DNA from: Bacteroidaceae bacterium | GTDB lineage: Bacteria > Bacteroidota > Bacteroidia > Bacteroidales > Bacteroidaceae | Reading direction: 5' to 3' | DNA: 64,000 nucleotides | Assembly (NCBI GenBank): GCA_017615835.1 | Contig: JAFZZI010000009.1 | Coordinates: 45,906 to 109,905, forward strand | Shown here: positions 1 through 64,000 of the stretch, piece after piece | Numbering within the stretch: the first letter of the stretch is position 1 | How the letters are laid out: the number at the start of each line of letters is the position of its first letter | Translations under genes and position numbers: made by a program | Notes under the pieces: model-generated | Told to the model about the DNA's origin: nothing | What the model saw: only the letters and a program-made list of their open reading frames with translations | Database searches by the model: none

Positions 1-3000
1 TTCGTGTTTGATAGTATAGACTGAGTCTGGCAGAAGGGTGATTTCCTGATTGTAGGCTATGATTCTGGCATTGTTACCGTTGCTACGCTGCCTTTGGTTG
101 TTCAGTGAATTGGTGTAGCGGTTGTTTACCTTTTTCAGATAGTTGCTCATGTTATAGAGTTTCAGCATGTCGAACCTGCCGTTCAGTGATATGTTGCGCT
201 TGTTCGAAATGATGTTGCCGTACGACTTGCCGGAAGAGTATGTGGCTCCTCTGTTCCATGTGTAATGCCCTGTGTAACTGATACTTGTATTGGTCCATGC
301 AAATATGGGCAATTTGTCAAGCGGCAACTGGTAATTGACAGTGAAGTTCTGCTGATAGTCGAGTGGTTTTCCCAGTTTTCGCAGGCTCATCTTTACAGAG
401 TCTTTCCATATCTCATAATCATCAGGATAAAGGTCTTTGTTGACAACTCTGTACGGTTCTTCAATTTCTGCTCTGGTCCTTGCGGTGAAACTCATCCTGA
501 GACTCTTGAAAATGTCCCAGTTAACTGACAGGTCTCGGTTCCAGTAGAACTGGTTTGAGTGGGTGGGCCTGATTTCTCCGAACGAACCCTCGAGGTCGCG
601 TTCCTGAAGTTCGTGGTAGTTTCGCATGAGGTCAGTGTTGAAAGAGATGCTTTGAGGCAAAGGGTTAATAGTACTTTCCTTGAGTATCCGGAACCATACA
701 GACCTGAAGTTAGTCTTGGCGAAAGGTGCTATAGAGCCTATGGGTGAACTGTAGTTATATGTAAGTGCGCCTCTCCATCTGATGTCGCGTTCGTAGACGA
801 TGGTGCTGCTGTTATTGTATTGTGCGGACCTCGAGAAACTTACGGAGAAGTTGGCTGGGTCATAAGGCATAGGCTTCCTGGAGCTTATGTTGACTTTGGC
901 TCCAGTGATACTGAAGTTCTTCTGAGTCATTTCAGTTTGGGTCATACTCTTTATTGAATCGCGTGCATGCCCCTCAGGATACGATTCAATAACGTCGTTC
1001 AGTTCAAGATCAGTATCAAAAGGACTGTATCTGGGTGAGGTCTTTTCTCTTGTGTATGAGTAGTAGACGGGTATTGATATTTTGGCCTTCTCGGGTAAGA
1101 AACGGCCCAGGTTAAAGCTTGTGGTGATGGAATATTTGTAGTAGTTGTCGGTGCGGCGCTCCGAAACGTTCTGCTCAAGTCCGCCGAATCCTGCAGTCAC
1201 CATCTGACCCTTCATGTCAAAGGAGCCAAGGTCGGACAACTGGACATTAAGGTTACCTTGCGCAGCGGTTCCGCCACTACTTTCATAGCCTACAAGGCGC
1301 AACTCGTTCACCCAGACTTCGGCAGAACGCTTGCCTAGGGAGTTGTTCCGGACACCTATCATTATGGCTCTCACATTCCCAATGGAGGGGTTGCCGACAA
1401 CACTTATGCGATTACGTGGGTTATCGGGGTCATAGTCTGTATATGCGGTTGATGAGACTACTCTTGAGCCTGTGGTATTCCTCTCACGGTTGCGCTTGTC
1501 TTTTACCTCGGTCAATTTGTCAAATGTTATGTCAAGCATGTTCGCTTGAGGCCAGACAGCTTCACGGCTACTCTCGTTGTCGCCATTGTAGAAACCGGGC
1601 TCAGTAACTTTCAGTGGTATTTCGTATTCGTAGTAGTTGTCTGAGTAGTCGGATCCGAGTCTCACGAAGACAGACACTTCATCGTTCTTGATGCCGACGG
1701 GATCTTCGATTAATGATTCGGCATGGGCGAACATCTGAATCTTCTGGTACTTGCGCAGGTCCAGAGATGATTTCTTGTAAATACCTTTTGCGTCACCTGC
1801 TTCAACATCCTGAACCTTGATGCTCATGGCTTGTTCGTTTGCCTGGACAAGCTGCGTCTGGTCGGGATCCAGGATTCTGGTAATTCCCGGAGGCATCACA
1901 TAGTTGACGGGTTTTCGGTCACCGTTCTCCTCGATGTTGATAGAGGCGGCCGAAACAGTGCCGGAAAGTCTGGCACTTCTGACCGAAGGGTTGCTGATGG
2001 CTTGCTGGTAAAGCCTCCATTGGCTTGTCATGAGTTGGAGGGTACCGAAACGCAAATGTGTCTCCTCTTTGAATCCGGTCATGTACATGCGGATGAATCT
2101 GATGGAACTGAAATCTCTGATGGATCCAGTAACAGGCGTTTCGTATTGATCAAGTGGAATTCTGAAGCAGTACCAGTTGACAGTCTCTGTCTTGTCGTTG
2201 CGCAACTTGATTCTCGCCTCCCGTTTGTCGAAAATGAAGTTCTTCCCGACTTCCATGTCAGAGGGGCGAAGTGAGATGTGATAGCTGAAGTATTTTTCGT
2301 ACTCGTCTAAAGTGTAGTCGGTGTTGACGTCTTCGACATCCGGTGATGTCCTGGCAGATGTGTTGTAGCTTTGTCTGGTCTCGGCCGAATTGGGAGAGTT
2401 GCCCTCCGTCCCGTTGAAGAGTTTATAACGTTCTAGTACGGAAAGTTCAATATCATCGTAATCATCGCCACGATAGTAGTGGTAGTTGTCAGCCGCCGGA
2501 TCGTTGAGGAAGAGCCTGTATCTGGCAGTATCGGTAACGACAGTCCGTATCCTTTCGAGATAGTCGGCATAAGTCGGGAATCTGCGTTCCTCCTCTGACG
2601 ACAGTCCGTTATATCCTACATCCTGCTTGCTGCGGCTGTCGGAATTGTTATTGTCGAACGCATAGACCAGACTTGTCGAGTTTGGGACACGTCCCCACAC
2701 CGTGGTGGTGTATTTTGTAGAATCTCCGTCAACAGGCATCCCGTTCTCGAAGAACTTCTTGCCGTCTCTTAGTATATCCTCGGATACCTCACCCAGGTTG
2801 ATGTAGAAGTCACCGCCTTCGGACTCGGGATTGTAAATGAAGGGGTCAAGCAACCAGAATTCGAGGTATTCGATGTTGGCAGCCTCAAAGTCGGTAGTGT
2901 TAAGGCTACGCATTATTCCGCCCCAGTTTGAGCCTGGATCCATAAGGTATCCGTCACGGGTAAGGTTGTCGGTCAGGTTGTAGGGACCTCGCTCGTTGGG

Positions 3001-5766
3001 ATAGTAGGAAAGGTTCAGTATTGAGAGAGTGGTTGCCTCTTGTGAAGTTGTCTCTTTGTTGGGGAACAGTTCGCGCTCGTAGACTTCGCGTACATAGTGG
3101 TTGGATAACTGGTCCAAATCGCTCTTTAAGTGTGCGGGAGTAAGAATTGAGTTTCGACGGGTGAACAGAGGATCGATGGTGAACCAGTTGAGCAGTGCAC
3201 GGTGATAACCAATGGCTATGTCATCAGTGTTACCGGCATAGCGGTCAAGAATCTTGGAGGGGATTGATGAGAGTGACCACGCCGACGGATTGCTGATGTC
3301 TATTCCGCTTTCAGCGGCTTCGAAGTCGTCAATGTAGGAAGCGTTTCCCTGTACCTGACCCGATACACTTGAGAAAAGATGGGCGACTTCAGCGGTGAGT
3401 GAGATTCTTGATGGCTCAGTTGCGTTGACGAATGGAAGCAGATCTATCAGGTTTGTCAGTCCTTGGCTCTCCTTTTTCCAAGAAAGGTTAAGGCCAAGCA
3501 TAGTATTGACAAGTGGTTCGGACCCCATGAGCACCTTAGTGGTGAGTGGCATCTCGTTCAAGTGCATTACAGTGCCTCCCAATACGAAGTTTTTGCTGAA
3601 ATCGTATTTCCAGTTCAGTCCGAGCATAGTCTTGCGCTGCATGCTGAAGTCTGTATTGCTCTCAAGCGAAACATTTACGCTGGTCCCTGCATCGATGATG
3701 TTTTGGTTTATTATGGTTACTGTACCGTTGCTGTAGTCGACAATATAGTCGGTGTTTTCTACAAGAGTGGCTCCACCGGCAGTCACTATGACAGAACCAC
3801 GTGGAATATTGAACGAACCAAGGTTTATGACGTTGTCGGCTGAACCGGGGAACTGGCCGCTGAGATAGAACTTGTCTTTTTCGGCAATTCGTCTGGCTTC
3901 AGTTTTTGTCATTCTGTACAGTTCATCGAAAATGTACTTCGAGGCTATTGCAGAGTCTCCTATCTCTTTTGCAAGATGTTTTCCGAAAGGTTCTGTCACC
4001 GGGAATATGATTCTACCGGAAGACGAGAGTACAGTATAACCTTCAACATAGTCGAACTGACCGTTAGGATGTGCCTTCTGGTTTTCGTCCAGACGATCCA
4101 GATTCATCATGCTGAGTAAGGTGCGGCTTTTCAGATCTTGTTCGGGCAGGTATGTTATCCTGCTGCCTGTGCTGTCCGATGCATAGAGTATTTTCAGTTT
4201 GAACCCGTTCCGGGAAAGAGAGCCGCTGCCAATGGAATAGATGTTTTTCATCATGAGGTCCCAGGTTCCTGATCCCGGTGAGTTTGAGTTAGACTTCAGC
4301 AGTTTGAGGTAGAGCGTCTGTCTTGAATCGGGAATGTCAGACGAGAACTCGCCGACCTGATATGTGGCACCTTGGAAGGTATACTCGAAAGCCACGGCAA
4401 GAACCTCGTCGGAGGAGAGTGCTGTTCTGAGTGACAAGTATCCCAAGGCATTGTTGAGGGTGTATTCTGATTCGTTGAGTTTTCGGGCGTTTGATATTTT
4501 TTCGTAATCAGTACTTCCGGAAATGATATCGCCGAGAACGATGGCTATTGAGTCAGCGTTGCGGGCGGCTCCGTACAAATCCGTCATGGACTGGTACAGG
4601 TCGTTTGCTTCGTTGGAGGGGTTAGGGCCCCCAATGGCATGCCAAAGTGGATTGCTGATGAATGAAGATTCTCCTATGTCCGTGAATGCCAGAATATTAC
4701 GGGGATTGTCATAGCTGCTTCGCTTGTTTGTGACCCACACCTCAATGCGTGTTATGTTAATACCCGACATTATTGTCGGGAGCATGGACATGTTGTCGTC
4801 ATAATTGTTGCGGAAGTAGTGTGCCAGGAAAAAGTGACGGTTTTCTTCGTAGTCGCTTGCATCTATTTCGAAATCTGTCAATTGCTCTCCTCCGTTTGAA
4901 CTTACTGTCTTTGATGATGATTCCTTGCGTGAAATTACTGTCTGAAGGGAAAGCTTGCCGAACTGCAGGTCTGCCCTTATGCCAAACAACGAAGAGGCTC
5001 CCTGTATCAGTGACGAGTTTGTGGGGAAACTGATGTTTCCTGCGTCAAGCAACTTGATTATTTCGTCTTCTTTCCCTTCATATCTCAGTTTGATGTTTTT
5101 TGTGTCGAAGGTGAATGTGGCCTCAGTATTGTAATTGAGATCCATATTGATCTTGTCTCCGACTCTGGCGTTCACATTCAAGTTAATCTGCTCGTCAAAA
5201 TCGAACCCGAATGTCTTGCGGTTGTTAGCTGACAGAGAGGGGTTGTCCACATTCTTGAAGTCGCCGCCGATCTTGATTGAAGCCGACCCGCTTGTCTTGA
5301 CCTGAACACCGCCCGGGCCGAAGATCTTCTCAGCCGGCCCAAGATTGAAGTGCATGTCGGTGAAGTCGAATTTCTCCTTTCCGGAACTCTCGTATTCAAC
5401 TTCGTTCTTCTTTTTGAAGTAGGCTTGCATCGACTTGTTCATGCTCCATTTGTTGTACTCCTCGGGAGTCATGAGAATGGGTACGTCAAGATAGTTGTCG
5501 CCTAATTTTGTACCTACGCTATAGTTGTGGTCGGCTTCATTGTAGGTAGCAGACTGTGTAATGTTCTCAGGGTTGCGTAAGTTGCCGGGGATTGAGGTCC
5601 CCAGGTCAGTAAAGGCCTGATCGGATGTTGCGCTTGCCCTATACCTCGATACCCTTACCGTGTCACCTCGGTTCCGCCCCGTTTGGGAGTAAGCGGAACT
5701 TGCCGTCCCGAAGAGGCATAAGACTGCCAGAAGCGGGATCGTGAATATTTGCGGTTTGGGTGCCAT
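1..5766 (-). CDS. sprA: SprA/Sov, outer-membrane translocon of the type IX secretion system (partial, C-terminus beyond the window)
   Basis: One uninterrupted minus-strand frame of 1,922 codons runs from an ATG at 5766 to the left edge, so the C-terminus is missing. The start gives a signal peptide (hydrophobic IFTIPLLAVLCLFG, then SSAYSQ). About residue 83 the frame reads GTKLGDNYLDVPILMTPE and near residue 923 PNERGPYNLTDN, both features I recognise from the SprA/Sov family. SprA is a giant outer-membrane barrel of roughly 2,400 residues through which T9SS cargo crosses. It lies 25 bp after ruvA and probably shares its transcript. porT, another T9SS gene, is at 36.3 kb, and the C10 peptidase at 24.7 kb looks like cargo. 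Antisense frames inside it are shadows. Confidence 0.95.
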   Translation of the reverse strand, partial: MAPKPQIFTIPLLAVLCLFGTASSAYSQTGRNRGDTVRVSRYRASATSDQAFTDLGTSIPGNLRNPENITQSATYNEADHNYSVGTKLGDNYLDVPILMTPEEYNKWSMNKSMQAYFKKKNEVEYESSGKEKFDFTDMHFNLGPAEKIFGPGGVQVKTSGSASIKIGGDFKNVDNPSLSANNRKTFGFDFDEQINLNVNARVGDKINMDLNYNTEATFTFDTKNIKLRYEGKEDEIIKLLDAGNISFPTNSSLIQGASSLFGIRADLQFGKLSLQTVISRKESSSKTVSSNGGEQLTDFEIDASDYEENRHFFLAHYFRNNYDDNMSMLPTIMSGINITRIEVWVTNKRSSYDNPRNILAFTDIGESSFISNPLWHAIGGPNPSNEANDLYQSMTDLYGAARNADSIAIVLGDIISGSTDYEKISNARKLNESEYTLNNALGYLSLRTALSSDEVLAVAFEYTFQGATYQVGEFSSDIPDSRQTLYLKLLKSNSNSPGSGTWDLMMKNIYSIGSGSLSRNGFKLKILYASDSTGSRITYLPEQDLKSRTLLSMMNLDRLDENQKAHPNGQFDYVEGYTVLSSSGRIIFPVTEPFGKHLAKEIGDSAIASKYIFDELYRMTKTEARRIAEKDKFYLSGQFPGSADNVINLGSFNIPRGSVIVTAGGATLVENTDYIVDYSNGTVTIINQNIIDAGTSVNVSLESNTDFSMQRKTMLGLNWKYDFSKNFVLGGTVMHLNEMPLTTKVLMGSEPLVNTMLGLNLSWKKESQGLTNLIDLLPFVNATEPSRISLTAEVAHLFSSVSGQVQGNASYIDDFEAAESGIDISNPSAWSLSSIPSKILDRYAGNTDDIAIGYHRALLNWFTIDPLFTRRNSILTPAHLKSDLDQLSNHYVREVYERELFPNKETTSQEATTLSILNLSYYPNERGPYNLTDNLTRDGYLMDPGSNWGGIMRSLNTTDFEAANIEYLEFWLLDPFIYNPESEGGDFYINLGEVSEDILRDGKKFFENGMPVDGDSTKYTTTVWGRVPNSTSLVYAFDNNNSDSRSKQDVGYNGLSSEEERRFPTYADYLERIRTVVTDTARYRLFLNDPAADNYHYYRGDDYDDIELSVLERYKLFNGTEGNSPNSAETRQSYNTSARTSPDVEDVNTDYTLDEYEKYFSYHISLRPSDMEVGKNFIFDKREARIKLRNDKTETVNWYCFRIPLDQYETPVTGSIRDFSSIRFIRMYMTGFKEETHLRFGTLQLMTSQWRLYQQAISNPSVRSARLSGTVSAASINIEENGDRKPVNYVMPPGITRILDPDQTQLVQANEQAMSIKVQDVEAGDAKGIYKKSSLDLRKYQKIQMFAHAESLIEDPVGIKNDEVSVFVRLGSDYSDNYYEYEIPLKVTEPGFYNGDNESSREAVWPQANMLDITFDKLTEVKDKRNRERNTTGSRVVSSTAYTDYDPDNPRNRISVVGNPSIGNVRAIMIGVRNNSLGKRSAEVWVNELRLVGYESSGGTAAQGNLNVQLSDLGSFDMKGQMVTAGFGGLEQNVSERRTDNYYKYSITTSFNLGRFLPEKAKISIPVYYSYTREKTSPRYSPFDTDLELNDVIESYPEGHARDSIKSMTQTEMTQKNFSITGAKVNISSRKPMPYDPANFSVSFSRSAQYNNSSTIVYERDIRWRGALTYNYSSPIGSIAPFAKTNFRSVWFRILKESTINPLPQSISFNTDLMRNYHELQERDLEGSFGEIRPTHSNQFYWNRDLSVNWDIFKSLRMSFTARTRAEIEEPYRVVNKDLYPDDYEIWKDSVKMSLRKLGKPLDYQQNFTVNYQLPLDKLPIFAWTNTSISYTGHYTWNRGATYSSGKSYGNIISNKRNISLNGRFDMLKLYNMSNYLKKVNNRYTNSLNNQRQRSNGNNARIIAYNQEITLLPDSVYTIKHE

Positions 5767-5791
5767 TGTCGTTAATCCGGGGTGTGCATGG

Positions 5792-6388
5792 TCAGATGCG
5801 TTTCAGAGCTTCCTTTATGATGGCTTCTACAGTGAAATCCGGATTTTCTTTTATTATTGACTGTACTGTTTTGAGCGACTGTGACTGTTGGAAGCCTAGC
5901 ATCGTCAGTGCCGCCACTGCGTTCTCAATATTCTCACTGGCAGTTTTGTCTATTGAAGCTGAGAGACACGAAGCCGTTGCCGATTCTACTCTCATTTTGT
6001 CTTTCAGATCAACGATAATTCTTTGGGCTGTCTTGAGCCCGATGCCCTTGACCTGTTTCAGCAGACGTTCGTCACCGGTACTTATGATGTTCTCCAGCTC
6101 GGATGGAGAGAATGCCGACAAAATCATTCGGGCGGAAGCTCCTCCTATGCCGGGAACAGATATGAGCAGGAGGAACAGTTCACGCTCACGACGGTCAGCG
6201 AAGCCGTATAGGACATAGGCATCTTCGCGTATCGCCTCGTTGACGTATAGTTTGGCTTCCTGACTGTTTTGAATGGCGGAATATGTGTTGAGGGAAATGT
6301 TCAACAGATAGCCGACTCCACCGGCGGTTTCTATAACGACTTGTGCGGGATCAAGTTTCTCAATTCTTCCTTTGACGAACTCTATCAT
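5792..6388 (-). CDS. ruvA: Holliday junction branch migration protein RuvA
   Basis: 198 residues, the normal RuvA length. RuvA binds four-way junctions and loads the RuvB motor during recombination repair. The N-terminal OB-fold begins [12 protein letters not shown]. Two helix-hairpin-helix motifs are visible: VPGIGG at about 78-83 and VKGIG at about 113-117, followed by [13 protein letters not shown]. The C-terminal domain (about 150-198) is the small RuvB-binding bundle. The frame stays open upstream to 6769, but that extension is antisense to the epimerase gene and has no RuvA character, so I start at the ATG at 6388. It is the first gene of the ruvA-sprA unit. Confidence 0.97.
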
Positions 6389-6442
6389 TATCTTTTGACT
6401 GGGGTTACTGAAAGATAACGATGAAATACTCTTTTTATTGCT

Positions 6443-6473
6443 GCGTGCACGTACAAAACGTGTGTACGCACGC
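6443..6473. repeat. Imperfect inverted repeat in the divergent ruvA / epimerase intergenic region
   Basis: Arms GCGTGC-(AC)-GTAC and GTAC-GCACGC flank a loop of about 9 nt; the left arm also holds the palindrome CGTGCACG. It lies midway between the divergent starts at 6388 and 6527. It could be a regulator-binding site or an RNA hairpin. No T-run follows on either strand, so it is not an obvious terminator. Confidence 0.4.
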
Positions 6474-6526
6474 GAGATGTTGAAATGATTTGCTAAATTC
6501 GCGATGTCATACCAGATATTGTATTT

Positions 6527-7555
6527 ATGAAAAAGAAAGCTTTGTTTATTGGCGGTACAGGCACCATCAGCACTGCCATTACCCGCCGTCTGGCTGGGAT
6601 GGATGAATGGGAACTTACACTTGTCAACAGAGGAAACCGCTTGTCTGAGGTTCCGGAAGGTGTCAGGGTCATAAAGGCGGACATAAATGACGAGGATGCA
6701 GTAAGACGCCTTACGGCAGGTCTGTCTTTTGATGTGGTGGCCGATTTCATCGGATTCATTCCGCAACATGTGGAGCGCGACTATCGCCTGTTTTCAGGTC
6801 GTACAGCCCAATACATATACATCAGTTCCGCGTCGGCTTACAACAAGCCTTCCGGCAGTTATATTATTACTGAGGGTACCACCCTGTGCAATCCTTATTG
6901 GGAATATTCGCGTAATAAGATAGCTTGTGAGGATTTTCTTATGCGTAAATATCGCGAGAATGGATTCCCCGTAACAATAATACGTCCGAGCCATACTTAT
7001 GACGAACGCTCTGTTCCTCTTGGTGTTCATGGTGCAAAAGGCAGTTGGCAGGTAGTTAAACGCATGATTGAAGGTAAGCGAGTCATAATACATGGAGACG
7101 GTACCTCTTTGTGGACTTTTACACATAGTTCCGATTTTGCGAAGGGATTTGTTGGCCTTATGGGTAATGTCCATTCACTTGGCGAGGCTTTCCAAATAAT
7201 GTCAGACGAGACCTTGACTTGGAATCAGGCCTATGCTTCGATGGCATCGGTACTCGGTGTGGAACTGAAACCATACTATGTTTCTTCTGCTTTTCTCGCC
7301 GGGGCAGGTGATAACGACTATGAGGGCAGTCTGCTTGGTGACAAGGCCTGTTCTGTTGCGTTTGACTGCAGTAAATTGAAACGCATTGTTCCGGATTTCC
7401 AGGCAACCATACGTTTTGATCAAGGTATCCGATCAACAATCCAGTATGTGCTTTCACACCCCGAATGCCAGATTCCTGATTCTGAGTTTGACGAATGGTG
7501 TGACCGTGTGATTGTCGCTCAGGAAGAGGCCCGTTGTAAGGTGTTGGGTATTTGA
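6527..7555 (+). CDS. NAD-dependent epimerase/dehydratase (atypical SDR family)
   Basis: 342 residues. The N-terminus [14 protein letters not shown] is a Rossmann dinucleotide-binding loop. The active-site serine region is ISSASAY and the YxxxK pair is YSRNK near residue 127. The substrate-side motif TIIRPSHTY and the [15 protein letters not shown] stretch match NAD-dependent epimerase/dehydratases related to the CSP41/RNA-binding-like SDR branch. The substrate, presumably a nucleotide sugar or other sugar derivative, cannot be told from sequence. The gene is divergent from ruvA, and the esterase gene follows 26 bp downstream on the same strand. Confidence 0.85.
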
Positions 7556-7581
7556 AGACAGAGTGATATAATGACAGATAA

Positions 7582-8694
7582 ATGAGAAAAGTTTCGTTTT
7601 TCATGGCAGTGGCACTCGTGATACAAAGTGTCTCTGCAGTAGCTGAAACGGTAGTTCCGGCATCAGATAGCCGTATCGTGTGGGTGGGCCGTACTCAGGT
7701 TGACAGTGGCGAAGTGTCGTTTGACTGGAGTTCCGTTTATGTGAGGATATCCTTTGAGGGTAACTTGTTGAAACTCAAGGCTACTGATACCCGCAAGGAT
7801 TACTTCAACATCTGGATAGACAAGGAAATGTGTGCCGAACCTGACAAGGTGGTCTCTATTAGCAGCGATACACTGCTTCAGATTGTCTCGCCTTCGGATT
7901 TCGATTCATCCAAGGCTATGAAAAAACCTCACACTGTGATAATCCAGAAAAGGACAGAGGGTGAGCAGGGCAGGGCTGTGTTCCGGGAGTTTGAGACCTC
8001 AGGCACTGTGTTGCAGGCAAGTGGAATCTTACCAAGGATGATTGAGTTCGTCGGTGACTCCTACACATGTGGATACGGCTCGGAGAACAGCATTGCAACC
8101 CAGCGCTACAGACCCGAGACTCAGAATCCGTCGAAGACATATGCTGCTGTCACTGCCAGATATTTCGGTGCTGACTTTGTCACAATAGCACATTCCGGTC
8201 AGGGTATCTCGCGCAATTACGATGATGGTGACAGGTCGCAACACATGCCCTCACGCTATTCGCAGACTTTCGATACGGACCGTTCGGTTAAATGGGAGCC
8301 TCAGGGAGACTTCAGACCTGCAGTCACAGTCATATATCTGGGAACAAACGATTTTTCGACCGAACGCCAGCCTATGAGGGGAGCATTCAAACGCGATTAC
8401 TTATCGCTGCTGTCGAAAATAAAGGCCTATTGGGGGGCTGAGCATCCAATTCTCTGTGTGTCGTCGAAGGCCGATCCTATCCTCTTCGAGTATATCAGAG
8501 AGACTGTAGAGGACTGCGGTATGAAGAATGTTTATTATACAGGCTTCTTCAATGGAGTACATCTTGACACCAATGCCGAACTCGGTGCAGACTGGCATCC
8601 CAATTATAGGGCGCATGTGAAACTGGCCTATGCCTTGATTCCCTACATATCCACAATAACAGGCTGGGAGATGGAGGCTAAGCCCGTGGAATAA
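7582..8694 (+). CDS. Secreted SGNH-hydrolase esterase, carbohydrate esterase family 2-like
   Basis: 370 residues with a signal peptide (KVSFFMAVALVIQSVSAVAE). Residues about 25-140 form a beta-rich domain (RIVWVGRTQVDSGEVSFDWS...) as in the jelly-roll of CE2 esterases. The SGNH domain follows: nucleophile in EFVGDSYTCGYGSE at about residue 155, block-III GTNDFS, and the catalytic histidine in DWHPNYRAH near the C-terminus. CE2 enzymes remove acetyl groups from plant or host polysaccharides in the periplasm or at the surface. The substrate here is inferred only. It may be co-transcribed with the preceding epimerase. The next gene, ddh, has its own promoter. Confidence 0.82.
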   Translation: MRKVSFFMAVALVIQSVSAVAETVVPASDSRIVWVGRTQVDSGEVSFDWSSVYVRISFEGNLLKLKATDTRKDYFNIWIDKEMCAEPDKVVSISSDTLLQIVSPSDFDSSKAMKKPHTVIIQKRTEGEQGRAVFREFETSGTVLQASGILPRMIEFVGDSYTCGYGSENSIATQRYRPETQNPSKTYAAVTARYFGADFVTIAHSGQGISRNYDDGDRSQHMPSRYSQTFDTDRSVKWEPQGDFRPAVTVIYLGTNDFSTERQPMRGAFKRDYLSLLSKIKAYWGAEHPILCVSSKADPILFEYIRETVEDCGMKNVYYTGFFNGVHLDTNAELGADWHPNYRAHVKLAYALIPYISTITGWEMEAKPVE

Positions 8695-8704
8695 AAAAAA
8701 TGAT

Positions 8705-8712
8705 TAGTTTTG
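8705..8712 (+). promoter_or_regulatory. Promoter -7 box for ddh
   Basis: TAGTTTTG matches the Bacteroidetes TAnnTTTG -7 element, 28 bp before the ddh ATG and just after the esterase stop. The -33 element is degenerate. Confidence 0.5.
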
Positions 8713-8740
8713 CAGTCGTAAAACACCTAACCATTAGACA

Positions 8741-9640
8741 ATGAAAAAGATTAAGGCAGCGGTCGTCGGCTATGGAAACATAGGACGCTACGTATTGGAG
8801 GCTCTTGAAACGGCTCCCGATTTTGAAATTGCCGGTGTGGTGCGCCGTTCCGGAGCCAAGGACAAACCCGCCGAATTGGCTGATTATGATGTGGTTGATG
8901 ACATCTCGAAGATTGAAAAGCCTGATGTGGCTATTCTTGCAGTACCAAGCCGCAAAACTGAAGAGTATGCAGCCAAGATGATGCGCGAGGGCATTAGTAC
9001 AGTTGACAGTTTCGATATACACACGCTTATACCTGAGACCCGTTCCCGTCTTGACAAAGTAGCCAGGCAAACCGGAAAGGTAGCTGTGATTTCTGCCGGA
9101 TGGGATCCGGGTTCCGATTCAGTGGTAAGAGCACTGATGCAGGCAATGTCTCCCAAGGGTGTTTCATATACAAATTTCGGCCCCGGAATGTCTATGGGAC
9201 ACACTGTGGCAGTCAAGTCGATTGAAGGTGTCAGAAACGCCTTGTCTATGACGATACCTTTGGGTACGGGCATTCACCGCCGCATGGTTTACGTTGAACT
9301 TGAACCTGGGCGTGAACTGGCGGAAGTGGCAGCGGCCATCAAAAGCGATCCTTATTTCGTACATGACGAGACGCATGTAATGCAGGTTGAGTCTGTCGAT
9401 GAACTGAAGGATATGGGGCATGGAGTCAATCTGATACGTAAGGGCGTCAGCGGAAAGACACAGAATCAGCTATTTGAGTTTGACATGAAGATAAACAATC
9501 CGGCACTGACCGGCCAGATTCTTGTCTGTTCGGCACGGGCGGCAGTAAAACAGGCTCCCGGTTGCTATACTCTGATAGAAATTCCAGTGATAGATTTGCT
9601 TGCGGGTGACCGCGACTCTTTGGTGGCACATCTTGTGTAA
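8741..9640 (+). CDS. ddh: meso-diaminopimelate D-dehydrogenase
   Basis: 299 residues. The enzyme makes meso-2,6-diaminopimelate directly from tetrahydrodipicolinate with ammonia and NADPH (EC 1.4.1.16), a one-step alternative to the acylated DAP routes, feeding lysine and peptidoglycan. The N-terminus KAAVVGYGNIGRYVLEAL is the Rossmann nucleotide site; VVRRSGAKDK, SFDIHTLIPETR, SAGWDPGSDSV and NFGPGMSMGHT are family-specific blocks. The stop TAA overlaps the next start by one base (TAATG), so translation of the DUF2007 gene is probably coupled. asd, an earlier step of the same pathway, is at 40.8 kb. Confidence 0.95.
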   Translation: MKKIKAAVVGYGNIGRYVLEALETAPDFEIAGVVRRSGAKDKPAELADYDVVDDISKIEKPDVAILAVPSRKTEEYAAKMMREGISTVDSFDIHTLIPETRSRLDKVARQTGKVAVISAGWDPGSDSVVRALMQAMSPKGVSYTNFGPGMSMGHTVAVKSIEGVRNALSMTIPLGTGIHRRMVYVELEPGRELAEVAAAIKSDPYFVHDETHVMQVESVDELKDMGHGVNLIRKGVSGKTQNQLFEFDMKINNPALTGQILVCSARAAVKQAPGCYTLIEIPVIDLLAGDRDSLVAHLV

Positions 9641-9879
9641 TGGCTATTATGGCTGACGATAGACTGGTTTGTGTGTTCAAGGGACAGGCCTTCGAGGCAG
9701 AGGTAGTCAAGGCCCGTCTTGAGGATTCTGGCATTCCTTCCATGATACAGAATGATACCCTGAGCGCCATTTTCTCTACTTATACGTATATGGCGGGCGA
9801 TGTGGCTGTGATGGTGAATTCTGACGATGCCGAGGCTGCACGGACTCTTTTGGATTCTGAAAACGAATTGACAGATTAG
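9640..9879 (+). CDS. DUF2007-domain small protein
   Basis: 79 residues from the ATG overlapping the ddh stop; an in-frame ATG at 9649 is an alternative. The pattern ADDRLVCVFKGQAFEAEVVKARLEDSGIP...GDVAVMVNSDDAEAARTLL matches DUF2007 proteins, small ferredoxin-like-fold domains thought to sense or signal; no molecular role is established. No signal peptide or membrane segment. argF' follows 3 bp later, so it sits inside a ddh-DUF2007-argF' unit. Confidence 0.75.
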   Translation: MAIMADDRLVCVFKGQAFEAEVVKARLEDSGIPSMIQNDTLSAIFSTYTYMAGDVAVMVNSDDAEAARTLLDSENELTD

Positions 9880-9882
9880 GAT

Positions 9883-10839
9883 ATGAGACATTTTACGGGA
9901 GTAGCGGATTTAGGAGACCTGCATCAGGCTTTGCAAGAGGCGCTTGAGATAAAGAGAAACAGGTTCAAGTACATTGAGCTTGGCCGCAACAGAACGTTAC
10001 TTGCGGTATTTTTCAATTCAAGTCTGCGCACTCGCCTCAGTACCCAGAAGGCGGCTCTGAATCTTGGAATGAACGTGATTGTATTGGATGTGAACCAAGG
10101 AGCGTGGAAACTTGAGACCGAACGCGGCGTGATAATGGATGGCGATAAGTCCGAGCACTTGCTTGAAGCCGTTCCTGTCATGGGGTGCTACTGCGATGTC
10201 ATAGGGGTGCGTTCGTTTGCACGTTTTGAGAATAAAGAGGATGACTATAATGAGAAAATCCTAAATCAGTTCATCGATTATTCAGGACGTCCGGTCTTCT
10301 CAATGGAGTCAGCGACCGGCCACCCGTTGCAAAGTTTCGCAGACTGGATTACGATTGAGGAATTCAAGGTTAAGGAGCGTCCAAAGGTGGTCATGAGTTG
10401 GGCTCCGCATCCTAAATCACTACCTCAAGCCGTTCCCAATTCGTTTGCCCAATGGATGGTAGCTGCCGGTTACGAAGTCGTTATTACACATCCGGAAGGA
10501 TATGAACTGGAGCCTCGGTTTACTTCGGGTGCCCGCATAGAGTACGATCAGATGAGGGCCTTCGAAGGAGCTGATTTTGTATATGGCAAGAACTGGTCAG
10601 CTGCCAGTGACAGCCATTATGGCCAGATTTTGTCTATGGACCGTAGTTGGACTATCGGGGAGAGACAGATGTCGGTAACTGACAATGCTTACTTTATGCA
10701 TTGTCTGCCTGTGCGTCGCAACATGATTGTAACAGATGACATTATTGAGGGACCCCGTTCTTTGGTGATTCCTGAGGCGGCTAACCGTGAAATATCGGCA
10801 ACCATAGTCCTTAAACGAATCTTGGAAGGTCTTGACTGA
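9883..10839 (+). CDS. argF': N-succinylornithine carbamoyltransferase (ArgF')
   Basis: 318 residues. It transfers the carbamoyl group from carbamoyl phosphate to an N2-acylated ornithine in the acylated arginine pathway of Bacteroidetes. The carbamoyl-phosphate loop is FFNSSLRTRLSTQKA (SxRTR), and the C-terminal signature is FMHCLPVRRNMIVTDD. Overall it reads like the Bacteroides fragilis SOTCase. At residue 90, the position that sets succinyl versus acetyl specificity (Pro in B. fragilis SOTCase, Glu in Xanthomonas AOTCase), this protein has Ser (DGDKSEH). Published mutants with Ser there use succinylornithine, so I call SOTCase. The gene ends 4 bp before the convergent nigD-like gene. Confidence 0.92.
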   Translation: MRHFTGVADLGDLHQALQEALEIKRNRFKYIELGRNRTLLAVFFNSSLRTRLSTQKAALNLGMNVIVLDVNQGAWKLETERGVIMDGDKSEHLLEAVPVMGCYCDVIGVRSFARFENKEDDYNEKILNQFIDYSGRPVFSMESATGHPLQSFADWITIEEFKVKERPKVVMSWAPHPKSLPQAVPNSFAQWMVAAGYEVVITHPEGYELEPRFTSGARIEYDQMRAFEGADFVYGKNWSAASDSHYGQILSMDRSWTIGERQMSVTDNAYFMHCLPVRRNMIVTDDIIEGPRSLVIPEAANREISATIVLKRILEGLD

Positions 10840-10843
10840 TTCC

Positions 10844-11473
10844 TTAGGGAATTGATAATGATATGCTGTCGTTGTCATAGTTGACATATGACAGCGTTAT
10901 TGTATCGTTGATGGACAGAATCTCTGAATACGGCCACAGAGGGATTGACATGTAGGCCTTCTTGGTGTAGCTCCGGATATCGTTCCCTTCTTCATGGAAG
11001 ATTTTGAACTCGACTCTCTTGTCCGTACTGAAGTCGAATGCTCCCAGTTTGTGAACCTTGTCAAGAGCCTTGATGTTGAAGATGACGTTAAGCCATCCGC
11101 CGCTGCGCCACACACTCTGTACTTCGACAGGATTCTGAATCAGTCTGAAGGGATCGGGCTTTTCGGGAACAGATGAAATAACGCTAATGTGGTCTATTAT
11201 GGTGGCGCTTGTCAAATCCGGGTTTACCACATAAACCATCAGCCTCCTGTATAAAGTGTCGGGACGGAGTCTTGCTGTGTCGGATGTCACATAACTGGAA
11301 CCACGGTCGTTCTTGATTACCGCAATGAAACCATCGCTGTCTGTGTATGCGTTGACAAATTCGGTGACGTATGGCATGACAGGCGTATCTGTTGTGCATG
11401 ATGACAGTGCCGCAGCCAGAACAGTTGCCAATGCCATAGCATGGAACAGGAGGGTTCTTGTAGGCTTTTTCAT
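10844..11473 (-). CDS. NigD-like lipoprotein
   Basis: 209 residues with a lipoprotein signal (hydrophobic stretch ending ALSSC, Cys about 26). The pattern fits the two-domain NigD-like family, an N-terminal OB-like domain and a C-terminal beta-sandwich (SVWRSGGWLNVIFNI...). The family is named from a Prevotella/Bacteroides bacteriocin locus, but most members sit elsewhere and have no proven role. Its ATG overlaps the acyltransferase stop (ATGA), making it the last gene of the 15.3-10.8 kb envelope operon. No bacteriocin genes are nearby, so an immunity role should not be assumed. Confidence 0.82.
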   Translation of the reverse strand: MKKPTRTLLFHAMALATVLAAALSSCTTDTPVMPYVTEFVNAYTDSDGFIAVIKNDRGSSYVTSDTARLRPDTLYRRLMVYVVNPDLTSATIIDHISVISSVPEKPDPFRLIQNPVEVQSVWRSGGWLNVIFNIKALDKVHKLGAFDFSTDKRVEFKIFHEEGNDIRSYTKKAYMSIPLWPYSEILSINDTITLSYVNYDNDSISLSIP

Positions 11474-12627
11474 TGCTCAAGTGCCTTTATTTTGTTCATT
11501 AGTGGATTTGCATACATCTCCAACATTTTTGTACGCAGAAACTCATAGTCGGGATTCTTGATTCTTATTTTTGAGAGTTGCCTGTCCAGATATCGCATGA
11601 AAGATTTCTTTTCTCTTTCGCTGTATCCTTCGCTGAAGTCCCTCGTACCATTAAGAACATCTGACGCAATTCTATTGCAGGGGAAGATTCTGTAGTTTCT
11701 GTGTATGCCATTGTCTATAAGCCTTGCTGCCTCTTCAAGCTGAAAATTTCTCGGCTGGTTACGGTCTATTCCGTCAAGGAGACTGTCAATACAGCCTGCT
11801 GCCTGATAGTGGATGTGTCCTTTGTAGCCGAAAATGCCCGTACGCATATTCAGCAGATCGTTGAGGCGGGTTTTCCGATAGCCAGGATCGTCTCTTTTCA
11901 GTTGAAATTCCATTGCTTTAAGCCAGTCACAGGGGTCGTATTCATAACTGATGGCCAGTGGGACAATGTGTAGTCCAGCAAGCGATGATATGACATCACC
12001 GTCACCGGATATAGACAACATCTTCAGAACACTCCTTTGTGTCAGATCATTCGAATCCTTGGCACGTCCCTCACGCTGGGCCAGCCATACAGGCTTGTCG
12101 TGATTGATATTGAACCTGATGTACCTGGACAAAGTTGTGGATGCTTTGAGCATCTCTTCGGGTGAGGTAATTGAACGGCGGACCAGAAATCCGTGGTTAA
12201 GCCGTACAAAGTCCTCAATCCAGGGTTTTATCATCAGGTTATCGCCAATGGCTATCTCAGCGCTGAACCTGTAATCTTTCAGAAGAAAATAATCCAGAAA
12301 AACTGAGTCTAGTACTATGTCACGGTGATTGGAAATAAATAGAAGACCCTCCCCGTATTCAGGGTCAAGCTCATTGAAATTACCGGTCAATCCTTTGGAA
12401 CGCAGTACCAGCAGGATTCTTGCCAGTGGCAATATGATCTTTTTCTGAAATTCTTCTGCATTTTTCATTCGTGAGGCCTTACGGAACAAGAATCTCCTTA
12501 TAAGGCTACCGCAGCGTGAATCGATGACTTCTGAAAACTCGGGATCTTTTAGAAGACGAGCCATCACACCGGGCATCTCGGCAGCGGTGTAAGAGCGGAT
12601 AGAGTCGAACTCGGAGGGAATAATCAT
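11470..12627 (-). CDS. Glycerol-phosphate-type acyltransferase (PlsC/PlsB superfamily)
   Basis: 385 residues. The acyltransferase block LLFISNHRDIVLDS (near residue 98) carries the invariant NH and nearby acidic residues; FLVRRS and WLAQREGRAKDSND are the second and third family blocks, EGR being the phosphate-binding part. Such enzymes add acyl chains to glycerol-phosphate or a related acceptor in membrane-lipid synthesis. The spacing after the His (NHRDIVLD) is not the classical HxxxxD, a variant I associate with Bacteroidales homologues, so acceptor specificity is uncertain. One base separates its start from the ddl stop and its own stop overlaps nigD-like. Confidence 0.8.
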   Translation of the reverse strand: MIIPSEFDSIRSYTAAEMPGVMARLLKDPEFSEVIDSRCGSLIRRFLFRKASRMKNAEEFQKKIILPLARILLVLRSKGLTGNFNELDPEYGEGLLFISNHRDIVLDSVFLDYFLLKDYRFSAEIAIGDNLMIKPWIEDFVRLNHGFLVRRSITSPEEMLKASTTLSRYIRFNINHDKPVWLAQREGRAKDSNDLTQRSVLKMLSISGDGDVISSLAGLHIVPLAISYEYDPCDWLKAMEFQLKRDDPGYRKTRLNDLLNMRTGIFGYKGHIHYQAAGCIDSLLDGIDRNQPRNFQLEEAARLIDNGIHRNYRIFPCNRIASDVLNGTRDFSEGYSEREKKSFMRYLDRQLSKIRIKNPDYEFLRTKMLEMYANPLMNKIKALEQ

Positions 12628-12628
12628 T

Positions 12629-13606
12629 TCAGATGAAGCTGTCTTCGATTATTTCAGTCAGAACCTCCTTCAGGTCCAGCCCCGCAGCCTTGAGTTGCTG
12701 CGGAATAAAACTGGTTGGTGTCATGCCCGGTGTGGTGTTGACCTCAAGCAGGTTTATTTTTTTGTCGGCGGTGATGATGTAATCGTTGCGGATTATGCCC
12801 TTGCATCCTACTATATCGTAGATACGCGACGTCATTTCCTGTATATTGTCCCGCAAGCTGTCGGGGATACGTGCCGGTGTTATTTCAGAGACCATTCCAT
12901 TGTATTTGGCATCATAATCGAAGAACTCGGTCTTGGGAACTACTTCCGTAACGGGTAGGGTGACTGTCCGTTTTGATGTCTTGAAGCAGCCGCAGGTTAC
13001 TTCTGTCCCTTCAAGGAATGATTCAACGACGACTTCGCTGTTCTCCTTGAACGCCATCTCAAGCGCCTTGTCTACTTCTGTCGCCCGATGTACTTTTGTT
13101 GTTCCAAAACTGGACCCGCCAGCTGAAGGCTTTATGAAACAGGGGAATCCCAACTGCTCCTCTATTTCCTGGGGAGTAATCTTTGTCCCGTCGTGGAGCA
13201 ATATTGCCTTGGCCACGTTGATACCCATGTTTTCGAGAAACCTGTTCAGCCTATACTTGTCAAATGTAAGTGCCGAAGCCAGCACGTTGCAGGTAGAAAA
13301 CGGAATGTCTACAAGACGCAGGTATCCCTCAAGTATTCCGTTTTCGCCAGGACTTCCATGGATTATAACATATGCGTAGTCGAAAACAGTTCTTACACCA
13401 CCGGCAGTATAACTGAAGTCGTTCTTGTCAATGGGAAACCCACTACTGCCGTCGGGCAGGGCCAGCCACAACTTACGGTGAACATCGACAATGCACGGGT
13501 TGTAAAGATTCCGGTCGAGGTTCTTGTATATTGTATCGGCACTTTTTAACGATATTTCTCTTTCGGAAGAGTTTCCTCCTGCCAGTATGGCGATGTTTCT
13601 TTTCAT
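12629..13606 (-). CDS. ddl: D-alanine--D-alanine ligase
   Basis: 325 residues. An ATP-grasp enzyme that makes the D-Ala-D-Ala dipeptide for peptidoglycan precursors. Visible motifs: N-terminal AILAGGNSSEREISLKSA, HGSPGENGILEGYL, the ATP-binding PCFIKPSAGGSSFGTTKV, and the C-terminal metal and substrate signature LLEVNTTPGMTPTSFIPQQ. Start at 13606 follows the rluD stop by about 20 bp. Its position after a PASTA protein and rluD and before an acyltransferase marks a cell-envelope operon. Confidence 0.97.
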   Translation of the reverse strand: MKRNIAILAGGNSSEREISLKSADTIYKNLDRNLYNPCIVDVHRKLWLALPDGSSGFPIDKNDFSYTAGGVRTVFDYAYVIIHGSPGENGILEGYLRLVDIPFSTCNVLASALTFDKYRLNRFLENMGINVAKAILLHDGTKITPQEIEEQLGFPCFIKPSAGGSSFGTTKVHRATEVDKALEMAFKENSEVVVESFLEGTEVTCGCFKTSKRTVTLPVTEVVPKTEFFDYDAKYNGMVSEITPARIPDSLRDNIQEMTSRIYDIVGCKGIIRNDYIITADKKINLLEVNTTPGMTPTSFIPQQLKAAGLDLKEVLTEIIEDSFI

Positions 13607-13627
13607 ATATTGATGTTGTTTATGTTT

Positions 13628-14689
13628 TCAGTTCATCGAATTCGAATATTCTCTCCACTTGTCAGTGAGATCTTTCATGTCGGCCGGCATAGCGGCGGTG
13701 AAGAACATTTCGCTGCCAGTGTCGGGGTGAACGAATCCTAGCGTCATGGCATGGAGGGCCTGTCGTGGACATGTGCGGAAGCATTTTTCAACGAAATGCC
13801 GGTATATAGGGGATGTTGTGCCTTTAAGAATCACATCACCTCCGTATTTGGCATCGTTGAACAGAGGGTGGCCAATGTGTTTCATGTGGACCCTTATCTG
13901 GTGTGTTCTCCCTGTTTCGAGACGGCATTCCAAAAGAGCGGCGTAGCCAAAACACTCAAGCGTCGTATAGTGGGTGACGGCATGCTTGCCTTCGTCAGGA
14001 TCGAACGACACAGTCATGCGCTGACGGTCCTTGCGATCACGGGTTATCTGGCTCTCAATGGTGCCGTTCCTGGGATCTGGCTGACCCCAGACAAGCAATT
14101 GGTAACTTCTCTTGGTAGTTTTTTCAAAAAACTGTCTTCCAAGAGAAGTTTTGGCTTCCGGTTTTTTTGCCACTACGAGCAGTCCGGATGTGTCCTTGTC
14201 TATTCTGTGCACCAGTCCTACTTGCGGGCTGTCAGGGTCATAAGAAGGATTGTCTCTCAAGTGCCACGCCAGAGCGTTAACAAGTGTTCCGTTGTAGTTG
14301 CCGCAACCAGGGTGGACAACCATTCCTGCCGGCTTGTTAACTACCAGCAGGCTGTCATCTTCGTAAACTATGTCAAGTGGAATTTCCTCCGGTACTATTT
14401 CGGCATTGTATCTGGGACGGTCCATCATTACCGTTACCACATCTGACGGTTTTACCTTGTAGTTGCTTTTAACGGGCTTGCCGCCTACCATGACCATTCC
14501 GGCATCGGCAGCTTTCTGTATGCGATTCCGCGAAACATGTTCCAGATGGTCAAACAGAAACTTGTCAACTCTCAGAAGTGATTGACCGCGGTCGGCTACA
14601 ATTCTGACATGTTCATACAGGCCGTCTGCACTCAACGATGGCTCTATATCGTCAAGTGACTCCTCAAGTTCTTCTTCAAGTGTAATCAT
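13628..14689 (-). CDS. rluD: RluD-family 23S rRNA pseudouridine synthase
   Basis: 353 residues. An N-terminal S4 RNA-binding domain (RVDKFLFDHLEHVSRNRIQKAA, about residues 40-100) precedes the RluA/RluD catalytic domain. The catalytic aspartate lies in VGLVHRIDKDTSGLL; RTHQIRVHMKHIGHPL is the other signature. By family it isomerises uridines in helix 69 of 23S rRNA, though RluC-type specificity cannot be excluded. The first 35 residues are an acidic extension before the S4 domain. A 231-codon antisense frame across it is a shadow. Confidence 0.92.
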   Translation of the reverse strand: MITLEEELEESLDDIEPSLSADGLYEHVRIVADRGQSLLRVDKFLFDHLEHVSRNRIQKAADAGMVMVGGKPVKSNYKVKPSDVVTVMMDRPRYNAEIVPEEIPLDIVYEDDSLLVVNKPAGMVVHPGCGNYNGTLVNALAWHLRDNPSYDPDSPQVGLVHRIDKDTSGLLVVAKKPEAKTSLGRQFFEKTTKRSYQLLVWGQPDPRNGTIESQITRDRKDRQRMTVSFDPDEGKHAVTHYTTLECFGYAALLECRLETGRTHQIRVHMKHIGHPLFNDAKYGGDVILKGTTSPIYRHFVEKCFRTCPRQALHAMTLGFVHPDTGSEMFFTAAMPADMKDLTDKWREYSNSMN

Positions 14690-14700
14690 TCAGTCTGCTG

Positions 14701-15303
14701 TCATTGAAAGAAAGCCGGGTCAAATGTGGGCTCTTCCGGTAATTCTGCTTCCCGCTCACCGTTGCCGACTACTATGGTCAGTTCGGAACCTTCGGGAACC
14801 TCTTCACCGTTACGCAGGCTCTTGCCGTCCATGAGAACCTCATATACCCAATCTTCGTCACCTGGAATGTATCTTGGCTCAGTCAGTTTGAATCCAGCTC
14901 CTAGCAGCTTGGACTCTGCTGCCCGGTATGAACTGTTGTCTGCTACGTCTGGTATGGGTTTCATCGGAATCTTACCACTGTTTACCGTAAGGTGGATGAC
15001 TCGATTCTCCTTTACTTCAGAGCCGGATCTGGGTCTCTGTTCAATAACCATCCCGGCATCCATCCCGGCATCGTAACGATATTCACTGACCTCGCATCTT
15101 AATCCGTTATTCCTGAGAGTTACTGCAGCTTCGTCCTCAAGTTGTCTTGTCACGTCGGGTACAGTGATATACTGTCCGTGACGTGTATATGTATCCATCC
15201 ATCTGAAAAGGAGCAATACCAGAACCATGGTTACTGCTGCCATCGCTGTCAGATGAATCAGAATTTTCGCCCATCCCGGCAACTCTTTTACACCCGTTTT
15301 CAT
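14701..15303 (-). CDS. PASTA-domain membrane protein
   Basis: 200 residues. A short cytoplasmic N-terminus and one membrane segment (about 15-33, LIHLTAMAAVTMVLVLLLF) are followed by two PASTA domains (TVPDVTRQLEDEAAVTLRN... and PIPDVADNSSYRAAESKLL...). PASTA domains bind peptidoglycan fragments or act as wall-sensing modules. No kinase or penicillin-binding domain is attached. Immediately upstream of rluD and ddl, it heads the envelope operon. A wall-associated role is inferred; the exact function is unknown. Confidence 0.88.
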   Translation of the reverse strand: MKTGVKELPGWAKILIHLTAMAAVTMVLVLLLFRWMDTYTRHGQYITVPDVTRQLEDEAAVTLRNNGLRCEVSEYRYDAGMDAGMVIEQRPRSGSEVKENRVIHLTVNSGKIPMKPIPDVADNSSYRAAESKLLGAGFKLTEPRYIPGDEDWVYEVLMDGKSLRNGEEVPEGSELTIVVGNGEREAELPEEPTFDPAFFQ

Positions 15304-15322
15304 AAAAATGCTTTATAATTGG

Positions 15323-15330
15323 CAAAGATA
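15323..15330 (-). promoter_or_regulatory. Promoter -7 box for the PASTA-rluD-ddl operon
   Basis: On the minus strand this reads TATCTTTG, a full match to TAnnTTTG, 20 bp upstream of the PASTA start. A -33 element at the usual distance is not clear. Confidence 0.6.
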
Positions 15331-15504
15331 GTGAATGGCGGGCGAAGAAAAAACACAAGCATTTGTTTTTATTTGGAATAACATCGTTTTAATGTGTACG
15401 AAGTAGTCGTGAATTAATATTAACCAATAATCCGAGTACGCACATAATTTTTGGTAATGAAAATTTTTTTGGGTATGAAAATGAGTAGAAGTCAACGATT
15501 TACA

Positions 15505-15512
15505 TATATTTG
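15505..15512 (+). promoter_or_regulatory. Promoter -7 box for the YiiX-like lipoprotein gene
   Basis: TATATTTG is a full match to the Bacteroidetes -7 consensus, 60 bp before the ATG at 15573. The rest of the gap between the two divergent genes (15304-15572) is AT-rich and holds nothing else I can identify. Confidence 0.55.
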
Positions 15513-15572
15513 TAACTTTTGAACAAACTTGCATTGCCGCTTACTGTTGATATAGAGACGTAAAAAGTGTTT

Positions 15573-16229
15573 ATGAAACTTAACAGATCGTATGCGCTGA
15601 GTATGATGCTCATCCTGCTGTTTATTACATGCTGCAGTCAGAACTCATTCAAGAGTATTCTGCCTGATGACTTCGAGTTGCAGGAAGGTGACATTGTATT
15701 CCGCAGGGGTGGAGGACTTACAAGCAGGATTGTTCTGGCTGCTGATGCCGATGGCAATTATTCTCACATTGGGATTGTTGTAGATTCGGCAGGTGTCAAG
15801 ATGATAGTGCATGCCGTGCCAGGGGAACCTGATTTCAAGGGCGATGCAGACAGGGTTAAGATGGACAGTCCGGAGCACTTCTTTTCGACAGAATTCACTG
15901 TGATAGGTGAAGTGTGCCGGTCGAATGATTCGACAATAGCCCGTAAGGCGGCAATGGTGGCTATGTCACAGTATCGGAAGGGACTTTTGTTCGATCATGA
16001 CTATGATGATGAAGATTCGACGAAGATGTATTGCACAGAACTTGTCGCTTTTGCTTTTCGCAAGGCAGGGCTCGAACTCCTTGGAAAAGAAAGACATAAA
16101 GTTTCTCTGCCGTTTATCAAGGCAGAGTGCATTTTCCCATCTGATATCTATTGCTCTGAGTACATAGAGTCTGTTTGTCAGTTCGAGGATCATTCTTTAC
16201 AAACCAACTATAAAAAACAAAGATTATGA
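15573..16229 (+). CDS. YiiX/YebB-like permuted NlpC/P60 cysteine hydrolase, lipoprotein
   Basis: 218 residues from the ATG at 15573; an in-frame GTG six bases earlier is less likely. The signal ends in a lipobox (LFITCC). The domain has the permuted papain-like order: GDIVFRRGGGLTSRIVL, histidine in YSHIGIVV, and later the cysteine in MYCTELVAFAFRKAGLEL. YiiX-like enzymes of this group are predicted amidases or peptidases acting on the wall or on lipids, with few characterised members. The stop overlaps the next ATG (ATGA), so it is coupled to the DUF4878 lipoprotein. Confidence 0.82.
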   Translation: MKLNRSYALSMMLILLFITCCSQNSFKSILPDDFELQEGDIVFRRGGGLTSRIVLAADADGNYSHIGIVVDSAGVKMIVHAVPGEPDFKGDADRVKMDSPEHFFSTEFTVIGEVCRSNDSTIARKAAMVAMSQYRKGLLFDHDYDDEDSTKMYCTELVAFAFRKAGLELLGKERHKVSLPFIKAECIFPSDIYCSEYIESVCQFEDHSLQTNYKKQRL

Positions 16230-16651
16230 AAAAGGTATTTTCAGTGATGCTTGTCTGCTTCATGGCAGCCGCATTAGCCGGTTGTGGCAGTAATTCTGGC
16301 AGTAGTAACAGTTCCCGCGGCAGCAATTCTCCACGTGGTGTTGCCGACAAGGCAATGAAATGTTCTAAGGCTGAAGATGTACGCGGTTATTTTGACCTTG
16401 TATATTTCTCAGAGAAAGATCAGGCACAGAAGGATGGTTTTGTCCAAATGGTGGAGGAAAAAGCAAAGGCAAACACGGACGATTCAAAAGTCATAGATAA
16501 CTATAAGTTCGTCGAAGAGAATGTGGATGAGGAGAACGGAAAGGCAACTGTCGTTTATGACGTTACTTATAAAAATGGTCAGACGAAAAAGGAAAATGTC
16601 AGTCTGACGCGCGATGAGTCAGGCAAGTGGTGGGTTGTACTTGACAAATAG
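16226..16651 (+). CDS. DUF4878-type lipoprotein
   Basis: 141 residues. Lipobox LAGC at about 17-20, then a Ser/Asn/Gly-rich linker (about 21-36) and a compact domain ending NVSLTRDESGKWWVVLDK, the beta-strand and Trp pattern of DUF4878/NTF2-like lipoproteins. Function is unknown. Translation is coupled to the YiiX-like hydrolase by an ATGA overlap, so the two probably act together at the outer membrane. Confidence 0.72.
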   Translation: MKKVFSVMLVCFMAAALAGCGSNSGSSNSSRGSNSPRGVADKAMKCSKAEDVRGYFDLVYFSEKDQAQKDGFVQMVEEKAKANTDDSKVIDNYKFVEENVDEENGKATVVYDVTYKNGQTKKENVSLTRDESGKWWVVLDK

Positions 16652-16751
16652 TGCCTTTTTTAGTCAGTTTGTATGATATGGCTTTCCTGTGGTGCAGTGT
16701 GAACAGTTTTCCGTCTGAATAATAGCTGTAGCCGCAGTTTGTGAAATAGTG

Positions 16752-16800
16752 ACTGCCTCAAGGGTGCTGCCTCCGGCAACATTGATACCTTGAAGGCAGT
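16752..16800 (+). repeat. Long hairpin in the gap before susC
   Basis: ACTGCCTCAAGG (16752-16763) pairs with CCTTGAAGGCAGT (16788-16800) with a single bulged base; a smaller imperfect hairpin (GCTGCC/GGCAAC) lies in the loop. A pyrimidine run (TGCTTCTTTCC) follows, so it may terminate the upstream lipoprotein transcript, or be a structured RNA. Confidence 0.45.
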
Positions 16801-17015
16801 TGCTTCTTTCCAGATACCGTATGCAACTTCATGCGGTCTTTGTTTGTAAATTTATGTCCCTTGTCAGCAGTTATGCTGCATCCTATTGGGACAGGTATCT
16901 TGGCGTGCTTTCTATCCAAAAAGGTTGTGATTGTCGGTTATGTGCAGAATTATACGTAAAACATGCAAAACAGCATCGGATTTCCATAAAAAATAGACAT
17001 TTGTGTTAAAAAAGG

Positions 17016-17045
17016 TTGCATGAGAGACGTTTTTTGATATATTTG
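17016..17045 (+). promoter_or_regulatory. Promoter of the SusC/SusD locus
   Basis: TTG at 17016-17018, a 19-bp spacer and TATATTTG at 17038-17045 match the Bacteroidetes -33/-7 consensus. The predicted transcript start lies about 80 nt before the susC ATG. Confidence 0.75.
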
Positions 17046-17131
17046 CGCGTTGAAACAAATGAAACAACAAAAAGACGACTTGTGCCGGAAGCATGATATG
17101 TGTGATCAATTATAAACTTAACTAATTGTTT

Positions 17132-20107
17132 ATGAAGAGAAGATTAATGATGTTATTTGCCTGCGTCCTGCTGGGTGCGGGTGCAGTAACAGCCCAGACA
17201 TCCAGGGTTACTGGCGTGGTGACAAGCGACGCTGACGGAGAACCTGTCATGGGAGCATCGGTTGCGGTCAAGGAAGTTCCGACCCTCGGCACTTCAACCG
17301 ATATGAACGGACGGTTCACACTGAACAATCTGCCCAGAGAGGCGCGGACGCTCGTAGTGTCGTTTATGGGTATGGTTACTCAGGAGGTGGCTGTCGCCCC
17401 GAATGTGAGAGTTGTTCTCTCTGAGGACGCGGAGCTGTTGGAAGATGTTATCATAGTGGGCTACGGTACCACAAGACGTGAAGCGAAGACCGGTGCCGTG
17501 GTATCTGTGTCAAATGACCAACTTGCTGAGATACCTGCTATTTCGGTGGATAAGATGCTGGCCGGAAAACTGGCTGGTGTCCAGATTACATCCCAGACGG
17601 GTCAGCCCGGTTCGAATTCGAGTATCCGTATCCGTGGTTCCTCGTCAATAAACTCGGGCAATGAGCCTCTTTACGTTGTTGACGGTATTCCGGTAATGAC
17701 GGGCGACCAGAGCTACTTTACCAATACGAACAACGCAATAGCAATGATCAATCCCAACGACATAGAGAGCCTCACTGTACTGAAGGATGCTGCCGCTGCC
17801 AGTATCTATGGCTCCCGTGCTGCCAATGGCGTAATTCTCATTACTACCAAGCGCGGTAAGGAGGGTAAAAGCCAGATAACCTTCAGGGCAAAGTACGGTA
17901 TATCAAGTCTTGCCAACGACAATAATTTCCGCATGATGACAGCCGAGGAACTTCTCAGTTTCCAGCGTTCAGCTATCGTCAATTCTGGTAGGAACCCTGA
18001 TGATCCTACCGGACTGTATTATCGTCCGTTCGAGTTGCTGACACGTGAGCAGACCAACTGGATGAAACATATGACGCGTCTGGGTCAGCTTCAGGAGTAT
18101 GAGGTCAATATGACCGGTGGCTCATCGAAAACCACGTACTATAGTTCTCTGTCATACCAGAAGAGCGATGGTGTTTTCTATGGAATTGACTTCCAGAGAT
18201 TCCAGGCACGTATTAATGCCGACCATCAGATTAACAAGTTCTTCAAGACCGGTGTCAGCGTGAATGCCGGTGTCATGAGTCAGAATGACGTTCCCATGCA
18301 GTCGCTTTATTATGCGAACCCCGCGTTTGCCGGCATGACCATTCTGCCGTGGAGTCCTGCTTACAATGCAGATGGAACTCATACGATTGATATACCTGAG
18401 AACAGTAACACCAACCCACGCGCCACTGCAGAATATGACGAACAGTGGGAGAAACAGTACCGTTTCGACGGCACAATGTACCTCGAGTTCAAGCCTGTCA
18501 AGGGTTTGACCCTCAAGACTAACAACTCGGCAGAAACAACGTTCAACGAAGGCCGCAGATACTGGTCGCCATATGCTGGCAAGAACCAGTCTCCAACTCT
18601 GCAGACTTCTCAGGTTCAGTACCTGTTGCTCACCACGTCGAACACAGCTACCTACGAGAATATGTTCGGCAAGCATGGTCTGCGTGTCCTGTTGGGACAG
18701 GAAGCTGTCTCGCGTGACTACCATTATACGTATGAGTACTCTTATAACCTCAATCCTGAGATTCCTTACCACGTGTCGGGTAACTCTACCAACGATTTGG
18801 GTTATGATATGACGCGCTGGACATTGCTCTCATTCCTTGGCAACTTTGATTACAACTATGATTCCCGCTACTATCTGCAGGCTTCGATAAGAGGTGACGG
18901 AAGTTCGCTGTTCGGCAAAAACAACCGCTGGGGACTTTTCTACTCAGTCGGTGCGAGCTGGAACATACATAATGAGAAGTTCATGAAGAACGCCTCGAAG
19001 GTTGATCTTCTGAAGATTCGTGTTTCGTATGGTGTAAGCGGTAACAACAACATATCTCCATACAGGGCTTATGGTGTGTACTCGTCAACGACATACAATG
19101 GTATGACAGGTTTGTTCCCCGATACTCCTGCCAACGATGATCTGTCATGGGAAAAGAACCGTTCGTGGAATGTCGGTATTGACTTCCGTTTCTTCAACAG
19201 ATTGTCTGGAAGCATTGAGGTGTATAAGCGCAATACTGAGGACATGCTCCTCTGGAAAACTCTTTCAAGGACCTCTGGTTTTACAAGGGCTCTGCAGAAC
19301 ATCGGTTCAATGTCGAACACTGGTGTTGAGTTCCAGATTGACTATGACATCTTCAGCAAGAAGGACTTTGAGTGGAGTGTTGGTTTCAATATTGCACACA
19401 ACAAGACCAAGATTCTTGACCTTGGTGAGGATCAGATGCTCAACTATTCAGAGGATTCCAGACTGAAGCATATCGTCGGCAATAGTCTGCTGACGTTCTA
19501 CCTGAGAGACTACTATGGCGTGAACCCGGTCAATGGTGAAGCACTGTTCGTAACAGAGGAAGGAACGCTTACCAATGACTTCAACAAGGCCCGCTATATT
19601 GAGGCAGGCAGTCCTGAGCCAACCTTCACAGGTGGTGTGAACACTTCACTGAGGTGGAAGAATTTCAACCTCAGCGTCGTATGTGAGTTCAAGGGAGGCA
19701 ACAATATCCTGATTGTCGAGAACCGCTATCTGCAATCTGACGGCGAACAGATGAGTATGAACCAGGCCGCTTCGGCACTTAATTATTGGAGATGGCCGGG
19801 CGACACAGGCTGCAATCCCAAACCGATTGCAGGTAACTCAACCAGCTCGAACAGTTTCAATACAGACCGTTATCTGGAGCGTGGCGATTACTTCCGTATA
19901 AAGGATGTGACTTTGTCTTATGACCTGCCTCGCAACGTCATCAGCAAGATAAAGATGAGTGGTTGCCGTGTATATCTGAGCGGTCAGAATGTCTACACAT
20001 TCCATGACGTCAACTTCTGGGATCCTGAACGCGGTATTGACGGAATGGGATATGGTATCTATCCGGTATCTAAGTCGTTCGTAGCCGGTCTGGAAATAGC
20101 GTTTTAA
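17132..20107 (+). CDS. SusC/RagA-family TonB-dependent outer-membrane transporter
   Basis: 991 residues from the ATG at 17132; a TTG six bases earlier is discounted. Signal peptide (MMLFACVLLGAGAVTAQ), then a CarboxypepD_reg-like domain (RVTGVVTSDADGEPVMGASV, about 23-105), a TonB-box-like stretch before IVGYGTTRREAKTG, the plug domain with PLYVVDGIPV and LKDAAAASIYGSRAANGVILITTKRG, and a long C-terminal barrel ending VAGLEIAF. It imports a bound ligand with the SusD partner across the outer membrane using TonB energy. The substrate is not set by sequence. No glycoside hydrolase or lyase is near, while a C10 peptidase is 4.5 kb downstream, as might suit RagA-like peptide uptake. Confidence 0.95.
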   Translation: MKRRLMMLFACVLLGAGAVTAQTSRVTGVVTSDADGEPVMGASVAVKEVPTLGTSTDMNGRFTLNNLPREARTLVVSFMGMVTQEVAVAPNVRVVLSEDAELLEDVIIVGYGTTRREAKTGAVVSVSNDQLAEIPAISVDKMLAGKLAGVQITSQTGQPGSNSSIRIRGSSSINSGNEPLYVVDGIPVMTGDQSYFTNTNNAIAMINPNDIESLTVLKDAAAASIYGSRAANGVILITTKRGKEGKSQITFRAKYGISSLANDNNFRMMTAEELLSFQRSAIVNSGRNPDDPTGLYYRPFELLTREQTNWMKHMTRLGQLQEYEVNMTGGSSKTTYYSSLSYQKSDGVFYGIDFQRFQARINADHQINKFFKTGVSVNAGVMSQNDVPMQSLYYANPAFAGMTILPWSPAYNADGTHTIDIPENSNTNPRATAEYDEQWEKQYRFDGTMYLEFKPVKGLTLKTNNSAETTFNEGRRYWSPYAGKNQSPTLQTSQVQYLLLTTSNTATYENMFGKHGLRVLLGQEAVSRDYHYTYEYSYNLNPEIPYHVSGNSTNDLGYDMTRWTLLSFLGNFDYNYDSRYYLQASIRGDGSSLFGKNNRWGLFYSVGASWNIHNEKFMKNASKVDLLKIRVSYGVSGNNNISPYRAYGVYSSTTYNGMTGLFPDTPANDDLSWEKNRSWNVGIDFRFFNRLSGSIEVYKRNTEDMLLWKTLSRTSGFTRALQNIGSMSNTGVEFQIDYDIFSKKDFEWSVGFNIAHNKTKILDLGEDQMLNYSEDSRLKHIVGNSLLTFYLRDYYGVNPVNGEALFVTEEGTLTNDFNKARYIEAGSPEPTFTGGVNTSLRWKNFNLSVVCEFKGGNNILIVENRYLQSDGEQMSMNQAASALNYWRWPGDTGCNPKPIAGNSTSSNSFNTDRYLERGDYFRIKDVTLSYDLPRNVISKIKMSGCRVYLSGQNVYTFHDVNFWDPERGIDGMGYGIYPVSKSFVAGLEIAF

Positions 20108-20128
20108 TAACCTGAAAGGATTTTGAGT

Positions 20129-21547
20129 ATGAAAAAGACAATATTGATACTTGCGACCGTCGCATTAGCGGCTGTATCGTGCAAGGGCTTCCTTGAGGAG
20201 GAGCCGAAGCTGTCACAGAGCAATGAGTTGACTCTCTCAACCTTTGAGGGTCTTAACAATGCTACCGCCGGTGCTTACTATTATCTCAACAGCAATGCCT
20301 GGATGGGATGCCAGTATGTACTGAACAATGAGCTTATGGCCGGTAATGCTACTAATCCCAAGTCACTTCCCGGATCGGGAAGGTACCGCACCATTGAGCC
20401 TTGGAGTTTCACCGAATCCTCTACATGGTCTACCTGGACTTATGCTTACCTTACCATTAATGCTGCAAACAATGTCATCAATAACGTTGACAAACTTTAT
20501 GGTGCTGATATTCCGCAGGAAGCCGCTAATCTGAAGGCTGAGGGACTGTTCCTTCGCGCTTTATGCCATTTCCAGCTGGTAAATATCTACAGCCAGCCTT
20601 ATCTGAAAGGTGAAAACGCAAACGATCCGTTGGGTGTGCCAGTTATGCTTGTGTCGCAGATAGGTTCGCCAAAGCGCGACTCGGTTGGCGTCGTTTACCG
20701 GCAGGTTGTCAAGGATCTCATTGAGGCAGAAGGACTGATGGATCCCTCATACGTTCGTGACGATGTTACCGACCCGCTCGCAACTGTAACTCAGCCAGCC
20801 ATCCAGGCACTTCTCTCAAGAGTTTACCTATATATGGGTGAGTGGCAGAAATGCGCTGAGTATGCGACTAAGGTAATAAACAGTGGCAAGTTTGCGCTTT
20901 ATGATAAAGAAGACTACAAGGCTATGTGGGCTCAAAACACGGCCAGTACTAAGGGCGAAATAATTTTCGAGATGTTCTCGTCGAAGAAGAACGACTCGTG
21001 GGACGACTCCGGATGGACAATGCTGCCTTACATTACAAGTCCTTCGGGAAGTGCTGATGTCTGCGCAACCGATGATTTGTACGCACTATATGCTGATGGT
21101 GATGTACGTAAGGAGATGTTCGTTGACAATGAGAACGACCATTTCATTACCAAGTATGCCGGCAAGACCGGTTCTGTTGACCCGAAAGAGGCTAATGTTC
21201 CTGTTCTCAGGCTTGCTGAGATGTATCTGAACCGTGCTGAGGCTATATATAATGGTGCCGTAATTCCTGGGGAAACTGCACAGAAGGATCTTGATGCCCT
21301 GACGAGCAAGCGTGGAGCTGCATCTGTGTCGCCAGGCTCGGAGACAATCTTTAATGAACGTCGCAAGGAACTGGCTTTCGAAGGTCATATTTTCTTTGAC
21401 TACAAGCGTCTCGGCAAGAGTATAACGCGCACTGACTTCCGCGCAAGCGGCGAGAATCAGAATGTTGTTTTCCCCGGCAAGATCTGGGCGATGCCGATTC
21501 CTAAGGCTGAGCTTGATGCCAACAGTAACATGGTTCCGAATCCCTAA
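20129..21547 (+). CDS. SusD/RagB-family surface lipoprotein
   Basis: 472 residues from the ATG at 20129. Lipoprotein signal with lipobox AAVSC, then KGFLEEEPKLSQSNELTLSTFEGLNNATAGAYYYL, the typical SusD N-terminus, TPR-like helices (AEGLFLRALCHFQLVNIYSQPYL) and the C-terminal RxxELAFEGHIFFDYKRLGK signature. SusD proteins form the lid over SusC and capture ligand. Rather short for the family, which is often above 500 residues. It follows susC by 21 bp. Confidence 0.95.
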   Translation: MKKTILILATVALAAVSCKGFLEEEPKLSQSNELTLSTFEGLNNATAGAYYYLNSNAWMGCQYVLNNELMAGNATNPKSLPGSGRYRTIEPWSFTESSTWSTWTYAYLTINAANNVINNVDKLYGADIPQEAANLKAEGLFLRALCHFQLVNIYSQPYLKGENANDPLGVPVMLVSQIGSPKRDSVGVVYRQVVKDLIEAEGLMDPSYVRDDVTDPLATVTQPAIQALLSRVYLYMGEWQKCAEYATKVINSGKFALYDKEDYKAMWAQNTASTKGEIIFEMFSSKKNDSWDDSGWTMLPYITSPSGSADVCATDDLYALYADGDVRKEMFVDNENDHFITKYAGKTGSVDPKEANVPVLRLAEMYLNRAEAIYNGAVIPGETAQKDLDALTSKRGAASVSPGSETIFNERRKELAFEGHIFFDYKRLGKSITRTDFRASGENQNVVFPGKIWAMPIPKAELDANSNMVPNP

Positions 21548-21578
21548 TTTATTATAGAATCAGAAAATCAGAAGCTTT

Positions 21579-22460
21579 ATGAATAAGAGAATATTGATAG
21601 GAGTAGCTGCAGTTGCACTGACACTCGGTTCGTGCAACCTCAACGAACTCCCTAAGTTCGATGACAACGATGCGTTTCTGGCGTTTACCAGCACCTCGCT
21701 GCTCATTGATGAGAACAGCACCGACAGCCTGGTGCTTGAAGTTTTGTGCACGTCTCTGTCCGGTATTGAGAGTCAGGTAACTATAAGCATTCCTAACGAT
21801 ACTACTGCCAATGCAGCTGTCTTGGACGAAGACTTCACCTATTACACTACCAGCAACAGTAACACTCTGTCGTTCAATAAGAGGGTGACAAGCCATAAGA
21901 TAGTCATCAAGCCGATTGACAACGATATTTTCACTGGTGATAAGCACTTCGCTTTTGTTTTGGGAACACCAACCAACAATTGTAATCTGGGCGCTAACAC
22001 TGAGTGTACGATAACTATAGGTGATGATGAGCATCCGCTGGCTTTCATTTTGGGTGAACTTACGGCCAGGGGTGAATCTTACTTCAACGGAAATGAGGAA
22101 TGGACTGTAACCTTCTCCAAGGATCCTGACGGTGACCTCAGTAAAGTGTGGATCAAGAATCTGGTCAACAAGGGTTCAAGTGCATCTTCTCCTGTCTATG
22201 GATTGGTCAACGAAGAGAAGAATCTCCTCTCGATTCCTGTGGGTCAGACGATAGCGTTCTCTTCAGCTTATTCGTCAATTACGCTCGAAGGCTTCAGAGG
22301 GCCGGACGGCGATGAAGATATTCAGGAGGGCGACAATATCTTTGCCGACATTGCCCCGGACGGCACCATTACAATCCGTGACTGGTTCGGTTCCAATATT
22401 GAGCACGGTAATTCGTGGTATAATATCTACTTGAGCGGTGTCACGCTGAGCAAAAAGTAA
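21579..22460 (+). CDS. Surface lipoprotein with a Calx-beta-like domain, SusC/D-associated
   Basis: 293 residues. Lipobox LGSC at about 16-19. Residues about 30-150 read like a Calx-beta/DUF4843-type beta-sandwich (DAFLAFTSTSLLIDENSTDSLVLEV...TSHKIVIKPIDNDIFTGDKHFAFVLG.PTNNCNLG). The C-terminal half is another beta-rich domain ending NSWYNIYLSGVTLSKK. In SusC/D loci, genes in this position usually encode extra ligand-binding lipoproteins. Binding function here is inferred from position only. Spacing is 31 bp after susD. Confidence 0.7.
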   Translation: MNKRILIGVAAVALTLGSCNLNELPKFDDNDAFLAFTSTSLLIDENSTDSLVLEVLCTSLSGIESQVTISIPNDTTANAAVLDEDFTYYTTSNSNTLSFNKRVTSHKIVIKPIDNDIFTGDKHFAFVLGTPTNNCNLGANTECTITIGDDEHPLAFILGELTARGESYFNGNEEWTVTFSKDPDGDLSKVWIKNLVNKGSSASSPVYGLVNEEKNLLSIPVGQTIAFSSAYSSITLEGFRGPDGDEDIQEGDNIFADIAPDGTITIRDWFGSNIEHGNSWYNIYLSGVTLSKK

Positions 22461-22475
22461 TAAATGCAATTAGTT

Positions 22476-24590
22476 ATGAAAAAGGTTTTGTATATATTGG
22501 CGATTCTTGCCGCAGGCATGACGTCATGTACCAGATTCGAGGATCCCGTTTCGAAGGATTTCGGAACAGGTCCGGTCATTTCGGTTGCGGCGTCAGCCGT
22601 GGCTGACAGTTCGGCCACCTTTACTCTCACGGTTGATACTCTGAATACAAGATATTACTCGGTAGCCTTTATGGAGGGCGACCCTGTACCCGTTGATTCG
22701 ATGCAGTTGCTAAAGATGACGGCGGGTGGTGTTGACGTAACAGGACTTAAGGGTGGTGCCGCAATGTGGAACGCCAAACTTGAGAACTGGCCGACAAATA
22801 CGAAGACTCTGAACCTCTCAGGTCTTCTTCCGAACACTACCTATACTATGTATGCGGTTGCTTCGTCGGAAGAGGGTATACTGGGAAATGTAGCGCTTGC
22901 TACTATAAAGACTTCCGACAATGTAAGTCCTTTTGTAGAAAAAGTGTCGAAGTCAACTGATCAGAACAGCATTTCGGCATCTTTCTCTGAGGCCGTGTCG
23001 CGTGGTGAGGGCGCTGTAAGGGCCTCCTACCTCAAACCTTACGGTGACTTGTCTGTCAAGAACCCGATAGACGATGAGAATGTGACTGTGACGATAGAGG
23101 GCAATGTCGTAAGTGTTTCTGTCGCAAATGTACCTGCTGGTGCCATCGTTTTGGTAGATATGGAGGCTGGCGCATTTATTGATGCAACCGGACATGCTTC
23201 AAACGCCATTGTCACTGATGTTGACTTATTATCAGGTGAGTTCTCTTCCGACTTCTGGTGGATGGCCGACAAGAAGACAATCAAGTTCAACAACGGAATG
23301 ATTGAGGGTTTTGGCGGTGCTTTTGTTGACTGGAAATCTTTCAAGGCATCCATTAAGTATTCTGAGCCACTATTCTTGAATGAAGATAAAGAAATAGAGG
23401 GAGTATTTGTCATATACTCGGGCGATGGCTACCTTACAAGAGTTGATGTCAGCGGAGTAGTTGTTCTTGACTCCTGCATTGAATTCAGTTTGCCCAAAGA
23501 GATGGAATACGGCTGCAAGGTGGGCTTCGTGATTCCCGCCAATGTCGTTTGCGATGTCTTCGGCAATCCGAATGAAGCGTTTGAAGTACCAGTAGCATGG
23601 CAGAGAAGCTACGGCCTCACACGCCAGGATATTGTAGGAAAGTGGGATTGGACATATTTGTCAGGGGCATCTGGCGAAGACGTTACTGAAACAATCATTA
23701 TTTCTCCTGACCTTGATTCGGACAATGGCGTTGTTATCAGTAACCTGTTCAGTGCAGGCTCTGCTATACATGCCGAATTTGACGGAGATATGGCATTGCT
23801 GACAATTCCCGATTTCCAGTACCTTGCGCCATACTATGATGTCTATGACATATACTATGTCACAGCTGACGGCAGTGATGCTACAGTGCTTCAGTACAAC
23901 CCGTCATCCAAGACATTCGTCTCCCTGGGCGAGAAGTATGAGTTCGGTTATTATGCGATGAAGGGTAATGAGAATGCAGGCTGGCTTAATTATACACTTT
24001 CACCAATCACTGTTACATTCAGCGAAGACCAGAGCTACGGCCTGACCCGTGACATTCTGGTTGGTGACTACCTGTGGTGCTACACAAAGTCAACCGAAGT
24101 ACCTGATACATTGGCCTTCACAATTGAAGCTGATCCGGATGAAGAGAATGGTCTTGTGTTCAAGGACTTTTTACTGCCGGGCAGTGTAATGTATGCTTCA
24201 TTCAACACCGCTACAAGCCAGCTGGTGATTCCCGACTGGCAGATTCTGGGCCAGGCCTCGGGATATCTTGCCATAAACAGCACCTGGGATTTGGAAGACA
24301 TTCTGTTTGAGGTCAATCCTGACGGTACAGCAATTGCATATGGTTCGCGTTCCGAAGACAACTGCCTATGGTGTGTATTCGCATGTGATGCTGAGCAAAC
24401 TCCAAAGGCATATTTCATAAAGTCTATGGGCGACATTGTCCTTAAGAAGGATGTAGTAGACTATAAAGCAGTTTCAAGAACTGCCTCTGTCAGTGAAGAA
24501 CTCAGGCTTTTCACTGTTGACGGTCCGATGAAGTCTGCTCCGAAACCCATGTTTATTGAAAACGTTGCTGACGGAGTAGTCAGAAGATAA
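22476..24590 (+). CDS. Large multi-domain surface lipoprotein with a duplicated C-terminal domain
   Basis: 704 residues from the ATG at 22476 (an upstream in-frame ATG at 22464 would place MQLV before the signal). Lipobox GMTSC. The first 370 residues hold Ig/fibronectin-like modules (NTTYTMYAVASSEEG; SFSEAVSRGEGAV). From about residue 378 a unit opening YGLTRQDIVGKWDW and ending in a predicted strand is repeated from about 519 with YGLTRDILVGDYLW, each followed by an acidic Asp/Glu block, NGVVISNLF or NGLVFKDFL, and a strand with (L/V)xIPDxQ. I do not recognise the repeat family. Fourth and last gene of the SusC/D transcript, ending before a strong terminator; probably a surface binding protein. 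Confidence 0.7.
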   Translation: MKKVLYILAILAAGMTSCTRFEDPVSKDFGTGPVISVAASAVADSSATFTLTVDTLNTRYYSVAFMEGDPVPVDSMQLLKMTAGGVDVTGLKGGAAMWNAKLENWPTNTKTLNLSGLLPNTTYTMYAVASSEEGILGNVALATIKTSDNVSPFVEKVSKSTDQNSISASFSEAVSRGEGAVRASYLKPYGDLSVKNPIDDENVTVTIEGNVVSVSVANVPAGAIVLVDMEAGAFIDATGHASNAIVTDVDLLSGEFSSDFWWMADKKTIKFNNGMIEGFGGAFVDWKSFKASIKYSEPLFLNEDKEIEGVFVIYSGDGYLTRVDVSGVVVLDSCIEFSLPKEMEYGCKVGFVIPANVVCDVFGNPNEAFEVPVAWQRSYGLTRQDIVGKWDWTYLSGASGEDVTETIIISPDLDSDNGVVISNLFSAGSAIHAEFDGDMALLTIPDFQYLAPYYDVYDIYYVTADGSDATVLQYNPSSKTFVSLGEKYEFGYYAMKGNENAGWLNYTLSPITVTFSEDQSYGLTRDILVGDYLWCYTKSTEVPDTLAFTIEADPDEENGLVFKDFLLPGSVMYASFNTATSQLVIPDWQILGQASGYLAINSTWDLEDILFEVNPDGTAIAYGSRSEDNCLWCVFACDAEQTPKAYFIKSMGDIVLKKDVVDYKAVSRTASVSEELRLFTVDGPMKSAPKPMFIENVADGVVRR

Positions 24591-24605
24591 CGTTTACTAT
24601 CTGAA

Positions 24606-24648
24606 AGAACCGGCCCGGCTATTTTAGTTGGGCCGGTTCTGTTTTTTT
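24606..24648 (+). terminator. Rho-independent terminator of the SusC/D locus
   Basis: A perfect 11-bp stem, AGAACCGGCCC (24606-24616) with GGGCCGGTTCT (24630-24640), a 13-nt loop and a run of eight T. It follows the last SusC/D gene by 15 bp. Confidence 0.93.
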
Positions 24649-24659
24649 TATTATTTTTG
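24628..24659 (+). promoter_or_regulatory. Promoter of the C10 peptidase gene, overlapping the upstream terminator
   Basis: TTG at 24628-24630, a 21-bp spacer and TATTTTTG at 24652-24659 fit the Bacteroidetes consensus. The -33 sits in the loop and right arm of the preceding terminator and the spacer covers its T-run, so one short segment ends one transcript and starts the next. Confidence 0.65.
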
Positions 24660-24676
24660 CGGAAAATATTGTGCCG

Positions 24677-26236
24677 ATGAGGAATTTTTACTTTTCATTT
24701 ATTCTTTTAGCCTTCTCTTCTGTAGCCAGTGCAGATGTCGTTGATCAGTTGCGTGCTGCAAAGTTCGTTGAAGAGAGTTTGTCAGAAATAATGGCTGACG
24801 GCGCACGCATTCATGACATGGAGTCTGTTTATAAGGATGGTGTCATGGTCTATTATATTGTCAATATAGAGCCTGAGGGATGGGCTATTGTATCTGCAAG
24901 TGATGCTGTGCTGCCTCTGTTGGGTTACAACAACAAAGGTTCTTTGAAGTCTGGTGACATTACCGAAGCAATGTCTGAGTGGCTGGATTCCTATGCCGGT
25001 CAGATAAAGGATGCGGTGCAGGCTAAGGACAAGCCTCTTGCAAAGTGGGAAAACCCAAGACATTCAACCATAGATACTCGAGGTTCTTCCGACATTGTAA
25101 GTCCTATCATTGAGGTTAACTGGAATCAGGGCAGGCCATACAATCAGTTCTGTCCTTCTGATTCGAGAGGTGTTTCAGTAGTAGGTTGTGTGGCAGTTGG
25201 AATGGCTCAGGCTATGAGCGCCGTGAGATGGCCCGACAGGCCAGTCGGCCAGAAGTCCTATTATCATTCATCATATGGTACTATTTCCATTAATTACGAC
25301 CTGGAGGATGCCTATGATTGGGATAAGATAGTGAATGGAGATGACAACAAGGTCTGGGTCGCCCACCTGCTCTACCATTGTGGGGTGTCTGTCAACATGG
25401 ACTACTCTCCAGATGGTTCAGGAACTCAGACTTCGCTGGTTGCTTCGGCCTTGCAGAAATACTATTCGTATCCAAGTAGTGTCAAGTATTACAGCAGGGA
25501 TAATTATAGCGGTAACTGGGTTGATTTGATAATAAGTGAGTTAAAAGCAGGGCGCCCGATTATCTATTCCGGATCTGATTCAGGAGGGGGCTACGGACAC
25601 TGTTTCAATATCGACGGCTATGACGGCAACAGCATGTTCCATCTCAACTGGGGGTGGGGAGGCTATGGTGACGGTTATTTCACCATTGATGGACTGCGCG
25701 ACAGACATATGAATATGAATTATGATGTCCATCACGGTGCAGTGGTTGGTCTCAGGGCCCCTTCTGCAACTCCTACTGATTTCACCCTGACTAACACTGA
25801 GGTTGAACTTGGTTCGCCAAGGGGTACTAAGGTGGCTTCGGTAAATGTTGAGAGTGACATACCAGGCCGATATATGTACACTATCACAGGTACATACAAT
25901 ATCATTACAAAGAAGTACAATCCTGTTCCCTTTGAGTTCGATTTCAGTGGTGATATCGTTACGTCGCAGGCTGTTACCGAGGCAAAAGAGTACAAGACTC
26001 TGGTCACTGTCACTTCTTCAGCTACAAAGGAATCACTGACCAAGGAGTTTGTCCTTAAAGTCAAGTCTGGTACGGGGCTGGACGTGATTAAGTCCATAGA
26101 GCCTGTTTCGGTCAGTTACTATTCGCTGACGGGACAGAAGATAACTGACCCAGAGTTGTATTCCGACAGAATTCTTATAAAGGTGTCGGTATGGCCTGAT
26201 GGTTCTTCTACAACTTTAAAACAGTTGACAAAATGA
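24677..26236 (+). CDS. Secreted C10-family cysteine peptidase (streptopain/interpain-like) with a probable T9SS sorting tail
   Basis: 519 residues from the ATG at 24677; an in-frame GTG lies 6 bp upstream. Signal peptide, then a Spi-like pro-domain (about 20-115, YIVNIEPEGWAIVSASDAVLPLLGY). The catalytic domain has Cys171 in VVGCVAVGMAQAM, His308 in GYGHCFNIDGYDG, and the NWGWGG loop of C10 peptidases. A beta-sandwich follows, and the last 45 residues (YYSLTGQKI...ILIKVSVWPDGS) resemble type A T9SS C-terminal sorting domains. Predicted: secreted through SprA as a zymogen and anchored or released at the surface. The stop overlaps the next start (ATGA). Confidence 0.9.
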   Translation: MRNFYFSFILLAFSSVASADVVDQLRAAKFVEESLSEIMADGARIHDMESVYKDGVMVYYIVNIEPEGWAIVSASDAVLPLLGYNNKGSLKSGDITEAMSEWLDSYAGQIKDAVQAKDKPLAKWENPRHSTIDTRGSSDIVSPIIEVNWNQGRPYNQFCPSDSRGVSVVGCVAVGMAQAMSAVRWPDRPVGQKSYYHSSYGTISINYDLEDAYDWDKIVNGDDNKVWVAHLLYHCGVSVNMDYSPDGSGTQTSLVASALQKYYSYPSSVKYYSRDNYSGNWVDLIISELKAGRPIIYSGSDSGGGYGHCFNIDGYDGNSMFHLNWGWGGYGDGYFTIDGLRDRHMNMNYDVHHGAVVGLRAPSATPTDFTLTNTEVELGSPRGTKVASVNVESDIPGRYMYTITGTYNIITKKYNPVPFEFDFSGDIVTSQAVTEAKEYKTLVTVTSSATKESLTKEFVLKVKSGTGLDVIKSIEPVSVSYYSLTGQKITDPELYSDRILIKVSVWPDGSSTTLKQLTK

Positions 26237-26907
26237 AAAAATGTTTGATTGTGCTGATGCTTGCGTTGCCGTTTTTGACATACGCAGAGGATTATTATCC
26301 TACAACTTTGTGGCCTTATCTGTATCCGGATTTTAAAGAGGGTATTATCTCCTATGATGGTGGAGGACAGGTTAAGGCACATATGAATGTGCATCTTTTG
26401 AAGGGAGACCTGCATTTTCTGAAAGATAATACGATAATGGTGGCCGAAAAACGCGCATTGAAGTCTGTTTCAATAGGTGATGACCTTTTCTTCCCTGTTG
26501 ATGGATTGTTTATGAGGGTAGTTGACGGCAATGACGGGGCATATGTGTTAATGAGTGTGCTTGGCGATTTTGATTCTCTGTTCACGGGAACAGGGGCTTA
26601 TGGAACCAGTGCTAACACTCAGGCGGTCACAAACCTGTCATCCATAGAGATTGGAGGTATCAATGTTACAGATCATTCAAAATTGCTTCAGGACAAGAAA
26701 GAAGCGAATGGCCGTGAGATCGATCTGAAGGAAAAATTGTATATAAAGGTAGGAGACAAAAGTTCTGCTGCTTTTCAGAAAGATGTAGAGCAGGCTTTTA
26801 ACCTCTCAGACAATGCTGAGTGGAAGAGTTTTCTTAAGAGAGAAAAGATAAAATGGAGAAAGTCTGATGATATTGCAAAGGTGGCTCAATGGATAGTCCG
26901 GCAATAA
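26233..26907 (+). CDS. Secreted protein of unknown function coupled to the C10 peptidase
   Basis: 224 residues. Signal peptide MKKCLIVLMLALPFLTYAEDYY with cleavage expected after YA. The body includes WPYLYPDFKEGIISYDGGGQVKAHMNVHLLKGDLHFLKDNTI, which suggests stacked beta-strands, then a charged helical C-terminus (SDNAEWKSFLKREKIKWRKSDD). I do not recognise the family. Its ATG lies inside the peptidase stop (ATGA), so translation is coupled. It might be an accessory, inhibitor or export partner of the peptidase; that is inference from position only. No lipobox and no sorting tail. Confidence 0.7.
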   Translation: MKKCLIVLMLALPFLTYAEDYYPTTLWPYLYPDFKEGIISYDGGGQVKAHMNVHLLKGDLHFLKDNTIMVAEKRALKSVSIGDDLFFPVDGLFMRVVDGNDGAYVLMSVLGDFDSLFTGTGAYGTSANTQAVTNLSSIEIGGINVTDHSKLLQDKKEANGREIDLKEKLYIKVGDKSSAAFQKDVEQAFNLSDNAEWKSFLKREKIKWRKSDDIAKVAQWIVRQ

Positions 26908-26920
26908 CGCGTAACTAGGA

Positions 26921-26965
26921 ATATAATGCAGGGGGAGGTGATAATCACCTCCCCCTGCATTATAT
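26921..26965. repeat. Perfect 21-bp inverted repeat between convergent genes (probable bidirectional terminator)
   Basis: ATATAATGCAGGGGGAGGTGA (26921-26941) and its exact reverse complement (26945-26965) flank a 3-nt loop. It lies between the ends of the secreted-protein gene and rpmH. Neither side has a proper T-run, which is unusual for a terminator with such a strong stem. Confidence 0.75.
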
Positions 26966-26980
26966 CTGGTCGGGAACAGT

Positions 26981-27142
26981 TTACTTTTTGGTTCCGCAGT
27001 ATTCGTCGGAAACTGTTAGCCTTTTGCGGCCCTTGGCTCTGCGTGATGCGAGTACTCGGCGACCATTGGCGGTTGCCATTCTCTCACGGAATCCGTGCTT
27101 GTTCTTTCTCTTCCTGTTGGATGGCTGGAATGTCCTCTTCAT
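26981..27142 (-). CDS. rpmH: 50S ribosomal protein L34
   Basis: 53 residues: [18 protein letters not shown], then [26 protein letters not shown], the L34 signature almost in full. It is a small basic protein of the large subunit. Slightly longer than the usual 44-46 residues at the C-terminus (SDEYCGTKK), as is common in Bacteroidetes. The gene is monocistronic here, with its own promoter and a hairpin downstream, not beside rnpA as in many bacteria. Confidence 0.97.
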
Positions 27143-27184
27143 AATTTATCTTTTTTTGTTTATGCCAATGTTTGTATCGGACTG

Positions 27185-27215
27185 CAAAATTAGGTCTTTT
27201 TTTCTGAATGACAAA
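27185..27215 (-). promoter_or_regulatory. Promoter of rpmH
   Basis: On the minus strand: TTTG (27215-27212), 19-bp spacer, TAATTTTG (27192-27185). Exact Bacteroidetes consensus, 42 bp before the rpmH ATG. Confidence 0.8.
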
Positions 27216-27241
27216 TAACAATGATGTTTTTTAATGAAAGA

Positions 27242-27273
27242 TTTTGTTCGTTAGTTGCCATATACTACATTTG
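27242..27273 (+). promoter_or_regulatory. Promoter of efp
   Basis: TTTTG ending at 27246, a 19-bp spacer and TACATTTG at 27266-27273, 40 bp before the efp ATG. Divergent from the rpmH promoter. Confidence 0.75.
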
Positions 27274-27313
27274 CAATTGAAAATGAATTCTGTAATTAAA
27301 CATGTAAATACTT

Positions 27314-27880
27314 ATGATTCTTTGTCAAGACATCAAGATCGGGACCTGTATTAATCTGGAAGGGCAGCTCTACTTTTGCATCGACTTTCTGCATGTGAAA
27401 CCCGGAAAGGGCAACACTTTTGTACGTACCAAACTGAAGAACGTGGTCAATGGAAGGGTGCTTGAACGCACTTTCCAGATTGGTTTCAAATTGGAAGATG
27501 TTCGCGTGGAGCGTCGTCCATATCAGTACCTTTATCAGGACGATATGGGATATGTTTTCATGAACCAGGAAGATTTTGAGCAGGTAACTCTGATGAGGGA
27601 TCTTATTACAGGTGTAGATTACTTGAAGGAAGGTGAGATCGTAGAGATTGTCACCAATGCGACTTCGGGAGAAATCCTTTTTGCCGAACTTCCTGTCAAG
27701 GTTACCCTGAAGGTCGTTTATACTGAGCCAGGGTTGAAGGGCGATACAGCCACCAATACTACAAAACCTGCAAAGCTGGAGACTGGAAACGAGGTCAGAG
27801 TTCCTTTGTTTATCAATGAAGGAGAGCTTATAGAGGTTGATACCCGTGATGGCTCATATCAGGGAAGAGTAAAAGCCTGA
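27314..27880 (+). CDS. efp: Elongation factor P
   Basis: 188 residues, the usual length. EF-P relieves ribosome stalling at polyproline stretches. The N-terminal KOW-like domain has the loop [10 protein letters not shown] with Lys32 at the position that other bacteria modify; the two OB-domains follow, with the signature [14 protein letters not shown] and the C-terminus [15 protein letters not shown]. No lysyl-modification genes are in the window. radC follows 8 bp later. Confidence 0.97.
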
Positions 27881-27888
27881 CAAGATAA

Positions 27889-28581
27889 ATGAATGAGCCA
27901 TGCAAGCTGAATCTTAATCAGTGGGCCCCTGAGGATAGGCCGAGAGAGAAGATGATGCTAAAGGGCGCAAGAGCGCTCACTAATGCCGAGTTACTGGCAA
28001 TTCTGATACATACTGGAAACACTGAAGATTCGGTGGTGGCTTTGACTCAAAAGGTTATGGCTTCTTGCCGCAACAGTCTTTCCGAGTTAGGAAAACTAAG
28101 CGTCGAGGAGCTGTGCTCTTTCAAGGGAATAGGTAAGGCCAAGGCTATTTCAATTTTGGCTGCCTGCGAACTTGGACGCAGAAGAAGAGAGGAACCAGCT
28201 GACAATCAGTTTGTGCGTTGTTCACGTGATGTGTACGACTTCTTTTATCCTCTGTTGGCTGATTTGCAAGTTGAGGAGTGTCATGTGCTTTTCATCAACC
28301 AGTCTTCGAGGGTATTGAATAGTATGAAGGTGAGTTCTGGCGGTTTGTCTGAAGCTTCAGTTGATATAAGGTGCATTTTGCACGATGCCATATTGAAGCG
28401 AGCGGTTGCGATGGCGTTGTGCCACAACCATCCCTCAGGCAACATAAGCCCCAGCGCCTGTGATGACATGCTTACCCGTAAGCTTAAGAAGGCAGCTGAG
28501 ACGATAGACATACGCTTGGTTGACCATGTGGTGTTTACATCTAATGGATATTTCAGTTATGCCGATGAGGGCAGATTGTAA
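27889..28581 (+). CDS. radC: RadC-family JAB/MPN-domain protein
   Basis: 230 residues. An N-terminal helix-hairpin-helix region (LCSFKGIGKAKAISILAACELG, about 78-100) precedes a JAMM metalloprotease-like domain with the metal motif HNHPSG followed by NISPSACDD. Despite its name, RadC is not a proven DNA repair enzyme; its biochemical activity is unknown. Placed 8 bp after efp and followed directly by the DUF59 gene, it belongs to a four-gene unit efp-radC-DUF59-lpxH. Confidence 0.93.
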   Translation: MNEPCKLNLNQWAPEDRPREKMMLKGARALTNAELLAILIHTGNTEDSVVALTQKVMASCRNSLSELGKLSVEELCSFKGIGKAKAISILAACELGRRRREEPADNQFVRCSRDVYDFFYPLLADLQVEECHVLFINQSSRVLNSMKVSSGGLSEASVDIRCILHDAILKRAVAMALCHNHPSGNISPSACDDMLTRKLKKAAETIDIRLVDHVVFTSNGYFSYADEGRL

Positions 28582-28587
28582 TTGTAT

Positions 28588-28902
28588 ATGACGGACAAGT
28601 TTGAACTTGAAGAAAGAATAGTAGAGGTTCTGAAGACGGTTTTCGATCCCGAGATTCCCGTTAACATTTATGATTTGGGGCTGATCTATGGCGTGGAGGT
28701 AGATGATGACGCCAATGTGTCGATTAATATGACTCTCACTGCTCCCGGGTGCTCTTTGGCCGATTTTATTGTCGAAGATGTGCGGCAGAGAATTGAGGGG
28801 ATTTCGGATGTCAGATCTGCTGTTGTCAACCTGGTTTTTGAGCCTGAATGGGATAAGGACATGATGAGTGAGGAGGCAAAACTGGAATTGGGATTCATAT
28901 GA
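28588..28902 (+). CDS. DUF59/MIP18-family iron-sulfur cluster assembly factor (SufT-like)
   Basis: 104 residues from the ATG at 28588; an in-frame TTG six bases earlier is less likely. VFDPEIPVNIYDLGLIYGVEV and LTAPGCSLADFIVEDVR are the DUF59 core, including the conserved DPE and the cysteine of TAPGC. Members help mature Fe-S proteins. No suf genes are adjacent. The stop overlaps the lpxH ATG (ATGA). Confidence 0.88.
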   Translation: MTDKFELEERIVEVLKTVFDPEIPVNIYDLGLIYGVEVDDDANVSINMTLTAPGCSLADFIVEDVRQRIEGISDVRSAVVNLVFEPEWDKDMMSEEAKLELGFI

Positions 28903-29663
28903 AAAACATCTATTTCATCAGTGATGCCCATCTGGGCTCGTGGGCTGTACCTCACCGCAGAATGCAGGAACGTCGACTTGTCCGGTTTCTTGACGAGATT
29001 AAGAACAAGGCAGATGCCGTATATATGCTTGGCGATATGTTTGATTACTGGTATGAGTACAAGTATGTCGTTCCAAAGGGTTATACCAGATTTTTGGGGA
29101 AGGTGTCTGAGCTGACTGACAATGGGGTAGAGGTACACTATTTCATTGGTAATCACGATGTGTGGAGTTATGGCTACTTGGAAAGGGAGTGTGGCGTTTC
29201 GATTCATCGCGAGCCTGTTACAATCGAACTGAAGGGAAAAATGTTTTATTTGGCGCATGGAGACGGGGCAGGGGATCCTTCATTCAGGTTCCGGTTCCTG
29301 AGGGCTTTCTTCCGGAACAGGACTTGTCAGTTCCTATTTTCCCTCTTGCCGACCAGATGGAGTATGTACATGGGACTTGCCTGGGCAAGGCATAGCATGC
29401 TGAGGCACCAGCAAAAAGGAATTGAACCATACTTCGGAGAGGATAAGGAGTATTTGGTACTTTTTGCAAAGGATTACCTTAAGTCTCATTCCGAGATCAA
29501 TGTTTTCATGTTCGGTCACCGTCATATTGAGGTGGATCAGTCTTTGTCGGATAACTGTCGGGTGATGATTATTGGAGACTGGATTGAAAAGTTTACATAC
29601 GTTGTGTTTGACGGGCAGACCATTTGTATGAAGAATTATATAGAAGGAGAGACAGAACCTTGA
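28899..29663 (+). CDS. lpxH: UDP-2,3-diacylglucosamine diphosphatase (LpxH family)
   Basis: 254 residues. Removes UMP from UDP-2,3-diacylglucosamine to give lipid X in lipid A synthesis. Calcineurin-like metallophosphoesterase motifs: ISDAHLGSW, GDMFDYWYEYK, GNHDVWS, LAHGDGAGD and FGHRHIE. The last 7 codons fall inside a strong inverted repeat that continues past the stop, so the terminator begins within the coding sequence. ATGA-coupled to the DUF59 gene. Confidence 0.92.
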   Translation: MKNIYFISDAHLGSWAVPHRRMQERRLVRFLDEIKNKADAVYMLGDMFDYWYEYKYVVPKGYTRFLGKVSELTDNGVEVHYFIGNHDVWSYGYLERECGVSIHREPVTIELKGKMFYLAHGDGAGDPSFRFRFLRAFFRNRTCQFLFSLLPTRWSMYMGLAWARHSMLRHQQKGIEPYFGEDKEYLVLFAKDYLKSHSEINVFMFGHRHIEVDQSLSDNCRVMIIGDWIEKFTYVVFDGQTICMKNYIEGETEP

Positions 29664-29685
29664 TTCAAGGCCCTGTCTCTCCTTC
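29643..29685. terminator. Bidirectional hairpin terminator overlapping the lpxH 3' end
   Basis: GAAGGAGAGACAG (29643-29655) pairs exactly with CTGTCTCTCCTTC (29673-29685); an inner CCTTG/CAAGG hairpin sits in the loop. It lies between convergent lpxH and ackA. T-tracts are weak on both sides. Confidence 0.75.
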
Positions 29686-29702
29686 TCGTCGTATGTATGT
29701 CT

Positions 29703-30902
29703 TTACTTGACTAGTGACAGAGTATCGCTTGCTATCATAAGTTCTTCGTCAGTGGGCAGTACAACTACCTTTACTTTCGAGTCAGGGGTAGATATAATAC
29801 CATCCTTGCCGAACATTATGCGGGAGTTGGCTTCCTTGTCCAGTTTTACACCTAGAAATTCCATGTCCTGGCATACCGCTTCACGTACTTCGTGACGGTT
29901 CTCTCCTACACCTCCAGTGAAAACGATAATGTCAACCCCGCCCATTGCCGCTGCGAATGCACCAATGTATTTCTTGATTCTATAGGCATACATCTTCTTT
30001 GCCAATTCAGCGCGTTTATTCCCGGATTCCAAGGAGGCGGTAACTTCACGCATGTCAGATGATGCTCCGGAAATGCCCAGCAATCCGGACTCTTTGTTAA
30101 GAAGATTCATCACCCCCCTTCCGTCAAGCCCTTCCTTCTCCATGAGGAAGGTGACAGCACCGGCATCTATGTCACCGCTTCGAGTTCCCATCATTATGCC
30201 TTCCAAAGGAGTCAGTCCCATGGAGGTGTCAATGCTTTTGCCGTCTTTTACGGCCGTTATTGAGCCTCCGTTACCAATGTGGCAGGTTATGATTCTTGAT
30301 CCCTCAGGCTTAATACCGAGATATTTGCAGACTTCGCTTGAAACGAACCTGTGTGATGTTCCATGAAAACCATAGCGGCGTACTCCGTATTTTAGGTATA
30401 GTTCATAGGGTATTGCGTACAGAAATGCGTAATCGGGCATTGTCTGGTGGAATGCGGTGTCGAATACGCCTACTTGGGGTATATCTGGAAGAAGTTCTTT
30501 GACTGCAAAGACTCCCTTTAGATTTGCAGGGTTATGCAGTGGAGCAAGGTCATTGCATGCAGCGAAGGCTTCGAGAACTTCCGAAGTGAGCAGTACGCTT
30601 TTGTTGAATTTCTCACCGCCATGCACCATTCGGTGACCGACTGCATTAAGTTCCTTAAGGGACTTTAGTACGCCATAGCTGTCGCTCGTGAGAATGTCCA
30701 GAATGAACCTTACTCCCAAGGTGTGCTCAGGTATCTCTTTCTCAATTGTCTTTTTCTCACCTTGAGGTGTCGTCAGCTTGAGAAATGAACCTGCCATTCC
30801 TATTTTTTCAATGCCACCTTGGGCAATGACCTCGCTTTTGTCCATGTCGAACAGCTTGTACTTTATTGATGAGCTGCCGCAGTTCAGTACCAATATCTTC
30901 AT
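29703..30902 (-). CDS. ackA: Acetate kinase
   Basis: 399 residues, standard length. Converts acetyl phosphate and ADP to acetate and ATP. Motifs: [13 protein letters not shown] at the N-terminus, [38 protein letters not shown] and [13 protein letters not shown]. The ATG overlaps the pta stop (ATGA), so the two enzymes of the acetate-forming pathway are translationally coupled. Confidence 0.98.
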
Positions 30903-31921
30903 TTTGTCGAACAGTTTTTTGCAGCTATTGCCTGGTTGGCTGTAACTGCTATCATTTTGTATACGTCATCTATGGAACAACCGCGAGAAAGATCGTTGAC
31001 CGGGCGTGCTATGCCTTGTAAGATTGGACCGATTGCTTCAGCGCCTCCTAGTCTCTGAACTAACTTGTATGCAATGTTGCCTGCTTCGAGATTGGGGAAA
31101 ACAAGGACGTTTGCTTTGCCTGCAATGGCAGATCCCGGTGCTTTTGCGGCACCTACAGAGGGAACAAGTGCCGCATCGGACTGAAGTTCGCCGTCAATCT
31201 TGAGATCTGGAGCCAGTTTTCTCGCAATCTGAAGTGCGGAAGTGACTTTGTCGATTACTTCGTGTTTGGCAGATCCTTTAGTGGAGAAACTGAGCATCGC
31301 AACTCTTGGTTCGCTGAAACCTGCTACCGCTCTGGCTGTATCTGCAGAGGCTACTGCTATCTGGGCCAGCTGCGCAGCATCTGGTATCGGAGTTACTGCA
31401 CAGTCAGCAAAGAGCAGTATGCCGTTCTCTCCATATTGTGGAGTTTTTGTCAGCATTATGAATGCTCCGGATACACAACTGATTCCTGGTGCTGTCTTGA
31501 TTATCTGCAGTGCTGGCCTTAGGACATTGCCGGTTGCGTTGCGTGCTCCTGCAAGCTGTCCATCTGCATCTCCGGCTTTTATCATGAGACAACCGAGATA
31601 GAGAGGGTCGTTAACTTTTCTTTCCGCTTCCTCGATAGTCATGCCTTTGTTTTTCCTAAGTTCATATAGCAGGTTGGCATACTTTCCCTTTTCGGGGTTG
31701 TTGTCGGGGTCTATTATAGTGGCTTTGACGATGTTTGTGAGACTCCATTCGTCGGCCAGCTTAAAGATGTGTTCCCTGTTTCCAAGAATTACAGGATCTG
31801 CTACTCCGTTCGATATCGCCATATCGGCTGCTCTGAGGGTGCGTTCCTCGTCTCCTTCGGGCAGCACGATGCGCTGTCTGTTCTGCCTGGCGCGCAGAAC
31901 AATCTGTTCCATCAGTTCCAT
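30899..31921 (-). CDS. pta: Phosphate acetyltransferase
   Basis: 340 residues, the short single-domain PTA_PTB form without the N-terminal DRTGG and regulatory parts. Interconverts acetyl-CoA and acetyl phosphate. Visible: [19 protein letters not shown] near the start, [25 protein letters not shown] near the end. First gene of the pta-ackA operon; a near-consensus -7 (TAACTTCG on the minus strand, 31960-31967) lies about 40 bp upstream. The tRNA-Met upstream is shut off by its own terminator. Confidence 0.97.
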
Positions 31922-32000
31922 AATGTGGTTTTAGTTGTATTCGTTTCTTTTTCGGACAACGAAGTTAATAAAAAAAGTCGTTAAGGGTTAGCTTTTATCC

Positions 32001-32031
32001 AAAAAGAAAAACGGTTCCACGGAACCGTTTT
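32001..32031 (-). terminator. Rho-independent terminator of the tRNA-Met gene
   Basis: AAAACGGTTCC and GGAACCGTTTT form an 11-bp stem with almost no loop. Read on the minus strand it is followed by TTTTTCTTTTT, so it ends the tRNA transcript before pta. Confidence 0.88.
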
Positions 32032-32041
32032 CAACACCCTG

Positions 32042-32115
32042 TAGCGGGACCCGGGATTGAACCGGGGACCTCATGATTATGAATCATGCGCTCTAACCAG
32101 CTGAGCTATCCCGCC
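32042..32115 (-). tRNA. tRNA-Met (anticodon CAT), elongator type
   Basis: The minus strand folds as a 74-nt cloverleaf: acceptor GGCGGGA with TCCCGCT (first pair G-T), D-arm GCTC...GAGC, anticodon stem CATGA/TCATG around loop TTCATAA, TpsiC arm CCCGG TTCAATC CCGGG, discriminator A. The anticodon is CAT. The initiator hallmark of three G-C pairs at the base of the anticodon stem is absent, so elongator Met is likely; a lysidine-modified Ile tRNA cannot be strictly excluded. CCA is not encoded. Confidence 0.93.
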
Positions 32116-32134
32116 AACACCTCTGAAGCGGGTG

Positions 32135-32165
32135 CAAATTTAATATCATGTTTTGGACTTTGCAA
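32135..32165 (-). promoter_or_regulatory. Promoter of the tRNA-Met gene
   Basis: On the minus strand: TTG (32165-32163), a 20-bp spacer and TAAATTTG (32142-32135), about 20 bp before the tRNA 5' end. Consensus match. Confidence 0.8.
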
Positions 32166-32234
32166 GCGTTTAAAGGATATTTTTCGGAGTTGGTAAAGTA
32201 TGTTCTGACAATTCTTGATAAATGTTGATTCCTG

Positions 32235-32266
32235 TTTGCTTTTTCCCCTTGTTTTTATTTTCTTTG
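32235..32266 (+). promoter_or_regulatory. Probable promoter of the START-like gene
   Basis: TTTG (32235-32238), a 20-bp spacer and TTTCTTTG (32259-32266), one mismatch to TAnnTTTG. Confidence 0.5.
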
Positions 32267-32311
32267 CAATAGGATGTGTGCCTAGGTGAGCACTATGGCA
32301 TAGACGAAAAG

Positions 32312-32722
32312 ATGAAGAGTATGGCAAGTGAAAAATCTCTCCCGAATTCAAAGAAAGTGGTATTCGAGTATCCTCTTAGTTCCACTTCCGTACCAAAGAT
32401 ATGGGAAATCATATCAACTGCCCCCGGCCTTGCTGCTTGGTTTGCTGATTCCGTGAACTCTGACGGTAAGTCTTTCAATTTCATTTGGGGAAAGAACGAA
32501 GAGAGAAGTGCAGAGGTCGTCAATTGTCGTCAGAACACTTATATTAGATTTCACTGGAGTGATGACGAACCCGGTCTCTTCTTTGAATTCAGAATTATCA
32601 AGAATGCCCTCACAGGTACGTATTCACTTGAAGTGACTGATTTCGCTGAAAATGGGTTTGAGGAAGAGACCAGAAGTCTATGGGATACCTCTGCTGAGGC
32701 GCTACGCCGTTGCGGAGTCTGA
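32312..32722 (+). CDS. START-like (SRPBCC) domain protein
   Basis: 136 residues from the ATG at 32312; the frame is open upstream to a GTG at 32276, and an ATG at 32321 is another option. KKVVFEYPLSSTSVPKIWEIISTAPGLAAWFAD is the typical opening of AHSA1/START-like ligand-binding domains, and the last helix SLWDTSAEALRRCGV closes the fold. These domains bind hydrophobic ligands or act as chaperone cofactors; ligand unknown. No signal peptide, so cytoplasmic. The permease gene downstream has its own promoter. Confidence 0.8.
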   Translation: MKSMASEKSLPNSKKVVFEYPLSSTSVPKIWEIISTAPGLAAWFADSVNSDGKSFNFIWGKNEERSAEVVNCRQNTYIRFHWSDDEPGLFFEFRIIKNALTGTYSLEVTDFAENGFEEETRSLWDTSAEALRRCGV

Positions 32723-32744
32723 GGGGTGATAACTGTGACATTTT

Positions 32745-32776
32745 TTTGCTTCTCCGTCTGACTTTCACTATCTTTG
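32745..32776 (+). promoter_or_regulatory. Promoter of the LptF/G permease gene
   Basis: TTTG (32745-32748), a 20-bp spacer and TATCTTTG (32769-32776). Exact consensus, placing the transcript start near 32783 and therefore excluding the TTG at 32774 as start codon. Confidence 0.75.
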
Positions 32777-32800
32777 CAGTTTGGTACGAAACTGCATGTT

Positions 32801-34702
32801 TTGCGGCCTAAACGGTTAGACATATTCATTTTCAAGAGTTTCCTGCTGCTTTTGTTCGGGACTTTTTTCATATGCTTGTTCATCTTGTTGATGAACATCC
32901 TGTGGCGTTTTATTGATATAATGGTGGGGAAGGGACTCTCAATCGGCGTGTTGGCTCAATTCTTTTTCTATTTTGCGATAACTTTATCCCCAACTGCATT
33001 GCCGCTGTCTGTACTGTTAGCTTCGCTGATTACTTTCGGTAATTTAGGTGAACGTTACGAACTTCTTGCCATGAAGACGGCAGGTATTTCTCTTCTGCGG
33101 ATAATGAGGCCTCTGACTTTATTCTGTATTCTTCTGGCTTCGATTTCGTTTTACTTTCAGAATGTGGTTTGTCCCAATGTCTCCCAAAAACTGGATGCTC
33201 TGATTTATTCCATGTTTCACAAATCTCCAGAACTGGATATTCCTGAAGGGGCGTTTTATGACCAGATTGCAGGATACAATATTTATGTCAGGCACAAGGA
33301 TGTGGAAACTGGTGCCCTATATGATATGATTATTTATGACCTCAGTAGAGGGTTTGATGAAATTCGTGTCATAGCCGCCGATTCGGGACGCCTGGAGACA
33401 ACTGCAGATAAGATGCACCTTTACCTTCACCTCTATTCCGGAGAACAGTTTGAGAATATGAAGGAGCAGAACATGTCGCAGAGGGATAATCCATACAGGA
33501 GGGAAATTTTCTCCGAAAAGCACTTGCTGATAGATTTCAACTCAGATTTTAATCTGGTTGACGATAATGTAATGAGCTCGCGTGCTGACAGCAAGAATAT
33601 GTCACAGTTGAAACACTCCATTGATTCACTTTCGGTTCGCCAGGACAGCATGGGCTTAGGAAACATGAATGATTATAAAGCAGTAGCTCTTTCTACTTTT
33701 TTTCTGACTTCTGAGGATTCTGCCACTATCAGTTCATCGCCAGTGAAATCTATAAACGTGGACAGTGTATTCAAATCTGCATCGCGTTCACAGCAACTTG
33801 CTTATCATAATAAGATGAAGGAGTATGTAAGTGGGCAGAAGAATGATTTGCTTTTTAAAGGTAACGCAATGGCTGTTGGTGACCAGGCTATCAGGGGGCA
33901 CTGGGTACAGTGGATGAAGAAGATAACACTCAGCCTTTCAATGCTCCTGTTTTTCTTCATTGGTGCTCCGTTGGGCGCTATCATTAGAAAGGGTGGACTG
34001 GGAGTGCCTGCAATTGTTTCGGTATTTACCTACATCCTGTATTATATAACTTCTGCTTCTGGCGAGAAAATGTTTGCTGCAGGTGAGTGGAGTATATTGG
34101 GATGCTGGCTGAGTACTATAATACTGCTACCATTTTGCATCTTTTTTACAATATCTGCCAATAGGGACTCGTCAGTCTTTCAGATGGATGTTTACAAAGA
34201 GTTCTTCCGTTTCTGGTTCGGAAGCAGAATCAAGCGCAACATAGTCCCAAAGGATGTGGTTATCGAGGATCCTGACCGTGAAAGATGTCTTTCGTTGACT
34301 GAAGGAATATTGTCATTGTCCAGTTCAATATCAGCTGAGGACAGTCTTGGGCGTTTGCCTGGTTATTCAAGCCTTTTCTTCAAGAATCGGAGAAACGACA
34401 GACTTCATCTCCTTTCAGACGAAATTGAAAGATTGGTTGAAGAGATGGCTAATAGTCGCGACATGATAGAACTGGATATCTTGAATGGATTTCCGATTTT
34501 ACAGGTTGATGGAATCGATTCCCCGTTTTCCAAGAGTAATTTCAACAAAGTTGTTGGTATTTTACTACCTTTGGGGCTACTTTTCTGGATTCGCTCTTGG
34601 CTGTTCTCTCTAAAGTTGAGAAAACAGTTGGTAAACGTAAGTGTGGCAGCTGATAAACTGAAGAGTTACATAGAGTTTGGTAAAGAAGGTTTAAAGTCAT
34701 AA
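32801..34702 (+). CDS. LptF/LptG-family lipopolysaccharide transport permease
   Basis: 633 residues if started at the TTG at 32801 (LRPKRLDIFIFKSFLLLLF). No in-frame ATG occurs before the first membrane helix, and the earlier TTG at 32774 lies in the -7 box. N-terminal helices (about 10-120), a periplasmic beta-jellyroll region, and a second helix group (about 370-455, MKKITLSLSMLLFFFIGAPLGAIIRKGG) are the LptF/G plan. LptF/G with LptB extracts LPS from the inner membrane. It is far longer than the roughly 360-residue proteobacterial proteins: about 170 extra C-terminal residues end in one more helix (VVGILLPLGLLFWI). aspC follows 13 bp later. Confidence 0.87.
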   Translation: MRPKRLDIFIFKSFLLLLFGTFFICLFILLMNILWRFIDIMVGKGLSIGVLAQFFFYFAITLSPTALPLSVLLASLITFGNLGERYELLAMKTAGISLLRIMRPLTLFCILLASISFYFQNVVCPNVSQKLDALIYSMFHKSPELDIPEGAFYDQIAGYNIYVRHKDVETGALYDMIIYDLSRGFDEIRVIAADSGRLETTADKMHLYLHLYSGEQFENMKEQNMSQRDNPYRREIFSEKHLLIDFNSDFNLVDDNVMSSRADSKNMSQLKHSIDSLSVRQDSMGLGNMNDYKAVALSTFFLTSEDSATISSSPVKSINVDSVFKSASRSQQLAYHNKMKEYVSGQKNDLLFKGNAMAVGDQAIRGHWVQWMKKITLSLSMLLFFFIGAPLGAIIRKGGLGVPAIVSVFTYILYYITSASGEKMFAAGEWSILGCWLSTIILLPFCIFFTISANRDSSVFQMDVYKEFFRFWFGSRIKRNIVPKDVVIEDPDRERCLSLTEGILSLSSSISAEDSLGRLPGYSSLFFKNRRNDRLHLLSDEIERLVEEMANSRDMIELDILNGFPILQVDGIDSPFSKSNFNKVVGILLPLGLLFWIRSWLFSLKLRKQLVNVSVAADKLKSYIEFGKEGLKS

Positions 34703-34715
34703 TATTTTAAGTTGT

Positions 34716-35909
34716 ATGGAACAGATTTCCGACAGAGTCAGGAGACTTGCCGCTTCAGCGACATTTGCCATGGCACAGAAAAGCGGCGAGCTTTCAGCAC
34801 AGGGCGTCGATGTTGTGAACATGAGTGTAGGTGAACCCGATTTCAACACGCCTGACTATATTAAGAAGGCAGCATTCAAGGCTATAGAGGAAAATTATTC
34901 CAAGTATTCACCCGTACCTGGTTATTTGTCTTTGCGCGATGCAGTTGTAAACAAGTTAAAACGAGAAAATAGCCTTGATTACACTCCGGCACAGGTCTTG
35001 ATTTCAACTGGTGCGAAACAGTCACTTTGTAATGCAGTAATGGCGCTTGTTAACCCTGGAGACGAGGTCATTTTACCTTCACCGTGCTGGGTGAGCTATC
35101 CTGAAATGGTAAAACTAGCAGGTGGTGTTCCGGTTATAGTGCGTGCCGGGATTGAACAGGATTTTAAGATAAATGCTGCTCAGCTTGAAGCCGCCATCAC
35201 TCCGAAGACTAGGGCTGTCATGATTTGCTCACCATCCAATCCTACGGGTTCAGTCTATGGCAGGGATGAACTTAGTTCCCTCGCGGAGGTGCTCGAAAGA
35301 CATCAAAATGTTTTTATCATATCCGATGAAATATATGAGCATATCAACTTTATTGGCGGACATGAGAGTCTTGCCCAGTTTGGTGGCATCCGAGATCGTG
35401 TAGCTGTTATTAATGGAGTTTCCAAAGCATATGCCATGACGGGTTGGCGTATAGGTTTCATGGCAGGTCCGGAATGGCTGGTTAAGGCTTGCAACAAACT
35501 TCAGGGACAATATACCAGCGGTACCTGTTCTGTCGCCCAGAAGGCTGCTGAAGCAGCATTTAATGGTCCACAGGACGATGTGGAGAGGATGCGCAGTGTT
35601 TTCCAGAAGCGCCGCGACCTTATCGTTTCACTTGCAAGAGAAATCCCAGGGTTTGAGGTGAACAATCCTCAGGGAGCTTTTTACCTCTTTCCCAAGTGCG
35701 ATTATTATTTTGGTAAGAGCGATGGAAAGAGTATTGTCCGGACTGCAGAGGATTTGGCGATGTACCTTCTTGAAGTTGGCCATGTGGCTACGGTTGGCGG
35801 AACAGCTTTCGGATCACCCGAATGTATAAGGCTCAGTTATGCAACCAGTGAAGAGAAAATAATTGAGGCTTTCCGTCGTATAAAGGATACTTTAGAAAAG
35901 CTCAGGTAA
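34716..35909 (+). CDS. aspC: Aspartate/aromatic aminotransferase, class I (PLP-dependent)
   Basis: 397 residues. Fold-type I aminotransferase: VGEPDFNTPDYIKKAA near the N-terminus, MICSPSNPTGSVY, ISDEIYEHI, the Schiff-base Lys237 in NGVSKAYAMTGWRIGFMAG, and the C-terminal Arg in CIRLSYATS that binds the substrate carboxylate. The closest description is aspartate:2-oxoglutarate aminotransferase of the Igamma/Ib subgroup; exact amino donor range is not readable from sequence. Second gene after the permease. Confidence 0.9.
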   Translation: MEQISDRVRRLAASATFAMAQKSGELSAQGVDVVNMSVGEPDFNTPDYIKKAAFKAIEENYSKYSPVPGYLSLRDAVVNKLKRENSLDYTPAQVLISTGAKQSLCNAVMALVNPGDEVILPSPCWVSYPEMVKLAGGVPVIVRAGIEQDFKINAAQLEAAITPKTRAVMICSPSNPTGSVYGRDELSSLAEVLERHQNVFIISDEIYEHINFIGGHESLAQFGGIRDRVAVINGVSKAYAMTGWRIGFMAGPEWLVKACNKLQGQYTSGTCSVAQKAAEAAFNGPQDDVERMRSVFQKRRDLIVSLAREIPGFEVNNPQGAFYLFPKCDYYFGKSDGKSIVRTAEDLAMYLLEVGHVATVGGTAFGSPECIRLSYATSEEKIIEAFRRIKDTLEKLR

Positions 35910-35934
35910 ATATAATACTGTCCATTACAAAAAT

Positions 35935-35964
35935 AAAAAAGCGTCAGGGAACTGGCGCTTTTTT
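35935..35964. terminator. Bidirectional terminator between aspC and the ferredoxin gene
   Basis: AAAAAAGCGTCA (35935-35946) pairs with TGGCGCTTTTTT (35953-35964) with one G-T pair and a 6-nt loop. The A and T ends serve as U-tracts for both convergent transcripts. Confidence 0.9.
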
Positions 35965-35983
35965 ATTTGTAGTAGTCGGGATG

Positions 35984-36154
35984 TCATTCTCCCGGATGAA
36001 TTGCTTCTGACGGGCAGACGCTTGCGCACGTGCCGCAGTCAACGCAAAGGTCAGGATTGATTGAATACTTCTCGCCCTCTGAGATCGCCTCTGACGGACA
36101 TTCATCAATGCAGGTGCCGCATGCGATGCAGTCATCACTAATTACATATGCCAT
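35984..36154 (-). CDS. 2[4Fe-4S] ferredoxin
   Basis: 56 residues: MAYVISDDCIACGTCIDECP and later DLCVDCGTCASVCPSEAI, two complete CxxCxxCxxxCP cluster motifs. A small low-potential electron carrier, as used by pyruvate:ferredoxin oxidoreductase and hydrogenases in anaerobic Bacteroidales. It stands alone between a bidirectional terminator and its own -7 box. Frames of similar length in other phases here are shadows. Confidence 0.96.
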   Translation of the reverse strand: MAYVISDDCIACGTCIDECPSEAISEGEKYSINPDLCVDCGTCASVCPSEAIHPGE

Positions 36155-36182
36155 ATGTTCTGCTTTTGAATTTCAACAGTTG

Positions 36183-36190
36183 CAAAAGTA
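36183..36190 (-). promoter_or_regulatory. Promoter -7 box of the ferredoxin gene
   Basis: Minus strand TACTTTTG, an exact TAnnTTTG match, 28 bp before the ATG. A TTG lies 22 bp further upstream, slightly beyond ideal spacing. Confidence 0.6.
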
Positions 36191-36334
36191 CTCCTTTTTT
36201 TTAGTGGTAGTGCAAGGAAGACCTGTTCATTTCGTAATTTAGAATAGTTCTAAAGCTATCAGTTGCTGTTTCTGAAATAATCAATAGAAGATTTCAGCAT
36301 ACAATATGGGACAGTTTCTGACGTTATAACTAAT

Positions 36335-37078
36335 ATGATTCCTAGAAAGTGCCGTATTCTGATCTTCTTGATGCTGATTCTGCTTGTGTCAGAAGGCTAT
36401 CTTTCCTGTGGTCCGCTTGGGGCTCAGGAGCGTAAGGTTATGAAAAGGCCTTATATAGACACCCGTATTTGGCATTATGGCTTTCTGTTTGGACTTCACT
36501 TTCAAGATTTGGATATTGCCTGCAATGGTCTGATATTTGATAACAATGGTAATCTGGAGTCCTGGTATGCAGATGTTGCAAACTATTCGCCGGGTTTCTC
36601 TGTCGGAGTACTCGGAGAACTGCGACTAAATGAGTATCTCTCTTTGAGAGTTGTTCCGACGATGCATTTTGGTGACAAGACCATAATATTCAAGGATATT
36701 AATTCGGGCATACAGACCAGTCAAGTGATGAAGTCAACGTATATATCGGCGCCTGTTGACTTGAAACTCAGTGCTCCACGATTCAATAATTTCAGACCTT
36801 ACATCATGGTTGGAGCATGCCCACTATTTGACCTTACGGTCAAGGATCAGAAAGAATTGCTTGTCCGTAGAGCGGATTGCATGATTGAATTCGGATTAGG
36901 GATGGATCTTTATTTCCGTTACTTCAAATTAATACCGGAACTGAAGTTCTGTTTTGGGCTGTCAAACATTATTGTGAGGGACAGGTCTGACTTGACAGAT
37001 GCTTCTTTGCTGAAGTTTACCGAATCGGTGAATAGTATCAGGAATCGAATGATTGCTCTCACTTTTTATTTTGAATAA
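36335..37078 (+). CDS. porT: PorT-family protein of the type IX secretion system
   Basis: 247 residues. Signal peptide (ILIFLMLILLVSEGYLSC...), then an outer-membrane beta-barrel-like domain with RPYIDTRIWHYGFLFGLHFQDLDIACNG, which I recognise as the PorT/SprT opening, YSPGFSVGVLGELRLNEYLSLRVVPTMHFG, and a terminal aromatic strand MIALTFYFE. PorT is required for T9SS function in Porphyromonas gingivalis; SprT is the gliding homologue. Together with sprA at the left edge it shows that this organism has a T9SS. Confidence 0.9.
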   Translation: MIPRKCRILIFLMLILLVSEGYLSCGPLGAQERKVMKRPYIDTRIWHYGFLFGLHFQDLDIACNGLIFDNNGNLESWYADVANYSPGFSVGVLGELRLNEYLSLRVVPTMHFGDKTIIFKDINSGIQTSQVMKSTYISAPVDLKLSAPRFNNFRPYIMVGACPLFDLTVKDQKELLVRRADCMIEFGLGMDLYFRYFKLIPELKFCFGLSNIIVRDRSDLTDASLLKFTESVNSIRNRMIALTFYFE

Positions 37079-37108
37079 TGGTTGTCTGCCTTCGATTGCC
37101 AAAAAAAG

Positions 37109-37140
37109 TTTGGTACTTTGGCTTTTTTTTTCTTACTTTG
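37109..37140 (+). promoter_or_regulatory. Promoter of rplS
   Basis: TTTG (37109-37112), a 20-bp spacer and TTACTTTG (37133-37140), one mismatch to the -7 consensus. Confidence 0.55.
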
Positions 37141-37221
37141 CGCCGCTTTAGCGTAATCGCTGTCACAGGAAGAGTAACTTGATATGTTGCGTGGAGGCTT
37201 AAACAATTAATGTTCAAAACG

Positions 37222-37581
37222 ATGGATTTTATTAAGATTGCCGAGGAGGCGTTTGCTACCGGGAAAGAGGGACAGTTTCCTAAATTCAAGTCGGGTGATA
37301 CAATTACAGTGGCATATCGTATTGTCGAGGGTAACAAGGAACGTGTTCAGCTTTATCGTGGCGTTGTAATCAAGATTTCGGGTCATGGTGATAATCGCCG
37401 TTTCACTGTCCGCAAGATGTCGGGCACTGTGGGTGTGGAGCGTATCTTCCCTATAAATTCGCCGGCCATTGACAGGATTGAGGTCAACAAGATCGGTAAG
37501 GTTCGTCGTGCAAAATTGTATTATCTGCGTGCATTGACAGGAAAGAAGGCCCGCATCCGCGAGAAGAGGGTGAATGCGTGA
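37222..37581 (+). CDS. rplS: 50S ribosomal protein L19
   Basis: 119 residues from the ATG at 37222 ([16 protein letters not shown], the family start); the ATG at 37210 would add only four residues. [26 protein letters not shown] and [20 protein letters not shown] are unmistakable L19. Located at the 30S-50S interface. Monocistronic here, with its own promoter and terminator, and separated from rpsP, rimM and trmD. Confidence 0.98.
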
Positions 37582-37611
37582 CCGTCAGACTGCTGCAAAC
37601 AATAGTATTGG

Positions 37612-37645
37612 TTGGCCGGGGCTGCTGTCCCGGTCAATCTTTTTC
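37612..37645 (+). terminator. Terminator of rplS
   Basis: TTGGCCGGG and CCCGGTCAA form a 9-bp stem with one G-T pair, an 8-nt loop and a TCTTTTTC tail. Confidence 0.8.
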
Positions 37646-37654
37646 TAACTTGTT

Positions 37655-37697
37655 CAATAGCACCTGGTGTTAACTTTTGCAACATCAGGTGTTATTG
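37655..37697. repeat. Second inverted repeat after rplS
   Basis: CAATAGCACCTG (37655-37666) and CAGGTGTTATTG (37686-37697) pair over 12 bp with one G-T; the loop is 19 nt. No T-run follows. It lies in the 262-bp gap before the Wzi-family gene, otherwise empty apart from that gene's promoter. Confidence 0.5.
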
Positions 37698-37765
37698 CGT
37701 GTAGTACCATGTCTTAAATATTTTCCCCTATTGGCTATTACCTATAGTCATTATTGATTCCTAAA

Positions 37766-37796
37766 TTGGTGCATTTAACTTTTTTGCTTATATTTG
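37766..37796 (+). promoter_or_regulatory. Promoter of the Wzi-family gene
   Basis: TTG (37766-37768), a 20-bp spacer and TATATTTG (37789-37796). Exact consensus, 47 bp before the chosen ATG at 37844, which argues against the longer frame starting at 37754. Confidence 0.75.
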
Positions 37797-37843
37797 AACT
37801 CAGTTCGGAAGGAGCGGTTGCCAGTATTTGTTTTTCAGAAAGT

Positions 37844-39559
37844 ATGAGAACTGGGATATGTTTATTAACGCGGAAGTGGTCTGTTGCGGTATTCTTGCTA
37901 TTCATTTTATTCCCTGCAATTTCGGATGCCCAGATTTCAGATGATGGAGTTTCGTCTGTTATTCTGGAGAACGAACAGCAGATTGAGGACGTTTCAGCCC
38001 CCGACCATCGTAGTGATGATGACTTCTTGAGACGTTACGGTTCGGGAAAAGTTGATGATGTTGAACTTTTGAAAAGGAGTCTCCAATCAAGGATACAACG
38101 TCGTCTGGTACTTTATGCAAATGCCTCGGCTAGTGCAGGTGGCGGTCCTCACGCTCCTTTCTGGTTCACTTCCAACAGACAAGGCATGTCTCCGACGAAG
38201 AATTGGGGCGTCTTGCTTGATATAGGTCTTGACGGAGGTATGCGACTGCCTGACAATTTCGTGTTCAATTATGGTATGGAGGTTGCAGTTGCGGCTAACT
38301 ATCAGTCTGATTTCTATTTTCATCAGATGTATATAGAAGCCGGATATAAATGGTTTGACCTCTCACTGGGCATGAAGGAGCGTTGGGGCGAACTTAAGAA
38401 TCCGAGACTTTCCTCAGGTTCGCTGACCTGGTCGGGAAACAGCCGCCCCATACCCCAAATCCGTCTTGAAATTCCAGAGTTTACACGTATGCGGATACTT
38501 GGCGGTTGGTTCTCTGTCAAGGCGCATATTGCTTATGGCTGGTACTTAGACAGCAGATGGCGTGCAGATACTGAAATGTCGTACTATTCTGGAATTAACG
38601 AAGATTATTTCTATGTTGACAAGTTACTATATCACAGCAAGGATTTCTTTCTTAAGTTCGGTGATACTGAACGATTTCCCCTTGAGGTTACAATAGGTCT
38701 TGAGATGCATGCACAGTTTGGCGGTACGAAACATTTTGGTCCTAACGATAGAATTGAAGAGCTTCCGCACGGTCTTAAGGCCTATGCCGGCATTTTGTTT
38801 CCTTTCAATGTCGTCGGTGAACAGGGAAAAGAGAATGGCAACACTCTTGGAAGTTGGCATCTTGCATTCGGACTTTCGCTTAATGGCTGGAAATACAGAG
38901 CCTACTATGAACATTTCTTCGAGGATCATTCATCGATGTTGGGCATCGAATACAAGGCCGACTTGAATGGACAGAAGAGTTTCATATGTTACGGAATCAG
39001 GCGCAATATGTTGGACGGTCTGTTTGGGCTTGAAGTAAATGCTCCGGAGGGACTTCCTTTCAGTAACATCGTGTTTGAGGTACTGAACACGAGGGGGCAG
39101 TCTGGGCCTGTATGTCGGACACCCTGGTGGCAGGGCATTATCCCTGAAGGTGTTGATGGCATAGATGATTACTATCATCATGAATTTTACCATAGTTACA
39201 GTTATTATGGTTATTCGAACGGGAGTCCGCTTTTAGTTTCTCCAATATACAATGAGGATGGTGACCTTAAGCCGAAGAGCAATAGGGTGCTGTCTTTCCA
39301 CCTGGGTGTTGATGGCAGTATCTCTCCGAGTTTCGAATACAGGGTTTTGGCTACTCATACCACTCACTGGGGCAGGTATTATATTCCTTTCAGGGAGAAG
39401 GAATACGTAACATCAGCACTTATTGAGTGTAACTATAGATTTAAAAGAAGTGGCTGGAAACTTGGTTTTTCACTTGCGGCAGACTTTGATTCAGGTTCGC
39501 TTGTCGGAAACAACAAGGGGGCTATGCTCACGGTCTCAAAAATATGGAAGATGTTATGA
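37844..39559 (+). CDS. Capsule-assembly Wzi-family outer-membrane protein
   Basis: 571 residues from the ATG at 37844. Signal peptide (WSVAVFLLFILFPAISDAQ). The Wzi-like domain starts ASASAGGGPHAPFWFTSNRQGMSPTKNWGVLL and continues as beta-barrel strands to the C-terminus (SGWKLGFSLAADFDSGSLVGNNKGAMLTVSKIWKML). Wzi in Proteobacteria is a lectin-like barrel that holds capsule to the surface. In Bacteroidales many copies occur away from capsule loci, and no capsule genes are near here, so the ligand is open. The stop overlaps the next ATG. Confidence 0.82.
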   Translation: MRTGICLLTRKWSVAVFLLFILFPAISDAQISDDGVSSVILENEQQIEDVSAPDHRSDDDFLRRYGSGKVDDVELLKRSLQSRIQRRLVLYANASASAGGGPHAPFWFTSNRQGMSPTKNWGVLLDIGLDGGMRLPDNFVFNYGMEVAVAANYQSDFYFHQMYIEAGYKWFDLSLGMKERWGELKNPRLSSGSLTWSGNSRPIPQIRLEIPEFTRMRILGGWFSVKAHIAYGWYLDSRWRADTEMSYYSGINEDYFYVDKLLYHSKDFFLKFGDTERFPLEVTIGLEMHAQFGGTKHFGPNDRIEELPHGLKAYAGILFPFNVVGEQGKENGNTLGSWHLAFGLSLNGWKYRAYYEHFFEDHSSMLGIEYKADLNGQKSFICYGIRRNMLDGLFGLEVNAPEGLPFSNIVFEVLNTRGQSGPVCRTPWWQGIIPEGVDGIDDYYHHEFYHSYSYYGYSNGSPLLVSPIYNEDGDLKPKSNRVLSFHLGVDGSISPSFEYRVLATHTTHWGRYYIPFREKEYVTSALIECNYRFKRSGWKLGFSLAADFDSGSLVGNNKGAMLTVSKIWKML

Positions 39560-39966
39560 AAAAGAGGTTAATGGGAATTGTACTGGCGTTACTGGCGTTC
39601 GTTGGTTTTTTTTCATCATGCACGTCGGCTTTCCCAAACGATAAACTGGCATTTTTGTGGAGACTTGACAAAATTGAGTTACTTGACGGATCCGGTAATC
39701 CATTCGATGAGATGCAAATAGAGGCATGGTACAGTTTTGCGAGAGATCTTGTGGAAATTCGTAAGGGGTATGCTGAGCCGGGTGTCTTTGGCATTCTTAC
39801 CGATTATGGTGATTCTTTGAGATTTGATTTCTCCCTGCATTACGATTCTCTCTCACTGGCTGCTTTGGGTATGTTTGAGAAGGTTACAATGCTTAAAGTG
39901 GAAAAAATGGATAGTGAAATGATCCTTTCCAACAATAATTCGTGCTATTACTTTACTAGATGGTAG
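39556..39966 (+). CDS. DUF4847-like lipoprotein
   Basis: 136 residues from the ATG overlapping the Wzi stop (ATGA); an in-frame ATG at 39544 would add four residues. Lipobox FFSSC. The domain (FLWRLDKIELLDGSGNPF...FDFSLHYDSLSLAALGMFEKVTMLKVEKMDSEMILSNN) looks like a small lipocalin-like beta-barrel such as DUF4847. Coupled translation suggests that it works with the Wzi-family barrel. Family assignment is tentative. Confidence 0.65.
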   Translation: MKKRLMGIVLALLAFVGFFSSCTSAFPNDKLAFLWRLDKIELLDGSGNPFDEMQIEAWYSFARDLVEIRKGYAEPGVFGILTDYGDSLRFDFSLHYDSLSLAALGMFEKVTMLKVEKMDSEMILSNNNSCYYFTRW

Positions 39967-39972
39967 TCTGTT

Positions 39973-40623
39973 TCAAAGAATAGTTCCGTCAATCATTTTC
40001 AAAGTGCGGTCAGTGAGCGCTGCCAGTGATTCGTCGTGTGTGATTATTACGAAAGTTTGACCCAGTTTCTCCCTGAGGTCGAAAAACAACCTGTGAAGTT
40101 CATATTTGTTGTGGCTGTCAAGACTGCCTGAGGGTTCGTCGGCCAACACTACGTCGGGGTTGTTGACGAGTGCCCTGGCGACTGCGATTCTCTGCTTCTC
40201 GCCACCTGACAGTTGAGCTGGCTTGTGAGTTCCACGGTCAGACAGTTCCATCATTTCAAGCAGGCTTGCTGCTTTCCCGGCAGCGATTTGTCTGCTTTCT
40301 CCCGCGATTAACGATGGAATCATAATGTTTTCGATGGCAGTGAACTCAGGAAGAAGTTGATGAAACTGAAAAACGAAGCCTATATGTTTGTTACGGAATG
40401 CGGCTAGTTCCTTCTCTTTCATTTGAAAAATATCTTCGCCATTATACAGAACCTTTCCCGAATCAGGACGCTCCAGCGTGCCTGCAATCTGGAGCAAAGT
40501 TGTTTTGCCGGCACCGCTTGGCCCTACTATACTGACAATCTCTCCACGCTCAATCTTTAAACTGACACCATTGATAACCTTGAGCGATCCGAAACTCTTG
40601 TAAATATTATCTAGCCCAATCAT
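39973..40623 (-). CDS. LolD-like ABC transporter ATP-binding protein
   Basis: 216 residues. Walker [13 protein letters not shown]-loop in [18 protein letters not shown], signature [15 protein letters not shown], Walker [14 protein letters not shown] and the switch histidine in [11 protein letters not shown]. The length and the [16 protein letters not shown] context fit the LolD/MacB/FtsE group. LolD releases lipoproteins from the inner membrane with LolC/E; no permease is adjacent, which is usual in Bacteroidetes. It converges with the DUF4847-like gene, 6 bp apart. Confidence 0.85.
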
Positions 40624-40703
40624 ATCTTTTGTAATTCGAAAACGGCAATTTACTGCAAAAGTAAAGTTTTTCTGATATTATAGAATTGAAATTGGTGTGC
40701 GCG

Positions 40704-40735
40704 TTGTGGATTCTTTGATAATTCAGTTAATTTTG
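40704..40735 (+). promoter_or_regulatory. Promoter of asd
   Basis: TTG (40704-40706), a 21-bp spacer and TAATTTTG (40728-40735), exact -7 consensus, 30 bp before the asd ATG. It lies inside an upstream extension of the reading frame and so rules that extension out. Confidence 0.75.
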
Positions 40736-40765
40736 CAGGCTGAAACAGACAATAGAAGTAATTGT

Positions 40766-41779
40766 ATGAAAGTAGCTATAGTTGGTGCTAGTGGAGCCGT
40801 TGGACAGGAGTTTCTCAGAGTCCTTGAAGAGCGTAATTTCCCAATTGACGACCTTTTGTTATTCGGGTCATCTCGCAGTGCAGGTGCTTTTTATCAATTC
40901 AGAAAGAAGAAGATAGAAGTGAAGCTTCTTCAACATAACGACGACTTTAAGGGTGTTGACATAGCTTTCGTATCGGCTGGCGGCGGAACCTCGGAGGAAT
41001 ATGCTGAGACAATTACTAAATACGGAGCCGTAATGATAGATAATTCCAGTGCTTTCCGTATGGACGAGAATGTCCCTCTTGTGGTGCCTGAGGTAAATCC
41101 TGAGGATGCTTTAGTTAGGCCAAAGGGGATAATTGCAAATCCAAACTGCTCAACCATCATGATGATAGTTGCCTTGAAGGCGCTTAACGACATATCGAAA
41201 GTAACTAATGTACAGGTGGCAACCTATCAGGCTGCCAGCGGAGCAGGTGCAGCTGCAATGGCGGAACTGGAGACCCAGTACCGTCAGGTCCTAAGCGGAG
41301 AACCTGTTATAGTCGAAAAGTTCGCTCATCAACTTGCATATAACCTAATACCTCACATCGATGTTTTCAAACCGAGCGGTTATACCAAGGAAGAAGAGAA
41401 GATGTACTACGAAACCAGAAAGATGCTTCATAATGACATCAGAGTAAGTGCTACATGCGTTCGTGTACCTGCACTCAGATGCCATTCAGAGGCTATTTGG
41501 GCAGAAACAGAGCGACCTCTTTCTTTGGAAGAAATAAATGCAGCATTTAGGGGAGGTGATGGCCTTGAGGTTATAGACAACCCTGACAATAGGGAGTATC
41601 CTATGCCTTTGTTTCTGTCTGGTACAGACAAGGTGTATGTAGGTCGCGTGCGTAAGGACATTGCCAACCCGAGTGTTGTGGTATTTTGGGTTGTAGGAGA
41701 CCAAATACGTAAGGGCGCAGCTCTTAATGCCGTTCAGATAGGAGAGTATCTCCTGAAGAACGATAAACGCTTCAAGTGA
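40766..41779 (+). CDS. asd: Aspartate-semialdehyde dehydrogenase
   Basis: 337 residues from the ATG at 40766. Reduces aspartyl-4-phosphate to aspartate semialdehyde with NADPH, the branch to lysine/DAP, threonine and methionine. N-terminal [21 protein letters not shown] is the NADP loop; catalytic Cys in [13 protein letters not shown], active-site His in [10 protein letters not shown]. ddh at 8.7 kb lies on the same pathway. Monocistronic with its own promoter. Confidence 0.97.
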
Positions 41780-41839
41780 AGTTTTTTGCGATAGCCGTAT
41801 CCTGAATGTGAGAGTGAGACCACTTTTTAAATGTGGTGG

Positions 41840-42691
41840 CTACTCTACAAAGTTCTTGGCTTTTGTCAATGTGTCTATCGTATTCGTCTCATTCTTGCCT
41901 AAAGTGTAGTACACTTTGATGAAGGCAGAATCCTTAAGAAAATCAACGTGTCCTATTTCGATATTGTTGATCTTGAGCCCTAGCCTTTTCTCGAGGTCGG
42001 CAATCAGTTCAACTCTATGTTCTGGAGTGATAAGTTCAATGCGGTCATAGAGTACCAGTTTTGTGGATGATTGCTTTACGAACTTTTCACCTTCCAATAC
42101 CCATATCAGCACTACTATCAGCAAGTTCGTTACTATGAGTATGCCGATATGTGGCCAAGATAGGACAAAATGCGGACTTGTGCCACCTTCTCCGACGAGC
42201 TTGAAAATTGTAGAAAGACCATTGATGGCAGCTATGGCTATTATTACGAACATGTAAGTCATCTCCCTGATGGGGACCGTTTCCGTCCTGTATCGTATAA
42301 CCCCGAAAATGGCAAATAATCCAAGTGTCAGTCCTATTCCGATCTCGACATTGCCCATCATATATAGCATCATGAGCATCGCTGAACTGAACAACATGAA
42401 TGTAAAATAATAATCACGTCTACGGCTTTTCTTATAGTAGAACAACTGTATTATTACCCAACAAACCACAAGGTTTATCGCAAAACGCAATGCTAGTTCG
42501 GTTAAACTTTGAGCCGGCGTCTTCATTGCGTCTGTTATGGAGGCTACATCCAATATTTCTTCATCGTTGAGATCATAGTCGCCAAAAGATGCTATCGAAG
42601 CGTCATCTGGGAAAACGCCTGTCTCTTGCGCTGCAGAACGGACGCCTATAATGACTAAAAGTAAGAAGAGCAGTAATGTAAGTCTTTTCAT
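41840..42691 (-). CDS. DUF4956 membrane protein, coupled to a VTC-domain protein
   Basis: 283 residues. An N-terminal signal-like segment, then about four membrane helices: FAINLVVCWVIIQLFYY, FTFMLFSSAMLMMLYMM, IGIGLTLGLFAIFGVIRYRTETVPIREMTYMF and IGILIVTNLLIVVLIWVL. A cytoplasmic alpha/beta domain of about 80 residues (LYDRIELITPEHRVELIADLEKRLGLKI...) closes the protein. The RYRTExxPxxEMxY loop is the DUF4956 signature. DUF4956 genes recur next to VTC-domain genes in diverse bacteria, and here the ATG overlaps the VTC stop (ATGA). A membrane partner for polyphosphate or another polymer is an inference. Confidence 0.85.
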   Translation of the reverse strand: MKRLTLLLFLLLVIIGVRSAAQETGVFPDDASIASFGDYDLNDEEILDVASITDAMKTPAQSLTELALRFAINLVVCWVIIQLFYYKKSRRRDYYFTFMLFSSAMLMMLYMMGNVEIGIGLTLGLFAIFGVIRYRTETVPIREMTYMFVIIAIAAINGLSTIFKLVGEGGTSPHFVLSWPHIGILIVTNLLIVVLIWVLEGEKFVKQSSTKLVLYDRIELITPEHRVELIADLEKRLGLKINNIEIGHVDFLKDSAFIKVYYTLGKNETNTIDTLTKAKNFVE

Positions 42692-43488
42692 TTTGTAACT
42701 AATATTTTATGTCCTGTTATCTTTTCAATCTGATGCGTCTTTTGTTTGAACCTGTTGGATTTTGCGTTGGGATTTGTCAGTGTCATCCCAATGCAGTATT
42801 TGCTTATTCTCATTGGCTTGACTCGTAATTCCATGAATATTTCCTTCATTTCACTGAATGCCCGTCCATCCTGTTTCAGCTCAAGAATTACTGCATCGTC
42901 CAAAGTTGCCTTAATGCCAGTGTCTTGATTGATAAAGATTAGTGAAGTGTCGATTGTCAGGCGTTCGGTGATGTCTTTGTTCGCCAAGGTGATACGGCGA
43001 AAAATGGTTTCAAGACGTGGTTTAAGCATATCAGCACTGTATGAAGACTTATTCGCTATATATTCGTCTGCTTCCAGATTGTTGCGGAAGTCTTTGAAGC
43101 AATCTTTCGGAATGGCAATGCGCTTTTTCCTAGTGCGTCCCTTGTTGCTCTTCAGCTTGATTTCCAGAAAAGTTAGTCCAGAAGAGATATATTCTCTCGT
43201 GCGTATTTTCTGACGGGTCAGCCTCCGGTTATGGTGATCTGTGAACATTTTAAGGGAATCTGTATCATAATACATAGAACTGTATGGTATTATATTCTCT
43301 CCTTCAACTTTGAGCGCACGGTATCCCCGACTGGCTGCCATGTTGAGTATTTTCTCAAGAACTGATATGTTGGTGACATATTTTGTATCTATGCGGTTCA
43401 TGAGTTTTGCTGACTCGGTAAGTTCAGAAAGAGAGATGAAACCGATTTTGTTCCAAACACCGAATCCGTCAACAGTATTGTTCATCAT
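42688..43488 (-). CDS. VTC-domain protein (putative polyphosphate polymerase)
   Basis: 266 residues from the ATG at 43488 (MMNNTVDGFG). The VTC/triphosphate-tunnel pattern is visible: MNRIDTKYV (about 38-46), YYDTDSLKMFTDHH, TRQKIRTREY, FLEIKLKSNKGRTRKKR, ITERLTIDTSL, and ILELKQDGRAFSEM near the end. Basic residues on alternating strands line the tunnel in yeast Vtc4, which makes polyphosphate from ATP; bacterial homologues are largely uncharacterised. A 7-bp gap separates it from the secreted YD-like gene upstream, and it overlaps DUF4956 downstream. Confidence 0.82.
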   Translation of the reverse strand: MMNNTVDGFGVWNKIGFISLSELTESAKLMNRIDTKYVTNISVLEKILNMAASRGYRALKVEGENIIPYSSMYYDTDSLKMFTDHHNRRLTRQKIRTREYISSGLTFLEIKLKSNKGRTRKKRIAIPKDCFKDFRNNLEADEYIANKSSYSADMLKPRLETIFRRITLANKDITERLTIDTSLIFINQDTGIKATLDDAVILELKQDGRAFSEMKEIFMELRVKPMRISKYCIGMTLTNPNAKSNRFKQKTHQIEKITGHKILVTK

Positions 43489-43495
43489 CGAGTGC

Positions 43496-43924
43496 TCACT
43501 CAGGATCTTCTGCAATGTACTCGTAATTTTTTGTAGTCAGCAATTTGCCCTTGGAATCATAGGTGTACTGCACCTTTTTGCGGTCAAACTCGTTGTATTC
43601 CATTATTTTGATGTTAATCAACTTGTTCTTCTCGTTGTAAACGAGTTCCCTTGATATTTTGCCGTTGTTTCCATACTCGTATCGTTTAGTCCATTTCAGA
43701 CCATCACTTCCATATTCCTTTTCTTCGATTTTCTTTCCTTCTGAATTGTATATCGTTACATGATCCAGAATCTTCTGGGTCGAACCTGCCAGGGAATTCC
43801 ATTCCTTAATGACAAGATTCTTTTTGTTCATCTTCACCTGGGGTTCGTCATCATCCTGAGCAAAAACAAATGGTGCAGAAAGAATTATTGTGACCAAAAA
43901 TAACAGTGTAGTTCTTTTTTTCAT
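43496..43924 (-). CDS. Secreted YD-repeat-like small protein upstream of the VTC gene
   Basis: 142 residues from the ATG at 43924. Signal peptide (LLFLVTIILSAPFVFAQDDDE). The mature part consists of short repeats ending in Tyr: VTIYNSEGKKIEEKEYGSDG, RYEYGNNGKISRELVYNEKNK, MEYNEFDRKKVQYTYDSKGK, KNYEY, resembling the RHS/MORN-like YD type. Function unknown. First gene of the YD-VTC-DUF4956 unit; 7 bp separates it from the VTC start. The periplasmic or surface location suggests that the module acts at the envelope. Confidence 0.75.
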   Translation of the reverse strand: MKKRTTLLFLVTIILSAPFVFAQDDDEPQVKMNKKNLVIKEWNSLAGSTQKILDHVTIYNSEGKKIEEKEYGSDGLKWTKRYEYGNNGKISRELVYNEKNKLINIKIMEYNEFDRKKVQYTYDSKGKLLTTKNYEYIAEDPE

Positions 43925-44076
43925 CAATATGCCTTTTATATACACTATAAGGAAATCATCGCTTAGTTAAATTGCCACCGCCTGTACTACTGTATCCGCT
44001 TATCTTCAGAATAAACGGAACTTGTCCAGTTCTGGAGAAGCGGGGCTTTAAGAAGGTGCAAACGTGCAATTTTCTA

Positions 44077-45516
44077 CTACTTCTTTTCCCTCCAAAGTCT
44101 GCTCATGTCTTCAAGAGTCTTGCCCTTAGTCTCTGGAACCATCCTCAAAACGAACAATGCGGACAGTACCGAGAAACTGGCGTAGATGAGATATGTACCG
44201 CCTACACTCCAGTCGCATAGCGATGGAAATGTAGATGAAATAACGTAGTTTGATATCCATTGTGCCGCCACTGCTACTGCGACTGCGTGACTTCTGATGG
44301 TATTCGGGAAAATCTCAGATATCAGAACCCAGCAGACAGGTCCCCACGATACCATGAAGGAAGCAGTATATATGATGATGAATACTAAGGCCGTTATTCC
44401 GATTACATCACAGAAGGACAGGACGCTGAGTACAGTCATTCCTATAGCCATTCCTATGGAGCCTGCTATCAATAACTTCTTGCGACCCCACTTGTCCACA
44501 GTGAGTATCGCAATTACTGTCGATATGATGTTGACAATTCCCATGACTACGGTTTGGATCATTGCGGCATCACCGCTGGAGCCCATGTTTTGGAATATTC
44601 TGGGAGCGTAGTAAAGTACTACGTTGATTCCTACGGCCTGTTGAAAGAATGACAAAAGAATTCCAACAATTATCACTGTCACTCCATACGAGAACAGTTT
44701 CTCTTTCTTTTCCGTCAGAGTCTCTTTTATATTGATTAATATTTCTTGAGCCTTGTTTGTTCCGTTAATTCGAGTCAACACTTCGAGAGCCTTTTTGCTG
44801 TTCCCGCTCATGACAAGGAATCTTGGAGTTTTAGGAACCAGCAAGAGCAGCAGTCCGAATGCTGCTGCGGGGAAAGCCTCGCTCACGAACATTTTCCTCC
44901 ATCCTATATCAACCATGGCGATTTGGATAAGGTCTGGGGTGTCTGCTAATCCGCTCCTAATCAAGAAGTTGACAAAGTACACAACGAGCTGTCCGAAAAT
45001 AATAGCGAATTGGTTGCAAGACACAAGGGTTCCCCGAATGTTTGCTGGAGCGACCTCTGCGATATATGTCGGACAGATGGCAGATGCCATTCCCACTCCA
45101 ATGCCGCCCAGAACCCTATATAGGATAAAGGCCCACATAAGACTTTTCGTGGCTTCGCCCGGCTGGAAAAACTGGAATCCTGGTCTAAAGAGGAATTCCG
45201 GCATATAGCTACCCAGAGCGGACAGAAAAAACATTACAGATGCAAGGATTAGTGAGTTTCTTCGTCCAAGATGACTGGACATGAATCCGGAAATAAGGCC
45301 TCCAATAATGCATCCGATGAGGGCAGCTGAAACTACGCTACCATGAATGGCAGTCGTGTAATAGTCATGTAGACCGCTCTTGAAGAACTCTTGAAGTGCT
45401 TGCTCCGCACCGGATATAACCGCTGTGTCGTACCCGAAAAGAAGTCCTCCAATAACTGCAACTGAGCAAATACTGTACAGGTAGATTTTGCTGCCTGAAT
45501 CTGGTTTTCTGTCCAT
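44077..45516 (-). CDS. Sugar porter family MFS transporter (XylE-like)
   Basis: 479 residues, twelve membrane helices. Sugar porter signatures: GYDTAVISGAEQ in helix 1, LGRRNSL after helix 2, GGIGVGMASAICPTYIAEVAPANIRG, PKTPRFLVMSG (PESPR variant), VDKWGRKKLL and the C-terminal PETKGKTLEDM. A proton-linked monosaccharide importer, closest in style to XylE; xylose, arabinose or glucose cannot be told apart. No sugar-catabolic genes are adjacent. 152 bp without a clear terminator separate it from the YD-VTC-DUF4956 genes on the same strand. Confidence 0.92.
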   Translation of the reverse strand: MDRKPDSGSKIYLYSICSVAVIGGLLFGYDTAVISGAEQALQEFFKSGLHDYYTTAIHGSVVSAALIGCIIGGLISGFMSSHLGRRNSLILASVMFFLSALGSYMPEFLFRPGFQFFQPGEATKSLMWAFILYRVLGGIGVGMASAICPTYIAEVAPANIRGTLVSCNQFAIIFGQLVVYFVNFLIRSGLADTPDLIQIAMVDIGWRKMFVSEAFPAAAFGLLLLLVPKTPRFLVMSGNSKKALEVLTRINGTNKAQEILINIKETLTEKKEKLFSYGVTVIIVGILLSFFQQAVGINVVLYYAPRIFQNMGSSGDAAMIQTVVMGIVNIISTVIAILTVDKWGRKKLLIAGSIGMAIGMTVLSVLSFCDVIGITALVFIIIYTASFMVSWGPVCWVLISEIFPNTIRSHAVAVAVAAQWISNYVISSTFPSLCDWSVGGTYLIYASFSVLSALFVLRMVPETKGKTLEDMSRLWREKK

Positions 45517-45553
45517 TGTAAAAACGTCTTTTGTCTTATCAGTCCAACGTTCG

Positions 45554-45561
45554 CAAATTTA
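45554..45561 (-). promoter_or_regulatory. Promoter -7 box of the MFS gene
   Basis: Minus strand TAAATTTG, exact consensus, 37 bp before the ATG at 45516. No clear -33. Confidence 0.55.
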
Positions 45562-45611
45562 GGAATAATGATTGAAAAGTGGTGTAAAAGCAAAAAAAAG
45601 ATGCGATTATA

Positions 45612-45641
45612 TTGTCATTTGAAATAATGTTTGTAACTTTG
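45612..45641 (+). promoter_or_regulatory. Promoter of the rpsL ribosomal-protein block
   Basis: TTG (45612-45614), a 19-bp spacer and TAACTTTG (45634-45641). Exact consensus, giving a leader of about 55-60 nt before rpsL. Probably drives much of the 18-kb block. Confidence 0.85.
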
Positions 45642-45704
45642 CGGGCCAAAAAATGACAAAGTATAAAGTATATATATTAATTAAAAGTTCAAAAAACAAA
45701 CAAC

Positions 45705-46088
45705 ATGCCAACAATTCAACAGTTAGTGAGGAATGGGCGACAGGTGATAGAGGACAAGAGTAAGTCACCTGCTTTGGACTCATGCCCCCAGAGGAGAGGC
45801 GTTTGTGTAAGGGTTTACACAACAACGCCCAAAAAGCCTAATTCAGCAATGAGAAAGGTTGCTCGTGTACGCCTGACAAATCAGAAGGAAGTGAACTCGT
45901 ACATTCCTGGAGAAGGTCACAATCTTCAGGAACACTCAATCGTGCTGGTTCGCGGAGGTCGTGTGAAGGATTTGCCGGGCGTTCGCTATCACATTGTTCG
46001 TGGTACTCTTGACACAGCCGGTGTTTCAGGACGTCTTCAGCGTAGGTCGAAGTACGGGGCAAAGCGTCCGAAAGCGTCCAAAAAGTAA
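45705..46088 (+). CDS. rpsL: 30S ribosomal protein S12
   Basis: 127 residues. [47 protein letters not shown] and [16 protein letters not shown] are the S12 hallmarks. It sits at the decoding centre; the PKKPNSA and KDLPGVR loops are the sites where streptomycin-resistance changes occur elsewhere. Lys of the TTPKKPNSA loop is present, the sensitive-type residue. First gene of the str block; rpoB and rpoC are not immediately upstream. Confidence 0.99.
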
Positions 46089-46188
46089 TTGTTTAACAGT
46101 TTTGGTTTGATACTTAAGGTTGAGTAAATGTCCTGGCGAGGACATTGAAGAACGATAAGAATTACAGCCCAAACAAAACTTGATTGAA

Positions 46189-46665
46189 ATGAGAAAAGCA
46201 AAACCAAAAAAACGCGTCATTCTTCCGGATCCAGTTTTCGGTGACGTATCAGTGACTAAGTTCGTAAACCATCTGATGTATGATGGAAAGAAGAACACTT
46301 CATTCGAGATTTTCTATGAAAGTCTTGACAAGGTTAAGGCAAAACTTCCTAACGAAGAGATGTCTGCTCTTGAAATCTGGAAGAAGGCTTTGGATAACAT
46401 TACTCCTCAGGTCGAGGTTAAGTCTCGCCGCATAGGTGGTGCTACATTCCAGGTTCCCACAGAAATTAGAGCAGATCGCAAGGAGTCGATATCTATGAAG
46501 AATATGATATCTTTTGCCCGCAAGCGTGGTGGCAAGTCCATGTCTGACAAGCTTTCTGCGGAGATTGTAGATGCTTTCAATAATACAGGAGGTGCATTCA
46601 AACGTAAGGAAGACATGCACCGCATGGCTGAAGCTAACCGCGCATTCGCTCATTTCAGATTCTGA
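46189..46665 (+). CDS. rpsG: 30S ribosomal protein S7
   Basis: 158 residues from the ATG at 46189 ([18 protein letters not shown]); the TTG at 46180 is rejected. [30 protein letters not shown] and the C-terminal [18 protein letters not shown] are S7. It nucleates assembly of the 30S head and lies near the exit site. 100 bp after rpsL, 4 bp before fusA. Confidence 0.99.
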
Positions 46666-46669
46666 TTAA

Positions 46670-48787
46670 ATGTCTTACAGGAATCTACATCTGACACGTA
46701 ACATCGGCATCATGGCTCACATTGATGCCGGTAAGACGACGACGTCAGAAAGAATCCTGTACTATACCGGTCTGACACACAAGCTTGGTGAGGTGCATGA
46801 GGGTTCTGCTACAATGGACTGGATGGTTCAGGAACAGGAGCGTGGCATAACCATTACCTCTGCTGCCGTTACAACAAGTTGGAAGTGGAATGATCAGACA
46901 TTCAGAATCAATTTGATTGACACTCCGGGGCATGTTGATTTCACTGCAGAAGTGGAACGTTCCCTGAGAGTTCTTGATGGCGCGATAGCAGTGTTCTGTG
47001 CTGTCGGGGGTGTTCAGCCGCAGTCGGAGACTGTTTGGCACCAGGCTGATAAGTATGGTGTACCTAGAGTTGCGTACATCAACAAAATGGATCGTACGGG
47101 AGCAGATTTCTTCGGTGTGGTCAGCCAGATGAAGGAGATGCTGAATGCAAATGCTTGTCCGGTTGCAATACCCATTGGTGTGGAGGACAGTTTCAAAGGA
47201 GTGATAGACCTTATTAATATGAGGTCTGTCGTCTGGAATGATGAGACGCTTGGAGCTGAGTATTCGGTTTCTGAAATACCTTCAGATTTGGTTGAAGAGG
47301 CCAACGAGTGGCATGAGAAGCTTATAGAGGCTGCGGCAGAGTATGATGATGGGATGATGGAGAAATATCTGGAGGATTCTGAGACAATCACTAAACAGGA
47401 AATACTCGTTGCAATTCGGAAAGGAACGCTTTCAAGAGGACTTGTTCCCGTTGTTTGCGGTTCATCGTTCCGTAACAAAGGGGTTCAGACTCTCCTGGAT
47501 TGTGTTTGTGCATTCCTTCCTTCGCCTGTTGATAGCAATGGTGTGGACGGTGTTGTGCCAAAGACCGGAAAAGAAACCCATCGTGATCCGAGACCTGACG
47601 AGAAAAGTGCTGCCTTAGCATTCAAAATAGCGGTAGATCCGTATGTTGGAAAACTCATCTTCTTCCGTGTATACTCGGGTGTAATAAAAACCGGAAGCGT
47701 TGTCTTGAATTCTCGCTCTGGAAAGAGAGAGAGAGTTACCCGTCTTTTCCAGATGTATTCTAAGAAACAGATTCAGGTTGATGAAGTTGGTGTTGGAGAC
47801 ATAGGTGTAGTAGTTGCGTTGAAGGATATCCGTACAGGAGATACTTTGTGCGATGAGTCGGCGCCCATTGCTTTGGAATCTATGGAGTTCCCCGAACCTG
47901 TGATAAGTATAGCAGTAGAGCCAAAGACTGAAAAGGATATGGCTAAACTGGCTGATGGCTTGGAGCATTTGGCAGAAGAAGATCCCACCTTTTCCGTTAC
48001 GACTGATGATGAGACTGGTCAGACTCTGATTTCGGGGATGGGCGAACTCCATCTCGACATTATTCTTGACAGACTTCGCAGAGAGTTTGGTGTAGAGTGC
48101 AATCAAGGTCGTCCGCAGGTTACCTATAAGGAAGCAGTACGTCAGACAGTGCGGGTTGATGAAGAGTATAAGAAACAGTCTGGTGGTAAAGGTCACTATG
48201 CGCGTATCAGTGTCGAAGTCGGTCCTTCTGACGCAGATTGGAAAGGAGGCCTTCAGTTTGTTGACGATACTAAGGGAGACGCTCCTCCCAAGATGTATAT
48301 ACCTGCAATCGAAAAAGGTTTTGCTTCTTGCTTGAAGACAGGTGTGCTCATGGGGGCTCAGATGGATTCATTGAAAGTCGTGTTGCTTGACGGCCAGGAT
48401 CATCCAGTTGATTCCGATGAACTTTCCTTTGAGATATGTGCGTCTTATGCATTCCGTAATGCTTGCATGAAAGCTTCACCGATATTGCTTGAACCTATCA
48501 TGAGTCTCGAGGTAGTAACACCCGAGGAAAATATGGGTGATGTAATTGCCGATCTGAACCGTCGCCGCGGGCAGGTAGACGGTATGGAAACAAGCCATTC
48601 GGGAGCTAAGATAATTAAGGCTCACGTGCCTCTGGCAGAGATGTTTGGCTATGTAACAGCGCTTAGAACCATCACTTCCGGACGGGCTACTTCTTCCATG
48701 TCTTATGAGCGTCATAGTCCCATGACAGACCAGATGGCTAAAAGCGTGCTGGAACTACAAGGGGGAAATGTTTCGTTGATTATGTGA
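46670..48787 (+). CDS. fusA: Elongation factor G
   Basis: 705 residues. Translocation GTPase. G1 [15 protein letters not shown], switch regions [16 protein letters not shown]3 DTPGHVDF, G4 [10 protein letters not shown]; domain [15 protein letters not shown] and a C-terminus with [14 protein letters not shown]. Standard rpsL-rpsG-fusA order, but tuf does not follow, as usual in Bacteroidetes. The gap to rpsJ (77 bp) is AT-rich and shows no terminator. Confidence 0.99.
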
Positions 48788-48864
48788 TAACAAACGCGGG
48801 ATGAATAGCAAATGACTCTTATTCAGATCGCAAATATTAATGTTTATTTATTTAATAAGGTATT

Positions 48865-49170
48865 ATGAGTCAGAAAATCAGAATCAAACTGAAGTCTTAT
48901 GACCACAATCTGGTTGATAAGTCTTCAGAGAAGATCGTGAAGACAGTAAAGGCAACCGGTGCGATTGTAAGTGGTCCAATTCCACTGCCGACGCATAAGA
49001 GCATTTTCACAGTCAACCGTTCTACTTTTGTCAATAAGAAATCACGTGAGCAGTTCCAACTCTCAGCGTACAAGAGGCTTATTGACATTTACAGCTCTAC
49101 AGCTAAAACTGTCGATGCTCTGATGAAACTTGAACTTCCTAGTGGTGTTGAGGTTGAGATTAAAGTTTGA
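48865..49170 (+). CDS. rpsJ: 30S ribosomal protein S10
   Basis: 101 residues. [23 protein letters not shown] and [28 protein letters not shown] are S10. In other bacteria S10 (NusE) also takes part in transcription antitermination. First gene of the S10 cluster; rplC follows 48 bp later. Confidence 0.99.
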
Positions 49171-49218
49171 TTTTTTTGAGAAGAGTTTTTATTAAGTAAC
49201 TATTTAATTTTTTTTGAA

Positions 49219-49836
49219 ATGCCAGGATTATTAGGAAAAAAGATCGGTATGACATCGGTCTTCGGTGCTGATGGAAAGAATGTTCCATGCACCGTTATCG
49301 AAGTTGGTCCTTGCGTGGTTACTCAGGTCAAGAGTGTTGACAAAGATGGCTATGAGGCTGTTCAGCTTGGTTTCGAAGATGCCAAGGAGAAGAATGTCAC
49401 GGCTCCTTTGATGGGACACTTCAAGAAGGCAGGGGTAACTCCAAAGAGACACTTGGCCGAGTTCAAGAATTTTGACAAAGCCCTTAACTTGGGTGATGTC
49501 TTGACTGTTGATTTCTTCAGCGATGTCAACTTTGTTGATGTTGTTGCCGTTTCAAAGGGTCACGGATATCAGGGCGTTGTCAAGAGACATGGATTTGGTG
49601 GCGTAGGCCAGCAAACTCATGGTCAGCACAATCGTGCTCGCAAGCCAGGTTCAATTGGTGCATGTTCATATCCTGCTAAGGTTTTTAAGGGTATGCGCAT
49701 GGCAGGTCACATGGGTAATGAGCAGGTTACAACTCAAAACCTGCAGATTTTAAAGGTTATTCCGGAGCATAATCTGCTTCTCGTAAAAGGATCTATCCCG
49801 GGATACAAAGGTGCAATCGTTTCAATTCTGAAGTAA
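49219..49836 (+). CDS. rplC: 50S ribosomal protein L3
   Basis: 205 residues. [18 protein letters not shown] at the N-terminus and [23 protein letters not shown], the L3 finger that reaches the peptidyl transferase centre. An early assembly protein. Its TAA overlaps the rplD ATG by one base. Confidence 0.99.
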
Positions 49837-50477
49837 TGGAAGCCAGTGTTTTTAATATCAAAGGTGAGGATACTGGAAGGAAGGTAGTCCTTAACGACAG
49901 CGTTTTTGGCATAGAACCAAACGACCATGTCATATACTTGGATGTAAAACAGTATCTTGCCAATAGGCGCCAGGGTACTCACAAGTCAAAGGAGAGAAGC
50001 GAGATTAGTGGTTCTACCAAGAAACTTATACGTCAGAAAGGAAGTGGCGGGGCTCGCCGCGGTGATATAAACTCGCCGGTTCTGGTAGGTGGTGGCAGAG
50101 TCTTTGGTCCTAAACCCCGTGATTATGAGTTCAAGATTAATAAGAAAGTAAAGCAACTGGCTCGTCGCTCTGCTCTTTCGTATAAGTTGAAAGAGGATGC
50201 AATCATCGTGGTTGAAGACTTTACGATGGAGGCACCAAAGACTAAAGAATTTGTAAAAATCTTAAATAATCTTAAGATTTCTGATAAAAAGTCTCTCTTT
50301 ATCCTGCCTCAAAGCAACAAAATTGTAAATTTGTCGGCTCAAAATTTACAGAAAGCTCAGGTCGTAAACGCCCCTTCAGTCAATACTTACAGTATTCTGA
50401 ACGCAGAAACCCTCGTGGTGACTGAGAAATCTGTGGAGATTATAAACAATATGTTAACAAAAGTTGAGGAGGCATAA
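49836..50477 (+). CDS. rplD: 50S ribosomal protein L4
   Basis: 213 residues. [35 protein letters not shown] is the extended loop that lines the exit tunnel, [27 protein letters not shown] the core. In gammaproteobacteria L4 autoregulates the S10 operon; nothing here shows that. TAATG-coupled to rplC. A purine-rich GAGGAGG in its last codons serves as ribosome-binding site for rplW. Confidence 0.99.
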
Positions 50478-50479
50478 AA

Positions 50480-50773
50480 ATGGGTTGCATTATCAAACCG
50501 CTTGTAACGGAGAAAATGAACTCCATTACCGAGAAGTTCCCGAGCAGGTTCGGGTTCATTGTACTTCCTGATGCCAACAAACTGGAAATCAAGAAGGAAA
50601 TAGAGAGTTTATATAATGTGACTGTACTTGATGTGAATACCAGCAATTATCTGGGCAAGGATAAGTCACGCTATACCCGAAAAGGTTTTACGAGAGGTCG
50701 CGCCAATAGTTTCAAGAAGGCCATAGTAACCTTGAAGGAGGGTGATACTATTGATTTTTACAGCAATATTTAA
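50480..50773 (+). CDS. rplW: 50S ribosomal protein L23
   Basis: 97 residues. [25 protein letters not shown] and [17 protein letters not shown] are L23, the protein at the tunnel exit that docks trigger factor and signal recognition particle. Preceded by GAGGAGG at 50466-50472, 7 nt before the ATG, an unusually canonical Shine-Dalgarno for this phylum. Confidence 0.98.
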
Positions 50774-50778
50774 TAGAG

Positions 50779-51606
50779 ATGGCAGTACGTAAATTCAAGC
50801 CTACAACCCCAGGTCAAAGGCATAAGATTATTGGTACCTTCGAAGAAATTACTGCATCGGTACCAGAGAAATCTCTTGTTATCGGAAAACTTTCCACCGG
50901 CGGCCGAAATAACCAAGGCAAAATGACAGCCAGATATATCGGTGGAGGTCATAAGAGAAAATTCCGTTTCATCGATTTCAAGAGAGATAAAGATGGGGTT
51001 CCCGCAACCGTCAAGACTATTGAGTATGACCCGAACCGTTCGGCCCGCATTGCTCTTCTGTTCTATGCCGATGGCGAGAAAAGGTATATTATTGCACCCA
51101 ATGGACTTGAAATTGGTGCGACCTTACTATCGGGAGAAAAAGCTGCTCCTGAGGTTGGAAACACTCTCTTCCTGAAAGATATACCAGTTGGTACTATCAT
51201 TCACAACATTGAGCTTCGTCCAGGTCAAGGCGCATCATTGGTGCGTTCAGCTGGTAACTTCGCCCAGCTTACATCAAAAGAGAACGACTACTGTGTAGTA
51301 AAGCTTCCATCGGGTGAGGTGCGCAGAATTTTTGGTCGGTGCAAAGCTACTATCGGCAGTGTAGGCAATTCAGATCATGGATTGGAGCATTCCGGTAAGG
51401 CTGGACGTTCACGTTGGATGGGACGCCGTCCACACAACCGTGGTGTTGTCATGAATCCTGTCGATCATCCGATGGGTGGTGGTGAAGGTCGTGCCTCGGG
51501 TGGTCATCCCCGTTCTCGTAAGGGCCTATATGCAAAGGGACTCAAGACCAGACATCCCAAGAAGAGCTCTTCAAAGTATATCATTGAGAGGGCCAATAAT
51601 AAATAA
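50779..51606 (+). CDS. rplB: 50S ribosomal protein L2
   Basis: 275 residues. [13 protein letters not shown] at the start, [23 protein letters not shown], and the highly conserved [22 protein letters not shown] with the functional histidine near the peptidyl transferase centre. Required for subunit association. 5 bp after rplW. Confidence 0.99.
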
Positions 51607-51630
51607 TCACTAAAATCCAAAAAGCAGAAT

Positions 51631-51897
51631 ATGAGTCGTTCATTGAAAAAAGGTCCGTATATATTCAAGAAATTGGAGGACAAGGTTCTTGCCATGAATG
51701 AAAGCGGCAAGAAAACAGTGGTGAAAACTTGGGCTAGGGCTTCGGTGATTTCCCCGGATTTTGTGGGGCACACCATTGCAGTACATAATGGTAATAAGTT
51801 TATTCCCGTTTACGTAACGGAAAACATGGTTGGTCATAAACTTGGAGAGTTTGCACCGACACGCACGTTCCGTGGCCATTCAGGTAACAGGAAGTAA
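51631..51897 (+). CDS. rpsS: 30S ribosomal protein S19
   Basis: 88 residues. [60 protein letters not shown]19 throughout. Binds 16S rRNA in the 30S head and forms intersubunit bridge B1a. Ordinary spacing of 24 bp after rplB. Confidence 0.99.
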
Positions 51898-51930
51898 ACG
51901 GCGTCTGTCTGAAATAAAAAAAATAATATA

Positions 51931-52350
51931 ATGGGAAAGAGAAAACATTTGGCAGCTGAGAAGGCTAAAGAGGCTCGCAAGAGCCAGTTTTTTGCCAAGC
52001 TGAACGGTGTTCCTTCATCTCCTCGCAAGATGCGTCTTGTAGTGGATATGATTCGTGGAATGGAGGTAAACCGAGCACTTGGTACTCTTCGTTTCTCAAA
52101 CAAGTCTGCCTCGAAGGATGTGGAGAAGGTACTTCGTTCGGCCATTGCCAATTGGGAACAGAAGAATGAACGCAAGGCCGAAACCGGAGAATTGTTCATA
52201 AGTAAGGTTTTTGTTGACGAAGGTGCAACAATTAAGAGATTGAGGCCTGCTCCTCAGGGAAGAGGTTATCGTATCCGGAAGCGTTCTAACCATATTACGC
52301 TTTTCGTAGATACAAAGACTGCAACCAGTACTAACGACAATCAAGAGTAA
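51931..52350 (+). CDS. rplV: 50S ribosomal protein L22
   Basis: 139 residues. [24 protein letters not shown] and [31 protein letters not shown], the latter being the tunnel beta-hairpin where macrolide-resistance changes map in other species. A lysine- and alanine-rich N-terminal extension of about 12 residues precedes the core, typical for Bacteroidetes. Confidence 0.98.
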
Positions 52351-52355
52351 GTGAG

Positions 52356-53075
52356 ATGGGACAGAAAGTTAATCCAATAAGCAATCGTCTGGGTATTATC
52401 AGAGGTTGGGACTCAAGTTGGTTTGGCAAGTATGACGAGCGTTTGCTTGAGGATACTGAGATCCGCAAGTACTTGAATGCCCGTTTGGCTAAGGCCAGTG
52501 TTTCGAGAATTGTCATCGAGCGTACTCTCAAACTTGTTACCATTACGGTATGCACTTCGCGTCCGGGGTTGATTATAGGAAAGGGTGGTACTGAGGTTGA
52601 CAAACTCAAAGAAGAGTTGAAAAAGATAACCGACAAGGAGATTCAGATTAACATCTATGAGATCAAGAAACCTGAACTCGATGCCGTTATCGTAGCAAAT
52701 AACATCGCTCGCCAGGTGGAGGGCAAGATTGCATATCGCCGCGCGATTAAGATGGCTGTTGCAAATACTATGAGGATGGGTGCCGAGGGTATTAAGGTGC
52801 AGATTTCCGGACGACTGAATGGCGCAGAGATGGCACGTTCAGAAATGTATAAGGAAGGACGTACTCCTTTGCATACTTTCCGTGCAGACATTGATTACTG
52901 TCAGGCTACCGCCATCACTAAGGTGGGCGCTCAAGGTATAAAGGTCTGGATTTGCCGCGGCGAAGTTTATGAGAAGAGAGACCTGTCTCCCAATTTCTCA
53001 CAGAGCAAGGATATGGGTCGAGGTGGCGATAGAGGAGGCAAGCCCTTCAAAAAGAGAAACAAATCAAACCGCTAA
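52356..53075 (+). CDS. rpsC: 30S ribosomal protein S3
   Basis: 239 residues. [23 protein letters not shown], the KH domain [18 protein letters not shown] and [25 protein letters not shown] are S3. It lines the mRNA entry channel. The C-terminal tail is Gly/Arg/Lys-rich ([19 protein letters not shown]). 5 bp after rplV. Confidence 0.99.
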
Positions 53076-53113
53076 TCGGTTTTTAAGTGAAACTGTAAAT
53101 AGTAATTGAATTT

Positions 53114-53542
53114 ATGTTACAGCCTAAAAGGACAAAATATAGAAGAATGCAGAACGGCCGCAGCAAAGGGAATGCCCAGAGAGGCAACCAGCTTGCTTTT
53201 GGCTCTTTCGGCATAAAGTCTATGGATACTATCTGGCTCACAGGACGTCAGCTTGAAGCTGCTCGTGTTGCTGTTACACGTTACATGCAACGACAAGGAC
53301 AGATATGGATCCGTGTGTTCCCTGATAAACCTATAACCAAGAAGCCGCTTGACGTTCGTATGGGTAAAGGTAAGGGTGATGTAGAAGGTTATGTGTTTCC
53401 TGTAACTCCAGGTCGCATAATTATTGAAGCTGACGGAGTTCCTTTTGCAGTTGCAAAGGAGGCCCTGCGTCTGGCTGCTCAGAAACTGCCGGTCACAACC
53501 AAGTTCGTGGTAAGGCGTGACTACGATTTTAAGAACGAATAA
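53114..53542 (+). CDS. rplP: 50S ribosomal protein L16
   Basis: 142 residues. [49 protein letters not shown] and the C-terminal [13 protein letters not shown] identify L16, near the A-site tRNA. MGKGKG carries the arginine/lysine loop region that is hydroxylated in some species. Confidence 0.99.
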
Positions 53543-53562
53543 CAGATTTAAAACCACGCATT

Positions 53563-53757
53563 ATGAAGAATAGTGAAATCAGAGAGTTGTCGACTCAGGA
53601 GCTTGCAGAACGCATTGATGCTGAGGCAGCTAATTATAAAGTAATGGTTTTGAATCATGCTATTTCTCCTCTGGAGAATCCGACTCAGATTCAAAAGCTT
53701 CGTCGGGATATTGCCAGGATGAAAACTGAAATGAGAAGGAGGGAACTTAACAAATAA
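53563..53757 (+). CDS. rpmC: 50S ribosomal protein L29
   Basis: 64 residues. KNSEIRELSTQELAERIDAEAANY followed by NPTQIQKLRRDIARMKTEMRRRE, the two-helix L29 hairpin at the tunnel exit. Slightly different from the common LKELRxELxxLRFxxA pattern but clear by order and shape, between rplP and rpsQ. Confidence 0.97.
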   Translation: MKNSEIRELSTQELAERIDAEAANYKVMVLNHAISPLENPTQIQKLRRDIARMKTEMRRRELNK

Positions 53758-53769
53758 AGATTATTTCTC

Positions 53770-54027
53770 ATGAATGATAGAAATTTGCGCAAGGAGCGCC
53801 AGGGTGTCGTAATAAGCGATAAGATGGACAAAACCATCGTGGTTCTCTCCGTTTTCAAAGAGAAACATCCTATCTATGGCAAGTTTGTCAGAAAGACGAA
53901 GAAGTATCATGCACATGACGAGAACAATGAGTGCGGAATTGGTGATACCGTTCGCATTATGGAAACCCGTCCTCTGAGCAAGACCAAGAGATGGAGATTA
54001 ATTGAAATTGTTGAAAAGGCTAAGTAA
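53770..54027 (+). CDS. rpsQ: 30S ribosomal protein S17
   Basis: 85 residues. [44 protein letters not shown] and [24 protein letters not shown]17, an early-binding OB-fold protein of the 30S body. rplN starts 2 bp after its stop. Confidence 0.99.
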
Positions 54028-54029
54028 TT

Positions 54030-54395
54030 ATGATACAGCAGGAATCCAGACTTACAGTATGTGATAACAGCGGTGCTAAAGAGTGCCTCTGCATCCGTGT
54101 TCTGGGCGGTACCAAGAAGCGTTATGCAACGGTAGGTGACACTATCGTGGTTACGGTAAAGAGTGTCATTCCTTCAAGTGAACTTAAGAAAGGTACTGTT
54201 TCAAAGGCTTTGATAGTTCGTACCAAGAAGGAGATACGTCGTACAGACGGTTCTTATATACGTTTTGATGACAATGCTTGTGTATTGCTTGCTAATACCG
54301 GTGAGATAAGGGGAAGCCGTATCTTCGGTCCGGTTGCCCGCGAACTGCGTGCAGTCAATATGAAGGTTGTTTCTCTTGCTCCTGAAGTACTTTAA
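54030..54395 (+). CDS. rplN: 50S ribosomal protein L14
   Basis: 121 residues. [28 protein letters not shown] and [32 protein letters not shown] are L14, which contacts the 30S subunit in bridges B5 and B8 and is the docking site of the silencing factor RsfS. Confidence 0.99.
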
Positions 54396-54413
54396 TCACA
54401 AAAGTTAAAAGAA

Positions 54414-54734
54414 ATGAGTAAGTTACATATTAAGAAAAACGACACTGTTTTTGTCAATGCCGGTGAGGATAAAGGCAAGACGGGGCGTGTTCTCAAGGTT
54501 CTCGTGAAGGATAACAGAGCTATAGTTGAGGGAATCAATATCGTTTCCAAACACACAAAGCCCAGCTCAAAAAATCCTCAAGGAGGAATTATCAAGCAGG
54601 AGGCTCCCATCCATATTTCCAATCTGAATGTGGTGGACTCAAAGACAGGAGCTCCAACCCGCATCGGCCGCAGAAGGAATGATGATGGTAAGTTAGTACG
54701 TTATTCCAAAAAAACAGGAGAGGAGATTAAATAA
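54414..54734 (+). CDS. rplX: 50S ribosomal protein L24
   Basis: 106 residues. [27 protein letters not shown] is the KOW motif; [19 protein letters not shown] follows. Assembly initiator of the large subunit. Its TAA overlaps the rplE ATG (TAATG). Confidence 0.99.
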
Positions 54735-55294
54735 TGAGCAACACTGCAAGTCTTAAGAATGAGTATGCCGAGCGAATTGCTCCGGCATTAAAGGAGAAGT
54801 TCCACTATTCTTCTTCAATGCAGGTTCCTGTCCTGAAGAAGATTGTCATCAATCAAGGTCTCGGCAAACTTGCCATAGCGGACAAGAAGATGATTGATGT
54901 CGCCATAAACGAGTTGACTACTATTACTGGTCAGAAGGCTGTTGCTACCCTTTCAAAGAAAGATATAGCAAACTTCAAGTTACGCAAGAAGATGCCGATC
55001 GGAGTTATGGTAACGTTGCGCGGGGAGCGTATGTATGAGTTCCTTGAGAGACTCGTGCGCGTTGCACTACCACGTATCCGCGATTTCAAGGGTATTGAAA
55101 GTAAGCTTGATGGTATGGGTAACTATTCACTGGGTATTCAGGAACAGATTATTTTCCCTGAGATCAATATTGACAGTATTACCCGTATTCTCGGTATGAA
55201 CATTACCTTTGTTACTTCAGCGAAGACTGATGAAGAAGGTTATGCTTTGCTTAAGGAGTTTGGTCTTCCTTTCAAATCTGAATCTAAAAATTAA
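54734..55294 (+). CDS. rplE: 50S ribosomal protein L5
   Basis: 186 residues. [55 protein letters not shown] and [14 protein letters not shown] are L5. It binds 5S rRNA and the P-site tRNA. Coupled to rplX by one-base overlap. Confidence 0.99.
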
Positions 55295-55300
55295 ATCCAT

Positions 55301-55600
55301 ATGGCAAAGGAATCTATGAAGGCCCGTGAGGTCAAGCGCGCAAGGATGGCTGCAAAGTATGCGGAAAAGCGTGCTGCGTTGAAGGAAATTGTCCGCACCG
55401 GTGAACCAGTGGCCGCTTATGAGGCAGCCCAGAAGTTGCAGGACCTTCCATACAACTCGAACCCCATACGTCAGCACAACCGTTGCAAGCTGACAGGTCG
55501 TCCAAAGGGTTATCTCCGAAAGTTTGGCCTTTCCCGTATTCAGTTCCGTGAGATGGCATCTCAGGGACTTATCCCGGGTGTCCGTAAGGCGAGCTGGTAG
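55301..55600 (+). CDS. rpsN: 30S ribosomal protein S14 (zinc-independent form)
   Basis: 99 residues. [26 protein letters not shown] and the C-terminal [39 protein letters not shown] are S14. The CxxC pairs of the zinc-binding short form are absent, so it is the longer C-minus type. Between rplE and rpsH as usual. Confidence 0.99.
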
Positions 55601-55665
55601 TCAGTGTGAAAAGAGAGTTTATTAAATATTGTCAGGAATGACCTGATCAATTTAAGTGTTTTTTT

Positions 55666-56061
55666 ATGACAGATCCTATTGCAGATTATTTGACGAGGTT
55701 GCGCAATGCCATTCAGGCAAAGCATAAGGTTGTTGAAATACCAGCCTCGAATCTTAAAAAGGAAATTACCAAAATCCTTTTTGAGAAGGGTTACATCTTG
55801 AACTACAAGTTTGTTGAAGACGGACCTCAGGGTACTATTAAGGTTGCCCTCAAATATGATCCGGTTAATAAGTGCAATGCCATTAGGAAACTTGAGAGAG
55901 TTTCAACTCCAGGCTTGCGCCGCTATACCGGTTATCGTGAAATGCCGAGAGTTATTAATGGTCTGGGTATTGCCATAATATCCACATCCAAGGGTGTAAT
56001 GACAGACAAGGAGGCTTCGCAGCTCCAGATTGGCGGCGAGGTGCTTTGCTACGTCTATTAA
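55666..56061 (+). CDS. rpsH: 30S ribosomal protein S8
   Basis: 131 residues. [33 protein letters not shown] and the C-terminal [28 protein letters not shown] are S8. Binds 16S rRNA helix 21; in E. coli it represses the spc operon, not shown here. Confidence 0.99.
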
Positions 56062-56077
56062 CAGAAGGAGATAGATT

Positions 56078-56647
56078 ATGTCAAGAATCGGAAAATTGCC
56101 TATTCATATTCCTGCTGGAGTGACTGTAAACTTCCAGGATGGCGTTATTACGGTCAAGGGCCCGAAGGGAACCCTTTCGCAGAGTATCAATCCTGCTGTT
56201 AATGTCACAATTGAGGATGGAAACATCTCTTTTGCCGAGAATCCTGAGTTGCTTCAGGATAATACTAAGCAGCGTCACGCCTTTCATGGCCTTTACCGTG
56301 CATTGGTAAACAATATGGTTAAGGGAGTGTCGGAGGGTTTCAAGGCCGAGCTTGAGGTCGTCGGTGTTGGATATCGTGTGTCAAATGAAGGTAATGTCCT
56401 TAGATTTGACCTGCTTTATTCACATTCTATTGTAATGCAGCTTCCTCCGGAAGTCAAGGTTGAAACCAAATCGGAGAGAAATAAGAATCCGCTGATTATC
56501 CTTGAGTCTTGCGATAAACAGCTTTTAGGCCAGATTTGTGCAAAGATTCGTTCTTTCCGTAAGCCGGAACCTTATAAGGGTAAGGGTATTAAGTTTGTAG
56601 GCGAAGTGCTTCGCAGGAAATCGGGTAAATCGGCTGCTGCCAAGTAA
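56078..56647 (+). CDS. rplF: 50S ribosomal protein L6
   Basis: 189 residues. SRIGKLPIHIPAGVTVNFQDGVITVKGPKG and EPYKGKGIKFVGEVLRRKSGKSAA are L6. Slightly longer than the 177-residue E. coli protein. AAGGAG at 56065-56070, 7 nt before the ATG, is a strong Shine-Dalgarno, uncommon among its neighbours. Confidence 0.99.
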   Translation: MSRIGKLPIHIPAGVTVNFQDGVITVKGPKGTLSQSINPAVNVTIEDGNISFAENPELLQDNTKQRHAFHGLYRALVNNMVKGVSEGFKAELEVVGVGYRVSNEGNVLRFDLLYSHSIVMQLPPEVKVETKSERNKNPLIILESCDKQLLGQICAKIRSFRKPEPYKGKGIKFVGEVLRRKSGKSAAAK

Positions 56648-56669
56648 TTACAATTAAACAAGTAAGAAT

Positions 56670-57011
56670 ATGTCAGCAAAATCAGAAAGACGAACCAAGA
56701 TAAAGTTTCGTGTGCGTAATAAGATTTCCGGTACTACGGAATGTCCGCGTATGAGTGTTTTCAGAAGCAACAAGCAGATATACGTTCAGGTTATTGATGA
56801 TCTGAAAGGGGTTACCTTAGTTGCAGCATCATCTCTCGGACTTGAGAAGATGCAGAAAAAAGAACAGGCTGCAAAGGTCGGTGAACTTATAGCTCAGAAA
56901 GCCAAGGATGCCGGTATCACCAAAGTGGTGTTTGATCGTAACGGTTATTTGTACCATGGCAGGATTAAAGAGTTGGCAGAAGCTGCCCGTAAAGGCGGTC
57001 TTAACTTTTAA
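56670..57011 (+). CDS. rplR: 50S ribosomal protein L18
   Basis: 113 residues. [37 protein letters not shown] and [28 protein letters not shown] are L18, which binds 5S rRNA in the central protuberance. 12 bp before rpsE. Confidence 0.99.
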
Positions 57012-57023
57012 CAAACGGTAACT

Positions 57024-57533
57024 ATGAACAATAAAGTAAGAGTTCCGAGCGATGTAGAGCTCAAGGATAGGCTTGTCGCTATCAACCGTGTGACAAAGGT
57101 TACAAAAGGTGGACGTACGTTCAGTTTTGCAGCAATTGTAGTTGTTGGTGACGGCAATGGTGTAATTGGTCTTGGACTGGGTAAAGCCAGCGAGGTTACC
57201 GCTGCAATAGCAAAAGGTGTTGAGGCTGCAAAGAAGGATTTAATCCGCGTGCCGGTTCTTAAGGGTACCATACCTCATGAGCAGACTGCCCGTTTTGGTG
57301 GTGCTGAGGTTTTCATGAAACCTGCAGCGCCCGGTACCGGTGTCGTCGCCGGTGGTGCCATGCGTGCAGTTCTTGAGAGCGTGGGTATTACGGATGTACT
57401 TGCCAAGTCTAAGGGATCTTCAAATCCCCACAATCTTGTCAAGGCAACTCTAAAGGCTCTGTCAGAGATGCGTGACGCCCGCATGGTGGCTGAAAATAGA
57501 GGCGTTTCTTTGAATAAGGTATTTAACGGATAA
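57024..57533 (+). CDS. rpsE: 30S ribosomal protein S5
   Basis: 169 residues. [46 protein letters not shown] and [39 protein letters not shown] are S5, which takes part in decoding accuracy and mRNA unwinding. A perfect AGGAGG for rpmD lies just after its stop. Confidence 0.99.
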
Positions 57534-57550
57534 GGAAGGAGGTTAGTTGT

Positions 57551-57727
57551 ATGGCTACTATTAAAATCAAGCAGACAAAGAGTCGCATTGGAGTTCCTGG
57601 CGATCAGTCAAGGACTTTAGATGCACTTGGGCTTCGTAAACTCAACAAGGTCGTTGAACTGGAAGACAATCCGTCAATCAGAGGTATGATATATAAGGTC
57701 AGACATCTGGTAACCGTTATTGAATAA
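57551..57727 (+). CDS. rpmD: 50S ribosomal protein L30
   Basis: 58 residues: [20 protein letters not shown], then [36 protein letters not shown], the complete L30 pattern. Short but unambiguous between rpsE and rplO. Its AGGAGG at 57537-57542, 8 nt before the ATG, is the clearest Shine-Dalgarno in the window. Confidence 0.98.
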
Positions 57728-57744
57728 CTTAAAGCAACATTATT

Positions 57745-58191
57745 ATGAAGTTAAATACGTTAAAGCCGGCAGAAGGCTCAACCAAGTCCAGAAAGAGGAT
57801 TGGTCGCGGACCGGGCTCAGGTCTGGGAGGTACTTCCACAAGGGGTAGCAAAGGCGCTAAGTCACGTTCTGGTTATTCAAGAAAGATTGGATTTGAAGGC
57901 GGTCAGATGCCGTTGCAACGTCTTGTTCCTAAGTTCGGTTTCAAGAATATCAACCGCGTTGAGTACAAGGCTGTAAATCTTGATTCCATTCAAGCGCTTG
58001 CTGACAGGAAAGGACTTGATAAAGTGACTAGAAATGACATTGTAGAAGCAGGTTTGGCTTCTTCGAAGCAACTTGTCAAGATTCTTGCCTGCGGTCAACT
58101 GACCCGTAAGATTGATGTGGAAGCCAACGCTTTCTCAAAGACAGCAGAAGCCGCTATTGAAGCTGTTGGTGGAACTGTCATTAAACTTTGA
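57745..58191 (+). CDS. rplO: 50S ribosomal protein L15
   Basis: 148 residues. MKLNTLKPAEGSTKSRKRIGRGPGSGLGGTSTRGSKGAKSRSGYSRKIGFEGGQMPLQRLVPKFGF is L15 from end to end of its N-terminal half. Late assembly protein at the base of the central protuberance. secY begins 5 bp after its stop. Confidence 0.99.
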   Translation: MKLNTLKPAEGSTKSRKRIGRGPGSGLGGTSTRGSKGAKSRSGYSRKIGFEGGQMPLQRLVPKFGFKNINRVEYKAVNLDSIQALADRKGLDKVTRNDIVEAGLASSKQLVKILACGQLTRKIDVEANAFSKTAEAAIEAVGGTVIKL

Positions 58192-58196
58192 AACCA

Positions 58197-59600
58197 ATGG
58201 ATGATAATATTCTGAAATATGTCATAATATTTGCGGTAGTTGCGATTGTCGCCTATGTAATAGTAAAGAACTGGGAGACTATCAAGAATATCTCAAAGAT
58301 TGAGGACTTGAGAAAACGCATCCTTACAACGGTGCTGTTTATAGCAGTGTACCGTTTGGGAAGTCATGTCCTTCTTCCGGGCATTGATGCGGAAATGCTT
58401 GTCAATCTGCGTCGTCAGACAAGTACTGGACTTCTGTCCCTACTGGATATGTTCTCAGGAGGTGCTTTCTCAAATGCATCGATTTTCGCTCTTGGCATCA
58501 TGCCTTATATTTCAGCTTCCATTGTTCTACAGTTGCTTACCATAGCAGTTCCAAGTTTCCAGAAGCTTCAGAAAGAGGGCGAGAGTGGTAGAATGAAGAT
58601 TAATCAGTATACTAGATACTTGACATTGATTATTCTGCTTGTTCAAGGACCAGCTTATTTGATAAATCTACAGCATCAGATGGGTGCAGGAATTCATCCT
58701 CCTGTTGATTGGAAGATATTCATTGCCACTTCAACGATTATTCTCATGGCTGGCAGCTCTTTTATCCTTTGGCTTGGAGAACGCATTACGGACAAGGGTA
58801 TAGGAAATGGTGTGTCGTTCATCATCATGGTTGGTATCATCGCCCGTTTCCCTGCTGCTTTCATGCAAGAACTTACATCGCGTCTGTCTTCACAGGGTGC
58901 ATCTGGTGGCGGTCTGGTAATGTTCCTGTTCGAGATAGTGGTTCTTCTTCTTGCTACAGCGGGGACTATTATGCTTGTTCAAGGCGTCCGTAAGGTCCCT
59001 GTACAATATGCAAAGCGTATTGAGGGAGGAAGACAGTTTGGCGGAGCTCGTCAGTATATTCCATTGAAGGTAAATGCAGCCAATGTGATGCCGATAATTT
59101 TTGCGCAGGCTCTGATGTTTATTCCCGTTGCGATTTTCGGCACAGGACAGCAGTCTGGCTTTGTGCTTAAGTTGATGGATACTGACAGTGCTGTATATAA
59201 TTTGATTTATGCAGTCCTTATCATTCTGTTTACTTTGTTCTATACCGCCGTTACTGTCAATCCGCAACAAATGTCTGAGGACTTGAAGCGTAATAATGGT
59301 TTCATTCCCGGTGTCAAGCCTGGGAAGCCGACTGCGGATTATATTGATACTGTTATGTCGAGGATTACATGGCCTGGTGCCATTTTCCTTACAATTGTTG
59401 CGGTTATGCCTGCGTTTGCCCGCCTTTTTGGTGTAAACCAGCAGTTCGCCCAGTTCTTTGGCGGTACTTCACTGATCATTTTGGTCGGTGTTGTGCTGGA
59501 TACATTACAGCAGATCGAAAGTCATCTCTTGATGCGCCATTACGACGGCCTTCTCAAGACTGGACGTATCAAGGGACGTGCAGGTGTTTCAGCATATTGA
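58197..59600 (+). CDS. secY: Protein translocase subunit SecY with an extra N-terminal helix
   Basis: 467 residues from the ATG at 58197. Central channel of the Sec translocon. Familiar blocks: NISKIEDLRKRILTTVLFIAVYRLGSHVLLPGID, GGAFSNASIFALGIMPYISASIVLQLL, EGESGRMKINQYTR, LGERITDKGIGNGVSFIIM, QYAKRIEGGRQFGGARQYIPLKVN. SecY normally opens a few residues before KIEDLRKRI; here residues about 4-23 form an additional hydrophobic stretch ([20 protein letters not shown]). No other ATG, GTG or TTG start is available between that stretch and KIEDL. Confidence 0.97.
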   Translation: MDDNILKYVIIFAVVAIVAYVIVKNWETIKNISKIEDLRKRILTTVLFIAVYRLGSHVLLPGIDAEMLVNLRRQTSTGLLSLLDMFSGGAFSNASIFALGIMPYISASIVLQLLTIAVPSFQKLQKEGESGRMKINQYTRYLTLIILLVQGPAYLINLQHQMGAGIHPPVDWKIFIATSTIILMAGSSFILWLGERITDKGIGNGVSFIIMVGIIARFPAAFMQELTSRLSSQGASGGGLVMFLFEIVVLLLATAGTIMLVQGVRKVPVQYAKRIEGGRQFGGARQYIPLKVNAANVMPIIFAQALMFIPVAIFGTGQQSGFVLKLMDTDSAVYNLIYAVLIILFTLFYTAVTVNPQQMSEDLKRNNGFIPGVKPGKPTADYIDTVMSRITWPGAIFLTIVAVMPAFARLFGVNQQFAQFFGGTSLIILVGVVLDTLQQIESHLLMRHYDGLLKTGRIKGRAGVSAY

Positions 59601-59609
59601 TGACTGTCT

Positions 59610-60407
59610 ATGATTTATCTCAAGACTGAGGAAGAGATATCATTGCTTCGCGAAGCAAATCAGCTTGTCGGTAAGACTCTTGCGGAGGTTGCCAAGCTTA
59701 TTAGGCCAGGTGTTACTACTGCCGAGCTTTCCCGTGTGGCTGAAGAGTTTATACGAGACAATGGCGCCACTCCTACCTTCAAGGGTTTTCCAAATGAAAG
59801 TGGCGAGCCTTTCCCGGCTGCTCTTTGCACATCCGTCAATGAGATGGTCGTTCATGGTATTCCGAACGATGAACCACTCAAAGAAGGTGACATAGTTTCA
59901 GTTGACTGTGGAACATTTCTTAATGGATACTGTGGCGATTCTGCTTATACTTTTTGTGTAGGTGAAGTCGCTCCGGAAATCCACCAGCTTTTGAAGGTCA
60001 CGAAGCAGTCTCTCTATAAAGGTATTGAGAATGCGGTTGCAGGTAGAAGGCTAGGCGATGTAGGAAATGCTGTTCAGAGTTATTGCGAAAGTTTCGGTTA
60101 TGGCGTCGTCCGCGAGTTTGTTGGACACGGCATCGGTAGAGAGATGCATGAGGATCCGTCTGTCCCGAATTACGGAAGGAGAGGAACCGGCATCTTGTTG
60201 AAGAAAGGCATGTGTATAGCAATTGAACCCATGATTACCCTGGGAGATAAAAAAATTATCTTTGTCGGTGATGGGTGGGGTGTCTGTACTATGGATAGGA
60301 AACCTGCAGCGCACTTTGAACATACCGTAGCCGTTTTGGCTGGGAAGGCTGAGATCCTTTCCTCTTTTGACTATGTTGAACAAGTTTTGGGAGATAGAGA
60401 GTTTTAA
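59610..60407 (+). CDS. map: Type I methionine aminopeptidase
   Basis: 265 residues. Removes the N-terminal Met from new proteins. Metal ligands are visible in [20 protein letters not shown] (two Asp), [12 protein letters not shown] (His), IAIEPM (Glu) and [11 protein letters not shown] (Glu). Usual position between secY and infA. Confidence 0.98.
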
Positions 60408-60408
60408 T

Positions 60409-60627
60409 ATGGCAAAACAATCTGCAATTGAACAGGATGGGGTTATCATTGAGGCTTTGTCTAACGCGATGTTCCGCATCAGACTCGAAAATGGACACGA
60501 GATAACCGGACATATTTCAGGAAAGATGAGAATGCACTACATTAAGATTCTTCCTGGAGATAAGGTGCGCGTTGAGATGTCCCCGTATGATCTGTCAAAG
60601 GGCAGGATAGTATTTAGGTACAAATAA
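60409..60627 (+). CDS. infA: Translation initiation factor IF-1
   Basis: 72 residues from the ATG at 60409, one base after the map stop. [53 protein letters not shown] is IF-1. The frame is open upstream inside map, but that extension has no IF-1 character. Confidence 0.99.
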
Positions 60628-60638
60628 AACAAAGCAAT

Positions 60639-60755
60639 ATGAAAGTAAGAGTTTCTTTGAAAAAACGCACGGCTGACTGCAAGATAGTTCGCAGGAAGGG
60701 CCGTCTTTATGTGATCAACAAGAAGAATCCCAAGATGAAGATGCGTCAAGGGTAA
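60639..60755 (+). CDS. rpmJ: 50S ribosomal protein L36 (zinc-free type)
   Basis: 38 residues: [21 protein letters not shown], then [17 protein letters not shown]. Only one cysteine is present, so the four-ligand zinc knuckle of the C-plus form is missing. Order infA-rpmJ-rpsM is conserved. Confidence 0.98.
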
Positions 60756-60784
60756 GTCTGAAAAATTATTTGATTAAAAAATAT

Positions 60785-61165
60785 ATGGCAATAAGAATCG
60801 CTGGGGTAGACATCCCGCAAAACAAGAGGGGTGAAATCGCTTTAACCTACATTTTTGGTATTGGTCGCAGCAGCTCTATCAGGATTTTGGAAAAGGCTGG
60901 TGTTGACAAGGACATCAAGGCTCAGGATTGGACTGACGCTCAGGCTGCAGCTATCCGTGAAGTCATTGCTGCAGAGTATAAGGTAGAAGGTGACCTTCGC
61001 AGTGAGGTTCAGCTTAATATCAAGCGACTGATGGACATTGGCTGCTATCGTGGCATACGTCATCGTATTGGTCTGCCTGTACGTGGACAGAGCACCAAGA
61101 ACAATGCCCGTACACGCAAGGGCCGCAAGAAGACTGTCGCTAATAAGAAAAAGGCTACTAAATAA
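60785..61165 (+). CDS. rpsM: 30S ribosomal protein S13
   Basis: 126 residues from the ATG at 60785 ([31 protein letters not shown]); the TTG at 60770 is rejected. [36 protein letters not shown] is the S13 C-terminal signature. It sits at the head, contacting the P-site tRNA and bridge B1. Confidence 0.99.
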
Positions 61166-61172
61166 TTGAATC

Positions 61173-61562
61173 ATGGCAAAGAAAACTGTAACAACTAAAA
61201 AGAGAAATGTGAAGGTTGATGCATTAGGACAACTCCATGTCCACTCATCCTTCAATAACATAATCGTTACTCTTGCCAATTCTGAAGGTCAGGTAATATC
61301 CTGGTCATCAGCAGGCAAGATGGGGTTCCGTGGTTCAAAGAAGAATACTCCTTACGCTGCTCAGATGGCCGCAGAAGATTGTTCCAAGGTTGCTTATGAT
61401 CTTGGACTTAGGAAAGTCAAGGCATACGTGAAGGGTCCCGGAAATGGTCGTGAAGGTGCCATCAGAGCTGTGCATGGCGCAGGTATTGAGGTAATTGAGA
61501 TTATTGATGTGACTCCACTGCCGCATAATGGCTGCCGTCCACCGAAAAGAAGAAGAGTTTAA
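61173..61562 (+). CDS. rpsK: 30S ribosomal protein S11
   Basis: 129 residues. [48 protein letters not shown] and [37 protein letters not shown] are S11, on the platform near the anti-Shine-Dalgarno end of 16S rRNA. Confidence 0.99.
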
Positions 61563-61580
61563 TTTTAATCTGAGAGAAAA

Positions 61581-62186
61581 ATGGCTAGATATACTGGACC
61601 GAAAACTAAGATTGCCCGTAAGTTTGGCGAGCCCATCTATGGTGCTGACAAATCTTTTGAAAACAGAAAGTATCCTCCTGGACAACATGGTAACAACCGC
61701 CGTCGCAAGACTTCTGAATATGGTCTTATGCTTGCAGAGAAGCAGAAGGCTAAATATATGTATGGAGTTCTTGAGAGACAGTTCAGAAATATGTTTGAAA
61801 AGGCTTCCCGTACTGAGGGTATCACTGGTGTCAATCTTCTTCAGTTACTTGAATCGCGTCTTGATAACGTAGTGTTCCGGTTGGGACTCGCAACTAGTCG
61901 TGCTGCTGCGCGTCAACTTGTAAGTCATCGTCACATAGTAGTCGATGGAAAAGTAATCAACATACCTTCATATCAGGTTCTTCCTGGCCAGATTGTCGGC
62001 GTTCGCGAAAGGTCTAAATCACTTGAGGTTATCGATGCCGCCTTGGCAGGTTTCAATCACAGCAAATATCCTTGGATTGAGTGGGACGAGCAGTTTAAGG
62101 CTGGTAAATTCCTGCATAAACCCGAGCGTGAGGATATTCCTGAAAATATCAAGGAACAGTTGATAGTTGAATTGTATTCTAAATAA
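61581..62186 (+). CDS. rpsD: 30S ribosomal protein S4
   Basis: 201 residues. [42 protein letters not shown], then the S4 domain [33 protein letters not shown]. One of the two initiator proteins of 30S assembly. Between rpsK and rpoA as usual. Confidence 0.99.
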
Positions 62187-62198
62187 ATTTGTATTCAA

Positions 62199-63191
62199 AT
62201 GGCAATATTGGCATTCCAAAAACCCGATAAGGTTGTCATGGTCGAGGCCGACTCCAAGTATGGAAAGTTTGAATTCCGTCCTTTGGAACCCGGTTTTGGC
62301 ATTACCATTGGCAATGCTCTTCGCCGTATTCTCCTTTCTTCTTTGGAGGGATTTGCTATCAATACCATCAAAATTGAAGGTGTTGTGCACGAATTCGCAA
62401 CTATTCCAGGTGTAAAGGAGGATGTGACAAATATAATTCTGAATCTTAAGCAGGTCCGTTTCAAGCAGATTTCAGAAGATTTTGTGTCTGAGAAGGTCAG
62501 TCTCAAGATTGAGAACACAAAAGAGTTCAAGGCTAGCGATATAGGTAAGTGTCTTAATGGATTTGAAGTGTTGAATCCGGAACTTGTTATTTGCCATCTT
62601 GATTCAAAGGCAGCCATGCAGATAGAAATTTCCATCAACAAGGGACGTGGTTACGTTCCTGCTGATGAGAACAAGGAATTCTGCACTGATGTTAATATGA
62701 TTCCTATTGATTCGATTTATACTCCAATCCGCAATGTCAAGTACTCAGTCGAACCTTATCGTGTTGAGCAAAAGACTGATTATGATAAATTGATCATTGA
62801 AATTGATACTGACGGATCGATTCATCCAAAGGAGGCCTTGAAAGAGTCTGCAAAGATATTGATATATCACTTCATGCTCTTCTCTGATGATAAAATTACA
62901 ATGGAAAGCGTCGATATTGACGGAAATGACGAGTTTGATGAGGAAATTCTTCACATGCGTCAGCAACTCAAGCAAAAACTATCCGATCTGAATCTCTCGG
63001 TGCGTGCTCTTAATTGTTTGAAAGCTGCTGAGGTTGAGACGCTTGGCGATCTGGTTCAATACAATAAGACAGACCTTCTCAAGTTCCGTAATTTTGGGCG
63101 CAAGTCTCTCACAGAGTTGGACGAGCTTCTTGAAAGAATGCATCTTTCATTTGGGACCGACATTTCCAAGTATAAATTAGACAAAGATTAA
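62199..63191 (+). CDS. rpoA: DNA-directed RNA polymerase subunit alpha
   Basis: 330 residues. The N-terminal dimerisation domain has [32 protein letters not shown]; a linker near 235-245 leads to the C-terminal domain [48 protein letters not shown], which contacts UP elements and activators. Full length for the family. Confidence 0.99.
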
Positions 63192-63193
63192 AA

Positions 63194-63691
63194 ATGAGAC
63201 ATAATAAGAAATTCAATCATCTTAGTCGTTCTGCATCACATAGAAATGCGATGCTGGCCAATATGACTATTTCTCTTATCATGCATAAGAGAATCACAAC
63301 AACCTTGGCAAAGGCTAAAGCCCTTCGTGTATACGCTGAGCCTATTATTAACAGAGCCAAGAAGGATGACACGAATTCCCGTCGCGTCGTCTTTAGTTAC
63401 CTTCAGAATAAAGAAGCTGTTACCGAACTGTTTAGGGAAATTTCACAGAAGATTGCGGACCGCCCCGGTGGCTATTTACGTATTGTGAAACTGGGTATTC
63501 GCAAGAGTGATGCAACTGAAATGGCTTTCATCGAATTTGTTGATTACGATGAGAATATGGCAAAGACTGCCAAGAAGACCAAGACACGTCGTTCACGTAA
63601 ATCTGCTCAAGTAGCAGATGTAGCTGCCTCGGCAAACGAAGCAACTTCCGAGAGTAGCGAGGTTGCGCATAGTGAAGAAGTAAAAGCCTGA
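63194..63691 (+). CDS. rplQ: 50S ribosomal protein L17
   Basis: 165 residues. [45 protein letters not shown] is L17. The core ends near residue 125; a lysine- then Ala/Ser/Glu-rich tail of about 40 residues ([17 protein letters not shown]..., ending EEVKA) is an extension seen in Bacteroidetes. Last gene of the ribosomal block. Confidence 0.98.
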
Positions 63692-63719
63692 CAGTCTTAT
63701 ACTTTTGTCTATATTGTTG

Positions 63720-63751
63720 GAGGAAGATTTCTGTAGTCTTCCTCTTTTTTT
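63720..63751 (+). terminator. Terminator of the ribosomal-protein block
   Basis: GAGGAAGAT (63720-63728) and GTCTTCCTC (63736-63744) form a 9-bp stem with one G-T pair and a 7-nt loop, followed by seven T, 28 bp after the rplQ stop. Confidence 0.9.
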
Positions 63752-63840
63752 ATTAATGAATGCTATGATTCGGATTCCAGATAACCCTACGGCAAGATTT
63801 GTTAAAAATTCATTATTCTGTGATTTTTGTTTTGAAAAAG

Positions 63841-63871
63841 TTTGTTAGGTGCGGAAAAAGCCTTAACTTTG
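63841..63871 (+). promoter_or_regulatory. Strong promoter reading out of the right edge (possible rRNA operon promoter)
   Basis: TTTG (63841-63844), a 19-bp spacer and TAACTTTG (63864-63871), followed by CACCCGC. Exact consensus with an A-rich stretch upstream. About 120 nt of leader to the window end contains no start in good context and includes GATCATTGACAGAATGCTACA, which resembles the leader in front of Bacteroidales 16S rRNA genes. Confidence 0.7.
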
Positions 63872-64000
63872 CACCCGCTTTCCGTTGGGGAGGCATTGCT
63901 ACGATCATTGACAGAATGCTACAAACAACAACAGTACGAGGATCTGCTGCCGTCAGGCATCGGGTCCGAGGGTAACAAAGACGTCTTTTCCAGACGGAAT
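63872..64000 (+). other. Untranslated leader at the right edge, downstream gene outside the window
   Basis: No coding frame of note. GC-richer than the stretch before the promoter, with potential pairing such as GACGTC / GACG motifs near the edge. If the rRNA guess is right, this is the 16S precursor leader. The stretch 63752-63840 holds nothing I can identify. Confidence 0.45.

Follow-up and report, generated by a model that had tools for sequence, protein, structure and literature searches.

Among the closest described systems to the locus analysed here is the yeast VTC complex, in which Vtc4, a member of the triphosphate-tunnel family, is combined with the membrane domains of Vtc1/Vtc3. 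We know of no secreted YD-type partner of this yeast complex. The Vtc4 substitutions R264A/R266A/E426N impair catalysis (PMC9911596). Residue K458 of Vtc4 is also termed catalytic in a study which reports that altering its counterpart in a plant tripolyphosphatase matters little, and which lists hydrolases, cyclases and RNA triphosphatases among members of the triphosphate-tunnel fold family (PMC4641920). In Gram-positive bacteria, genes for CotH, polyphosphate-polymerase-like and DUF4956 proteins are described as accessory genes alongside Pel loci (PMC7112168). In Bacteroides thetaiotaomicron, BT3498-BT3499 (DUF4956 and DUF2490) form a row of an iron-response table which gives no function (PMC10434189). 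A search of the open-access literature found no publication on the YD-VTC-DUF4956 trio presented here or on its replacement of a resident gene pair.

We analysed a stretch of 64,000 nucleotides (the window) from a gut-type Bacteroidaceae bacterium (GCA_017615835.1, contig JAFZZI010000009.1, positions 45,906 to 109,905). The ORF list includes three minus-strand frames in the order YD-like, VTC and DUF4956, encoding a putative secreted YD-like protein (43924-43496, 142 aa), a VTC-family triphosphate-tunnel enzyme (43488-42688, 266 aa) and a DUF4956 membrane protein (42691-41840, 283 aa). The ORF coordinates confirm two features reported in the initial annotation: 7 bp separate the end of the YD-like frame from VTC, and the TGA stop of VTC and the ATG start of DUF4956 overlap as ATGA (42691-42688, minus strand). 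A 4-base overlap is seen again in 37 of 78 VTC-DUF4956 pairs. A pattern search upstream of the YD-like gene gave no convincing promoter candidate. To the left lies an asd-like gene (40697..41779, plus strand) and to the right a XylE-type sugar porter (44077..45516, minus strand; NF007484, E 2.2e-201) followed by an rpsL-like gene (45705..46088, plus strand); asd and rpsL are what we take these flanking frames to be. Elsewhere in the window, at 37754-39966 on the plus strand, a Wzi-like protein (PF14052, 30.4 bits against a cut-off of 30.1) precedes a small ORF that resembles a lipoprotein and matches lipocalin-8 below cut-off; the two listed ORFs share 16 bases. The window genome (G000, 82% complete) has a single VTC and a single DUF4956.

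Like the yeast complex, the trio joins a triphosphate-tunnel protein having counterparts of R264, R266, E426 and K458 to a membrane protein partner. Unlike it, the trio lacks the SPX domain and the three-helix VTC membrane domain (VTC and DUF4956 are its sole Pfam matches above cut-off), and DUF4956 is a protein in its own right for which five helices are predicted, as opposed to three per yeast subunit. In the Gram-positive Pel accessory set, too, a VTC-type gene and DUF4956 share an envelope setting (PMC7112168); we know of no YD gene named in its description, and in the Bacteroidales loci CotH is rare while DUF2490 and Cthe_2159 are common. The adjacency of DUF4956 and DUF2490 in BT3498-BT3499 resembles the cassette of the window's own family (PMC10434189). 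We propose that the trio is a conserved envelope module in which VTC would synthesise a polymer, DUF4956 would export it and the YD-like protein would act in the periplasm, and that it was gained horizontally and replaced the native pair. Taken as a whole, this proposal seems to us evenly poised between right and wrong. Polyphosphate synthesis with export is its best reading, in which we infer the product, the export and the roles of the YD, DUF2490 and Cthe_2159 proteins.

The VTC protein matches PF09359 over profile positions 1-233 of 235 (101.9 bits, cut-off 23; E 5.1e-29). No signal peptide is apparent by eye and the protein is taken as cytosolic. The motifs RIDTKY, RTREY, EIKLK and ELKQDG, to which the initial annotation drew attention, are all present. 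With a sequence E of 0.0093 and an i-E of 0.08 for the best stretch, the match to Vtc4 in the PDB is weak, and its stretches in the C-terminal half do not reach significance by themselves. Residues R96, R98, E203 and K230 align with R264, R266, E426 and K458 of Vtc4, and their counterparts are invariant in 49/49 relatives (set A5); R98 is kept in 25 of the 26 rows of set A2. The tunnel is only partly Vtc4-like, because the position of D34 is acidic in 49/49 rows (A5) where Vtc4 has T198. Glu2, Glu4 and Glu171 of the acidic patch of the hydrolases (Glu2, Glu4, Glu90 and Glu171 in AtTTM3) were mapped: R32 and K205 are basic as in Vtc4 and D34 is acidic. By our own mapping K205 occupies the place of Glu171, and the placement of Glu2/Glu4 relies on the ExExK motif.

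The aligned Vtc4 residues favour polyphosphate synthesis as the putative activity; D34 does not. In an alternative which we consider possible if unlikely, VTC is a hydrolase or a phosphotransferase of the triphosphate-tunnel superfamily (a tripolyphosphatase, or an enzyme that donates phosphate in the modification of a surface protein or a polysaccharide), with DUF4956 as its anchor or regulator. Such an activity would agree with the hydrolases, cyclases and RNA triphosphatases of the fold family (PMC4641920), with the acidic D34 position in all 49 rows and with the Gram-positive CotH, polyphosphate-polymerase-like and DUF4956 genes that adjoin Pel polysaccharide genes (PMC7112168). It fits poorly with two of the three assigned acidic-patch positions being basic as in Vtc4 (R32, K205) and with the invariant K458 counterpart.

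Under the preferred reading, polyphosphate synthesis, a membrane partner would receive the product. The DUF4956 protein covers PF16316 completely (positions 1-169 of 169; 167.6 bits, cut-off 30.6; E 2.7e-49). Hydropathy and a structure model (pLDDT 85.5) agree with a membrane protein, and the model predicts an N-terminal signal-like helix, five membrane helices between residues 59 and 200 and a C-terminal beta-alpha-beta-beta domain (208-263). No second Pfam family exceeds cut-off in the window protein and relatives gave weak matches only. A PDB sequence search gave no match and a PDB fold search no clear structural relative pointing to a channel; such absences do not argue that the fold is new. 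The description of the locus as a polymerase with a membrane partner, a putative function, fits the VTC residues and the predicted five-helix fold.

For the YD-like window protein, no Pfam or NCBIfam match exceeds cut-off: RHS_repeat (PF05593) scores 14 bits (cut-off 22) and TIGR01643 13 bits (cut-off 15.8). With 23.9 bits, a relative at locus L141 clears the threshold for RHS_repeat, and hits to this model at E<=0.1 come from 24 of 45 relatives. The tyrosine richness attributed to the protein in the initial annotation is a mild enrichment (10/142 residues by our own count). After a signal-like N terminus, the structure model predicts an eight-strand beta meander (residues 38-133); we take the protein to be a secreted eight-strand beta protein that is weakly RHS/YD-like. 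DUF3836 secreted proteins and the YD shells of Rhs proteins and teneurins share 12-16% identity with it, a match that may reflect a mere common arrangement, and the Rhs shells are far larger.

YD relatives occur in 67 of 393 Bacteroidales genomes (E<=1e-3). A YD profile matched 254 of 393 genomes at the order level; this figure was set aside, since a large share of the matches are parts of longer frames resembling other YD-type proteins. From the 69 places listed besides the window, 40 were examined (the 30 ranked highest plus 10 from the other 39): YD stands directly upstream of VTC in 32, and VTC lies within the stretch in 34. The places without YD directly before VTC are L142 (a contig end), L160, L165, L167, L169, L172, L173 and L180. 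A second set, anchored on DUF4956, took the 80 best from among 575 confirmed matches in named genomes, 79 of them labelled, and is consequently biased to close relatives; in these best-matching loci, VTC is next upstream of DUF4956 in 78/79, YD directly upstream of VTC in 64/79 (at a spacing of <=15 bp in 60 of the 64) and DUF2490, a putative porin, directly after DUF4956 in 65/79. Some of the 15 loci of this set without YD directly before VTC are contig ends. Some close relatives lack YD (L190, L200, L202, L203), and Cthe_2159 stands directly before VTC in L190, L200 and L203. Since YD-VTC-DUF4956 recurs in most relatives and in several families of Bacteroidales, its order is more than chance; judged by gene order, it is a conserved Bacteroidales unit. 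The possibility that YD is restricted to the window locus was rejected, as relatives with the YD-VTC order are present in many Bacteroidales genomes. A GEGG-motif lipoprotein-like gene precedes YD in 27 of the 40 YD-anchored loci; it carries a PL4-type fn3 domain (PF14686 is above cut-off in L148, at L148:2606-3316) and is a frequent operon member outside the window's family.

The arrangement is different in the window's own family, where VTC is present in 90 of 151 genomes and all 90 loci were examined with their flanks. DUF4956 follows VTC in 88 of them, the two exceptions being contig ends. DUF2490 is nearby in 80/90 and a cluster of a small protein with a T9SS-type tail and Cthe_2159 proteins in 75/90, the usual order being VTC, DUF4956, DUF2490, small protein, Cthe_2159. 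Among the named genomes of the DUF4956-anchored set, Bacteroides ihuae (L245) and B. timonensis (L238) show the order VTC-DUF4956-DUF2490-Cthe_2159. YD accompanies VTC in just 2/90 loci, the window and L070, because the trio is foreign in this family. Absence of YD from related loci, named in the initial annotation as a refutation, is not what was seen overall: YD is in place in 32/40 and 64/79 loci of the two anchored sets, but it is scarce in the window's own family and missing from some close relatives. The suggestion that YD stands in place of CotH proved wrong because CotH is rare, lying on the same strand and no further than about five genes away in 1/79 DUF4956-anchored loci, compared with Cthe_2159 in 39/79 and DUF2490 as next gene in 65/79. 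A Pfam scan of six window proteins gave no CotH match. In one genome of the window's family (G073, L108:5404-7365), VTC-DUF4956 is followed by CotH with a 4-base overlap.

The frequency of Cthe_2159, a beta-helix protein found within about five genes in those 39 loci and directly upstream of YD in 25 of them, would suit a different role, in which the trio serves the display or assembly of Cthe_2159-type surface proteins and the polymer is a counter-ion or energy source only. The small T9SS-tail protein that accompanies Cthe_2159 in the family cassette would also be in keeping with this. We judge it improbable: 40 of the 79 loci have no Cthe_2159 that near, and none was found in the stretch round the trio in any of the five genomes of the window's genus that carry the foreign-type version.

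Concerning the origin of the trio, the window VTC and DUF4956 share 74% identity with those of G514, a genome of another family, 59-66% with a mostly ruminant Bacteroidales clade and 41-45% with those of eight genus mates, whose pairs lack YD. For EF-G, encoded about 3 kb from the trio, the relation is reversed: 73-83% identity with seven genus mates having a full-length match and 62% with G514 (G147, with paralogue matches only, stands outside this comparison). In the genus mate G070 (L263), rpsL comes straight after the asd-like gene, and the window has DUF4956-VTC-YD and the XylE-type porter between them. A quick tree, which has several long branches among the other rows, rejects the placement of every genus row in a single clade (p 5.9e-6). 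By identity and phylogeny, the trio is foreign in the window genome and was gained by horizontal transfer. A mis-binned contig was rejected as an explanation, EF-G on the same contig being closest to genus mates and the asd-rpsL neighbourhood being common to G070.

Among the 37 genomes of the genus, 36 have VTC: foreign-type in five (G000, G540, G544, G547 and G563; 58-100% identity to the window) and native-type in 31 (39-45%). The tree agrees with this typing for the five foreign-type and eight of the 31 native-type proteins. A single clade for the five foreign-type genomes is rejected (p 3.5e-8, quick tree), and therefore at least two gains occurred. The insertion sites, with genes named by eye, are asd/rpsL in the window, a flotillin-like gene in G540, G544 and G547 and a proS-like gene in G563. 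The native order, as in G070 (L264), is small gene, DUF2490, DUF4956, VTC, frr, rsgA; frr lies in the VTC flank in six of eight native-type genus mates and not in that of L036 or L095. At the frr site of the window genome (L261), the order is Cthe_2159, small gene, DUF2490, frr, rsgA and the pair is gone, with no significant tblastn match to a native VTC or DUF4956 remnant. At the frr site, each of the five foreign-type genomes retains rsgA, frr and DUF2490 and lacks the VTC-DUF4956 pair, and the small gene and Cthe_2159 are visible there in four (the stretch L286 is too short). No genome of the 37 shows both versions intact. Because many of the genomes are incomplete (62-100%), absence from a whole genome is less certain than loss at the frr site, which is read within contigs. 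As read from gene content, the foreign trio took over from the native VTC-DUF4956 pair.

Several further observations were made in the genus. G147 has the native pair and a broken foreign-type cassette (YD/VTC and DUF2490 fragments) between two Cthe_2159 genes (L282, G147:C20:13000-27000, at 4064-10140). The native-type VTC frames of G550:C72, G543:C68 and G546:C89 each contain one in-frame stop, due to decay or assembly error. The window genome has six Cthe_2159 matched stretches (G000:C32, C21), possibly more than one per protein, and many family genomes have several.

The replacement of a resident pair hints at a needed, putative function. Its repetition within the genus suggests three things: the pair would work as a single functional unit, the genus would need it, since 36/37 genomes have VTC, and YD would belong to one version. 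YD might instead be a hitch-hiking gene that contributes nothing to VTC function, as could be supposed from the 31 of 36 VTC-bearing genus members that are native-type and from the absence of YD beside VTC in all eight such loci with flanks. This is a doubtful explanation given that YD lies within 15 bp of VTC in 60/64 loci across several families and occurs in every one of the five genus members of the foreign type.

PPK1 is absent from all nine genus genomes drawn. Among the 151 family genomes, 80 have VTC only, 38 PPK1 only, 10 both and 23 neither. This avoidance has p 6e-11 at the genome level, ignoring kinship, and p 0.02 at the genus level, and much of it is lineage. VTC as a strict substitute for PPK1 was rejected: PPK1 is also found in 10 of 90 VTC genomes, and within the six genera that have both genes the two co-occur in 10 of 15 VTC genomes.

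In the proposed module, cytosolic VTC most likely polymerises phosphate from ATP, like Vtc4, and the inner-membrane DUF4956 protein most likely receives the chain and exports it from the cytosol. A periplasmic role is most likely for the secreted YD-like beta protein, and further outwards would come DUF2490, a putative outer-membrane porin, and Cthe_2159, a surface beta helix. The old site in the window genome still has the native genes for DUF2490, the small T9SS-tail protein and Cthe_2159. In a more speculative extension, to which we give rather little weight, polyphosphate would be secreted across the whole envelope of Gram-negative bacteria: VTC would make the chain, DUF4956 move it over the inner membrane, YD guide it in the periplasm and DUF2490 release it, and Cthe_2159 or CotH at the surface would bind it or put it to use, perhaps to donate phosphate outside the cell, where ATP is lacking. 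The trio would then be an exchangeable cartridge, swapped while the bacteria keep their own outer parts.

If the proposed function is true, it would provide bacteria without PPK1 with membrane-coupled polyphosphate synthesis and surface placement, and would explain a widespread and unstudied VTC-DUF4956 gene pair. Repeated swapping in a single genus amounts to a natural complementation experiment, and the presence of the cassette in named Bacteroides (B. ihuae and B. timonensis) makes tests practical.
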